Part shown: piece after piece, positions 1 through 32,145 of the stretch
Numbering within the stretch: the first letter of the stretch is position 1
Layout: each line of letters starts with the position of its first letter
From: Candidatus Kaiserbacteria bacterium RIFOXYD1_FULL_42_15
GTDB lineage: Bacteria > Patescibacteriota > Minisyncoccia > Phycocordibacterales > UBA918
DNA length: 32,145 nucleotides
Direction of reading: 5' to 3'
Assembly: GCA_001783565.1 (NCBI GenBank)
Contig: MFMT01000042.1
Location: 29,408-61,552 of the forward strand
Position numbers and translations under genes: made by a program
The notes under the pieces: generated by a model
What the model saw: only the letters and a program-made list of their open reading frames with translations
Told to the model about the DNA's origin: nothing
Database searches by the model: none

Positions 1-86
1 CAATAGGAGGACAATGAAATTGACCACGGATTAGAATCTGTAGTCAATCATTTCCATTAGAGTTAAGAACCATAAAGAAAGTAAAT

Positions 87-170
87 GCGTCGGTGGCAGA
101 GTGGTCAATTGCAACAGACTGTAAATCTGTCGGACATCGTCCTACGAAGGTTCAAATCCTTCCCGGCGCA
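87..170 (+). tRNA. tRNA-Tyr (anticodon GTA)
   Basis: The acceptor stem GCGTCGG pairs with CCGGCGC, followed by discriminator A. The anticodon stem-loop CAGA-CTGTAAA-TCTG puts GTA at 121-123, which reads Tyr codons. A long variable arm lies between the anticodon and T stems, as expected for a class II tRNA. CCA is not encoded; the bases after the discriminator are CA. The gene is followed at once by a hairpin and then by three elements that each end in a copy of its 3' tail. Confidence 0.96.
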
Positions 171-353
171 CAGTAACAAAAATCAGCTCAACTTTTTAGT
201 TGGGCGATTTTTTGTCTGTGCGCCGGGAGTGAGTGATTTAATATCACTCACGTAAGGATTTGAAGCCCGATTGAGCTGGATTATGAGTGAAGCGAAATAA
301 TCCAGCCAATTGGGGTACTGAACATGTAATGTTCAAATCCTTCCCGACGCACC
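171..353 (+). repeat. tRNA-tail element 1 (type I core) after tRNA-Tyr
   Basis: In order: terminator hairpin; the reverse complement of the tRNA tail (gtgcgccggga at 218-228, then aaggatttgaa) split by an inserted hairpin gtgagtga...tcactcac at 229-250; a type I core at 265-330; and a direct copy of the tail (gttcaaatccttcccgacgc) at 331-353. The type I core is a short outer stem (attg/caat) around a hairpin (ctggattat/ataatccag), then gtactgaacatgtaatgttc, whose last four bases are already the T-loop of the copied tail. The copy has one G-to-A change against the tRNA. Confidence 0.8.
176..215 (+). terminator. Hairpin/terminator after tRNA-Tyr
   Basis: An imperfect stem (acaaaaatc.gctcaac / gttgggc.gattttttgt) closes on a 6-base loop and runs into a T tract, as in an intrinsic terminator. 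It is also the centre of a larger palindrome, because the tRNA tail lies on its left and the reverse complement of that tail on its right. Confidence 0.7.
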
Positions 354-531
354 AAATACCAAAACTCAAGCGACAGCTTGAGTTTTGTTGTATTTGGTAG
401 CGCCGGGAAGGATTTGAAAGACGAAGCCGGGGCCCCTCTGGGCCGGCGAGTCGGGGTCGAGCGAATGAGATATTTTGTGAATGAAATGAAACAAAATATC
501 CATGAGAGTGACCAAATCCTTCCCGACGCAC
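354..531 (+). repeat. tRNA-tail element 2 (type II core)
   Basis: Second unit of the Tyr array. A palindromic hairpin (aaaactcaagc/gcttgagtttt) is followed by an uninterrupted reverse complement of the tail (gcgccgggaaggatttgaa, 400-418). A type II core follows at 419-511, with GC-rich hairpin, ggcgagtcggggtc, a stem around atattttgt/acaaaatat, and closing gtgacc. A second direct copy of the tail ends the unit (512-531). It shares the GACGCA variant with the tail copy of element 1, so the two copies are related by descent. Confidence 0.75.
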
Positions 532-828
532 GCGTATAAAAATCAGCTCAAGCTTTTGCTTGGGCGATTTTTATTGCGTGCGCCGGGAGCAAGCAAATAG
601 TTTTGCTTGCGTAAGGATTTGAAAGCCACAGCGATGTAGCTTTGCTACGAGCGAGGCGGGTGAGAAGTGATTTGACATCACTTCGCAAGACCTTGCCCGC
701 TATCTTTGAAGCGAAGCGAAAAGTAACGACAAGGTGTACAGAATTCGTAGAATTCGCGAACACTTTGTAGAATTGAACGTAGTGAAAATTATACTTAGTG
801 ATTCGTGTTCAAATCCTTCCCGGCGCAC
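532..828 (+). repeat. tRNA-tail element 3 (type II core with nested type I core)
   Basis: Third unit of the Tyr array. A hairpin close to the one after the tRNA itself (aatcagctcaag...cttgggcgattttt) is followed by the inverted tail, split by a hairpin (gcaagcaaa...tttgcttgc, 587-610). A core beginning like type II (agccacagcgatgt, gagcgaggc) contains an inserted type I core (cgcaagaccttgcc ... gacaaggtgtacagaattc). The final direct tail copy at 807-828 matches the tRNA sequence (cccggcgcac). The promoter/operator of the next gene begins three bases later. Confidence 0.7.
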
Positions 829-830
829 TC

Positions 831-864
831 TTGACATAAGTTTAACTTAAGTTAAACTTATGTC
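831..864 (+). promoter_or_regulatory. Promoter and 32-bp perfect palindromic operator of the TA pair
   Basis: The bases 833-864 form a perfect two-fold palindrome (gacataagtttaactt and its complement) ending directly at the antitoxin ATG. TTGACA at 831-836, 16 bases, then TAAACT at 853-858 fit a sigma-70-type promoter whose start point would be the A of the ATG. There is no room for a Shine-Dalgarno site. By analogy with other TA pairs, the antitoxin (with toxin) probably binds the palindrome and represses its own promoter. Confidence 0.7.
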
Positions 865-1131
865 ATGAATACAAAAACAGACAAGGATATTGTCGGTCTT
901 AAAGAACTTCGTGAAAACATGGAGACTTATATAGAGCGCGTAAACAAAGGTGAATCAATCACCGTATTTCGTCGTTCTACTCCCCTGTTCCGTATCACTC
1001 CGATCGATGCTGAAGAAGGGGGTTGGGAAACTGTCATCGACTTCACCAAAGAATCAGGTCACGGAGTTCCGATAGAACAACTACTCGCCTCAATGAAAAA
1101 AATGCATGGACAGAAATCAAAAATTTCTTAA
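865..1131 (+). CDS. Phd/YefM-family antitoxin
   Basis: This 88-residue protein has the N-terminal layout of Phd/YefM antitoxins: a short strand, then VGLKELRENMETYIERVNKG, then a strand with ITVFRRSTPLFRITPI. In this family the N-terminal part dimerises and binds the operator, and the C-terminal tail wraps around and neutralises the toxin. The ATG is the first one after the palindromic promoter, and the mRNA is probably leaderless. The 3' end overlaps the downstream gene by 26 bases, which is typical of a co-translated TA pair. The pair sits directly behind the tRNA-tail array. Specificity towards a particular toxin is inferred from position only. Confidence 0.85.
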   Translation: MNTKTDKDIVGLKELRENMETYIERVNKGESITVFRRSTPLFRITPIDAEEGGWETVIDFTKESGHGVPIEQLLASMKKMHGQKSKIS

Positions 1132-1348
1132 AAGGCTCAGTAATAAAGAATTTGATGCCGTAGAGCATATTCTACGGAAGATTTTAGTCAGAGACACCTC
1201 TAGTCTTGATATTAAAAAACTATCTAGTTATAAAGATGTGTACCGAGTTCGAATAGGAAGCATTCGTATTATCTTTCTAGACACGGGAAATCATACTGAG
1301 GTTTTAGAAATCAGCAGAAGGAGTGAGAAGACGTATAAAGATTTTTAG
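1106..1348 (+). CDS. RelE/ParE-superfamily toxin
   Basis: This 80-residue basic protein has the C-terminal block of RelE/ParE toxins: YKDVYRVRIGSIRIIF followed by VLEISRRSEKTY. RelE members cleave mRNA on the ribosome and ParE members poison gyrase; the sequence alone does not settle which applies. The RVRIG...RIIF strands and the RRSEKTY tail look more like RelE. The start ATG lies inside the antitoxin gene (26-base overlap), so translation is probably coupled. The length is normal for a small RelE (80-95 residues). A terminator follows at 1399-1434. Confidence 0.82.
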   Translation: MDRNQKFLKRLSNKEFDAVEHILRKILVRDTSSLDIKKLSSYKDVYRVRIGSIRIIFLDTGNHTEVLEISRRSEKTYKDF

Positions 1349-1398
1349 TCCTCCCCAAACAAAGTTGTCGAACCAACTCCAACCTCACTCTCACAAGT

Positions 1399-1434
1399 AA
1401 AACGAAAACACTATCATATATGTGTTTTCGTTTT
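1399..1434 (+). terminator. Terminator after the TA pair
   Basis: The inverted repeat aaaacgaaaacac / gtgttttcgtttt is separated by about 10 bases and ends in a T-rich arm. The sequence aacactatcata at the loop also occurs in the terminator after tRNA-Lys (9836-9872), so the two may share an origin. Confidence 0.75.
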
Positions 1435-1491
1435 AGAAATTTAACCGCTTCTGGTTTCGTAATTGAGTTTGATGTGGAATCAAATAGCAAA

Positions 1492-1524
1492 ACGTGGATT
1501 GCTTCGTTGTGACTCGCAAAGACG
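1492..1524. repeat. Dispersed palindromic repeat (ggattgc...gcaaagacg)
   Basis: A single short copy of the dispersed repeat: acgtggattgc, a short loop, then actcgcaaagacg. Near-identical copies lie at 17267-17299 and 25962-25995. The stretch 1435-1695 otherwise holds only AT-rich sequence and no supported gene. Confidence 0.7.
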
Positions 1525-1695
1525 GTAAAAAATAACAACAGTAACGCCAATATGAATTCTTTCCACATAACCTCAGATACATATCTGTATTCCTTAATGA
1601 TAAAAGAAAGTACTAAATGTGTTTAGACATTACAAAAAATATTTTTGGCAAATATTCCCTAAATCAACTGTAACTCAAAAACCTGTAGAATAATG

Positions 1696-1701
1696 TATAA
1701 T
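1696..1701 (+). promoter_or_regulatory. -10 box upstream of the secreted protein gene
   Basis: A perfect TATAAT lies 36 bases upstream of the ATG at 1738. The -35 region is poor. The leader would be about 30 bases and contains agggaggg at 1726-1733, a strong Shine-Dalgarno match 4-5 bases before the ATG. Such sites are absent from most other genes in this window. Confidence 0.5.
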
Positions 1702-1737
1702 TAACAATAGATTTGAACCAACGCCAGGGAGGGCGCT

Positions 1738-2244
1738 ATGAGGAAAATGTTTGTTTTTATTGTCCTTGCCTGGTTGCTTATGACAAACGCCACGAGTGCA
1801 TTGACAATAACAGAAGCGCAGAAATGTGCCGACCGACTGCTCGAAGCATACAACAGTCGTAGTTACCCCGGGAAAATGCTCATGCTCGAAGCCATCACTC
1901 AACGCACCTTCGGTATGTTGTACCGTTCGATGACTAATCAAGAAAAAGCAGAGGCCACAAAGGCCACAAAGCGGGTACTGCGTGAATCGTTTGAACAGCC
2001 GACTGGACAGTACCAGTACAAAGACCTGGTGGTTGGTCCTGTCGAAACTACCAAACATGGCTTCCGTATTAATGGCACAGTTCATATTACTTCACCGAAA
2101 TATACTGGAACGGCCTCATTCATGGCACTAGTGTATCCTGGTTGCAAGGTTGAACAGGCCCGCATTGGCAACATTTACGCTCTTGATATCGCTTTGCGGG
2201 AAATGCTCAAGAAGGAATCAAAATGGAGAGATATCCTTGGCTAA
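1738..2244 (+). CDS. Secreted protein of unknown function
   Basis: A 168-residue protein with a clear Sec signal peptide: MRKM, then the hydrophobic run FVFIVLAWLLM, then a likely cleavage after ATSA near residue 21. The mature part begins LTITEAQKCADRLLEAYNSR and is a mixed alpha/beta domain of about 145 residues. The order (helix, variable middle, then strands such as FRINGTVHITS and TGTASFMALVYPG) is compatible with a small beta-sheet export domain such as those of MlaC or NTF2-like proteins, but I do not recognise the family. The start is supported by the strong Shine-Dalgarno site agggaggg. Codon use looks more GC-rich than in the clpB neighbour. A bidirectional terminator follows. Confidence 0.7.
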   Translation: MRKMFVFIVLAWLLMTNATSALTITEAQKCADRLLEAYNSRSYPGKMLMLEAITQRTFGMLYRSMTNQEKAEATKATKRVLRESFEQPTGQYQYKDLVVGPVETTKHGFRINGTVHITSPKYTGTASFMALVYPGCKVEQARIGNIYALDIALREMLKKESKWRDILG

Positions 2245-2258
2245 CAAAAGAACAAACC

Positions 2259-2292
2259 GGCCACGCCCAAAGGGCGCGGCCAATTTATTTAT
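2259..2292. terminator. Bidirectional terminator between the secreted protein gene and clpB
   Basis: GC-rich hairpin ggcc-a-cgccc / gggcg-c-ggcc with a 3-base loop at 2259-2281. T/A-rich sequence follows on the plus side (aatttattta) and a T-rich run on the minus side. It lies between the convergent ends of the two genes and can serve both. Confidence 0.8.
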
Positions 2293-2300
2293 TATGCCAA

Positions 2301-5003
2301 TTAATTCACTATTACTTCTTTGGACTTTTTAATTACTTTCTTAGTTACCCCGTTCCCCGCTCGAGCGCGTTTTTTGACGTCAAAATCAAGCTCGCCTTTT
2401 TTCATATCAACCCTAACTGTACCACCACGCAACATCCCTTCGTTAATCATCAATGAAGCGACAGGTGTCAGAATCTTGCTTTGGATCACCCGCTTTAATG
2501 GCCTAGCGCCAAATTTTGGATCATAACCTTCCTTGGCTAAATAATCCATCACGGCATCGCTTACTGTCAAAGCAATTTCCTTACGGCGCAGACGTTCCAT
2601 TACCTCGGTAATTTGTAGACCAACTATACTGCGAATAGTTTCGGGAGAAAGGATGTCAAAGACAACAATCTCATCCAAGCGGTTGAGAAACTCCGGTCGG
2701 AAAAAATGTTTCAAACTTTCCAAAACCTTTTCCTTAGCTTGACTATATTGAGCCACTTCCCCATGTTCGACCGAGAAACCAAAATTTGACATCCGGTCAA
2801 TGTGTTCGGCCCCGATATTTGAAGTCATGATTATGACCGTGTTACGGAAATTAACTTTACGTCCCTTAGCATCAGTCAAATGACCGGAATCAAGCACCTG
2901 TAGTAAAATATTGAAGACTTCTGGATCGGCTTTTTCAATTTCATCTAGTAATATGACCGAGTAAGGACGGTGTCGGACACGCTCAGTAATATTGCCACTT
3001 TCTTCATGACCAACATACCCAGGTGGAGAACCAATAATTTTCGACACGGAGTGCTTTTCCATAAATTCAGACATATCAATCCGTATCAGTGCATCGGGGT
3101 CATTAAACATGAATTCCGCCACCGCCCGTGATAACTCTGTCTTTCCCACTCCGGTTGGTCCAAGGAATAAGAACGAACCAATCGGACGATTAGGGTCTGC
3201 AATACCAGCCCGTGACCGCTTGATAGCATTAGCGATTAAATTGATGGCGTTCTCTTGCCCAATCACTCGTTTCTTGAGTTCGTCTTCAATTCGAGAAAGC
3301 TTCTGCACCTCGGCTTCAAGCATGCGCGAGACTGGTATGCCCGTCCAACGCGACACCACGGTAGCAATGTCTTCTTCGGTCACCTCCTCTTTTAGTAATC
3401 GGCGACTACGCTGTAGCTTCTTCAACCTTTTCAGCTTAGTATCCAAGTCTCGTTCTAGGGAGGGAATGGTATCGTAGCGAATCTCAGCTGCTCGGGTTAA
3501 ATCAGCTCTCGCTTCGGCACTGTCGGACTCAAGACGCGTTTCCTCGAGCTCTTTCTTCAGCTTTCCAATTTCACCCAAGGCGTCTTTTTCGTTATTCCAT
3601 TTTGTTTCTAGGGCAGAAGTAGTCTCACGCAACTCACCGATTTCGTGATCAATTTCTTTGAGACGAACTTTAATACGTATTTTTTGTTCAGATATTTCTT
3701 TTTCTTTCTTAAGAGCTTCCCGCTCAATTTCCAAACGCCTAACTTGTCTGTCAGCATCAACTAATTCATCTGGTTTATTTTCCAGAGAAATACGTAAAGC
3801 GGCCGCCGCCTCGTCTATCAAGTCCACGGCCTTGTCGGGCAAAAATCTGTCGGTAATATAACGAGCCGATAAATTAACTGCCGCAATAATAGCGTCATCA
3901 GTTATTCTTACTCCATGGAATAATTCGTATTTTTCCGCAATACCACGCAAGATGGCTACAGTATCATCCTGACTTGGTTCATTAACAAACACCGGTTGAA
4001 ATCGTCTAGTGAGGGCCGGGTCACGTTCAATATGTTTTTGATACTCTTTTAACGTAGTGGCGCCAATGACTCGCATCTCTCCGCGCGCCAAAGCCGGCTT
4101 CAGCATATTAGAGGCGTCCATTGATCCCTCGGCTTGACCAGCACCAACAATAGTGTGAAGCTCATCAATAAAAAGAATTACCTGGCCGTGCGATCCTTCT
4201 ATTTCTTTCATAACGGCTTTTAGTCGTTCCTCAAATTCACCACGAAACTTTGTTCCAGCTATTAAGAGACCCAAGTCGAGTGATAAAATTTCCTTACCTT
4301 TGATTGACTCGGGGACTTGACCCTGGGCAATTTGTTGTGCCAAACCTTCGGCGATTGCTGTTTTACCAACACCCGCTTCCCCTATAAGGACGGGATTGTT
4401 TTTTGTACGGCGCGACAGAATTTGAATTACTCTTTGCACTTCCATGTCGCGACCAATGACTGGATCAAGTTTATTATCCTGAGCCAACTTTGTTAAATTT
4501 CTAGTGTACTTGGTTAGGGCTCTAAATTTCTTTGGTTGTTCGGCATCAGTGACTCGATGCTCACGAATTTCTTTAATGACCTCCAGCACTCTATTTTTAT
4601 CAAGACCAATCCGCAAGATCATTTCCGCCGCTGGACCAGGATGCTCAAGCACAGCCACAAATAGATGTTCGACTCCTACATACGAATCACCCAGTTGTTC
4701 CGCTAGATGCCCCGAATACTCTAATGATTTTGCCAGCTCTGGAGTTAGATATAGTTGGTATGATTGAGAAACATTAGAAGCAGATTCAGGATCCTCCAGT
4801 GCCTCAAGGAGTAAGTCGGTAAAAGCGATGACGTCAATATCAAGTTTATCGAGGACAGAAATTACCATACTCTCATCCTGCATGGAGAGTGAGGTTAGTA
4901 AATGAATCGGACTAACATGATTTTGACCACGTTCAATAGCGAGTTCATGGGCTTTCCTAATGGCCTCTTTAGCTTTAGTTGTAAAATTTTGAAAATTTGG
5001 CAT
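2301..5003 (-). CDS. clpB: ClpB, AAA+ protein disaggregase
   Basis: Hexameric ATPase that, with DnaK, pulls proteins out of aggregates. At 900 residues it is slightly longer than E. coli ClpB (857). Visible in order: Clp N domain (residues 1-145, two repeats, e.g. [11 protein letters not shown] and [12 protein letters not shown]); NBD1 with Walker A GEAGVGKT (208-215) and Walker B LFIDE (about 277-281); a full coiled-coil middle domain (about 405-535, rich in E/K/L) that marks ClpB rather than ClpA/X; the linker [14 protein letters not shown]2 with Walker A GPTGVGKT (615-622) and Walker B VILLDE (683-688), then the C-terminal small domain. The ClpP-binding loop typical of ClpC/ClpA is not seen. 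The tail after residue 880 is lysine-rich. The start at 5003 gives the standard N-terminus [16 protein letters not shown] weak Shine-Dalgarno-like gagaggtg lies too far upstream (about 28 bases) to be decisive. Confidence 0.96.
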
Positions 5004-5046
5004 AGTCGAATTGTCTTATATTATTTTCACCTCTCTTCACTCAGTA

Positions 5047-5052
5047 ATTATA
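5047..5052 (-). promoter_or_regulatory. Possible -10 box for clpB
   Basis: TATAAT on the minus strand, 44 bases before the clpB ATG. No good -35 box and no CIRCE heat-shock operator (TTAGCACTC-N9-GAGTGCTAA) could be seen, so heat regulation cannot be read from this region. Confidence 0.35.
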
Positions 5053-5203
5053 TTTCTTTCAGACACCAAGGGTGACGGTCTGTGACCGATTACTCTATAA
5101 TGCAATATATGGACGTCGCTGTCAAAAAATAGCTGGCCACCGTTGGTAATTAATATTTTATTAACTATAAGGTTCAGATTATTAGTAACTAATAGTGATG
5201 TTT

Positions 5204-5640
5204 AGAAACGACATGGATTGCCACACTGCGGTTCGCAAAGACGGACGGTGACGTTCATCGTCTTTGCGAGGAGGGAGCCCGCAGGCGAGGGACGTGGCAA
5301 TCCAGGGTGACGGGGCGATGTGGACGGACGATGGCGGGCGTGGATTGCCATGCCTCGCAAAGACGGACGGTGGTGACGGACGTTCTTTGTCTTTGCGAGT
5401 GAGAAAAACATACTATGCTTTTCTCACTCGCAAAGACGCATTGGTGTATATACCAAAAATCAATATAGGTCGTCATTGCGAGCAAAGCGCGGCAATCCAG
5501 AGTTGGTGTGACGTCACAGATTGCTTCCCTACAGATGAACGAATGAGTGTCGTAAAAATAAGACGTAACGTAGTGTAGTTTTATTTTTACGACCGAGTGA
5601 GTGAAATCTGTATGTTAATACAGGGACTGTTCAGGTTGTA
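5204..5640. repeat. Cluster of dispersed palindromic repeats with a minus-strand type I remnant
   Basis: The gene gap 5004-5642 holds no supported gene. It contains several half or whole copies of the dispersed repeat: gattgccacactgcggttcgc (5215-5235), ctttgcgaggagggagc...cgtggcaatccag (5260-5305), ggattgccatgcctcgcaaag (5341-5361), an inverted repeat tgagaaaaaca/tgcttttctcactcgcaaag (5397-5437), and cgtcattgcgagcaaagcgc (5471-5504). At 5550-5593 lies another inverted repeat (gtcgtaaaaataa/ttatttttacgac). At 5613-5640 the minus strand reads caacctgaacagtccctgt, the 3' half of a type I core. The small ORFs called here are by-products of the palindromes. Confidence 0.7.
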
Positions 5641-5642
5641 AG

Positions 5643-6863
5643 CTAAAGTTTCTTTAGCTCCTCAACATGTTTAGCCAAAATTGCCACAGTTTTATCAAGT
5701 TCCGCTTTGGTGGTGTCTTCACCTAAAGTAAACCTGAGGGTAGAAGTGGCCCGAATAGAATCTCCTGAAATCGCCTTCACTACCGTACTTTCCCCACCCC
5801 CAGCGGCACTACAAGCACTTCTAGTACTAGCCGAAACCCCATGAGTATCAAGCATCACTACCGCAAATTCACTATCAATACCCGGGATAGAAACATTGAC
5901 ATTGTTAGCCACCCTTTTTTCACCAACTGATCCATTTACGATACATCCTGAAATTTCATTTGTTAATTTTGCCATAAAATAATCTCGCAAGTTCCTAACT
6001 GATTCACTGCGTGATAAATATGATTGCTGGGCTATCTCTAGCGCTTTAACACCACCAACGATTTGAGCCAATGGCTCGGTTCCGGGGCGAAGACCGTTTT
6101 CTTGGCCACCACCAAAAGTGATAGCTTCTAATTTTATCCCTTTTCCGCATGCTAAAATCCCGACACCTTTAGGGCCACCAAATTTTCCAGCATCCAAAGA
6201 CATTAGATTAATCTTATGACGAGGTAATTCGCACGGTAACCACAATGGTGCCTGGGAAGCATCGATAAATAACAAAACGTGTTGCCCAAGCGCTTGCTCC
6301 TGCTCCAACACCCGACTTACTGCCCCGATATCCTCAATTGTGCCAATTTCACTATTCACGTACGATATGCAAACTAGAATAGTTTGTTCATTGATCAAAC
6401 CCCTAAGTTCCGAAAGGATGACCTGTCCTCCAGCATCGACAGAAACATAATGAATCTTGACTCCTTTCCTCGATAAATATACCAAGGTCTTCTCTGTAGC
6501 CGGGTGTTCAATTTTAGTGGTAATAATTTCCATTTGATTCATAGGTGTTCCATCTCTTCTTTTGGTGGACACAACTCCCCTGATGGCTAAATTATTACTT
6601 TCCGTTCCTCCACTAGTGAAGGTCACCCCGGCTGGTTGGATTTGCAAAATCTGTGCCACCTTGGAGCGGGCTTCATGAAGGGCATTCTTGGCTTCTTGAC
6701 CCTCAAGATGAATGGAGCTCGCATTGCCAAAATTATCAACCAGAAAAGGAGTCATGGCTTTAACAGCTTCTTTGTACATCGGCATAGCTGAAGCATAATC
6801 CAAATAGATTCTAGTAAGCTTAGATGTGGTTAAACCCTTTTTTATATTTTTCAAAAATGACAT
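5643..6863 (-). CDS. Cysteine desulfurase, IscS/NifS-like
   Basis: PLP enzyme of the aminotransferase class V family that takes sulfur from cysteine as an enzyme persulfide. It feeds Fe-S assembly or tRNA thiolation. Length 406, normal for the family. Seen: N-terminal IYLDYASAMP; TFTSGGTESNN (about 83-91); His120 in IEHPA; Asp201 in LFIDASQAP; the PLP lysine Lys227 in SLDAGKFGGPKGVG; and the catalytic loop STRSACSAAGGGES with Cys351. Two positions are unusual: the His normally just before the PLP lysine (AHK) is Gly226, and the residues before the cysteine read STRSAC instead of S-[ST]-G-SAC. No iscU, iscR or mnmA lies next to it, so its sulfur acceptor is unknown. It is transcribed divergently from infB. 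Confidence 0.9.
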   Translation of the reverse strand: MSFLKNIKKGLTTSKLTRIYLDYASAMPMYKEAVKAMTPFLVDNFGNASSIHLEGQEAKNALHEARSKVAQILQIQPAGVTFTSGGTESNNLAIRGVVSTKRRDGTPMNQMEIITTKIEHPATEKTLVYLSRKGVKIHYVSVDAGGQVILSELRGLINEQTILVCISYVNSEIGTIEDIGAVSRVLEQEQALGQHVLLFIDASQAPLWLPCELPRHKINLMSLDAGKFGGPKGVGILACGKGIKLEAITFGGGQENGLRPGTEPLAQIVGGVKALEIAQQSYLSRSESVRNLRDYFMAKLTNEISGCIVNGSVGEKRVANNVNVSIPGIDSEFAVVMLDTHGVSASTRSACSAAGGGESTVVKAISGDSIRATSTLRFTLGEDTTKAELDKTVAILAKHVEELKKL

Positions 6864-6869
6864 GCTGAA

Positions 6870-6898
6870 ATCATGACATGGGGTGTAATATATGTAAA
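6870..6898 (-). promoter_or_regulatory. Promoter of the cysteine desulfurase gene (leaderless)
   Basis: On the minus strand: TTTACA, 17 bases, then CATGAT with an extended-10 TGT in front. A start seven bases past the -10 box falls on the A of the ATG at 6863, so the mRNA would be leaderless. The region overlaps the divergent infB promoter. Confidence 0.6.
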
Positions 6899-6902
6899 TA
6901 TC

Positions 6903-6911
6903 TGCTATACT
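6903..6911 (+). promoter_or_regulatory. Extended -10 promoter of infB
   Basis: TGCTATACT is an extended -10 element. Transcription would start near 6918, giving a leader of about 48 bases to the ATG at 6966. The leader has no Shine-Dalgarno match. It lies in the 100-bp divergent gap with the cysteine desulfurase gene. Confidence 0.55.
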
Positions 6912-6965
6912 CGCAGGACTAATTTACCAACGTGGGCTGCCGTGGCATTTTTATATCAAATTACT

Positions 6966-8465
6966 ATGACAAAAAATACTAAAACCAACACTCCGAATAT
7001 GACCAAGCGACCACCAATTGTGGTGGTTATGGGTCATATTGACCATGGCAAATCAACTCTTTTAGACTTTATTCGAAAAAGCCATGTGGTTGATAGTGAG
7101 ACTGGAGGTATCACTCAACATCTTTCCGCCTATGTGGTACCACACACTACCAAAGATGGCACCAATGAATCAATCACCTTCCTAGACACTCCCGGACACG
7201 CCGCTTTCCAAAAAATGCGTCTTCGTGGTGCTGATGTGGCCGATATCGCCGTCTTAGTAGTGTCTGCCGAAGACGGAGTAAAACCCCAAACCCTTGAAGC
7301 CCTTGAATCTATTAAGCAGGCAGGCATTCCCTTTATTGTTGCCATTAATAAAATTGACAAACCAGGGGCTGACATTTCCAAAACCCAAGCCAGCCTAATT
7401 GAACACGAAATATATATTGAAGGTATGGGGGGAGATATTCCATGGGCCCCCATCTCAGCCAAGGTCGGTACTGGTGTCTCAGAATTGTTGGACTTAATTA
7501 TTCTAGCCGCCGATATGACCGAACTCAAAGGCGATCAGAATGCACCGGCCGAAGGGATTATCATTGAAGGAAAGCTGGACCAAAAAAGAGGCAGTACCGC
7601 CACTCTAATTATCACTAATGGGACCCTCAAGAGTGGTCAGTTCATTGTTTCTGGTACCAGTTTTGCTCCAGTGAGAATTATGGAAGATGCCACTGGCAAA
7701 ACTATAAAAGAAGCTACTCTTTCAACCCCAGTCGGGATTGTTGGTTGGAGTACTATCCCTAAAGCCGGAAGTCAGTTTTATACCGTAGGCAGTAAGAAAG
7801 AAGCCGAGGTGGCCATCTTAGCAACAATCGCTCCGATTGTAACAGACCATAAAAAAAGCGGACTTCCCACTATCCCAGTCCTTATCAAGGCGGACGTCCT
7901 CGGTACCCTAGACGCGATTGAGCATGAACTAAACGCCTTTAAGTCTGAGCGTATCAGTGTGCGCATTATTGATACTGGTGTCGGACCAATTTCCGAGAAT
8001 GACGTTCAGGCCGTCAGTGCCACAAAAGACGCCATCATTGTTGGATTTAATGTAAAAGTGGAAAGAGGAGCAGTTGACATGGCCGAACGTCTTGGGGTTG
8101 AAATAAATACTTTTGATATTATTTATGAACTGTCCGAGTGGCTCAATACCGCTCTTAAAAATCGCACCCCAAAAAAAGAAGAAAGTGTTATTACTGGTCA
8201 TGCTAAAGTATTGAAACATTTTAGCACCCAAAAATACATTCATGTTCTTGGTGGTCGGATTGAAGATGGCGTTCTCAAACTTGGGCAAAGTGTTCGTATT
8301 CTACGTCGCGAGATTGAAGTGGCTAAAGGCATGGTTAAGAATCTTCAACAACAAAAGTCTGATGTTAAGCAAGTGAACGATGGTGAATTTGGTATGCAGA
8401 TTTATTCTAAAAACGAAATCGCTCCCGGAGATATAGTTGAAGGTTTTGAAATTGTGGTTTCATAA
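6966..8465 (+). CDS. infB: Translation initiation factor IF-2 (short form)
   Basis: GTPase that brings initiator tRNA to the 30S subunit and promotes subunit joining. Seen: G1 GHIDHGKST (residues 23-31), G2 GGITQH, G3 DTPGHAAF, G4 NKID and G5 SAK; then beta-barrel domains II and IV and the IF-2 domain III between them. The ORF track starts at 6873, but that places the promoter inside the gene. The ATG at 6966 (MTKNTKTN) is preferred because it follows the extended -10 box and leaves only about 20 residues before the G1 region; an ATG at 6999 is also possible. The 499-residue protein lacks the long N-terminal region of E. coli IF-2 (890 residues). rbfA follows after one base. Confidence 0.95.
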
Positions 8466-8466
8466 T

Positions 8467-8847
8467 ATGGAAATAAAACCCATTACTTTTGATAGACATG
8501 ACCGAGCGGCTTCTTTAATTAAAGAAATAGTAGCCACCTTCATTCAACAAGAGGCAAATCCCAATCCTCTTATTACCGTAACTCACGTTACTGTTTCTCC
8601 AGATTATCGAAAAGTGACAGTGTTTTTTACCACCATCCCTGACGGTCGCGAAGAAGATGCTTTAATTTTCCTCAAGCGCAGTGCTAATGAGATGCGCGGA
8701 TTTGTGAAGAAAAAAAGTAGTTTAAGAATTATTCCCCACTTGGAATTCTCAATAGACTACGGCGAACGACATCGCCAACACATCGATGAGATTGCCCACG
8801 AGATTGAGCACAGTGATGCCGACACCCCTACAGAACCAACCACCTAG
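8467..8847 (+). CDS. rbfA: Ribosome-binding factor A
   Basis: Small KH-fold protein that binds the immature 30S subunit and helps 16S rRNA 5'-end maturation. The region VTHVTVSPDYRKVTVFFTT is the central strand-helix-strand of the family, and LRIIPHLEFSIDYGERHRQHIDEI is its C-terminal block with the usual PxLxFxxD pattern. The track starts at 8437 inside infB; the ATG at 8467 (MEIKPITFDRHDRAASLIKEI) gives the normal N-terminus, with a one-base gap after the infB stop. The length is then 126 residues, normal for the family. infB-rbfA is a classic operon order. The stop codon lies inside a long hairpin. Confidence 0.92.
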   Translation: MEIKPITFDRHDRAASLIKEIVATFIQQEANPNPLITVTHVTVSPDYRKVTVFFTTIPDGREEDALIFLKRSANEMRGFVKKKSSLRIIPHLEFSIDYGERHRQHIDEIAHEIEHSDADTPTEPTT

Positions 8848-8873
8848 GACATCCGATGTCCTAGGTGGTTGGT
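8835..8873 (+). terminator. Perfect hairpin at the end of rbfA
   Basis: An 18-bp perfect stem (accaaccacctaggacat and its complement) closes on a 3-base loop ccg. The rbfA stop codon TAG (8845-8847) is inside the left arm. No U tract follows, so it is either an atypical terminator or an mRNA 3'-end-protecting hairpin. Confidence 0.6.
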
Positions 8874-8891
8874 TGTACAGCTTGATATCTT

Positions 8892-8920
8892 TTGTCTATA
8901 GCGACCAAAAATGCTAAAGT
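8892..8920 (+). promoter_or_regulatory. Promoter of tRNA-Cys
   Basis: TTGTCT, 17 bases, TAAAGT, with TGC just before the -10 box. The expected start near 8927 is a few bases before the tRNA. Confidence 0.7.
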
Positions 8921-8932
8921 AATACGCGACCA

Positions 8933-9005
8933 GTCCTGGTGGCGAAGTGGTTAACGCTACGGTTTGCAAAACCGTCATTCGTGGGTTCGACTCCCACCCA
9001 GGACT
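8933..9005 (+). tRNA. tRNA-Cys (anticodon GCA)
   Basis: Acceptor GTCCTGG pairs with CCAGGAC. The discriminator is T, as is standard for Cys. The anticodon arm ACGGT-TTGCAAA-ACCGT gives GCA at 8966-8968. T stem GTGGG/CCCAC with loop TTCGACT. CCA is not encoded; the next bases are CA. Confidence 0.96.
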
Positions 9006-9190
9006 CATTTATATAAAAACGTACATTCGTACGTTTTTATATAAATGAGTCCTGGGAGTTGTGTGCCTGCGCACACAACGTTGGGAATCGAACAGCGGAG
9101 TTATGTTTTCTCCTCTTCCCTAGAGGAGAAAACAGACGAGCTGCGTCCAGCGTTCTTATGAGCGTCAGCAAATTAGAAAAAGAGGGACGA
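9006..9190 (+). repeat. tRNA-tail element after tRNA-Cys (type II core)
   Basis: A perfect 15-bp hairpin (tatataaaaacgtac/gtacgtttttatata, 9010-9043) follows the tRNA. Then comes the reverse complement of the tRNA tail, aatgagtcctggga, split after GGGA by the hairpin gttgtgtgc/gcacacaac (9058-9080), continuing ttgggaatcgaac. A type II core follows (agcggagttatgt, hairpin ttttctcctct/agaggagaaaa, gacgagctgcgtcc ... ggac). No clear direct tail copy follows; gacgatttccacc at 9187-9199 may be a decayed one. Confidence 0.7.
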
Positions 9191-9245
9191 TTTCCACCAT
9201 AAAACAGAATCAAATTTGAAGTAAATCTAGAAAGGAGTTCCCCTT

Positions 9246-9329
9246 GCCGGGATGGTGTAATCGGTAGCCACGCAAGACTTAAAATTTTGTGGGCGCAAGC
9301 CCGTGCGGGTTCAAGTCCCGCTCCCGGCA
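9246..9329 (+). tRNA. tRNA-Leu (anticodon TAA)
   Basis: Acceptor GCCGGGA pairs with TCCCGGC, discriminator A. The anticodon arm CAAGA-CTTAAAA-TTTTG gives TAA at 9280-9282, reading Leu UUR codons. Long variable arm (tgggcgcaagcccgt), class II. CCA is not encoded; the next bases are CA. Confidence 0.96.
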
Positions 9330-9478
9330 CAATGTAATAGTACGTCAGATTTTTATCTGGCGTACTATTACATTTGCCCCAGGGACTTGAAGAGGTTGCC
9401 TGCTAGATTATGAGCTAGCGAAATAATCTAGCGACAACCTGTACTGAACTCGTAGAGTTCAAGTCCCGCTCCCGGCAC
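9330..9478 (+). repeat. tRNA-tail element 1 after tRNA-Leu(TAA) (type I core)
   Basis: A long hairpin aatgtaatagtacg/cgtactattacatt (9331-9374) is followed by a partial inverted tail (agggacttgaa), a type I core (aggttgc, hairpin gctagattat/ataatctagc, gacaacct, gtactgaactcgtagagttc) and a direct tail copy at 9457-9478 identical to the tRNA tail (gttcaagtcccgctcccggc). Confidence 0.8.
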
Positions 9479-9674
9479 AAATTAAAAACTATCATTCTTG
9501 AGAGTTTTTAATTTGTGCCGGGAAGAAAGCAAACTGCTTTGCTTTCGGGCGGGACTTGAAAGGCGGAGCGACGTGAGTTTACGAACAAGCGAGCCAGGGT
9601 CGTGAGCGATATATTTTTAAGGAGTTCACGACTATAAAAATAATCGACTCCTGACCAAGTCCCGCTCCCGGCAC
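9479..9674 (+). repeat. tRNA-tail element 2 after tRNA-Leu(TAA) (type II core)
   Basis: A hairpin (aaattaaaaact/agtttttaattt) is followed by the inverted tail gtgccggga, a hairpin insert agaaagcaaa...tttgctttc, and the rest of the inverted tail (ggcgggacttgaa). Then a type II core: aggcggagcgacgtgag, a short hairpin, gcgagccagggtcgtgag, an A/T-rich stem, and ctgacc. A second tail copy (ccaagtcccgctcccggcac) lies at 9655-9674. Confidence 0.78.
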
Positions 9675-9702
9675 AAAGTATTATTAAGAATATATAGATA
9701 GG

Positions 9703-9731
9703 TTGTCTAATTTAAATTTATCTTGTACACT
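9703..9731 (+). promoter_or_regulatory. Promoter of tRNA-Lys
   Basis: TTGTCT, 17 bases, TACACT. The -35 box is the same as for tRNA-Cys. The start would be near 9738, 14 bases before the tRNA. Confidence 0.65.
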
Positions 9732-9751
9732 TTGCTCTACCAAATATATAT

Positions 9752-9824
9752 GCGCCCTTAGCTCAGTTGGTAGAGCAGCTCCCTCTTAAGGAGACGGTCC
9801 AAGGTTCGAATCCTTGAGGGCGCA
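9752..9824 (+). tRNA. tRNA-Lys (anticodon CTT)
   Basis: Acceptor GCGCCCT pairs with AGGGCGC, discriminator A. The anticodon loop CTCTTAA gives CTT at 9785-9787. D arm GCTCAGTTGGTAGAGC and T arm AAGGTTCGAATCCTT are canonical. The outermost pair of the anticodon stem is a G-A mismatch. CCA is not encoded; the next bases are CA. Confidence 0.95.
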
Positions 9825-9835
9825 CAAAGGTAAAG

Positions 9836-9872
9836 CAAAAACACTATCATAATATGATAGTGTTTTTGTTTT
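9836..9872 (+). terminator. Terminator after tRNA-Lys
   Basis: Inverted repeat caaaaacactatcat / atgatagtgtttttg followed by ttttaaaa. It shares aacactatcata with the TA-pair terminator. Confidence 0.75.
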
Positions 9873-9886
9873 AAAAACTGAACTGC

Positions 9887-10027
9887 TTCAGTTTTGTGCC
9901 TGTGTGCGAGACGGAGCGATGTTTTTCTGCCCCCTTAGGCAGGAAAATAAGTGAGTCGGGGTAGCGAGTGCTTAGTAAAATAAAGACAAAGTATTTATTT
10001 TGGTTAGCAACTCGTGACCACACAGAT
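9887..10027 (+). repeat. Type II core element downstream of tRNA-Lys
   Basis: Contains the type II signature: gacggagcgatgt, hairpin ttttctgcc/ggcaggaaaa, gtgagtcggggt, a stem gcgagtgctta/ttagcaactcg, and gtgacc. The outer flanks gcctgtgtg and cacacag are inverted repeats, but they are not a clear copy of the Lys tail. This unit may have been mutated or inserted in another target. Confidence 0.65.
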
Positions 10028-10055
10028 ACATCTATGTGCTATACATGACATGATT

Positions 10056-10083
10056 TTGTGACTAAATGATAATGTGTTACACT
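10056..10083 (+). promoter_or_regulatory. Promoter of tRNA-Leu(TAG)
   Basis: TTGTGA, 16 bases, TACACT. The -10 box is the same as for tRNA-Lys. The start would be near 10090, 18 bases before the tRNA. Confidence 0.6.
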
Positions 10084-10107
10084 CTGTCCACACGATTTTG
10101 TGTATCC

Positions 10108-10189
10108 GCGCGAGTGGCGTAATTGGTAGCCGCGTTAGTCTTAGGAACTAATGGAGCAATCCGTGGAGGTTCAAGTCCTCTCTCGCGCA
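10108..10189 (+). tRNA. tRNA-Leu (anticodon TAG)
   Basis: Acceptor GCGCGAG pairs with CTCGCGC, discriminator A. Anticodon arm TTAGT-CTTAGGA-ACTAA gives TAG at 10142-10144. Class II variable arm (tggagcaatccgt). CCA is not encoded; the next bases are CA. Confidence 0.96.
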
Positions 10190-10339
10190 CAAAAGAAAAA
10201 CCGTCCCGCAAGGGCGGTTTTTTGACTGCGCGAGAAGTAGTGTGTGGGACACACTACGGGAGGACTTGAAGAGGTTGCCAGCTCTTTTGAAAAAAGAGCG
10301 ACAACCTGTACTGAACTCGTAGAGTTCAAGTCCTCTCTC
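10190..10339 (+). repeat. tRNA-tail element after tRNA-Leu(TAG) (type I core)
   Basis: The terminator hairpin aaaaaccgtcccgcaagggcggtttttt is followed by the inverted tail tgcgcgaga, a hairpin insert gtagtgtgt/acacactac, and gaggacttgaa. A type I core follows that nearly matches the one behind tRNA-Leu(TAA): aggttgcc, hairpin agctcttttg/aaaaagagc, gacaacctgtactgaactcg. A direct tail copy, gttcaagtcctctctc (10324-10339), is then cut off where the yigZ promoter begins. Confidence 0.78.
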
Positions 10340-10350
10340 CACATTTCCTA

Positions 10351-10356
10351 TATAAT
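10351..10356 (+). promoter_or_regulatory. -10 box of the YigZ-family gene (leaderless)
   Basis: TATAAT ends seven bases before the ATG at 10363, so the start point coincides with the start codon. The tail copy of the preceding element lies where the -35 region would be. Confidence 0.65.
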
Positions 10357-10362
10357 AAACAA

Positions 10363-10785
10363 ATGGCTCAACAAAATACCCAATTTGATTTCGGTGATGG
10401 AAAGCAACCAACTTCCTCATTCACCCTCTATGAATACATCATTAGTGACCGCGGTAGCCGGTATTCAGCCAGTATTGGTTTTGTCACCGGGCGAGAAGAT
10501 ATAAAAAATTTTCTATCCAAACTAAAGACACTAAAAAAATACGCTAGAGCAGATCATCACAGCTGGGCAGCTCGTCTTTCACATGAGGGTACCATTTACG
10601 AAACCAAAAGTGACGATGGTGAGACTGGTGCCGGCATGGTCATACTCCGGATTATGCAAAAAAGGAACGTCACCAACTGCATCATCTCTGTCACTCGCTG
10701 GTTCGGTGGCATTAAATTAGAAGGAGACCGTTTCAAGCATATTCAAGACGCCACCATCTACGCCATTGACCACCTTGATCAATAG
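10363..10785 (+). CDS. YigZ/IMPACT-family protein (UPF0029)
   Basis: The core of the YigZ/IMPACT family is visible: SRYSASIGFVTGREDIKNFL, then ADHHSWAARL (the place of A-x-H-x-x-x-A), SDDGETGAGMVILRIM, and VTRWFGGIKLEGDRF (family: RyFGGxkLG). Length is 140, so it consists of the N-terminal domain only; E. coli YigZ (about 205) has an added C-terminal domain. The usual GTAG after SDDGEP is here GAGM. The family is linked to translation control in eukaryotes (IMPACT), but the bacterial role is not established. The start is set by the -10 box directly upstream. Confidence 0.85.
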   Translation: MAQQNTQFDFGDGKQPTSSFTLYEYIISDRGSRYSASIGFVTGREDIKNFLSKLKTLKKYARADHHSWAARLSHEGTIYETKSDDGETGAGMVILRIMQKRNVTNCIISVTRWFGGIKLEGDRFKHIQDATIYAIDHLDQ

Positions 10786-10817
10786 ATTTATATCGCGATT
10801 AATCGCGATATAAATCT
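10784..10817 (+). terminator. 34-bp perfect palindrome at the end of the YigZ-family gene
   Basis: agatttatatcgcgatt is followed directly by its reverse complement, overlapping the last two bases of the stop codon TAG. As RNA it would make a hairpin with an ATTAAT loop. The T run comes about 18 bases later (10834-10839), so it is an unconventional terminator. Confidence 0.55.
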
Positions 10818-10847
10818 TGATTCGTTGTTGTCACTTTTTTACAACAC

Positions 10848-11015
10848 CACGTCTTTGCGAGTGAGAAAGTCCAGTGGACTTTCGCAAGACCTTGCCAGCT
10901 CTTTTGTAAAAAGAGCGACAAGGTGTACAGTCCCTGTTAAGGGAAAGCGCGGCAATCCACGTCCATCATCGTGTTCGTCTTCGCGAGTCGCAACGTGGCG
11001 ATCCACTTCTTCACC
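10848..11015. repeat. Dispersed repeat carrying a type I core
   Basis: Left flank cgtctttgcgag, hairpin gagaaagtccagtggactttc, then gcaagaccttgcc, inner hairpin agctcttttgtaaaaagagc, gacaaggtgtacag and tccctgttaaggga (the type I core). The right flank is gcgcggcaatccacg, then another half repeat cttcgcgagtcgcaacgtggcgatcca. The same core that follows tRNA-Leu is thus seen inside the dispersed repeat. No gene is supported in 10818-11123. Confidence 0.78.
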
Positions 11016-11088
11016 TAAACCACAGCCGAGCGAAATCATAAATTGCTAAAATACCCTACAAAATAAGCCCAGAATACCGTCCTAAAAC

Positions 11089-11117
11089 TTGACTTCTGTC
11101 GTGATTTGTGCTAATAT
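11089..11117 (+). promoter_or_regulatory. Promoter of the SPFH operon
   Basis: TTGACT, 17 bases, TAATAT, with TGC just before the -10 box. The start near 11124 coincides with the beginning of the structured leader. Confidence 0.7.
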
Positions 11118-11127
11118 AATAGATGGA

Positions 11128-11245
11128 ATGGGCGGGTTGTACCCCACTTCTCCGTAGTCACACGAAAACGTGATGATTACCAGCAAGTTGGGCATCCCGC
11201 TCATAAATGAAACAGTCCGCGGGTGAGAAGCACATGCTTCCCCGC
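11128..11245 (+). promoter_or_regulatory. Structured 5' leader of the SPFH operon
   Basis: A 9-bp closing stem (atgggcggg at 11128-11136 with cccgctcat at 11196-11204) encloses about 59 bases containing a hairpin cacgaaaacgtg and a small ccagcaagttgg hairpin. A second hairpin follows (gcggg-tga-gaagc / gcttc-cccgc, 11219-11245), just before the ggaga Shine-Dalgarno site. It resembles a riboswitch-type or attenuator leader in layout. I do not recognise a known class. Confidence 0.5.
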
Positions 11246-11263
11246 TTTGACATGGAGAGAAAA

Positions 11264-12424
11264 ATGAAACGTGTAATCATTCTGGTGTTGATTCTGGCAT
11301 CTTTCTATATCATCCCGAAGTTCTATATCATCCCGAAGGCAGTAGGGTTTGTGTTGGCATTCACCTTGGGACTCGCTGCTTCTGCAGCAATTCTTTTGGG
11401 TATCGGTGCGTATGCTTCGTTACTATTCAAGAACGTACTCACCCACAACCCAGACAAACCGCACTACTGGCAACTTTTCGTAAAGGTTGACAAAAACCGG
11501 GCAGTTGCCATCAGCCGCGGAGATAGAGAGATTAGGGTTTTGTTTGGAAACCAACCACCCCTACCCTCTGACGCCCTCTGGGGTTTTTGGATGAAGTACA
11601 AGAAGATGGTCATGGAAAAACTTGGTCTCCATGTGATTTTCCCGTACTTCTGGGAACCAAAAACTATCCCTCTTCCTAGGTACAAGATTGACGAGGTCGA
11701 CGGAAAGATAAACTACCGAACCATCAAGAATGGGGAGGAGGGATTCTTTACGAATCACGTTCGTGTCGCCGACGAGGGGACTCCCTGGTACTACATTATA
11801 TCCGGGGCAGACGTCCAGACTATACCAGTGACGACAAAGGAGGTCGTTACCTACCGCATCAAGAAAGACGAACTAAGCGTAATTACTTCGCTCTATGGTG
11901 CTGAAACCTGGAATGTCGTATTGAGCAACGCCATCGGGTCGATGACCAGAAAGGTCCTCAGTCGAGATGCCACGATCGACATGATCGTGGGGTCGATTGG
12001 AAACGAGGTGTGGCCCGTAACTGTCAAGACTTCTTCTTCACAGGATACTGTCTACAGTGCTTTGGCGCAGCAAATTGAGCTTGAGCTCCAGCGCTATAAG
12101 CTCAAGAATGGCAAGAAACTTGCAGACATGGGGATCGAAATCCTCAAAGTGGACATTCTTGACTTCGAGCCCGAACTTACACCAGAAGAAAAACTGAAGC
12201 TCCACTCTGCCGTCCTGGCCATCCAAAATGCCAGGAAGACTGTCATCGAAGGCACGGCTACTGCCAACGCCCAAAAGGCACTGAAAGATGTCCACGCCCT
12301 CGGTGGCGGCGCTTCACCAGAAATCATCATGGCCGATGTCATGAAGAAATTTGCTGACGGAAAGGGTGGGGTGCTTGATCTCATTCTCACCGGCCTCGCA
12401 GCAAACCAACTTAAGGGGAAATAA
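11264..12424 (+). CDS. SPFH/band-7-like membrane protein
   Basis: Membrane-anchored protein of 386 residues with two N-terminal hydrophobic stretches (VIILVLILASFYII; AVGFVLAFTLGLAASAAILLGIGAYASLL). The middle has the order of an SPFH domain: GEEGFFTNHVRVADEG, strands around VTTKEVVTYRIKKDEL, and MGIEILKVDILDFEPELTPEE, then a helix rich in A/E/K (AVLAIQNARKTVIEGTATANAQKAL). Such proteins form membrane-associated rings. The track start at 11207 lies in the leader; the ATG at 11264 has GGAGA six bases upstream and is preferred. Near the N-terminus FYIIPK occurs twice because of an 18-bp tandem duplication (11303-11338). By eye the codons are more GC-rich than in neighbouring genes. The next gene starts one base after the stop. 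Confidence 0.7.
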   Translation: MKRVIILVLILASFYIIPKFYIIPKAVGFVLAFTLGLAASAAILLGIGAYASLLFKNVLTHNPDKPHYWQLFVKVDKNRAVAISRGDREIRVLFGNQPPLPSDALWGFWMKYKKMVMEKLGLHVIFPYFWEPKTIPLPRYKIDEVDGKINYRTIKNGEEGFFTNHVRVADEGTPWYYIISGADVQTIPVTTKEVVTYRIKKDELSVITSLYGAETWNVVLSNAIGSMTRKVLSRDATIDMIVGSIGNEVWPVTVKTSSSQDTVYSALAQQIELELQRYKLKNGKKLADMGIEILKVDILDFEPELTPEEKLKLHSAVLAIQNARKTVIEGTATANAQKALKDVHALGGGASPEIIMADVMKKFADGKGGVLDLILTGLAANQLKGK

Positions 12425-12425
12425 G

Positions 12426-13226
12426 ATGATGTATCTGTATGCGGTGCTGGCAGGGTTTGCTTCCCTGCTGGTATTGACACCGTCTGTTCTTCTTCTCCTT
12501 TGGTTTTCTTACAAGGTAAAGTCCAAAAGAGCACCCACCCCAGTACCTGTTGGTGTGGCCGGGGCAAGTACGACCACAACCACAACAACACCCGTACCGG
12601 CCAGAAAGGTGTCGACGTGGGTGAAGGCGCTGCTGGCGACAGTGCTGATGATTATATTGTTCTTTTGGGGCGGAGAAATTCTTTCCGCCCTGAAGGGCTG
12701 GGATTGGTCAACCACCAGCACTGGCAAATTCATCGAAGACAACGCCGGCTCCGGCTGGTCAAATCTTCTGTGGCTCTTTCTACTGGTGCCGCTCTACTTT
12801 CTTGTCGGACTTCCCAAAGGTCTGGCGAAGAATGCGGGGACGGTACTGAGCTGGGGAGTGGCCATCATTGGGATGATTGGACTGGTATGGTTCTTCACCC
12901 AAGACCCGCTACGGTGGTGGCATAACGACAATATTGTCAGGGTTGACCTCAACAGGGTCAATTCAGACACTGTGTCGATAAAACCCGACCAGACACTGAT
13001 TATTCTGGTTCGGCAAGCCACAGTCTACGGACGTGACTGCACCGGATACTTCATGCCGGCGCCGAAGTGGCGGGAGATGTATGACATGCATCAACCTGAA
13101 GATGTTCTTATATCATACACCAACCAGGGCCTGACGACCTATGTGTCCATTAAGGAACCCTACCGCACCATGCTACGCGATAGGGGGATGACTATGGACA
13201 TCTGGGTCTACAACCAAGGTTGCTAG
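12426..13226 (+). CDS. Multi-pass membrane protein of unknown function
   Basis: About 267 residues. Predicted by eye: a membrane helix near residues 3-27 (YLYAVLAGFASLLVLTPSVLLLLWF), a Thr/Pro-rich linker with seven Thr in a row, then helices around ALLATVLMIILFFWGG, LLWLFLLVPLYFLVGL and VLSWGVAIIGMIGLVWFF. A C-terminal soluble domain of about 95 residues follows (VDLNRVNSDTVSIKP ...). I do not recognise the family. The ATG at 12426 (or 12429) is one base after the SPFH stop and has aagggg upstream inside the previous gene, so the two are co-translated. The partner is probably functional with the SPFH ring, by analogy with SPFH/NfeD-type pairs, but no NfeD domain is visible. Confidence 0.65.
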   Translation: MMYLYAVLAGFASLLVLTPSVLLLLWFSYKVKSKRAPTPVPVGVAGASTTTTTTTPVPARKVSTWVKALLATVLMIILFFWGGEILSALKGWDWSTTSTGKFIEDNAGSGWSNLLWLFLLVPLYFLVGLPKGLAKNAGTVLSWGVAIIGMIGLVWFFTQDPLRWWHNDNIVRVDLNRVNSDTVSIKPDQTLIILVRQATVYGRDCTGYFMPAPKWREMYDMHQPEDVLISYTNQGLTTYVSIKEPYRTMLRDRGMTMDIWVYNQGC

Positions 13227-13257
13227 TCCCTTCGGTGGCCCGACACAGGACCACCAA

Positions 13258-13299
13258 CACCCCCGGCGGCGCGCAAGCGTTCGGCGGGGGTTTATTTTT
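13258..13299 (+). terminator. Terminator of the SPFH operon
   Basis: Strong GC-rich hairpin with outer arms cccccg/cgggggt and inner ggcgcgc/gcgttcgg, followed by tttattttta. Confidence 0.85.
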
Positions 13300-13383
13300 A
13301 TAAAATATGATTCAGAATTTAGCCAGGTTTAACCAAATTAAGGAGATTGCCATAAAGTTTATCACGGGATTAATAATCTCTTT

Positions 13384-13782
13384 CTACTGTGGTCCAGATA
13401 CAGGTGTGGTATATGTTGGGGCGGTAGCCGGAAGTTCAAAAACTCGGTTATTACAACCAGAAGCTGTTGGGTCTTTAGCACAATCTAGGGTGTCCTTCAA
13501 ACCAAAGGTGTTAGCGGCCACGGATAAAATGGCAAAAGCAGTTAGCATCACCAGTAAGCCGATAATGCCCCACATAATATGTTTTTGACCATCGGCACGC
13601 CCAGTCGGATCATTTGAATTAGCAATGTATTGAAAACTGCCGTACATAAAAACTAGTACCGCTACCGCCGTCAGAAGGATGATTAAGGGATAAAGAATAA
13701 CTTCATTGAATTTGGCGACAAAGCTGGTAGCTTCGGTAACACCTGGTACTGACTCAACGGCATAAGCAATATTTGAAAACAT
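13384..13782 (-). CDS. VirB2/TrbC-like small membrane protein 1
   Basis: A 132-residue protein with two hydrophobic helices (VILYPLIILLTAVAVLVFMYGSFQYI and IMWGIIGLLVMLTAFAILSVAANTF) joined by a polar charged loop (NDPTGRADGQKH). The tail is polar, with two Cys in LDCAKDPTASGC. The fold pattern is that of VirB2/TrbC-type pilin subunits and of small proteins common in Patescibacteria. The N-terminal hydrophobic signal sequence is short or absent. The -10 box eight bases before the ATG makes the mRNA practically leaderless. It is one of four similar genes between 13384 and 15316. Confidence 0.65.
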   Translation of the reverse strand: MFSNIAYAVESVPGVTEATSFVAKFNEVILYPLIILLTAVAVLVFMYGSFQYIANSNDPTGRADGQKHIMWGIIGLLVMLTAFAILSVAANTFGLKDTLDCAKDPTASGCNNRVFELPATAPTYTTPVSGPQ

Positions 13783-13790
13783 ATGGCTAA

Positions 13791-13799
13791 ATTATAGCA
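13791..13799 (-). promoter_or_regulatory. Extended -10 promoter of VirB2-like gene 1
   Basis: On the minus strand TGCTATAAT ends eight bases before the ATG, giving an essentially leaderless transcript. Confidence 0.6.
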
Positions 13800-13810
13800 T
13801 CACAACAATC

Positions 13811-13839
13811 AAAAAACCGCACTGAAGGTGCGGGTTTTT
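13811..13839. terminator. Terminator between VirB2-like genes 1 and 2
   Basis: Hairpin aaaaccgcac/gtgcgggttttt with flanking A and T runs on both sides. On the minus strand it terminates transcripts of gene 2 before the promoter of gene 1. Confidence 0.75.
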
Positions 13840-13873
13840 GTCGGTAAAGTATTACCACTATCATCTAAGCAAA

Positions 13874-14257
13874 TTATGGAGTAGGTAAACCGGGTATAGT
13901 TGGTACAGTCGTTTGATCACCACCGATTGAGCCGGTAAGAAAGTTAACGATTCCCCATAAACTAAAAATCAATGCAAAACCGATAATCGAATAGATAATT
14001 AAGTTTCTACCTTCTTTTCTTTTCTCAGGGTCGTCACCGCCAACAATAAACATTTTGAAAATACCCCAAACAAACATCAGAAATCCTGCTGCCAGTAGTA
14101 GGGGCAATAAATAGTTTTTAATGAAAGTAGTGGTTCCAGAAAATGGAGCACCTAACAAGGTAGGATTATTTTCCAAAAGCCCAGCTGCACTAACGGTGGA
14201 TGCACCTGCAATCAATAAAAACATGGCTGAAAAAATAAAGAAATAGACGTTTTTCAT
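13874..14257 (-). CDS. VirB2/TrbC-like small membrane protein 2
   Basis: A 127-residue protein with a signal peptide (FFIFSAMFLLIAGASTVSA, cut probably after residue 24) and two further helices (FIKNYLLPLLLAAGFLMFVWGIFKMF and LIIYSIIGFALIFSLWGIVNFL). The charged loop VGGDDPEKRKEGR lies between them. This loop plus IIYSIIGFALIF is the hallmark that it shares with its neighbours. A Pro/Thr tail follows. Likely a pilin-like subunit or a component of an envelope-spanning secretion/pilus apparatus. Its own promoter lies about 40 bases upstream, and a small hairpin is in the leader (aatact/agtatt). Confidence 0.7.
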   Translation of the reverse strand: MKNVYFFIFSAMFLLIAGASTVSAAGLLENNPTLLGAPFSGTTTFIKNYLLPLLLAAGFLMFVWGIFKMFIVGGDDPEKRKEGRNLIIYSIIGFALIFSLWGIVNFLTGSIGGDQTTVPTIPGLPTP

Positions 14258-14297
14258 AAAATTAAATTGTTAATACTATTAATGAGTATTAATGGTA

Positions 14298-14303
14298 ATT
14301 ATA
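14298..14303 (-). promoter_or_regulatory. -10 box of VirB2-like gene 2
   Basis: TATAAT on the minus strand about 41 bases before the ATG. The leader has no clear Shine-Dalgarno match. Confidence 0.5.
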
Positions 14304-14378
14304 CATGATAATTTGGGGATTGTATGCTTTCTGGGGTGGGGTGTGTATAAAAAAGCTGGTTACAGAAATGAGTCCTGT

Positions 14379-14642
14379 GAAGACGTGGATTGCTTCGCGC
14401 GACTCGCAAAGACGTTTCACTTTGTGTTCGTCTTCGCGAGGAGTGGAGTGGCAACGTGAAAAAGTGATTCAATATCACTTTGCAAGACTAGTTGAGCAGG
14501 TTTGTGAGTGAAACGAAACAAACTGGCCAACTAGTGGACAGTCCCTGTAAGGGAATGACGTGGCGATCCAGGGTGGCATGACGAACGATGTGGATTGCCA
14601 CGTTGCGACTCGCCTGTCTGCGCAGGCAGACAAAGACGGAGG
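14379..14642. repeat. Dispersed repeats with a type I core between the VirB2-like genes
   Basis: The gap 14304-14657 is filled by: acgtggattgc...ctcgcaaagacg (14380-14414); cgtcttcgcgag (14430-14441); a type I core with hairpin gtgaaaaagtgattcaatatcact, gcaagactagttg, inner hairpin aggtttgt/acaaactgg, caactagtggacag and tccctgtaaggga (about 14457-14553); the right flank gacgtggcgatccag; and ggattgccacgttgcgactcgc with the inserted hairpin ctgtctgcgcaggcag before acaaagacg (14591-14639). No gene is supported here. Confidence 0.75.
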
Positions 14643-14657
14643 GGTTGAGACGGTGGG

Positions 14658-14924
14658 TTAAAAAATTGATGCCTTAAGAAAAGAAAGGATGCCCCAAATG
14701 CTGGCCATGATTACCATCACGATGACTGAAGTCAGTGCTATCATCTTACCCTCTTCGCGCTTGGTATCATTATCGGCATGGATAATCCAGGCATCAATAA
14801 TTTTCCACATCATCACAATGAAGGCCAGGGCAAAGATAACCACTATCAGGGAGTTGATGATGTCAACGAAAAAGACGACAAGCTCGGCGAAGGTGGTGGG
14901 CGTGACTGGTGTGGTTGGTGTCAT
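14658..14924 (-). CDS. VirB2/TrbC-like small membrane protein 3
   Basis: An 88-residue protein without a signal peptide. A Thr/Pro-rich start (MTPTTPVTPTTFAEL) precedes two helices (VVFFVDIINSLIVVIFALAFIVMMWKII and MIALTSVIVMVIMASIWGILSFL), with the charged loop HADNDTKREEGK in between, matching the loop of protein 2. The start is two bases after the stop of the upstream gene, so it is the last gene of the operon that begins with the methyltransferase. Confidence 0.65.
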   Translation of the reverse strand: MTPTTPVTPTTFAELVVFFVDIINSLIVVIFALAFIVMMWKIIDAWIIHADNDTKREEGKMIALTSVIVMVIMASIWGILSFLKASIF

Positions 14925-14926
14925 AA

Positions 14927-15316
14927 CTAGAAACTTTCAACAGTTGATTGAATAATGTCACTAATGGCAACGGCGGCCAAAATCAAAACCCCACCAATAA
15001 TGGCATAAGTGAGGGCACGAGTCGCCTCCCCGACTTTGGTAGAATTACCACGAGCGGTGACGTATTTGAAACCAGCTAAAATAATAAAGAAGACGACGAC
15101 GGGTATCATCAGAATTTCCACGATATTGAGAATGGTCACCAAAAGACCTTCGATAGAACTGACATTTTTAAGAGGGTTTTCTAGGGTAACGGTGTCAATT
15201 TTACTTGTATTCGTCGGAGCAGCTTTGGTAAAAATTGGTAAAAGAAAAAGTAAACCAAGGATTAAATACAAACCGGCATTTTTTCTTATTTTCATTACTT
15301 GACAGTATTTTTTCAT
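14927..15316 (-). CDS. VirB2/TrbC-like small membrane protein 4
   Basis: A 129-residue protein (122 if the second ATG at 15295 is used). A signal peptide (GLYLILGLLFLLPIFTKA) is followed by helices VEILMIPVVVFFIILAGFKYVTA and ALTYAIIGGVLILAAVAISDII, with the loop RGNSTKVGEATR between. The pattern FFIILAGFKYV...A..GGVLILAA is the commonest form of the VirB2/TrbC-like proteins of this kind. It begins eight bases after the stop of the solute-binding protein gene and two bases before protein 3. Confidence 0.7.
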   Translation of the reverse strand: MKKYCQVMKIRKNAGLYLILGLLFLLPIFTKAAPTNTSKIDTVTLENPLKNVSSIEGLLVTILNIVEILMIPVVVFFIILAGFKYVTARGNSTKVGEATRALTYAIIGGVLILAAVAISDIIQSTVESF

Positions 15317-15324
15317 ATAAAGTA

Positions 15325-16626
15325 TTAATACACTTCCCTCAACCTCCCCACCGCATCATTAGCGGCTTCCCCGGGGCGGTGGCGGTTGGCGAGGACGTCC
15401 TCGACCATTTGGGTAAAGATGTCATTGGTAATGGTCGGCTTGGGACTGAGCCAACCACGCGCCACCGTGGCCGAACTGTAGATAATTCTACCATATTGGT
15501 CGTTACTACCGGTTGAGAGTGAAGAGCGATAAGTTGGTGCCATCTGCAAAGCATTAGCCAATGCCTCCACATTGGCCACACTGCCTAATTCCTGCATGAC
15601 AATCTGCGCGCCAGCACTATTACGAGATGATCGGAGAAGAGCATAGCCATAAAAGGTGCCGTAGGTTCGTCTGATGGTGGCTATAGCTCCCTGTGGTACC
15701 TCGGCCATGGCAAAATTAAGATTGGGATTTTGGGTTGCCAAACTGCTGGCTTCACTTCCTTTGCCAAAATACAGAACCAAGTCCTCACTCAAAAACTGCA
15801 GGCGGTCATTCGGCTGGGCTCGATTCCAACTATAAAGAGGGTTGCTCGGACTAGCAAAATTAGTATAGAAGGTCACGGCCGATTCAAAGGGTTGACCTGC
15901 CCCACTTCTAGATTGATTGAGATAAAGTTTGTAAGTGTCATTTTCCTCCATCACCAGCTTACTACCGCCTTGTAACAACAACATGGAAATGATCCCAAAA
16001 CCGTTGGTGACGTTGCGGTATTCACCAAAGGCCAGAGGACTGCGGATAATAGTTTTGTCAAAGTCGCGCTTAACTAAGGTCGGTACCGTTTCGTTTACCA
16101 CTGTTTCCCAAGTAGCAGGCGGAGTAATAAAATTGTAGGTGCTAAGAATATCACGATTCCAATACATCACCAGCGGATCAACTACGGCTGGAAAAGCATA
16201 GACGCCATCATTCATGGCAAAAATCTCTGTCCCATCAATGTAGCGGTTCTGAAAATCCGGTAACGGAAATTGGGTGTAGGAAAACGGCTGTATTTTTGTC
16301 CGATACTGAACTAATTGTTCATGTGATAAAAATAAAATGTCTGGACCAATTCCGTCAGCCAAGGCATTGAGTAATTCATCATCGAAGGTGCTGGGATCTT
16401 TTTGTTCATAACTAACCACACTATAAGCGGGAGTGGCTTCAACTAATGGGCGCAACATTTGCTGAAAAGCGTTTTTATCAACGGTGCCCCAAATAGTAAC
16501 TGAACTTCCCAGTGAGACAGCGGTGGTGTCGGGATTTGGTTTGTAGGTTGATAAAAGAGCCAAAGCAATCAAGCCCAAAGCACCAAAAATGGCAATCAAA
16601 GCTAATTCAAAAGGACGTAATTTCAT
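15325..16626 (-). CDS. Extracellular solute-binding protein, membrane-anchored
   Basis: A 433-residue protein like family 1 periplasmic sugar-binding proteins of ABC transporters. An N-terminal helix (ELALIAIFGALGLIALALLST) acts as uncleaved anchor; there is no lipobox Cys. The binding-protein features are VTIWGTVDKNAFQQML, the ADGIGPDILFLSHEQLVQY block, and DGVYAFPAVVDPLVMYWNRDIL, where the ligand-cleft loop YxxPxxxDxxxLYYNKDL is expected. No permease or ATPase genes are next to it. It overlaps the methyltransferase gene by four bases (ATGA), so the two are translationally coupled. Its position with the VirB2-like genes is unexplained. Confidence 0.8.
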   Translation of the reverse strand: MKLRPFELALIAIFGALGLIALALLSTYKPNPDTTAVSLGSSVTIWGTVDKNAFQQMLRPLVEATPAYSVVSYEQKDPSTFDDELLNALADGIGPDILFLSHEQLVQYRTKIQPFSYTQFPLPDFQNRYIDGTEIFAMNDGVYAFPAVVDPLVMYWNRDILSTYNFITPPATWETVVNETVPTLVKRDFDKTIIRSPLAFGEYRNVTNGFGIISMLLLQGGSKLVMEENDTYKLYLNQSRSGAGQPFESAVTFYTNFASPSNPLYSWNRAQPNDRLQFLSEDLVLYFGKGSEASSLATQNPNLNFAMAEVPQGAIATIRRTYGTFYGYALLRSSRNSAGAQIVMQELGSVANVEALANALQMAPTYRSSLSTGSNDQYGRIIYSSATVARGWLSPKPTITNDIFTQMVEDVLANRHRPGEAANDAVGRLREVY

Positions 16627-17171
16627 AATTTTCTAAAAGCTAAACCATAATGATGGTCTCCAGCTGGGTACTCACGCTCCAACATAAAACCATGTGATTC
16701 AAATAAAGCAATAGCGGCGAGTTTGGTAATCACACTGGCCGGAGCGGGGCCAAGACCAGCAAAAGATTCAGTCCAATCAATGACATGTAATACTCCTCCC
16801 TGACGCAAAGTGCGACCCATTTCAATCACAGCCGTGTCTTTATCTTCAAGCTGAAATAAGGTGTTAACTAAAATACCAGCATCCAACGAGTCATCGGCGA
16901 TTTTGATTCCACCGGCCACTTCAAGATCACACCATAAGGGATTAACATTTTGAAAGCCCTTTGAGCGGGCAAAGTTACCAAGTTTTTCTACCAATGGTCG
17001 CTGAATTTCACAAGCGAAAACTTTACCGGTCTGACCGACTGCTGAGGATAGGATAGGAATGAAGAAACCGCCACCGGCGCCAAAGTCTGCCACCTTATCA
17101 CCCTCTTCCAGTAAAAAATGTGTGCCGACCACTTCCGGCATCACAAACCGTCCCAAGGTTGGTAAATTCAT
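16623..17171 (-). CDS. SAM-dependent class I methyltransferase
   Basis: A 182-residue protein with motif I VADFGAGGGFF (near residue 30), the acidic end of strand 2 (VFACEIQRPLVEKL), motif II-like ADDSLDAGILVNTLFQLED, and LRQGGVLHVIDW. This is a UbiE/MT11-type methyltransferase of unknown substrate. The ATG at 17171 is chosen over the upstream TTG at 17177 used by the track. A -10 box seven bases upstream makes the transcript leaderless. It leads the operon: methyltransferase, solute-binding protein, VirB2-like 4 and 3. It stops with TGA, showing that TGA is a stop in this genome. Confidence 0.82.
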   Translation of the reverse strand: MNLPTLGRFVMPEVVGTHFLLEEGDKVADFGAGGGFFIPILSSAVGQTGKVFACEIQRPLVEKLGNFARSKGFQNVNPLWCDLEVAGGIKIADDSLDAGILVNTLFQLEDKDTAVIEMGRTLRQGGVLHVIDWTESFAGLGPAPASVITKLAAIALFESHGFMLEREYPAGDHHYGLAFRKL

Positions 17172-17178
17172 TATCAAT

Positions 17179-17184
17179 AGTATA
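17179..17184 (-). promoter_or_regulatory. -10 box of the methyltransferase operon
   Basis: TATACT on the minus strand, ending seven bases before the ATG at 17171. It gives a leaderless transcript. Confidence 0.55.
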
Positions 17185-17266
17185 CCGCAAGGAAGTTAAA
17201 AAAAGTGTCGGTGGGGTGTAGAGAACCTGTTTATCCTTAAGACAAACGGTTACGTAACGGACGCAA

Positions 17267-17428
17267 ACGTGGATTGCTTCGTTGCGACTCGCAAAGACGT
17301 TTCACTTTGTGTTCGTCTTCGCGAGGAGCGGAGTGGCAACGGAGTGACGTGGCGATCCAGGGTGGCATGACGAACGATTTGGATTGCCACGTTGCGACTC
17401 GCCTGTCTGCGCAGGCAGGCAAAGACGA
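17267..17428. repeat. Dispersed palindromic repeats downstream of gyrA
   Basis: Copies in order: acgtggattgcttcgttgcgactcgcaaagacg (17267-17299), cgtcttcgcgag...gacgtggcgatccag (17313-17361), and ggattgccacgttgcgactcgc with the hairpin ctgtctgcgcaggcag inserted before gcaaagacg (17381-17428). The layout is almost the same as at 14380-14640 but without a type I core, so the two sites show the occupied and empty states. The sequence 17185-17266 has no supported feature. Confidence 0.75.
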
Positions 17429-17468
17429 AACTTTTCCATCTTCAATCTTCTCTATTTTTGTTTTCTCT

Positions 17469-19940
17469 CTAGACAAACACGATACTGGCAATAGAGTCGC
17501 CGGCTCGCATCTTCATTACTCGCACACCCTGTGTCTGACGGCCAAGAGTCGGCACGTCCTTGAGAGGTAATTTAATCACCTGCCCTTTCTTGCTCATAAT
17601 TACCAATTCTCCTTCTGTTCTATCCTCGCCACCAATCACTACTCCGCCGACAATCAGGCCGGTCTTGTCAGTGACTTTGGCAGTTTTGATACCAGAGCCA
17701 CCACGTTTTTGCACTTTGTACTCCTTTACTGGAGTGGTCTTACCATAACCATGTTCGGTCACAATCAAGATTTCAAAATCCTTAGAATCTTTTTTAATAA
17801 CATCAGCCGAGACTATTAAATCTCCCTTACCGAGTTTCATGGCGGCCACACCGGCAGCGGTGCGTCCCATTTCTCGGACATCGCTTTCTTTAAATCGTAT
17901 CGCTTGACCCTTGTGTGTAACTAAGGAAACCTCATCCCCTTTACCAACAAATTTGGCGGCTATCAAAGCATCGTCTTCGCGCAAGGTAATAGCAATCAGT
18001 CCGCTACGACGCACATCTTTGAAGGCAGAAGCATCAGACTTTTTGGCTACCCCATTTTTGGTAACCATCATCAAGCTCCACTGCCCTTCCCAAGCTTCTT
18101 TGCGAACCGCCAGGACTGAAGTCACCCGTTCTTCGGCTGACATTGAAAGGAAGTTCATGATCGACTTGCCTTTGGTGGCGCGACGACCCTCTGGTATCTC
18201 GTACATCTTGCTCTGATAGACCTTACCATTATCGGTAAAGAATAGAAGGTCACTGTGAGCCGAAGTAGTAAGCAGTGTCGTCACCACGTCTTCTTCCTTG
18301 GTATTCAAGTCAATTACGCCCACTCCGCCACGCTTTTGGGTTTTGTATTCTTCGGGGTTAGTACGCTTGACGTAACCGCCAGCAGTGAGCACTAAGACGC
18401 TTTCGTCGTCCGGTATCAAGTCTTCTTGACTCATCATTTTGACACCACCCTTGACGATTTTGGTACGACGGTCATCGCCATATTTTTCAGCAATCTCCAT
18501 CAATTCGCTTTTGACCAAGGCCAGCATCTTTGCCTTACTCTTTAGAATTGCTTCCAGTTCCTTGATAAGTTTTTGAACCTCAGTCAGTTCATCTTCTATT
18601 TTCTTACGCTCGAGTCCAGCCAACTTTTGCAGACGCATGTCGAGAATGGCCTGGGCCTGAATACTGGAGAACTTGAATTCTTTCATCAAAGCAGCGTGGG
18701 CTGTCGGTACATCTTTGGCAGCTCGAATAAGCTTGATGATTTGGTCGATATGATCAAGGGCTTTTTTCAGGCCAAGTAAAATATGCTCGCGATCCTGGGC
18801 TTTGGTGAGGTCGTACTGAGTACGACGACGGACGACGTTGGACCGATGCTTCACATATTCTTCTAAGATAACCTTGAGTGACACTGTCTGCGGTACGCCG
18901 TCAACCAAAGCCACCATGTTGTAGTGGAAGGTGTCCTCCAGTTGAGTATGTTTGTATAATTTATTTAAAACGGTTTGTGGTTGGGCACCAGTTTTGAGAT
19001 CAATCACTACCCGAATGTCATTGGTAGACTCGTCACGCATTTCACGAATACCCTCAATCTTTTTGTCGCGCACCAAATCAGCAATCTTTTCCTGCATGTC
19101 GGCCTTGTTCACCCGAAATGGAATCGAAGTAATAATGATAGAGAAAGCCCCTTTTTTGTCCTCAACAATCTCAGCTTCACCACGCACTACCACCCCACCA
19201 CGACCATAGGTATAGGCATGGGTAATATCTTTTTGATTAAAGGCCACCGCACCAAGTGGAAAGTCTGGACCTTTAACAAATTTCAACAAGTCCTCTGTAG
19301 TGGCTCCTGGATTATCAATCAAATATTCAATCGCCACTGATAATTCGCGCAAATTGTGGGGTGGAATATTGGTTGCCATTCCCACTGCAATACCCAATGT
19401 ACCCATGAGGAGTAAATTTGGTACTGCTGCTGGTAAAACCACTGGCTCTTTTTTGGTACCATCAAAGTTGGGGCGCCAATCAACTGTGTCCTTTTCCAAA
19501 TCACGGAGCATTTCTTCTGCTAAGCGCGACATCTTGGCCTCAGTGTATCGATAGGCAGCCGCCGAGTCACCGTCAATTGAACCGAAGTTTCCTTGACCAA
19601 GAACAAGTGGGTAACGGGTAGCAAATGGCTGAGCCAACTTTACCATTGATTCGTACACTGCCGAGTCACCATGAGGATGAAAGCTACCAAGCACATCTCC
19701 CACTACCGTCGCTGATTTTTTGAACTTTGCACTCGCTGTTAAACCATTAAGACGCATCGAGTAGAGGATGCGACGGTGTACTGGCTTCAGCCCATCGCGA
19801 ATATCCGGCAAGGCACGCGAAGTAATGACCGACATCGCGTAGTCAAGGTAGGAAGTTTCCATTTCACCCGTGATACTTTGGGTGATAATTCCTCGTTGTG
19901 GAGCTGGAGTGGTATCATCTGGAATGGTCTTTTTCGGCAT
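17469..19940 (-). CDS. gyrA: DNA gyrase subunit A
   Basis: Breakage-rejoining subunit of gyrase. Seen: [17 protein letters not shown]; the [13 protein letters not shown] helix (Ser93 and Glu97 stand at the quinolone positions 83 and 87 of E. coli, so both wild-type features, a Ser and an acid, are present); [11 protein letters not shown]; and the catalytic tyrosine Tyr132 in YRYTEAKM. The helical tower and coiled coil follow ([23 protein letters not shown]). In the C-terminal pinwheel, QKRGGVG is a near match to the GyrA box (QRRGGKG), with a second VQKRGGSGI in a later blade, which favours gyrase over ParC. The track starts at a TTG (19952); the ATG at 19940 (MPKKTIPDD) follows the promoter and is preferred, giving 823 residues. 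gyrB is not in this window. Confidence 0.95.
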
Positions 19941-19974
19941 AACAGAAAACAAGAAATTTAATAATAATCTTCAT

Positions 19975-19983
19975 ATTATAGCA
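19975..19983 (-). promoter_or_regulatory. Extended -10 promoter of gyrA
   Basis: TGCTATAAT on the minus strand. The start would be near 19968, giving a leader of about 28 bases without a Shine-Dalgarno site. Confidence 0.6.
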
Positions 19984-20048
19984 TACTTGAGCTATGGTAC
20001 AGTGGTTTTTAAGAGTCCAACCACCAACCCTCTTACAAATCATAAAGT

Positions 20049-20143
20049 TTCAAATTTTGAGCGAAAAAGAATTAGATAGTTTGAGGAAGCATATAGATAT
20101 ATATTGATGAAAAATAACTAATTTGTAGCCAAATATTTGGAAT
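20049..20143. repeat. Type III inverted-repeat element, copy 1
   Basis: The core reads ttcaaattttgagcgaaaaag ... gaagcatat-agatatat-attgatg ... atttgtagccaaatatttgg. It matches copy 2 in both ends and in the middle hairpin. Inner arms (ccaaatatttgg, caaattttg) are complementary. The gap 19984-20324 holds no supported gene. Confidence 0.6.
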
Positions 20144-20183
20144 CTTTTGGTGGCATACGGGGTTATTGGATGGGTTCTAAATA

Positions 20184-20341
20184 ATACCATCCCCAATTAA
20201 CGCTTGGACATAAACGCCTTTCAAAATTTTGAGCGAAAAGCAAGCTGGAGTCCGAAGCATATTGGTATATGTTGAGGGCGAAGCGCGGTTTTGTAGCCAA
20301 AATTTGGGATTGCGTGTCCAATGGTTAATTGGAGATGGTAT
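20184..20341. repeat. Type III inverted-repeat element, copy 2
   Basis: Outer arms of about 35 bp, ataccatccccaattaacgc...ttggaca and tgtccaatggttaattggag, are inverted copies of each other. They enclose a core caaaattttgagcgaaaagc ... gaagcatattggtatatgtt ... gtagccaaaatttggg. This is the same layout (inverted flanks around a structured core) as the tRNA-tail elements, with another core. The right arm overlaps the stop codon end of the next gene. Confidence 0.65.
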
Positions 20342-20798
20342 AAGGTAATCGCGATTCACTATTCACGGTTTCTCGTGGCTTAGTGGTCGTGCCAATCTGA
20401 ATGGTTTTAGTGGTGGTAGATTTGGCATTCATATTCGTTGAAGAACTAATCCTAATTTCAATCGGTGATTGATTCTGTTCTTCCCCTGATGATTTGGAGA
20501 CAGTAGTTGAGGTGGCAACGGAAGCAGAGAGGGTAGTGCTGGCAGATTGCCACACATTGGCCACAGATTTTTTTGCGCCCTCAAATTGGTTTTTTATTTG
20601 AGTTAAAAAACCAGAAAATGGAGCCGCCCCGACCGCTTCACTCTCCACCCCGCCAGAGATGTTTGAAAAACTTGCTGGTAAAGATACCAACCAAACCACT
20701 ACCAAAATAGCGGTAAAAACAAAAGCACTGCCAAAAGCATATCGCTCACGCACATGTTTTGGTTTTGTTCTTATTTTGTCTAGGGTTTCGAAGAACAT
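20325..20798 (-). CDS. Membrane-anchored hypothetical protein
   Basis: A 157-residue protein with a basic N-terminus (FFETLDKIRTKPKHVRERYAFG) and one membrane helix (AFVFTAILVVVWLVSLPA, about 25-42). A Ser/Thr/Ala-rich, low-complexity outer part follows (ASTTLSASVATSTTVSK; STTTKTIQIGTTTKP). No catalytic motif is seen, and I do not recognise the family. It lies 29 bases after the stop of the metallo-beta-lactamase-fold gene, in the same direction, so the two probably form one transcript. Confidence 0.65.
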   Translation of the reverse strand: MFFETLDKIRTKPKHVRERYAFGSAFVFTAILVVVWLVSLPASFSNISGGVESEAVGAAPFSGFLTQIKNQFEGAKKSVANVWQSASTTLSASVATSTTVSKSSGEEQNQSPIEIRISSSTNMNAKSTTTKTIQIGTTTKPRETVNSESRLPYTISN

Positions 20799-20827
20799 AT
20801 TTTAATAAGCAACCCTGCGGGTAGTAG

Positions 20828-21448
20828 CTAGACGGAGAGGACAACGACATCACCCTCCATAACAACTACATCACGTTTCTTGATTGTCAGTTTATCGACT
20901 GGTTTAACGGTCTCTGCCCCCACCTCTTTCAAAAAGGTATTCAATGATGTTTTATCATAGTGCATCGGCAAAATAAGTCTTGCCTCCAACTTGGTTGCCA
21001 GCTTGGCAGCGGCTGGTACATCCAAAACATCTCCGCCACCAATCGGTACAAATAATATATCAATATCGCCTAACTCACCAAGAATTTTTGGGTCAATTTC
21101 CGCATCGCCAAGAGCCCCTAAAAACACTAAATTCATTTCTTCCAGACGTACCTGATAAATAGTATTGAAGTGCTCCACATTTTCATAAGTGGTTTTTACA
21201 CCAAAACCACGGACCGTCACTTCACCAATTTCATATTCGCCAGGACCCGACACTACAAATGGTTGCTTGTTGCCAAGGGCTACTTGGCTAGAACCGTTGA
21301 AGTTTGGATGGTTAAGTGAAATAAAGGCCACATCTGAACCAAACTTTACTGATGTTAATTTAGATTCCTTCGCAATCGGATCAAAAGCCAGAGTGGTGTT
21401 ACCAAACGATACCTTAAAACATTGCCCACCGTGATATGTAATAACCAT
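20828..21448 (-). CDS. Metallo-beta-lactamase-fold protein (UlaG-like), altered metal site
   Basis: A 206-residue protein with the start ITYHGGQCFKVSFGNTTLAFDP, typical of the UlaG/YtnP-like hydrolase branch (PF13483-like). GPGEYEIGEVTVRGFG, then LVFLGALGD and LILPMHYDKTS complete the fold. The HxHxDH metal motif is altered: the place reads SLNHPNFNG, with one His retained; the distal His in MHYD is present. The protein may bind metal differently or may not be catalytic. The ATG at 21448 is preferred over the TTG at 21466. A -10 box (TATACT) ends about ten bases before it, so the leader is about three bases. Confidence 0.75.
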   Translation of the reverse strand: MVITYHGGQCFKVSFGNTTLAFDPIAKESKLTSVKFGSDVAFISLNHPNFNGSSQVALGNKQPFVVSGPGEYEIGEVTVRGFGVKTTYENVEHFNTIYQVRLEEMNLVFLGALGDAEIDPKILGELGDIDILFVPIGGGDVLDVPAAAKLATKLEARLILPMHYDKTSLNTFLKEVGAETVKPVDKLTIKKRDVVVMEGDVVVLSV

Positions 21449-21457
21449 AATGACAGT

Positions 21458-21463
21458 AGTATA
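21458..21463 (-). promoter_or_regulatory. -10 box of the metallo-beta-lactamase-fold gene
   Basis: TATACT on the minus strand, with the predicted start about three bases before the ATG at 21448. Confidence 0.45.
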
Positions 21464-21557
21464 CAAGAAGAGAGCGGAAATAGAAAATAGAATATGGAAA
21501 ATAGTTGAATAGTTTAATAGTTACAGTTGCATGGTTGTATGGTTGCAATTAATGCAA

Positions 21558-21711
21558 CGTTGTCTTCGCGAGGAGCGAGCGCACGAGTGACGTGGCGATC
21601 CAGGGTGGCGACGATGACGAACGGTGTGGATTGCCGCGCTGTGGCTCGCCTGTCTGCCATGCCTGCCCTGCATACGCAGGCATGGCATGCAGGGCAGGCA
21701 GGCAAAGACGT
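21558..21711. repeat. Dispersed palindromic repeats with a long inserted hairpin
   Basis: tgtcttcgcgagg...gacgtggcgatccag (21561-21604) and tggattgccgcgctgtggctcgc (21628-21650). The second copy carries a long hairpin insert (cctgccctgcat / atgcagggcagg, 21652-21704) before aggcaaagacg. At the other sites the same position holds only the 16-base ctgtctgcgcaggcag, so this one has expanded. No gene is supported in 21467-21742. Confidence 0.7.
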
Positions 21712-21742
21712 GACTTTCCCATATTCAATATTCTATTTTCCC

Positions 21743-21771
21743 TTGCCATTTTTCATTTTCTTTGTTATATT
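21743..21771 (+). promoter_or_regulatory. Promoter of rpsA
   Basis: TTGCCA, 17 bases, TATATT, preceded by TGT. The start would be near 21778, giving a leader of about 143 bases. Confidence 0.65.
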
Positions 21772-21806
21772 TTTCCCACTTCGTAAGAAGATTATTAGTT
21801 TCTAGC

Positions 21807-21893
21807 GACACACGTTTAACCCCGCACTCACGGACAATGGCCGGTAGAAAAATTCAAAGAATTTTTCTACCTCGCGAAATGGTTGTGCGGACG
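21807..21893 (+). promoter_or_regulatory. Structured leader of rpsA
   Basis: Contains a 13-bp perfect hairpin ggtagaaaaattc-aaa-gaatttttctacc (21843-21871). The flanks cgacacacg and cgcgtgtcg can pair around it. A likely place for autogenous control by S1, which is known to bind its own leader in other bacteria. The link to S1 is inferred. Confidence 0.45.
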
Positions 21894-21920
21894 CGTGTCG
21901 TCGGAAGTAAACATATATAT

Positions 21921-23039
21921 ATGTCAGATGTAACTACTCCAGTCGCTGATTCGACTGAAGCTAAAGGAGGTGTGATGCAGTTGTTGGCTGCCAACCTGCC
22001 GGACGCGCCAAAAGAAGGACAATTAATCGAGGGGACTGTTTCGGCTATTGGCCGAGCCCGACTGTATGTAGACCTACCACCATTTGGTACTGGTTTGATT
22101 TTTGGTCGTGAATATATGAACGCGCGCGATATTCTGCGTAAAGTTAGTGTTGGTGATACTATCGCCGCCAAAATTGTCGATACCGCCAACGAAGATGGTT
22201 ATATTGAATTATCTCTCAAGGAGGCTCGCCAAGCATTGATTTGGGCTGACGCTGACGAAGCGGTCAAACGAGGGACTGTTATGAGTTTGGAAGTTAAAGA
22301 GGCCAACAAAGGCGGTTTGATTATTGAGTGGCAGGGTATTCAAGGATTCCTTCCAGCTTCACAACTCGGATCTGACAATTATCCTCGAGTTGATAATGGC
22401 GACAAGGACAAAATCCTACACGCTCTTAATTCACTAGTAGGTAAACACCTCAGTGTGGTTATGATTACTGCTGATCAGAAGGAACATAAACTTATCTTCT
22501 CAGAAAAAGGACCCCAAGAAAAAGAAGAAAAAGAAGAAAAAGTTGGTAGGTATGAAGTTGGGGAGATTCTAAATGGTGAAGTAACCGGGGCTGTTGATTT
22601 CGGTATCTTTGTTAAGATTGAACAAGGACTGGAAGGACTGGTTCACATTTCTGAACTTGATTGGGGACTGGTAGAAGACACTCGCACCCTGTATAAAGTC
22701 GGAGATAAGGTTAAGGTTAAAGTCATTGAGGTAAAAGATGATAAGATTTCTCTATCCATCAAACAACTTCGTGATAACCCTTGGACTGAAGCTGCTAAAA
22801 AATATGCCAAGGATCAAGTAGTGCCTGGTGTTGTGATTAAATACAACAAGCACGGTGCTTTGGCCTCTATCCAAGAAGGAGTGGCTGGTTTAGTTCATAT
22901 TTCCGAATTTGAAACCGAACAAAATTTGAAAGCAAAACTTTCACTTGGTAATGTCTACCAATTCAAAATCACTCTTTTTGAACCGACTGAACAACGCATG
23001 ACATTATCATACAAGGAAGCAAATCAAGAAATAAAATAA
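21921..23039 (+). CDS. rpsA: Ribosomal protein bS1 (four S1 domains)
   Basis: RNA-binding protein of the 30S subunit that delivers mRNA. About 372 residues with four S1 domains in sequence: EGQLIEGTVSAIGRARLYVDL; RGTVMSLEVKEANKGGLIIEW; VGEILNGEVTGAVDFGIFVKIEQGLEGLVHISEL (most canonical); and VVPGVVIKYNKHGALASIQEGVAGLVHISEF. E. coli S1 has six domains; four is common in other phyla. The track starts at 21762 inside the leader. The ATG at 21921 (MSDVTTPVADSTEAKGG) is preferred, since the upstream part shows no S1 pattern and carries the hairpin. No Shine-Dalgarno site precedes it (aaacatatatat). Confidence 0.9.
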   Translation: MSDVTTPVADSTEAKGGVMQLLAANLPDAPKEGQLIEGTVSAIGRARLYVDLPPFGTGLIFGREYMNARDILRKVSVGDTIAAKIVDTANEDGYIELSLKEARQALIWADADEAVKRGTVMSLEVKEANKGGLIIEWQGIQGFLPASQLGSDNYPRVDNGDKDKILHALNSLVGKHLSVVMITADQKEHKLIFSEKGPQEKEEKEEKVGRYEVGEILNGEVTGAVDFGIFVKIEQGLEGLVHISELDWGLVEDTRTLYKVGDKVKVKVIEVKDDKISLSIKQLRDNPWTEAAKKYAKDQVVPGVVIKYNKHGALASIQEGVAGLVHISEFETEQNLKAKLSLGNVYQFKITLFEPTEQRMTLSYKEANQEIK

Positions 23040-23051
23040 CAGTAAATAAAC

Positions 23052-23084
23052 AAAAAGACACGGGATCATGCTCGTGTCTTTTTT
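23052..23084 (+). terminator. Terminator of rpsA
   Basis: Hairpin aaaaagacacg/cgtgtctttttt with an inner loop region and a T run. The A run on the left would also serve the convergent pth gene. Confidence 0.85.
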
Positions 23085-23164
23085 GTTATCAATCTGCGAG
23101 GTCAGACCCCACAGATTGGGTGATGTTGTGGCGAAAGGTAAAAAACTTAAGGGTAGGGCTTTTT

Positions 23165-23761
23165 TTAATTAAACTTATTCATCGCTACTGTATGGCCTTC
23201 TGTTACAATCATAGCGATGGCGGCACAGGCAGACTCTTTTGCTTCCTTAAGGGCATTCTGCTCACGCTTCCCAAAACCACCCAAGACAAACCTCTCTAGT
23301 ATGCCGCCTCCACCCGGCCTCTTTATAGTTCCTTGTTGCCATGGCCAGAAGCCACTCTTACCAATACCAATTCGTACTCGCACAAAGTCCTTGGTATTGA
23401 GCTTATCAATAATCGAGGCAATGCCGTTATGTCCCCCACTTCCTCGGCCGAATGACACCCTTACTTGTCCCAGTGGTAAATCAACATCGTCATGAAGAAC
23501 GACTAGATGATCTGTTTCGACACTTGGCACCAATTTTTTCACCGCCCTACCAGAATTATTCATGAAAGTATCAGGATATAGCACCATGACGTCTTGTTGC
23601 TCCAATTGACCCGCACTCACTTTCCCACTATACTGGGCGGATAAAACCGCTGGAGGCAATCCTGCCCCTGAGACTAAAATATCAAGCACCATCCACCCGA
23701 TATTATGTCGGGTGTTCTGATATTTTTCTCCCGGGTTTCCTAGACCCACGATGTAATACAT
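23165..23761 (-). CDS. pth: Peptidyl-tRNA hydrolase
   Basis: Releases tRNA from prematurely dropped peptidyl-tRNA. Seen: IVGLGNPGEKYQNTRHNIG with catalytic His19; DTFMNNSGRAV; LHDDVDLPLG with the Asp partner (91-92); and FGRGSGGHNGIASI. Length 198 is typical (E. coli 194). A -10 box directly in front of the ATG makes the transcript leaderless. Convergent with rpsA. Confidence 0.95.
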   Translation of the reverse strand: MYYIVGLGNPGEKYQNTRHNIGWMVLDILVSGAGLPPAVLSAQYSGKVSAGQLEQQDVMVLYPDTFMNNSGRAVKKLVPSVETDHLVVLHDDVDLPLGQVRVSFGRGSGGHNGIASIIDKLNTKDFVRVRIGIGKSGFWPWQQGTIKRPGGGGILERFVLGGFGKREQNALKEAKESACAAIAMIVTEGHTVAMNKFN

Positions 23762-23767
23762 CCAAAA

Positions 23768-23776
23768 ATCATACCA
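23768..23776 (-). promoter_or_regulatory. Extended -10 promoter of pth (leaderless)
   Basis: TGGTATGAT on the minus strand. A start seven bases past the -10 box falls on the A of the ATG at 23761. Confidence 0.6.
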
Positions 23777-23885
23777 CAGCGGAAGTCATTTAGACCAATT
23801 TATCGGTAATTAAAAATAAATCACAAACAAAAACCATTCAGAGTCACTTAAATTCAGTCATAGTAAATTACTAAAATCGCAAAAT

Positions 23886-23914
23886 TTGCGAAGCTGATTT
23901 TTATCGCGTATAAT
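23886..23914 (+). promoter_or_regulatory. Promoter of the lepB operon
   Basis: TTGCGA, 17 bases, TATAAT. The start near 23921 leaves an 11-base leader (acttcaccact) without a Shine-Dalgarno site. Confidence 0.75.
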
Positions 23915-23931
23915 ACAATTACTTCACCACT

Positions 23932-24582
23932 ATGAACTTGTTCTCTACTAAAAAATCAACTTCGGAAGATACCACCATCATCACCGATAATGAAAATAAT
24001 TTTGCTCCGACCCAGGAAAAAAAAGAGCACCCGATTCTTGAAATTATTCGTTTTTCTCTCATTGCCCTTATAATTGTTATCCCAATTCGGATGTTTATTG
24101 CCCAGCCATTCATTGTTTCTGGCGCCTCAATGGAAAACACCTTCCACACCGGCGAATATTTAATCGTGGACCAATTGAGTTACCATTTTAATCAGCCCAG
24201 TCGGGGTGATGTAATTGTTTTTCGTTACCCTCGTGATCCTTCAAAGTTTTTTATTAAACGCGTTATTGGTTTGCCTGGTGAAACTATTGTAATTGAAGGA
24301 CCAACTATCCATATCAAAAATAAAAATAATCCAGAGGGTTTTGTTTTGGAAGAGCCATATATCAAAAGTATGAATAATAGCACCAATATGACTGAAGTAT
24401 TGGGTGATCGTGAATATTTTGTTATGGGTGATAACCGAGATCAAAGTTCCGACTCCAGGGCATGGGGAATCTTACAACAAGATCGGATTATCGGTCATGC
24501 TTTTATCCGACTTTTTCCACCACAGAAATTTAAGTACCTTCCCGGCGCCATTACTAACACAACTGTTACCAGTTCATCATAA
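23932..24582 (+). CDS. lepB: Signal peptidase I
   Basis: Membrane protease that cuts Sec and Tat signal peptides. One membrane helix (FSLIALIIVIPIRMF, about 41-56) follows a polar cytoplasmic stretch of about 35 residues. Box B has the catalytic Ser66 in SGASMENTF; box D has the general base Lys109 in FFIKRVIGLPGE; box E is YFVMGDNRDQSSDSRAWG. Length 216. The downstream HisRS-like gene starts 11 bases later and is probably co-transcribed. Confidence 0.95.
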   Translation: MNLFSTKKSTSEDTTIITDNENNFAPTQEKKEHPILEIIRFSLIALIIVIPIRMFIAQPFIVSGASMENTFHTGEYLIVDQLSYHFNQPSRGDVIVFRYPRDPSKFFIKRVIGLPGETIVIEGPTIHIKNKNNPEGFVLEEPYIKSMNNSTNMTEVLGDREYFVMGDNRDQSSDSRAWGILQQDRIIGHAFIRLFPPQKFKYLPGAITNTTVTSSS

Positions 24583-24593
24583 TTAAAATCAGT

Positions 24594-25766
24594 ATGCATA
24601 CAGAATGTAGTCCAACTGAGTTTTTGAAAATTGCTTCTCATACCGCCGAATATTTTGGGTTTAAAACAATAGAGGTGTTACGTAAAGATCCGATTTGTAA
24701 AAGTTGCGAAACTACCCTATCACATACAATTACTAAAGAAGATAGCCGACTCGATAATGCTAGCGGGTTAATTACTCGTGGGTTAGAGGTCTTCTGTAAC
24801 GAAAATCTACATGCTATTAATGGTCCAGTTTTGCTTTATACGATAGATACTACTGACACTAATGAAACAGCTGTTTCTTTTCATATTTTTAATGTTCAAA
24901 AAAGTATTGCCGAGGCCATATTGATTCAGCTTAGTCATGCTCTGACGGGAGAACTTGGCTACACAGACTATGTGGTTAAAATTAACTCCTTAGGTGACAG
25001 TGACTCAATGATTCGCTACAGTCGTGAAATAACCAATTTTTTGCGTAAACGTTTGGATTCAATGCCTCAAGAGGCCCGTGAACTAATGAAAGTACACGCT
25101 TTTACTGCTCTCCAATATCTAGTAGAACAAGGACATGAACTATCTCTTAAAAGTCCTAGTCCATTGGAATATTTAAGTGACCAGAGCCGTAAACACTTTC
25201 GCGACATTATTGAATATTTAGATATGAGTGCCACTCCTTATGAAATCGATCCAAAAATGCTTGCTCATCATGAGTATTATTCTGACACCCTATTTTCTAT
25301 CGACTTGCCGGCCATGACAGGAATGTCTACACCATCGCTCAGTTTGCGTGGTGGACGTTTTGATGAGTATGTTGAGCGTAAAACTCACCACCACACACCA
25401 GCCGTCGGTGCGGTCGCTATCCTACACGAAAAACCATCCCCTGCCCGTAATCCTCGTTTTAAGCTCCAGACACCAATTATTTATATAATTCAGCTTGGTT
25501 TTGGTCCCAAAATCAGAAGTTTGATGATAATCGATGAGTTACGTAAAGAAGGTATTTCAGTTTACCAAGACCTTGCCAACGATTCACTGTCAGCCCAACT
25601 TCGTAATGCTGAAGCGTGTGGTGTTAAATACGTTATTATTATCGGTCAAAAAGAATTCGTTGATGGTACAGTCATTTTGCGCGACATGGAAGCAAGAAGA
25701 CAGGAACCAATTCCGTGCGAAGCATTGCTACGAAAATTAAAACGAAATAATACCGTCACTGTCTAG
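24594..25766 (+). CDS. Histidyl-tRNA synthetase-like protein with altered active site
   Basis: A 390-residue protein that matches HisRS over its C-terminal two-thirds. INSLGDSDSMIRYSREITNFL is the start of the HisRS insertion domain, DQSRKHFRDIIEYLDMSATPYEIDP leads to the histidine A motif, then SLSLRGGRFDEYV and a full anticodon-binding domain (IYIIQLGF...LRKEGISVYQDLANDSLSAQLRNAEACGVKYVIIIGQKE). The HisRS signature RGLDYY is AHHEYYSDTLF here, so its catalytic Arg is missing. The N-terminal region does not show the normal motif 1 and motif 2 (FRYERPQ.GR.REF). It is thus more likely a paralogue or regulator than a working synthetase. HisZ is less likely, because HisZ lacks the anticodon-binding domain. 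No Shine-Dalgarno site; it lies 11 bases after lepB. Confidence 0.75.
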   Translation: MHTECSPTEFLKIASHTAEYFGFKTIEVLRKDPICKSCETTLSHTITKEDSRLDNASGLITRGLEVFCNENLHAINGPVLLYTIDTTDTNETAVSFHIFNVQKSIAEAILIQLSHALTGELGYTDYVVKINSLGDSDSMIRYSREITNFLRKRLDSMPQEARELMKVHAFTALQYLVEQGHELSLKSPSPLEYLSDQSRKHFRDIIEYLDMSATPYEIDPKMLAHHEYYSDTLFSIDLPAMTGMSTPSLSLRGGRFDEYVERKTHHHTPAVGAVAILHEKPSPARNPRFKLQTPIIYIIQLGFGPKIRSLMIIDELRKEGISVYQDLANDSLSAQLRNAEACGVKYVIIIGQKEFVDGTVILRDMEARRQEPIPCEALLRKLKRNNTVTV

Positions 25767-25902
25767 GGCATTCGTGTTTATTAATTGCTCCACATTATTT
25801 AAGTAGATGATATCTAGACTTCTGGATTGCCTGCCTGCACATGTATAACACCTAACGAGCCAGCAGGTGGGCTTCATGACGACTTGCAAAAACGGTAGTC
25901 TT

Positions 25903-26097
25903 CGTCATTGCGAGAAGGGTGACCGCAGTCTAATGACGTGGCAAATCCATGACCGTACAGAAACGTGGATTGCTTCGTTGTGACTCGCAAAGACGGGTAC
26001 GAAGAACGACACCCCACCATCGTCTTTGCGAGGAATGAGCTGGCAAGCAAATGACGTGGCAATCCACACCATCACCGTCTTTGAGGAGGGAGCTGGC
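25903..26097. repeat. Dispersed palindromic repeats after the HisRS-like gene
   Basis: At least three copies: cgtcattgcgag...gacgtggcaaatcca (25903-25949), acgtggattgcttcgttgtgactcgcaaagacg (25962-25995), cgtctttgcgaggaatgagc...gacgtggcaatcca (26021-26066), and a partial one from 26076. No gene is supported in 25767-26740. Confidence 0.75.
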
Positions 26098-26100
26098 AAG

Positions 26101-26610
26101 CGTGAAAAAGTGACTCAATGTTGTGTAAAATAATAAGCGTAGCGACTATATTTTTCATACATAGAATTTTTTATCCTTAATAAAAATTCTTGCACTTTGC
26201 AGCCAACTTGAGCTGGTTTGTACCCACCTTTAGCTGCGAGCAAAGCGTGGCAGGAAATAAAATAGCCAATGAGTGGACAGTCCCTGTTAAGGTGAGAAAT
26301 GTCTGGGTGAGAAAGTCCAGTGGACTTTCTCAAGAGGTTGCCTACTATTTTGCAAAAATAGCGTCAACCTGAACAGCTTCTGTATAGAAGACATTTCGCA
26401 GCCACATTGAGCTAGTTTTACCCACCTTTAGCTGCGAGCGAAGCGTGGCAGGAAATAAAGTAGCCAATGAGTGGACAGTCCCTGTTAAGGTGAGAAAAGC
26501 ATGGGATGCTTTTCGCAAGACTCATTGAGGGATTTTGTGAGTGCAACTAAACAAAATACCCAATGAGTGGACAGTCCCTGTAAGGGAGCAACGTGGTGAT
26601 CCAGGATAAT
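26101..26610. repeat. Composite of type I cores with a tandem duplication
   Basis: Two similar blocks of about 100 bp, 199 bp apart (26199 and 26398), read gcagcca...ttgagct(g/a)gttt...acccacctttagctgcgagc and end gccaatgagtggacagtccctgttaagg. Between them is a type I core like that after tRNA-Leu (aagaggttgcctactatttt...gcgtcaacctgaacagcttc). After the second comes hairpin gagaaaagcatgggatgctttt, then gcaagactcattgag...ccaatgagtggacagtccctgtaaggga and the flank caacgtggtgatccagg. Stem sequences differ while pairing is kept. Confidence 0.75.
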
Positions 26611-26740
26611 TACTGAGTGTATTGTTTCTTGAAACCTTTAGCTACCTCTTAAACGAAAGGTGGTTTTTGGGGTGGGGTACTAGGAAGTTTCTTTGGCCCA
26701 GAAATAGTCAAGAATTAATTAGTATGGGTAATTTGTTACC

Positions 26741-26769
26741 TTGCACTTTTTCTTCAGGAATGCTATGCT
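26741..26769 (+). promoter_or_regulatory. Promoter of rpsU
   Basis: TTGCAC, 17 bases, TATGCT, with TGC in front of the -10 box. The start near 26776 leaves a leader of about five bases. Confidence 0.75.
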
Positions 26770-26780
26770 CTTGCCCACAT

Positions 26781-27026
26781 ATGGCAACAAACGTTGAAGT
26801 AGAAAAAAATACCAATGAGAGTAGTGCGAACGTAATTCGTCGTTTTACTAAGCGTGTTCAGGGAGCTGGCATTGTTCCTAAGGTTCGTAGTGGTCGTTAT
26901 CATAACCGTATTAAGAGTCGCAATGTACAGAGATTTGCTCGTCTTAAAAAACTTGGCAAAAAAGAAGTTTACGAAAAATTACTTAAGCTTGGAAAAATTC
27001 AAGAACAACGTCGCGGCCACCGCTAG
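26781..27026 (+). CDS. rpsU: Ribosomal protein bS21
   Basis: An 81-residue, highly basic protein of the 30S subunit. The central RRFTKRVQGAGIVPKVRSGRY and the following basic helix region are typical, with a C-terminal extension KKLGKKEVYEKLLKLGKIQEQRRGHR. The track starts at 26622, but the promoter lies at 26741-26769, so the ATG at 26781 (MATNVEVEKN) is the start. Expression is expected to be high. It is followed by a strong terminator. Confidence 0.88.
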   Translation: MATNVEVEKNTNESSANVIRRFTKRVQGAGIVPKVRSGRYHNRIKSRNVQRFARLKKLGKKEVYEKLLKLGKIQEQRRGHR

Positions 27027-27039
27027 AATAAAATAGGCA

Positions 27040-27074
27040 GATAACCCCACTCACATGAGTGGGGTTATCTTATT
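27040..27074 (+). terminator. Terminator of rpsU
   Basis: A 14-bp perfect inverted repeat gataaccccactca/tgagtggggttatc with TTATT after it. Confidence 0.85.
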
Positions 27075-27084
27075 GAGTGAATCA

Positions 27085-27093
27085 TGTCATACT
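27085..27093 (+). promoter_or_regulatory. Extended -10 promoter of ybeY
   Basis: TGTCATACT; the start near 27100 would be two bases before the ATG at 27102. There is no good -35 box because the rpsU terminator occupies that position. Confidence 0.5.
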
Positions 27094-27101
27094 AAGTAAA
27101 T

Positions 27102-27485
27102 ATGCCACCTTTTACACTTTCAACCACCATAAAAAATTACCCCAAACAAATTCCTTACGAAACAATCAAGAATGATATTCTTGGTAAGCGCTATTCTCTG
27201 TCTTTCACACTTGTAGGTAAAAACCGCGCTCAAAAAATAAATCAAACTACCCGCAAAAAGGATTACGCCCCAAACGTACTCTCGTTCCCTCTTGATATCA
27301 ATTGCGGTGAAATTGTCCTCTGTCCCGAAGTGGCCCGCCCTGAGGCCAAGGATTTTTCATTAACTAAAGACGGCTACATTGCTTTTCTATTTATCCACGG
27401 TTTACTTCATTTGAAAGGATACGACCATGGCGATACAATGGAGAAGCTGGAGAGACGATATGTTAGTAAATATAGCCTTGTTTAA
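27102..27485 (+). CDS. ybeY: Endoribonuclease YbeY
   Basis: Metal-dependent RNase needed for 16S rRNA 3' end maturation and rRNA quality control. The signature HGLLHLKGYDHG gives the three zinc ligands His99, His103 and His109. NVLSFPLD is the second family motif. The length of 127 is a little short compared with E. coli (155). ftsA follows after 28 bases in the same direction. Confidence 0.92.
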   Translation: MPPFTLSTTIKNYPKQIPYETIKNDILGKRYSLSFTLVGKNRAQKINQTTRKKDYAPNVLSFPLDINCGEIVLCPEVARPEAKDFSLTKDGYIAFLFIHGLLHLKGYDHGDTMEKLERRYVSKYSLV

Positions 27486-27513
27486 ATTAGATTAATTCAC
27501 TACACATTATATT

Positions 27514-28686
27514 ATGTCAGAACATATCATTACTGGAATTGATGTCGGCACCTACCAAGTAAAGGTGGTGATTGTTCGTGTTTCTCACCAAAAAAATGAA
27601 CCCCATGGGTTACCACAGATAATAGGTACCGGCCATGCCGAAAGCAGAGGATTGCGTAATGGCTATATCATGAACGAATCCGATGTTATCCGTAGTATCA
27701 GAAGTGCCGTAACTCAAGCTGAAAAAACCGCAGGTGTCAGTGTAAAAAAGGCCTACCTATCTATCGGTAGTGTGGGGTTAGATGAAATTATTTCCACCGG
27801 TGAAGTCATCACTTCGCGAGCTGATTCAGAGATTACGACCATTGATATTGAGAAGGCCAGCCAAGATAGTGAGGATCGTATCACTGATCACATCCCCAAT
27901 CGGAAAATAATCCATGCCATACCCCTGCGCTTTCGGATTGATGGTGAACCGGTACTAGGAAAACCAGAAGGTATGCGTGGTACCAAACTTGAAGTCGACA
28001 CACTTTTTATCACTACTTTTGAACAACATCTTAATGATCTTATTGGCGCTGTCGAACGTACTGGTATTTATGTTGAAGATGTGATGGCTTCACCTCTAGC
28101 GGCTAGCTTTGTTATCTTAAACAAGGCCCAGCGCCGAGCAGGTTGCATTATGGCCAATATAGGCGCTGAGACAGTCTCCACGGTTGTTTTTGAGGACATG
28201 ACCCCAATTTCACTTAAGGTTTTCCCTATTGGCGCCAACGACATCACCAACGACATTGCTCTCGGATTAAAGATTACTTTAGAAGAGGCAGAGAAAGTTA
28301 AACGTGGTAGTATCACCACTACTAATTATCCAAAGAAAAGACTGGAGGAAATTATCAACGCTCGCCTTAGTGATATTTTTGAGCTAATTAATTTACACCT
28401 CAAGAAAATAAAAAAAGACGGTTTGCTTCCGGCTGGAATTATATTGACCGGTGGTGGCTCTATTACTCTTGGTATTCAGGAATTTGCCCGTAACACGCTA
28501 AACCTCCCGGCCAGAATCGCCACTTTGGAGTTTGATAAAAATACCAAAATACGCGACGCTTCTTGGGCTGTCGCTTATGGACTATGCATGATCGGAGCCA
28601 GTGACGGCGAAGAATCAACCACCATTGGCATCACTAAACAAGCCAAAAGAACTATTCTAGATTGGCTCAGTCAGTTCCTTCCATAA
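27514..28686 (+). CDS. ftsA: Cell division protein FtsA
   Basis: Actin-fold ATPase that ties the FtsZ ring to the membrane. Seen: phosphate 1 motif IITGIDVGTYQVKVVIV; the SHS2-like 1C domain (KAYLSIGSVGLDEIISTGEV); ASPLAASFVIL; phosphate 2 CIMANIGAETVSTVVF; the adenosine motif GIILTGGGSITLGI; and a C-terminal amphipathic helix AKRTILDWLSQFLP that would insert in the membrane. Length 390. No Shine-Dalgarno site before the ATG. ftsZ follows with its own promoter. Confidence 0.93.
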   Translation: MSEHIITGIDVGTYQVKVVIVRVSHQKNEPHGLPQIIGTGHAESRGLRNGYIMNESDVIRSIRSAVTQAEKTAGVSVKKAYLSIGSVGLDEIISTGEVITSRADSEITTIDIEKASQDSEDRITDHIPNRKIIHAIPLRFRIDGEPVLGKPEGMRGTKLEVDTLFITTFEQHLNDLIGAVERTGIYVEDVMASPLAASFVILNKAQRRAGCIMANIGAETVSTVVFEDMTPISLKVFPIGANDITNDIALGLKITLEEAEKVKRGSITTTNYPKKRLEEIINARLSDIFELINLHLKKIKKDGLLPAGIILTGGGSITLGIQEFARNTLNLPARIATLEFDKNTKIRDASWAVAYGLCMIGASDGEESTTIGITKQAKRTILDWLSQFLP

Positions 28687-28734
28687 CATTTTTCTATATC
28701 CGTCAAACACACAAATCCGGTATTAGTCAATATC

Positions 28735-28763
28735 GTGACAGATGTTTTTAATACCTGTATGAT
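28735..28763 (+). promoter_or_regulatory. Promoter of ftsZ
   Basis: GTGACA, 17 bases, TATGAT, with the start near 28770. The leader is about 60 bases. It has ggaggt at 28802-28807, about 22 bases before the ATG and thus too far for a normal Shine-Dalgarno site. Confidence 0.65.
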
Positions 28764-28829
28764 ATGGATACTTAGCAGACGGTAATAGCAACCCGGCTAG
28801 TGGAGGTAATCGGTATTAAATAATTATTT

Positions 28830-30062
28830 ATGGAACAAATAAAATCAGACGTTGAATCATTTGCACGTATCCGAGTAGTCGGCGCCGGAGGTTCTGGCAA
28901 CAATGCCGTGAACTACATGGTGTCATCAAAAGTCAAAGGAGTAGAATTTATTGCCGTCAACAGTGATGCTCAAGATTTACATCATTCACTTGCCAAGAAA
29001 AAAATTCACATTGGAAAAAATCTTACTCGTGGTCTTGGTGCTGGTGGTAATTCGGATATGGGACGCAGAGCAGCCGAAGAAACTCGTGAAGAAATTAATA
29101 ATGCCATCAAGGGTTCTGACATGATTTTTATCACTTGTGGTATGGGTGGTGGTACCGGTACTGGATCTGCTCCAGTAATCGCAAAAATTGCTCGTGACAG
29201 TGGAGCCCTAACTGTGGGTGTTGTCACCAAGCCATTTTTATTTGAAGGTCAAGAGCGAATGCGGGTTGCTATGCAAGGTATTGAAGAACTAAAGAAAGAA
29301 GTCGACGCTCTTATCACCATTCCTAATGATCGCCTTCTAGCTATTGTTGATAAAGAGACTTCAGTTCGCAGTGCTTTTGAACAATGTGATAATGTGCTCA
29401 AACAAGCAGTGGAGGGTATTTCTGACCTTATTACCATGCCTGGTATAATCAACGTTGACTTTGCCGACATCCGTAGTGTTATGGAAAATGCCGGCTCTGC
29501 TTTGATGGGAGTTGGGGTTTCTTCTGGAGAAAAACGGGCCGAGGAGGCGGCTCAATCAGCCATTAATTCCCCTCTACTTGAAGTATCTATCACGGGTGCC
29601 AAGGGAGTATTATTTGCCATTGCTGGCGGTGATGATTTGGGAATGTTGGAAATTCAAGATGCAGCTCGAGTCATTACTGAGTCAATTGACCCACAAGCAA
29701 AAGTAATCTTTGGCGCTATCAAGGATGACAAGCTAAAGAAAAATGAGGTCAAGGTTACCGTCATCGCTACCGGCTTTCCTGAAGAAACAGTTCACCAAAA
29801 CAGTATATCCAGGCGGGCACCTGTGGGTGCATCAATGGAAAATGGGGAGGAAAAAATGCCAGAAACTCGTGGTCGTATCTTTAATTCGCTTACCGCTCCG
29901 AGACGAATAGATCCAGAAGAAATGCCTATTCAGAAAAATGACTCAATTGAATCACATAAAGAATTACCCAGACGTGACCCAAAACCAGTTGATCCAGTAG
30001 ATGAGGAAGAGGACGACTGGGGCGCAGTACCTGCTTTTCTGAGAAGGTCAAAGTTGAAATAA
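28830..30062 (+). CDS. ftsZ: Cell division protein FtsZ
   Basis: Tubulin-like GTPase that forms the division ring. Seen: RVVGAGGSGNNAVNYM; the tubulin signature GGGTGTGSAP (106-115); the T7 loop NVDFADIRSVM, which supplies the catalytic Asp for the next subunit; a polar linker after about residue 320; and a C-terminal peptide WGAVPAFLRRSK that normally binds FtsA. Length 410. The order ftsA-ftsZ is the classic one. Confidence 0.96.
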   Translation: MEQIKSDVESFARIRVVGAGGSGNNAVNYMVSSKVKGVEFIAVNSDAQDLHHSLAKKKIHIGKNLTRGLGAGGNSDMGRRAAEETREEINNAIKGSDMIFITCGMGGGTGTGSAPVIAKIARDSGALTVGVVTKPFLFEGQERMRVAMQGIEELKKEVDALITIPNDRLLAIVDKETSVRSAFEQCDNVLKQAVEGISDLITMPGIINVDFADIRSVMENAGSALMGVGVSSGEKRAEEAAQSAINSPLLEVSITGAKGVLFAIAGGDDLGMLEIQDAARVITESIDPQAKVIFGAIKDDKLKKNEVKVTVIATGFPEETVHQNSISRRAPVGASMENGEEKMPETRGRIFNSLTAPRRIDPEEMPIQKNDSIESHKELPRRDPKPVDPVDEEEDDWGAVPAFLRRSKLK

Positions 30063-30105
30063 GACCGATTCTTCTACGGCAATGTCTTTTCTTCATATTA
30101 TTTAG

Positions 30106-30240
30106 TCGGAGGCAGGTGCTGCGAGGCGGAGCGATATGAGTCGCCCCTTCCTAGGGCGACGAAACAGCGAGCCGTGGTCAGAAGTACTTATTAGAATTTA
30201 TACAAAGTATAAATTATAGTTAGTAACTTGTGACCCGTAC
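30106..30240 (+). repeat. Type II core element downstream of ftsZ
   Basis: A full type II core without a tRNA: gcgaggcggagcgatatgag, hairpin tcgcccc/gggcga, cagcgagccgtggtca, a stem around aatttatac/gtataaatt, and cttgtgacc. This is the best copy for comparison with the tRNA-linked type II cores. Confidence 0.75.
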
Positions 30241-30295
30241 CGGCATTTTTGCGACGCTCAAAGCTTAAATAAGATTTGATCGGCAAAACACTGGT

Positions 30296-30455
30296 GCAGC
30301 GGGGCGTAGCGGAATGACACAGCAATCTAGAGTGGCGATGTGGATTACCGCATTGTGACTCGCCTGTCTGCGCAGGCAGGCAAAGACGCGGGGGGTGTAA
30401 TCCACCATCGTCTTCGCGAGGAATGAGCTGGCAAGCGAATGACGTGGCGATCCAG
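30296..30455. repeat. Dispersed palindromic repeats upstream of the thioredoxin reductase gene
   Basis: Copies: cggaatgacacagcaatctag (30309-30330), tggattaccgcattgtgactcgc with the inserted hairpin ctgtctgcgcaggcag before gcaaagacg (30340-30388), and cgtcttcgcgaggaatgagc...gacgtggcgatccag (30410-30454). With the type II element they fill the gap 30063-30580, which holds no supported gene. Confidence 0.75.
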
Positions 30456-30531
30456 GACGACTACGTGACAATCTATATTGACTACCGGTAGCATTAAAAG
30501 TGGCAAGGTCATACACCACCATTGTTTTTTA

Positions 30532-30540
30532 TGTTATGCT
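30532..30540 (+). promoter_or_regulatory. Extended -10 promoter of the thioredoxin reductase gene
   Basis: TGTTATGCT, with the start near 30547. The leader of about 34 bases has no Shine-Dalgarno match. Confidence 0.5.
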
Positions 30541-30580
30541 GTTCCTTGTTAAATAAAAATAAGCAACCTTTTGAAATTTT

Positions 30581-31507
30581 ATGTACGACTTGATTATTAT
30601 TGGTGGTGGCCCAGCTGGTATTGCGGCTGGTGTCTATGCTGCCAGAAAGCGATTACGGACTCTTTTTGTTACTAAGGAATGGGGTGGACAAAGTATCGTC
30701 TCGCCCGATATTCAAAACTGGATTGGTACCCCATCAATTTCTGGAGACAAACTAGCCAAAGACCTTGAAAGTCACCTTGAGGCCTACGCCAAAGATATTG
30801 TTACTATCATGGCTGGAAGAACAGCAACCTCTCTAACTAAAGCAGACGATGGAACAAGTTTAGTAACGCTTGACGATGGTACTCAACACTCAGGCAAAGC
30901 TACACTGATTGCTAGTGGTTCAGGACGCAGGCAACTTAACGTACTGGGGGCAGATATTTTTGAACATAAAGGTCTCACCTATTGTGCCAGCTGTGACGGC
31001 CCGATGTTTTCTGGACAAGATGTCGTAGTGATTGGCGGAGGTAATGCTGGCTTTGAATCAGCCGCCCAACTTCTCGCCTATGCAAAAAGTGTTACACTCC
31101 TACACCGAAGCGCTTCATTCAAAGCAGACCCTATTACGGTAGAGAAGGTTTTGGCACATCCAAATATGACCGCTATCACAAACGCCACCCCGACCGAAGT
31201 TGTAGGAGACAAGTTTGTCAGTGGTATCAAGTACACTGATGCTGATGGTGTATCACACGACATGGCAGTGACTGGTATCTTTGTTGAGATTGGTATGATT
31301 CCAAATACAGAATATGTAAAAGATGTCGTAAAGCTGGACGAATACAATCGTATAGAAATAGACCCTTGGACCCAAAAGACAAGTGCCTCGGGTATCTGGG
31401 CGGCCGGTGATTGCACGAATGTGCGCTACCATCAAAACAACATTTCTGCTGGTGACGGGGTCAAAGCCCTTGAGGATATTTATGTCACCCTCAAGACCAA
31501 ATCCTAA
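30581..31507 (+). CDS. Thioredoxin reductase-like flavoprotein
   Basis: FAD- and NAD(P)H-dependent disulfide reductase of the TrxB/AhpF branch. Seen: FAD motif IIIGGGPAGIAAGVYA; redox-active pair Cys135-Ala-Ser-Cys138 in YCASCDG (usually CATC); second Rossmann motif VIGGGNAGFESA (152-157); and the last FAD motif IWAAGDCTNVRYHQNNISAGDG. Length 308, normal for TrxB. The loop after the second Rossmann fold reads HRSASFKADP; the NADPH-type HRRDxFRA is absent and KAD is more like AhpF, so NADH use or another partner is possible. No thioredoxin gene is next to it. Confidence 0.88.
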   Translation: MYDLIIIGGGPAGIAAGVYAARKRLRTLFVTKEWGGQSIVSPDIQNWIGTPSISGDKLAKDLESHLEAYAKDIVTIMAGRTATSLTKADDGTSLVTLDDGTQHSGKATLIASGSGRRQLNVLGADIFEHKGLTYCASCDGPMFSGQDVVVIGGGNAGFESAAQLLAYAKSVTLLHRSASFKADPITVEKVLAHPNMTAITNATPTEVVGDKFVSGIKYTDADGVSHDMAVTGIFVEIGMIPNTEYVKDVVKLDEYNRIEIDPWTQKTSASGIWAAGDCTNVRYHQNNISAGDGVKALEDIYVTLKTKS

Positions 31508-31532
31508 ATAAAAGTAAAAGCTGACTATCCAA

Positions 31533-31568
31533 ACAAACAAAAGGCGCCGATTGGCGCCTTTTGTTTGT
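31533..31568 (+). terminator. Terminator of the thioredoxin reductase gene
   Basis: A 16-bp perfect stem acaaacaaaaggcgcc/ggcgccttttgtttgt with loop gatt. Confidence 0.9.
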
Positions 31569-31839
31569 ACAACGTAGAGTTTTGGCCTGCGTGCTCCAAC
31601 CTAAAAGAGTTTTAGTTAGTATGGAGAAAATCACCATCACACAAACCTATAACAAGCTTCTCATACCAGCGATAAGTGTCAATAAATTAAAATATCCTTA
31701 TTTATGGCCAACTCTGTGAATAATCAGTGGAAAAGATGGTGTGTAACAAAGGTACAACTTTGTACATAAATAGATGTATAAACAACTCCCCCACCTTAGT
31801 GAAAATATAATCAAAAAGCTATCTGACAGAAAATTTCAG
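31569..31839. other. Gene-free AT-rich stretch with DnaA-box-like sites
   Basis: No ORF is supported. On the minus strand ttattcaca (31715-31723) is one change from TTATCCACA, and ttatgtaca (31761-31769) is two changes away. A short inverted repeat gtacaa/ttgtac (31752-31765) lies nearby. The neighbourhood is AT-rich, but there is no dnaA gene and only one good box, so an origin is unproven. Confidence 0.25.
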
Positions 31840-31848
31840 TGTTATACT
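31840..31848 (+). promoter_or_regulatory. Extended -10 promoter of tRNA-Ser
   Basis: TGTTATACT, with the start near 31855, ten bases before the tRNA. Confidence 0.6.
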
Positions 31849-31864
31849 TGATGACTGTTGTTTA

Positions 31865-31951
31865 GGAAGAGTCGCATAGTGGTCTAGTGCACCGGTTTCG
31901 AAAACCGGCATCGGGGAAACTCGATCGAGGGTTCAAATCCCTCCTCTTCCG
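31865..31951 (+). tRNA. tRNA-Ser (anticodon CGA)
   Basis: Acceptor GGAAGAG pairs with CTCTTCC, and the discriminator is G, as usual for Ser. Anticodon arm CCGGT-TTCGAAA-ACCGG gives CGA at 31899-31901. Long variable arm, class II. CCA is not encoded; the next bases are CA. Confidence 0.96.
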
Positions 31952-32107
31952 CAGTGAATGAAATGAACGAAGGAAGAGGAGGTTGCAGCATTTTGAAAAA
32001 ATGCGTAGCAAGATTTGAAGCCCGATTGAGCTAGATTATGAGCTTGCGAAATAATCTAGCCAATTGGGGTACTGAACATGTAATGTTCAAATCCCTCCTC
32101 TTCCGCA
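31952..32107 (+). repeat. tRNA-tail element after tRNA-Ser (type I core)
   Basis: The inverted tail ggaagagga is split by a hairpin (ttgcagcatttt/aaaatgcgtagcaa) and continues gatttgaa. The type I core is almost the same as the one behind tRNA-Tyr element 1: gcccgattgagct, hairpin agattat/ataatct, ccaattggggtactgaac, atgtaatgttc. A direct tail copy (gttcaaatccctcctcttcc) lies at 32085-32107. There is no strong terminator directly after the tRNA, unlike at the other five loci. Confidence 0.82.
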
Positions 32108-32145
32108 ATGAAAAACTAGCTTTTTTTGACTTTTTTGGTATTATG

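Follow-up and report, generated by a model that had tools for sequence, protein, structure and literature searches.

A gene-less three-hairpin element of Paceibacteria that probably moves as single-stranded DNA with copy-specific guides

Work on IS608 indicates that its cleavage sites are read by base pairing with guide sequences 5′ of each hairpin and not by the transposase; the target is retained in the left flank, and resetting the guide retargets the element (PMC5934647). Targeting is extended when 8 nt are added beyond the hairpin, and C is preferred at position +1 (PMC5934647). Hitherto the guide of IS608 and its relatives has been a fixed 4-nt sequence, with extension achieved by engineering only. 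REP and REPIN sequences, which are mobilised by TnpAREP (RAYT), are small non-coding hairpins present in many copies per genome; TnpAREP cleaves at CT or CA, selected by a GTAG foot (PMC8266576). For a further class, the CGTC-tagged palindromic repeats, no transposase is known (PMC3733652).

The window analysed here is a stretch of 32,145 nt from Candidatus Kaiserbacteria bacterium RIFOXYD1_FULL_42_15, whose genome assembly comprises 757 kb in 43 contigs; all coordinates refer to its top (+) strand. At 10850–10961 lies a palindromic repeat (host REP; CGTC...CCA) that resembles the CGTC-tagged class and is here the target, not the element. Its arms, CGTCTTTGCGAG and CGCGGCAATCCACG, are split by an insert at 10862–10942. 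The left arm (CGTCTTTGCGAG, 10850–10861) forms the left flank of the target and ends in the G of a G^NN junction, and the right flank (GAAAGCGCGGCAATCCACG, 10943–10961) consists of the guide-paired GA followed by the right REP arm AAGCGCGGCAATCCACG; the flanks of the insert are thus the imperfectly inverted arms of one dispersed palindrome. An unoccupied REP of the same kind can be read directly downstream (10976–11006), and 52 unoccupied copies occur in the loci of the source genome that surround matches to the element.

The insert itself (TGAGAAAGTCCAGTGGACTTTCGCAAGACCTTGCC..GACAAGGTGTACAGTCCCTGTTAAGG, beginning with TGAG and ending with CTGTTAAG plus a variable base X) is one copy of a gene-less mobile DNA element of ∼81–105 nt with three hairpins, found in Paceibacteria (Patescibacteria). 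Its DNA fold has an energy of −22.6 kcal/mol (z = −6.65, 0 of 200 shuffles). Hairpin A occupies 10862–10886, with its foot extended by TG/CA (TGAGAAAGTCC-AGT-GGACTTTCGCA). Hairpin B (10890–10923) has an outer stem CCTTG/CAAGG, an inner stem GCTCTTTT/AAAAGAGC and a GTA triloop of the GNA type, and all of its pairs covary. There follows an inverted repeat, ACAG-TCC-CTGT (10927–10937), which in the absence of the target can display the guide triplet TCC (10931–10933) in a triloop. This triplet is complementary to GGA at 10942–10944, and the pairing closes hairpin C across the junction (10931–10944; TCC-CT-GTTA-AG-G|GA, the final GA being target). No open reading frame is present within the element, and an Rfam covariance-model search of the window gave no family over it.

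The limits of the element are set by empty sites of sibling copies, for which the two flanks of a copy were joined and the product was searched against the loci around matches. Exact empty sites were recovered for a nested copy, L020 (L242:444-517, 74/74 nt), and for a REP copy, L016 (L003:2868-2904, 37/37 nt), with further ones for copies at GCGAG^GAATGAGC and GCGAG^TGAGAAAG. They show that insertion at G^NN is exact and without target duplication, and fix the inserted piece as TGAG-A-GCAAGA-B-ACAG-NNX'-CTGTAAG-X, in which NN can pair with the target dinucleotide and X' with X. The core motif tccc...ggga of a preliminary description of this DNA is present as given, except that the GA of GGGA belongs to the target. 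The base preceding the junction on the top strand is G in 36/40 copies of the source genome and 81/98 copies elsewhere. As the element ends, TGAG... and ...CTGTAAGX, are not inverted repeats, and there is no target-site duplication, a DDE-type MITE was rejected. Long target duplications were likewise discarded; they are hinted at by doubled tRNA tails and by one copy lying where a beta-glucosidase-like gene begins (L071 360–560, G009), flanked by a direct repeat of ∼40–50 nt, in contrast to the duplication-free exact empty sites.

About 20 close copies are found in the source genome by blastn. A covariance model, R1, built from an alignment of 23 diverse copies, matches the element at 10861–10944 (E = 1e-20) and gives 84 copies in the source genome at E-values up to 0.1; across the host order it matches 126/297 genomes and 84/165 genera. 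In the 23-copy alignment, which was not fitted to the structure, 21/28 pairs show changes on both sides. In an alignment of 126 distinct matches, which was so fitted, double changes occur in 28/28 pairs, and the covariation score is 0.565; shuffled partners score 0.152 and slid partners no more than 0.104. Only ∼3% of paired cells are G-U, and hairpins B and C carry GNA triloops, features that suit DNA better than RNA. A scan of 85,000 genomes with the pattern of the 3′ end matched more than 110 stretches, nearly all from Patescibacteria; viral contigs scanned with the conserved 3′ pattern gave no match. When we looked for autonomous versions, in which two half elements would enclose a gene, no convincing orphan halves emerged. 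Our searches of the open-access literature turned up no account of the element from Patescibacteria.

Other copies in the window occupy a variety of sites. A type II copy, with a larger hairpin B and guide TCC, lies in a REP at CAACG^GAATGACG (14457–14552), with an empty counterpart at 17302–17381 (96% over 80 nt); a second, also with guide TCC, has the target GAGCAACGTGG (26491–26585); and a copy with guide CTT is nested inside hairpin A of another copy (26308–26388; TGTCTGGG^AGACATTT). At L006, L008 and L012, copies are inserted precisely at another copy's left end (G^TGAG), giving head-to-tail tandems. A different hairpin element (ACAGATGAACGAATGAGTGTCGTAAAAATAAGACG...), seen at 5520–5630 of the window and at L014, has entered one copy at the apex of its hairpin C and is found in REPs at other places.

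Among 93 distinct matches in named genomes, 80 have perfect 3-nt pairing between guide and target, with 18 different guide triplets represented; shuffling gives a mean of 8.3 and a maximum of 20 (1000 shuffles), and sliding the pairing by 1–5 nt leaves 0, 3, 1, 1 and 6 matches. This test is unbiased, since the pattern that defined the set (CAASSTGWACAGNNNCTGTAAG) left both guide and target free. Copies whose bodies are 93–98% identical have different guides, each fitting its own target: L020 and L208, 98% identical, have guide/target CTT/AAG and TTC/GAA, and near-identical bodies in G061 bear CTC/GAG and AAC/GTT. In the source genome, TC-guided copies at GCGAG stand on GA in 9/10 cases, whereas only 18/52 unoccupied REPs have GA there (Fisher p = 0.0016). 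This enrichment, together with the different guides on near-identical bodies, argues that guide pairing directs the choice of target, beyond any stem kept after insertion.

The reading that we favour, with a probability of roughly 0.6 for the whole including the guides, is that of a non-autonomous transposon that moves as a single strand, has DNA guides specific to each copy and operates in the manner of IS200/IS605 elements, though it is not demonstrably one of them. The element would move as folded single-stranded DNA. Its bottom strand can be laid out as an IS200/IS605 end, in which the flank, with the complement of the target dinucleotide as putative C_L, is followed by a 7-nt loop, the guide (G_L) and hairpin B in the position of IP_L; at the opposite end, the foot of hairpin A may pair as G_R does with C_R. 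The ACAG-NNN-CTGT motif (ACAGNNNCTGT) is present in 23/23 aligned copies and in 99/128 model matches, the latter set being partly pattern-selected. Held in this triloop the free guide gives −1.4 to −1.9 kcal/mol, compared with −3.4 to −5.0 when paired with the target. These energies suggest a two-state guide, which would sit in the ACAG/CTGT stem loop when free and re-pair into hairpin C on meeting its target.

With the IS200/IS605 family, and IS608 in particular, the element shares the lack of target-site duplication, subterminal hairpins near both ends (A and B/C), a site complementary to a short internal guide 5′ of a hairpin, as judged from sequence comparison, and a target kept in the flank (PMC5934647). 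The G that precedes the junction on the top strand corresponds to C at position +1 on the bottom strand of the target, as in IS608 (PMC5934647), and the commonest bottom-strand target dinucleotide, CT, is a TnpAREP site (PMC8266576). It differs from IS200/IS605 elements in having no encoded or flanking Y1 HUH transposase gene, a third hairpin, a copy-variable guide beside a GTA mini-hairpin and, with its 18 guide triplets, no single fixed target such as a TTAC-like tetranucleotide; many carriers also have no Y1 gene. From REP/RAYT systems it differs in the lack of a GTAG (or GT[AG]G) foot and of a linked RAYT gene, and again in the variable guide. IS608 provides a precedent for the guide logic; to our knowledge there is none for guides that differ between copies, for a three-hairpin form without a gene or for the tRNA arms described below. 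If this reading is correct, Paceibacteria hold a natural, diversified form of DNA-guided targeting in which 18 guides or more are in use and some copies have long arms specific to a tRNA; the element would also account for much of their repeated intergenic DNA and repeated tRNA tails. The copies also supply natural guide-target pairs with which to test how single-strand transposition is programmed.

With no transposase accompanying the element, the same reading raises the question of what enzyme mobilises it. The candidate is an HUH-type single-strand transposase, IS200-like or TnpAREP/RAYT-like, that would act in trans or has since been lost. Y1 genes are enriched in carriers (93/126 compared with 89/171 genomes; OR 2.6, p = 2e-4). 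The source genome itself encodes five Y1 proteins as well as an Xer-type recombinase. PF01797 is nevertheless absent from 18/55 genomes having at least 5 copies, and 16 of those 18 (5–15 copies) also have no match to a Patescibacteria RAYT profile, so that Y1 is undetectable in them; loss of the enzyme after the element had spread could explain such genomes. No element was found within 1.5 kb of 43 Y1 genes, the only recurrent neighbour genes around the named loci are housekeeping families, and TnpB is absent from most carriers. The orientation of the element is weakly biased: the top strand is G-rich in 52/82 non-tRNA-type copies (p = 0.02). The sign is not the one predicted for entry of the bottom strand into the lagging-strand template, the preferred substrate of the IS200/IS605 family, whose members also form a single-stranded circular intermediate. 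RAYT-like genes at L060, L062 and L064 are flanked by short palindromes of their own (CCTAGGACATCSGATGTCCTAGG; CTTAGGGGTTTAACCCCTAAG), one of which stands alone at 8846–8876 of the window.

Insertion of the same mobile single-stranded hairpin by an Xer-type tyrosine recombinase of the host, in which 2–3 bp beside the cut would stabilise strand exchange and so look like a guide, would dispense with a dedicated enzyme, given that a tyrosine recombinase is present in 17/17 carriers tested and is often the only one. Integron attC sites and the CTX attP site provide precedents: there too a folded single strand is exchanged without duplication and with few base pairs at the exchange point, and insertion at G^ without duplication fits. 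Tyrosine recombinases are, however, also present in 14/14 control genomes, so their presence in carriers says little, and the targets of the element differ from recombinase sites in having no recognisable arm sites, only G^NN. We consider this explanation rather unlikely.

Hairpin C could, alternatively, be no guide at all, being a structural stem of a functional RNA or DNA element whose complementarity with the flank is kept by selection after insertion. At the dinucleotide paired with the guide, some targets do differ from their empty paralogues (CG compared with TG in L006 and L008, GG compared with TG in L021) and pair with the element all the same, implying that part of the pairing may arise or persist after insertion. 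Similarly, in the tRNA copies L127, L146 and L169 the stem is retained with paired bases other than those of the original tail, which points to a contribution from selection on the hairpin stem itself. As the whole explanation this is improbable: the paired dinucleotide is already present before insertion in the exact empty sites, and TC-guided copies favour GA-bearing REPs.

The preliminary description held that the core recognises a palindrome or hairpin-forming target as a structure. Many copies in the source genome do occupy REPs or have entered another copy at the apex of its hairpin A, and within the window inverted flanks enclose the core at both kinds of target, as that description stated. 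Its proposed check, that the flanks should always be mutually inverted, fails on further copies that have no inverted flanks. Non-tRNA targets have no more hairpin potential at the junction than the intergenic background (73 copies in named genomes; mean percentile 0.526 among intergenic positions from the respective loci, p = 0.46). Complementarity between left and right flanks of 20 nt is at most marginally higher than in shuffled pairings (−5.07 compared with −4.82, n = 98), and a preference for palindrome apices was not found outside the repeats of the source genome. Structural recognition of palindromes is thus largely refuted, and we regard it as very improbable. The choice of target looks guide-paired, as in IS608, and not a matter of palindrome recognition. 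Palindromes are often occupied in the source genome because they are numerous and contain G^NN sites; they are best explained as incidental, the recurring feature being G^NN with NN complementary to the element triplet. A retro-type element, in which a small structured RNA would be reverse-spliced or target-primed with a guide resembling intron-exon pairing, draws on the strong conserved structure and a slight co-orientation with genes, but is hardly credible given that no reverse transcriptase was found in the source genome or in 12 other carriers of 17 tested, that there is no Rfam match, and that G-U pairs are few and the GNA loops are of the DNA type.

The element is also found behind tRNA genes. 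Among 105 distinct tRNAs in the loci around matches, 18 have downstream, within 420 nt, an inverted 9-mer of their own tail and, later, a direct 10-mer of it, compared with 0/2064 pairings when the tails of other tRNAs are used. The inverted arm is part of the element unit and copies the adjacent tRNA tail. In the window, tRNA-linked type II copies stand behind tRNA-Tyr (261–331) and tRNA-Ser(cga) (31993–32087), a copy lies within the third tRNA-Tyr unit (660–754), and another follows tRNA-Leu(taa) (9344–9459). Adjacent to tRNA-Leu(tag), the inverted tail GAGGACTTGAA (10260–10270), a putative extended guide, is complementary to the 3′ tail of that tRNA; it is followed by a type I core (10271–10324) and a direct copy of the tail (10325–10339). 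The view of the preliminary description that one core occurs in both tRNA tails (10271–10324; L028, L030 and L078) and dispersed REPs is borne out, as is its corollary: the presence of the same core family in both settings supports the conclusion that a tRNA is not in itself the target.

The type I core is shared by loci with arms for different tRNAs (L028, L030, L078). On the bottom strand the tRNA arm lies immediately beyond hairpin B, from where it could pair with the target beside the cut; an extra arm of at least 9–11 nt, complementary to the tRNA tail, would lengthen the target pairing. Engineered IS608 likewise has extra pairing beyond the left-end hairpin with the target upstream of the cut (PMC5934647), whereas in the tRNA-linked copies such an extension of at least 9–11 nt is natural and matched to each tRNA. 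How an arm of ∼20 nt comes to match each tRNA is most simply imagined as copying from the target. In its full form, in which the element rewrites its own guide at each insertion with the target as template and a host enzyme as catalyst, including tail-length arms on both sides of hairpin A in tRNA copies, this idea is doubtful. Were it true, identical cores would become programmed for different tRNAs, a distinct mode of transposition.

Several further features accompany the tRNA genes. Unrelated cores (with ..GGCGGGGTCGAGAGTACTTAGTAGAATTT..CTCGTGACC) occur in the same tRNA-tail framework at 417–513, 9070–9170 and 9555–9650 of the window and at L115, L151, L153 and L165, indicating that at least two element families use inverted and direct tRNA tails. 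Copies at L097, L163, L167, L185 and L328 lie directly 3′ of a sequence like a tRNA D-arm (GTAGCTCAGCTGGTAGAG), apparently in tRNA genes or their remnants. Behind tRNA-Cys (8997–9056) an inverted repeat of 28 perfectly matched bp, closed by a 4-nt loop, spans the tRNA tail and terminator and back, and resembles a product of fold-back synthesis. Behind the tRNA-Tyr array (866–1348), two small open reading frames appear by eye to be a toxin-antitoxin pair of the Phd/YefM-RelE type.

Follow-up and report, generated by a model that had tools for sequence, protein, structure and literature searches.

A probably mobile, non-coding 96-nt element within a CGTC-type REP palindrome of a Candidatus Kaiserbacteria genome, with its empty paralogue and its wider family

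Two clusters of short repeats lie about 2.9 kb apart, in different intergenic regions of the window (the whole 32,145-nt stretch analysed, positions 29408–61552 of contig C42, within a 757-kb genome of 43 contigs), and one of them holds a block of DNA that the other lacks. This raises the questions of whether the block is a mobile element seen beside an empty copy of its target, where its edges lie and how it could have moved. The two clusters and the parts of the block are listed below.

14384–14638, + strand: three-unit cluster of CGTC-type REPs, filled, bearing the CGTC tag and the CCA tail described in PMC3733652
14384–14414, − strand: REP unit 1 (CGTCTTTGCGAG...CAATCCACG, read on the − strand)
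14429–14570, + strand: REP unit 2 (CGTCTTCGCGAG...GTGGCGATCCA), split by the 96-nt element
14591–14638, − strand: REP unit 3
14456–14551, + strand: inserted 96-nt element ('type I core'), GTGAAAAAG to CTGTAAG, from the clean gap and a 30/30 empty junction
14461–14481, + strand: hairpin 1, AAAGTGAT / ATCACTTT, from fold and alignment
14487–14535, + strand: stem A (14487–14494 with 14528–14535) enclosing stem B (14499–14505 with 14518–14524), from covariation; model R1 (below) matches at 14485–14556
14542–14554, + strand: hairpin C spanning the right junction, with guide TCC (14542–14544), CT-GTA-AG and flank GGA (14552–14554)
17269–17427, + strand: paralogous three-unit REP cluster, empty, with its junction at 17340/17341, from alignments

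Two independent alignments of the clusters both indicated a single clean gap of 96 nt at 14456–14551. With the element excised in silico, five single-base differences and one 1-base indel separate the clusters, and identity outside the gap is approximately 96–98 %. The near-identity in order and sequence reported by the first-pass annotation is therefore borne out, and the scattered differences that it had named as the contrary outcome were not what the alignments returned; its estimate of about 105 extra bases is reduced to a net insert of 96 nt. It had further described, inside a single genome, one locus carrying the core and one lacking it. The filled and empty states stand, but similarity between the clusters stops at the cluster edges on both ends, and they are paralogous copies of CGTC-type REPs rather than alleles of one locus. 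The pair does define the edges of the core, as had been proposed, to within one ambiguous G at the boundary; the insert includes hairpin 1, and the aligned ends contain no target-site duplication.

CGTC-tagged REPs are defined by CGTC at one end, a short palindromic stem, a CCA tail and many copies (Di Nocera et al. 2013, PMC3733652). The host repeats have the form CGTC-TTCGCGAG...GTGGCGAT-CCA with a short palindromic stem and high copy number, 106 REP-like stretches (some overlapping) having been counted in the sampled DNA of the genome. They share the CGTC tag, short stem, CCA tail and clustering with the described class, which includes RPE-4/RPE-6 and dRS3, and both are without a known dedicated transposase (PMC3733652). 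The 96-nt element differs from these REPs, which are its targets, in lacking a CGTC/GTAG tag, in having three structural parts and in its guide-matched 3′ junction.

The insert, GTGAAAAAGTGATTC...CTGTAAG, is flanked by AAC on the left and GGAATGACG on the right, and the empty site reads AAC/GGAGTGACG. Elements of the family are mostly 75–100 nt in length, start with GTGAG or GTGAA and finish with TGTAAG; neither a CGTC nor a GTAG tag is found at the element end, and the two ends are not inverted repeats of one another. Their conserved architecture is hairpin 1, GCAAGA, stem A/B, TGTAC[A/T]G and NNN-CT-GTA-AG. The curated covariance models of Rfam 15 gave nothing at 14456–14551 up to E=5.

Once joined, the two flanks of the 14456 copy matched another position of the genome at 30/30 bases, compared with about 21/30, the background level, for displaced cuts, an agreement far above chance. 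Uninterrupted matches of at least 26/30, some of them 30/30, were found for 14 of the 37 junctions in the genome, with displaced cuts averaging 21. The composite cluster is present four times in the DNA of this genome that was examined: empty at 17300 and in L010, filled at 14456, and filled in L034 by two tandem elements at a different point of the same REP. Other filled/empty pairs were L054 (CGCAC/GAAGCAATCC) with L008/L058 (30/30), and the filled REP at L009:1469 (GCGA/GGAATGAGCTGGCAAGCGAATGAC) with the empty REP at 30410 of the window. Insertion of elements into each other was also observed: in L018/L047 a second element had entered precisely at the 3′ junction of the first (30/30), and copies in L027 and at 26307 of the window are nested in the hairpin-1 loop of another element, the nested insertion matching at 29/30. 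In genome G013 (L084), a P-loop kinase gene is split between AAAG and GAACAG by an 85-nt copy, and its homologues are uninterrupted. All copies in the window are on the + strand, while G009 has copies on both strands. The further sites in the window are as follows.

660–751, + strand: family member enclosed by a larger structured repeat that follows tRNA-Tyr (guide AAT, flank ATT)
10861–10941, + strand: 81-nt family element in a short-loop REP
26307–26387, + strand: element sitting inside another copy, in the loop of that copy's hairpin 1 (guide CTT, flank AAG)
26490–26584, + strand: element in tandem with the previous copy, at whose 3′ junction it sits (guide TCC, flank GGA)
30409–30455, + strand: empty REP matching the flanks of the filled REP L009:1469

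A third kind of insert (TGTGTAAAATAATAAGCGTAGCGA...TAATAAAAATTCTTG) occupies the hairpin-1 loop of some elements (26127–26190, L017 and L006), forming a further level of nesting.

These elements have been mobile over evolutionary time, have exact edges, and have inserted in tandem and into one another, leaving no target duplication. For the locus at 14456 we consider it likely that a small, non-coding and non-autonomous mobile element was inserted precisely, without target duplication, in the middle of a CGTC-type REP palindrome, that 17340/17341 is its empty paralogue, and that it moved as DNA, in the form of a folded single strand. The element would be joined to a 3′ flank at a point where three of the flank's bases pair with NNN, with hairpin C bridging the junction, and would make use of a trans-acting activity or a general host replication/repair activity. 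After insertion, template switching during replication may preserve perfect pairing in the hairpins and correct either guide or target. The element is probably selfish DNA without a host function.

The direction of the change was considered using relatives and paralogues. At the syntenic intergenic positions in relatives, 13 of them readable for one spot and nine for the other, neither cluster nor core was present, so that by sequence comparison both are lineage-specific; no relative showed the opposite state for which the first-pass annotation had proposed looking, the cluster being absent at every readable spot. The closest empty sequences are paralogues and not the ancestral locus. Uninterrupted REPs greatly outnumber filled REPs, and the empty state is therefore probably ancestral. 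The same excess tells against a history in which the core was present in the duplicated cluster and was then precisely excised at 17340/17341, as do the paralogues L010 (empty) and L034 (filled at a different position) and the absence of a scar at the junction. Since the clusters are recent duplicates the pair alone gives no polarity, and REPIN excision events have been reported in Pseudomonas (PMC3116915), but excision is improbable here. Gene conversion, with a core-bearing REP copied into the cluster and no de novo insertion of the core at this site, has a somewhat better claim, as filled REPs do recur as composites: the 81-nt core lies in short-loop REPs at 10861 and in L058, L060 and L003, and cores of the same subfamily share a REP position in L003, L004, L006 and near 26100. 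Some filled REPs have clearly spread as a unit, and the filled sites are not all independent insertions; because several recur in this way, the element spreads both alone and as REP cargo. At 14456, however, the left flank (14440–14455, GGAGTGGAGTGGCAAC) is that of the empty paralogues, whereas other filled REPs have GGCAAGC, and the spacers and the two outer units match the second cluster, so that a conversion tract confined to the core would be required. Conversion is thus an unlikely origin for this copy, and insertion of the element into an empty REP is preferred.

The distribution of the family was determined with R1, a covariance model of the core formed by stem A/B and hairpin C, the genome itself being sampled by searches and stretches. 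R1 gave 83 matches in this genome and was matched in 48/59 sampled relatives, in 126/297 genomes sampled from the order (Kaiser-/Zambryskibacteria-type Parcubacteria) and in 15/286 genomes sampled across the class, about half of these 15 being from the same order. The names on loci with the same element were Kaiserbacteria, Zambryskibacteria and Campbellbacteria, all Parcubacteria-type Patescibacteria. A viral origin was rejected, the exact element pattern being absent from the viral contigs searched with it. Among 57 distinct sequences, mostly from other genomes, 19 of the 20 pairs showed double-sided covariation and 96 % of cells were paired, values flattered by the model-fitted alignment; none of 500 shuffles reached them, and slid pairings failed. 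G-U pairs made up 38 % of the non-Watson–Crick cells in the element compared with 88 % in tRNA acceptor stems at the same loci, a comparison that alignment errors in stem B may affect, and by our own estimate 38 % is close to the expectation under random mutation. Because of this low share, pairing at the DNA level is favoured, which is suggestive of maintenance in DNA rather than RNA.

The NNN of NNN-CT-GTA-AG is complementary to the next three flank bases in 94 of 100 copies, compared with a mean of 14.6 and a maximum of 28 for permuted guides. Guides vary (CTC, TTC, TCC, CTT, ATC and others), and guide and flank change together, as between L008 (TCC/GGA) and L018 (TTC/GAA), whose elements are 94 % identical, and between L170 (CTC/GAG) and L215 (AAC/GTT), at 91 % identity. 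For the 14456, L009 and L054 pairs the complementary bases already exist in the empty site, and the flank was therefore not rewritten. The flank of the nested pair, and likewise of the short-loop REP class, has come to match the guide while differing by one or two bases from the nearest empty site, indicating that guide matching need not precede insertion. With some empty sites matching beforehand and others differing by one or two bases, prior guide–target matching and later template-switch correction are both possible. A fuller model, in which a gene-less element of about 90 nt bears a three-base guide in its terminal hairpin that helps to choose the target or is programmed by it, joins where the next three bases complement this guide and changes its guide with each target, is put forward as a speculative and, taken whole, rather unlikely reading.

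The profile search for Y1, RVT_1 (reverse transcriptase) and Transposase_20 (IS110) did not yield a mobilizing enzyme. These were present in 32/57, 16/57 and 6/57 sampled genomes respectively, each was missing from many copy-rich genomes, and their presence does not track element copy number. Genomes G002, G014 and G044, with 13–17 copies and 99–100 % completeness, had none of the three, a result limited by their draft status and by profile sensitivity. Sequence clustering of the ORFs near copies revealed no shared transposase-like family. Only one of ten Y1 loci had cores nearby, beside tRNA-associated arrays. Separately, at L097 (G025:C36) the surroundings of a Y1 transposase gene include two degenerate cores, a tRNA-like sequence and what appears to be an intron-like insertion, and at G008:C56:1235-1928 a single IS110-type transposase match lies approximately 370 bp from a core copy.

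Three other accounts of how such copies arise or persist were weighed against this background. Mobilization in trans by a Y1 (HUH) transposase, as an IS200/IS605- or REPIN-like element, is suggested by the five PF01797 matches in this genome and by the terminal hairpins, absent target duplication, insertion into REPs and short guide, which recall IS608/REPIN biology; pairing between complementary sequences has also been proposed for REPIN insertion (PMC3116915). The elements nevertheless have no conserved 5′ tetranucleotide (5′ flank base G 58, A 16, C 13, T 2; n=89), G002, G014, G018, G026, G033, G044 and G046 carry 4–20 copies with no PF01797 match, and the rarity of cores near Y1 loci is a further objection. 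The left guide of IS608 pairs with the 5′ flanking target, the opposite of the match to the 3′ flank seen here. Movement by a Y1 enzyme is accordingly doubtful. A considerably stronger contender, though still short of an even chance, is that quasi-palindrome (template-switch) correction of hairpin C produces the guide match once the element has inserted, the match having no role in target choice. Template switching both generates hairpin stems and repairs them (PMC8794818), the flanks of two classes depart from the empty site to fit the guide, and the inverted tRNA 3′ ends close to tRNA-type cores are consistent with fold-back copying. Several exact empty sites, however, already complement the guide and need no rewriting, and correction leaves the arrival of an 85–100 nt block at a new site unexplained. 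Retention of the block as a structured RNA (a leader, regulator or intron) is very improbable. The strong covariation would suit it, as would a resemblance of some hairpin C sequences to a Shine–Dalgarno/anti-Shine–Dalgarno pair near a gene start (L083), but the copies do not keep the same positions from genome to genome, some are inserted inside others, G-U pairs have no advantage over other mismatches and there is no Rfam match. An intron was specifically rejected for the P-loop kinase gene of L084: the joined flanks restore the frame, but the gene has another in-frame stop and G013 has a second intact copy. A scan for further gene-internal copies returned no convincing case. A non-autonomous element moving as folded DNA remains the preferred explanation.

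Non-autonomous derivatives of IS200/IS605 have terminal hairpins, no target duplication and short guide pairing. The element resembles them in the absence of target-site duplication from its exact filled/empty pairs, and differs in having no fixed 5′ tetra- or pentanucleotide, in a guide directed to the opposite (3′) flank and in that an autonomous parent was not found. It is unlike a classical MITE in lacking terminal inverted repeats and any target duplication beyond the one ambiguous G. REPINs, the GTAG REPs associated with RAYT (PMC3116915), are similarly non-coding, hairpin-forming, dispersed and non-autonomous, at about 70–100 nt; the element, in contrast, is no inverted REP doublet with a spacer but an asymmetric series of hairpin 1, stem A/B and hairpin C, has no GTAG tag, and occurs in several copy-rich genomes without a detected RAYT/Y1-type gene, one being present in its own genome and in 32/57 of those sampled. 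The short palindromic repeats and double-hairpin elements of Volvox organelles (PMC2670323) are, in the part of that account drawn on here, likewise selfish, mutually inserted, in some cases tRNA-like and nested in larger repeats. The present element is bacterial, unrelated in sequence and of a defined asymmetric architecture, and 3′-flank complementarity is not described in that part. Palindromes inserted into each other were found here too (26307–26387 and the tandem arrays), and the organellar likeness is an analogy with no claim of homology. The family is thus a previously unlisted group of miniature palindromic mobile elements, kin in kind to REPINs and nested organellar palindromes and distinct from both by its architecture and matched 3′ junction.

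The exact filled/empty pairs give the base-level edges of a mobile element in mostly uncultured bacteria whose short repeats have been little described. The 94/100 guide–flank match, together with insertion into REPs, tRNA-associated hairpins and the elements' own copies, provides a testable model for the spread of gene-less palindromes. The system could also address how CGTC-type REPs move, for which no transposase is known.

Copies associated with tRNA genes form a further group in the window.

264–335, + strand: tRNA-type core adjoining tRNA-Tyr, with an inverted copy of the tRNA 3′ end on one side and a direct copy on the other
9391–9461, + strand: tRNA-type core downstream of tRNA-Leu(taa)
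10270–10328, + strand: tRNA-type core downstream of tRNA-Leu(tag)
32019–32089, + strand: tRNA-type core downstream of tRNA-Ser

Beside tRNA genes the core is bordered on one side by an inverted and on the other by a direct copy of the tRNA 3′ end, and arrays occur in places (ends of tRNA-Tyr at 150, 331, 510 and 807). This arrangement suggests fold-back copying of the tRNA end. At 87–828, 8933–10345 and 31865–32110, tRNA genes are followed by arrays in which their own 3′ ends recur in both inverted and direct orientation, and the 3′ end of tRNA-Cys is covered by a perfect palindrome with 28-bp arms (8997–9056). Another structured repeat family (GGCGGAGCGA...GCGAGCC-AGGGTCGTGAGCGA...GACC) is also found beside tRNA ends, at approximately 420–520, 9085–9200, 9560–9660, 9905–10025 and 30120–30240. 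In relatives, the 3′ flank of gyrA carries differing palindromic inserts (L130, L135, L137 and L143) with a recurrent ...AACGCAGTAGAT/AACGAAGCAGATG motif.
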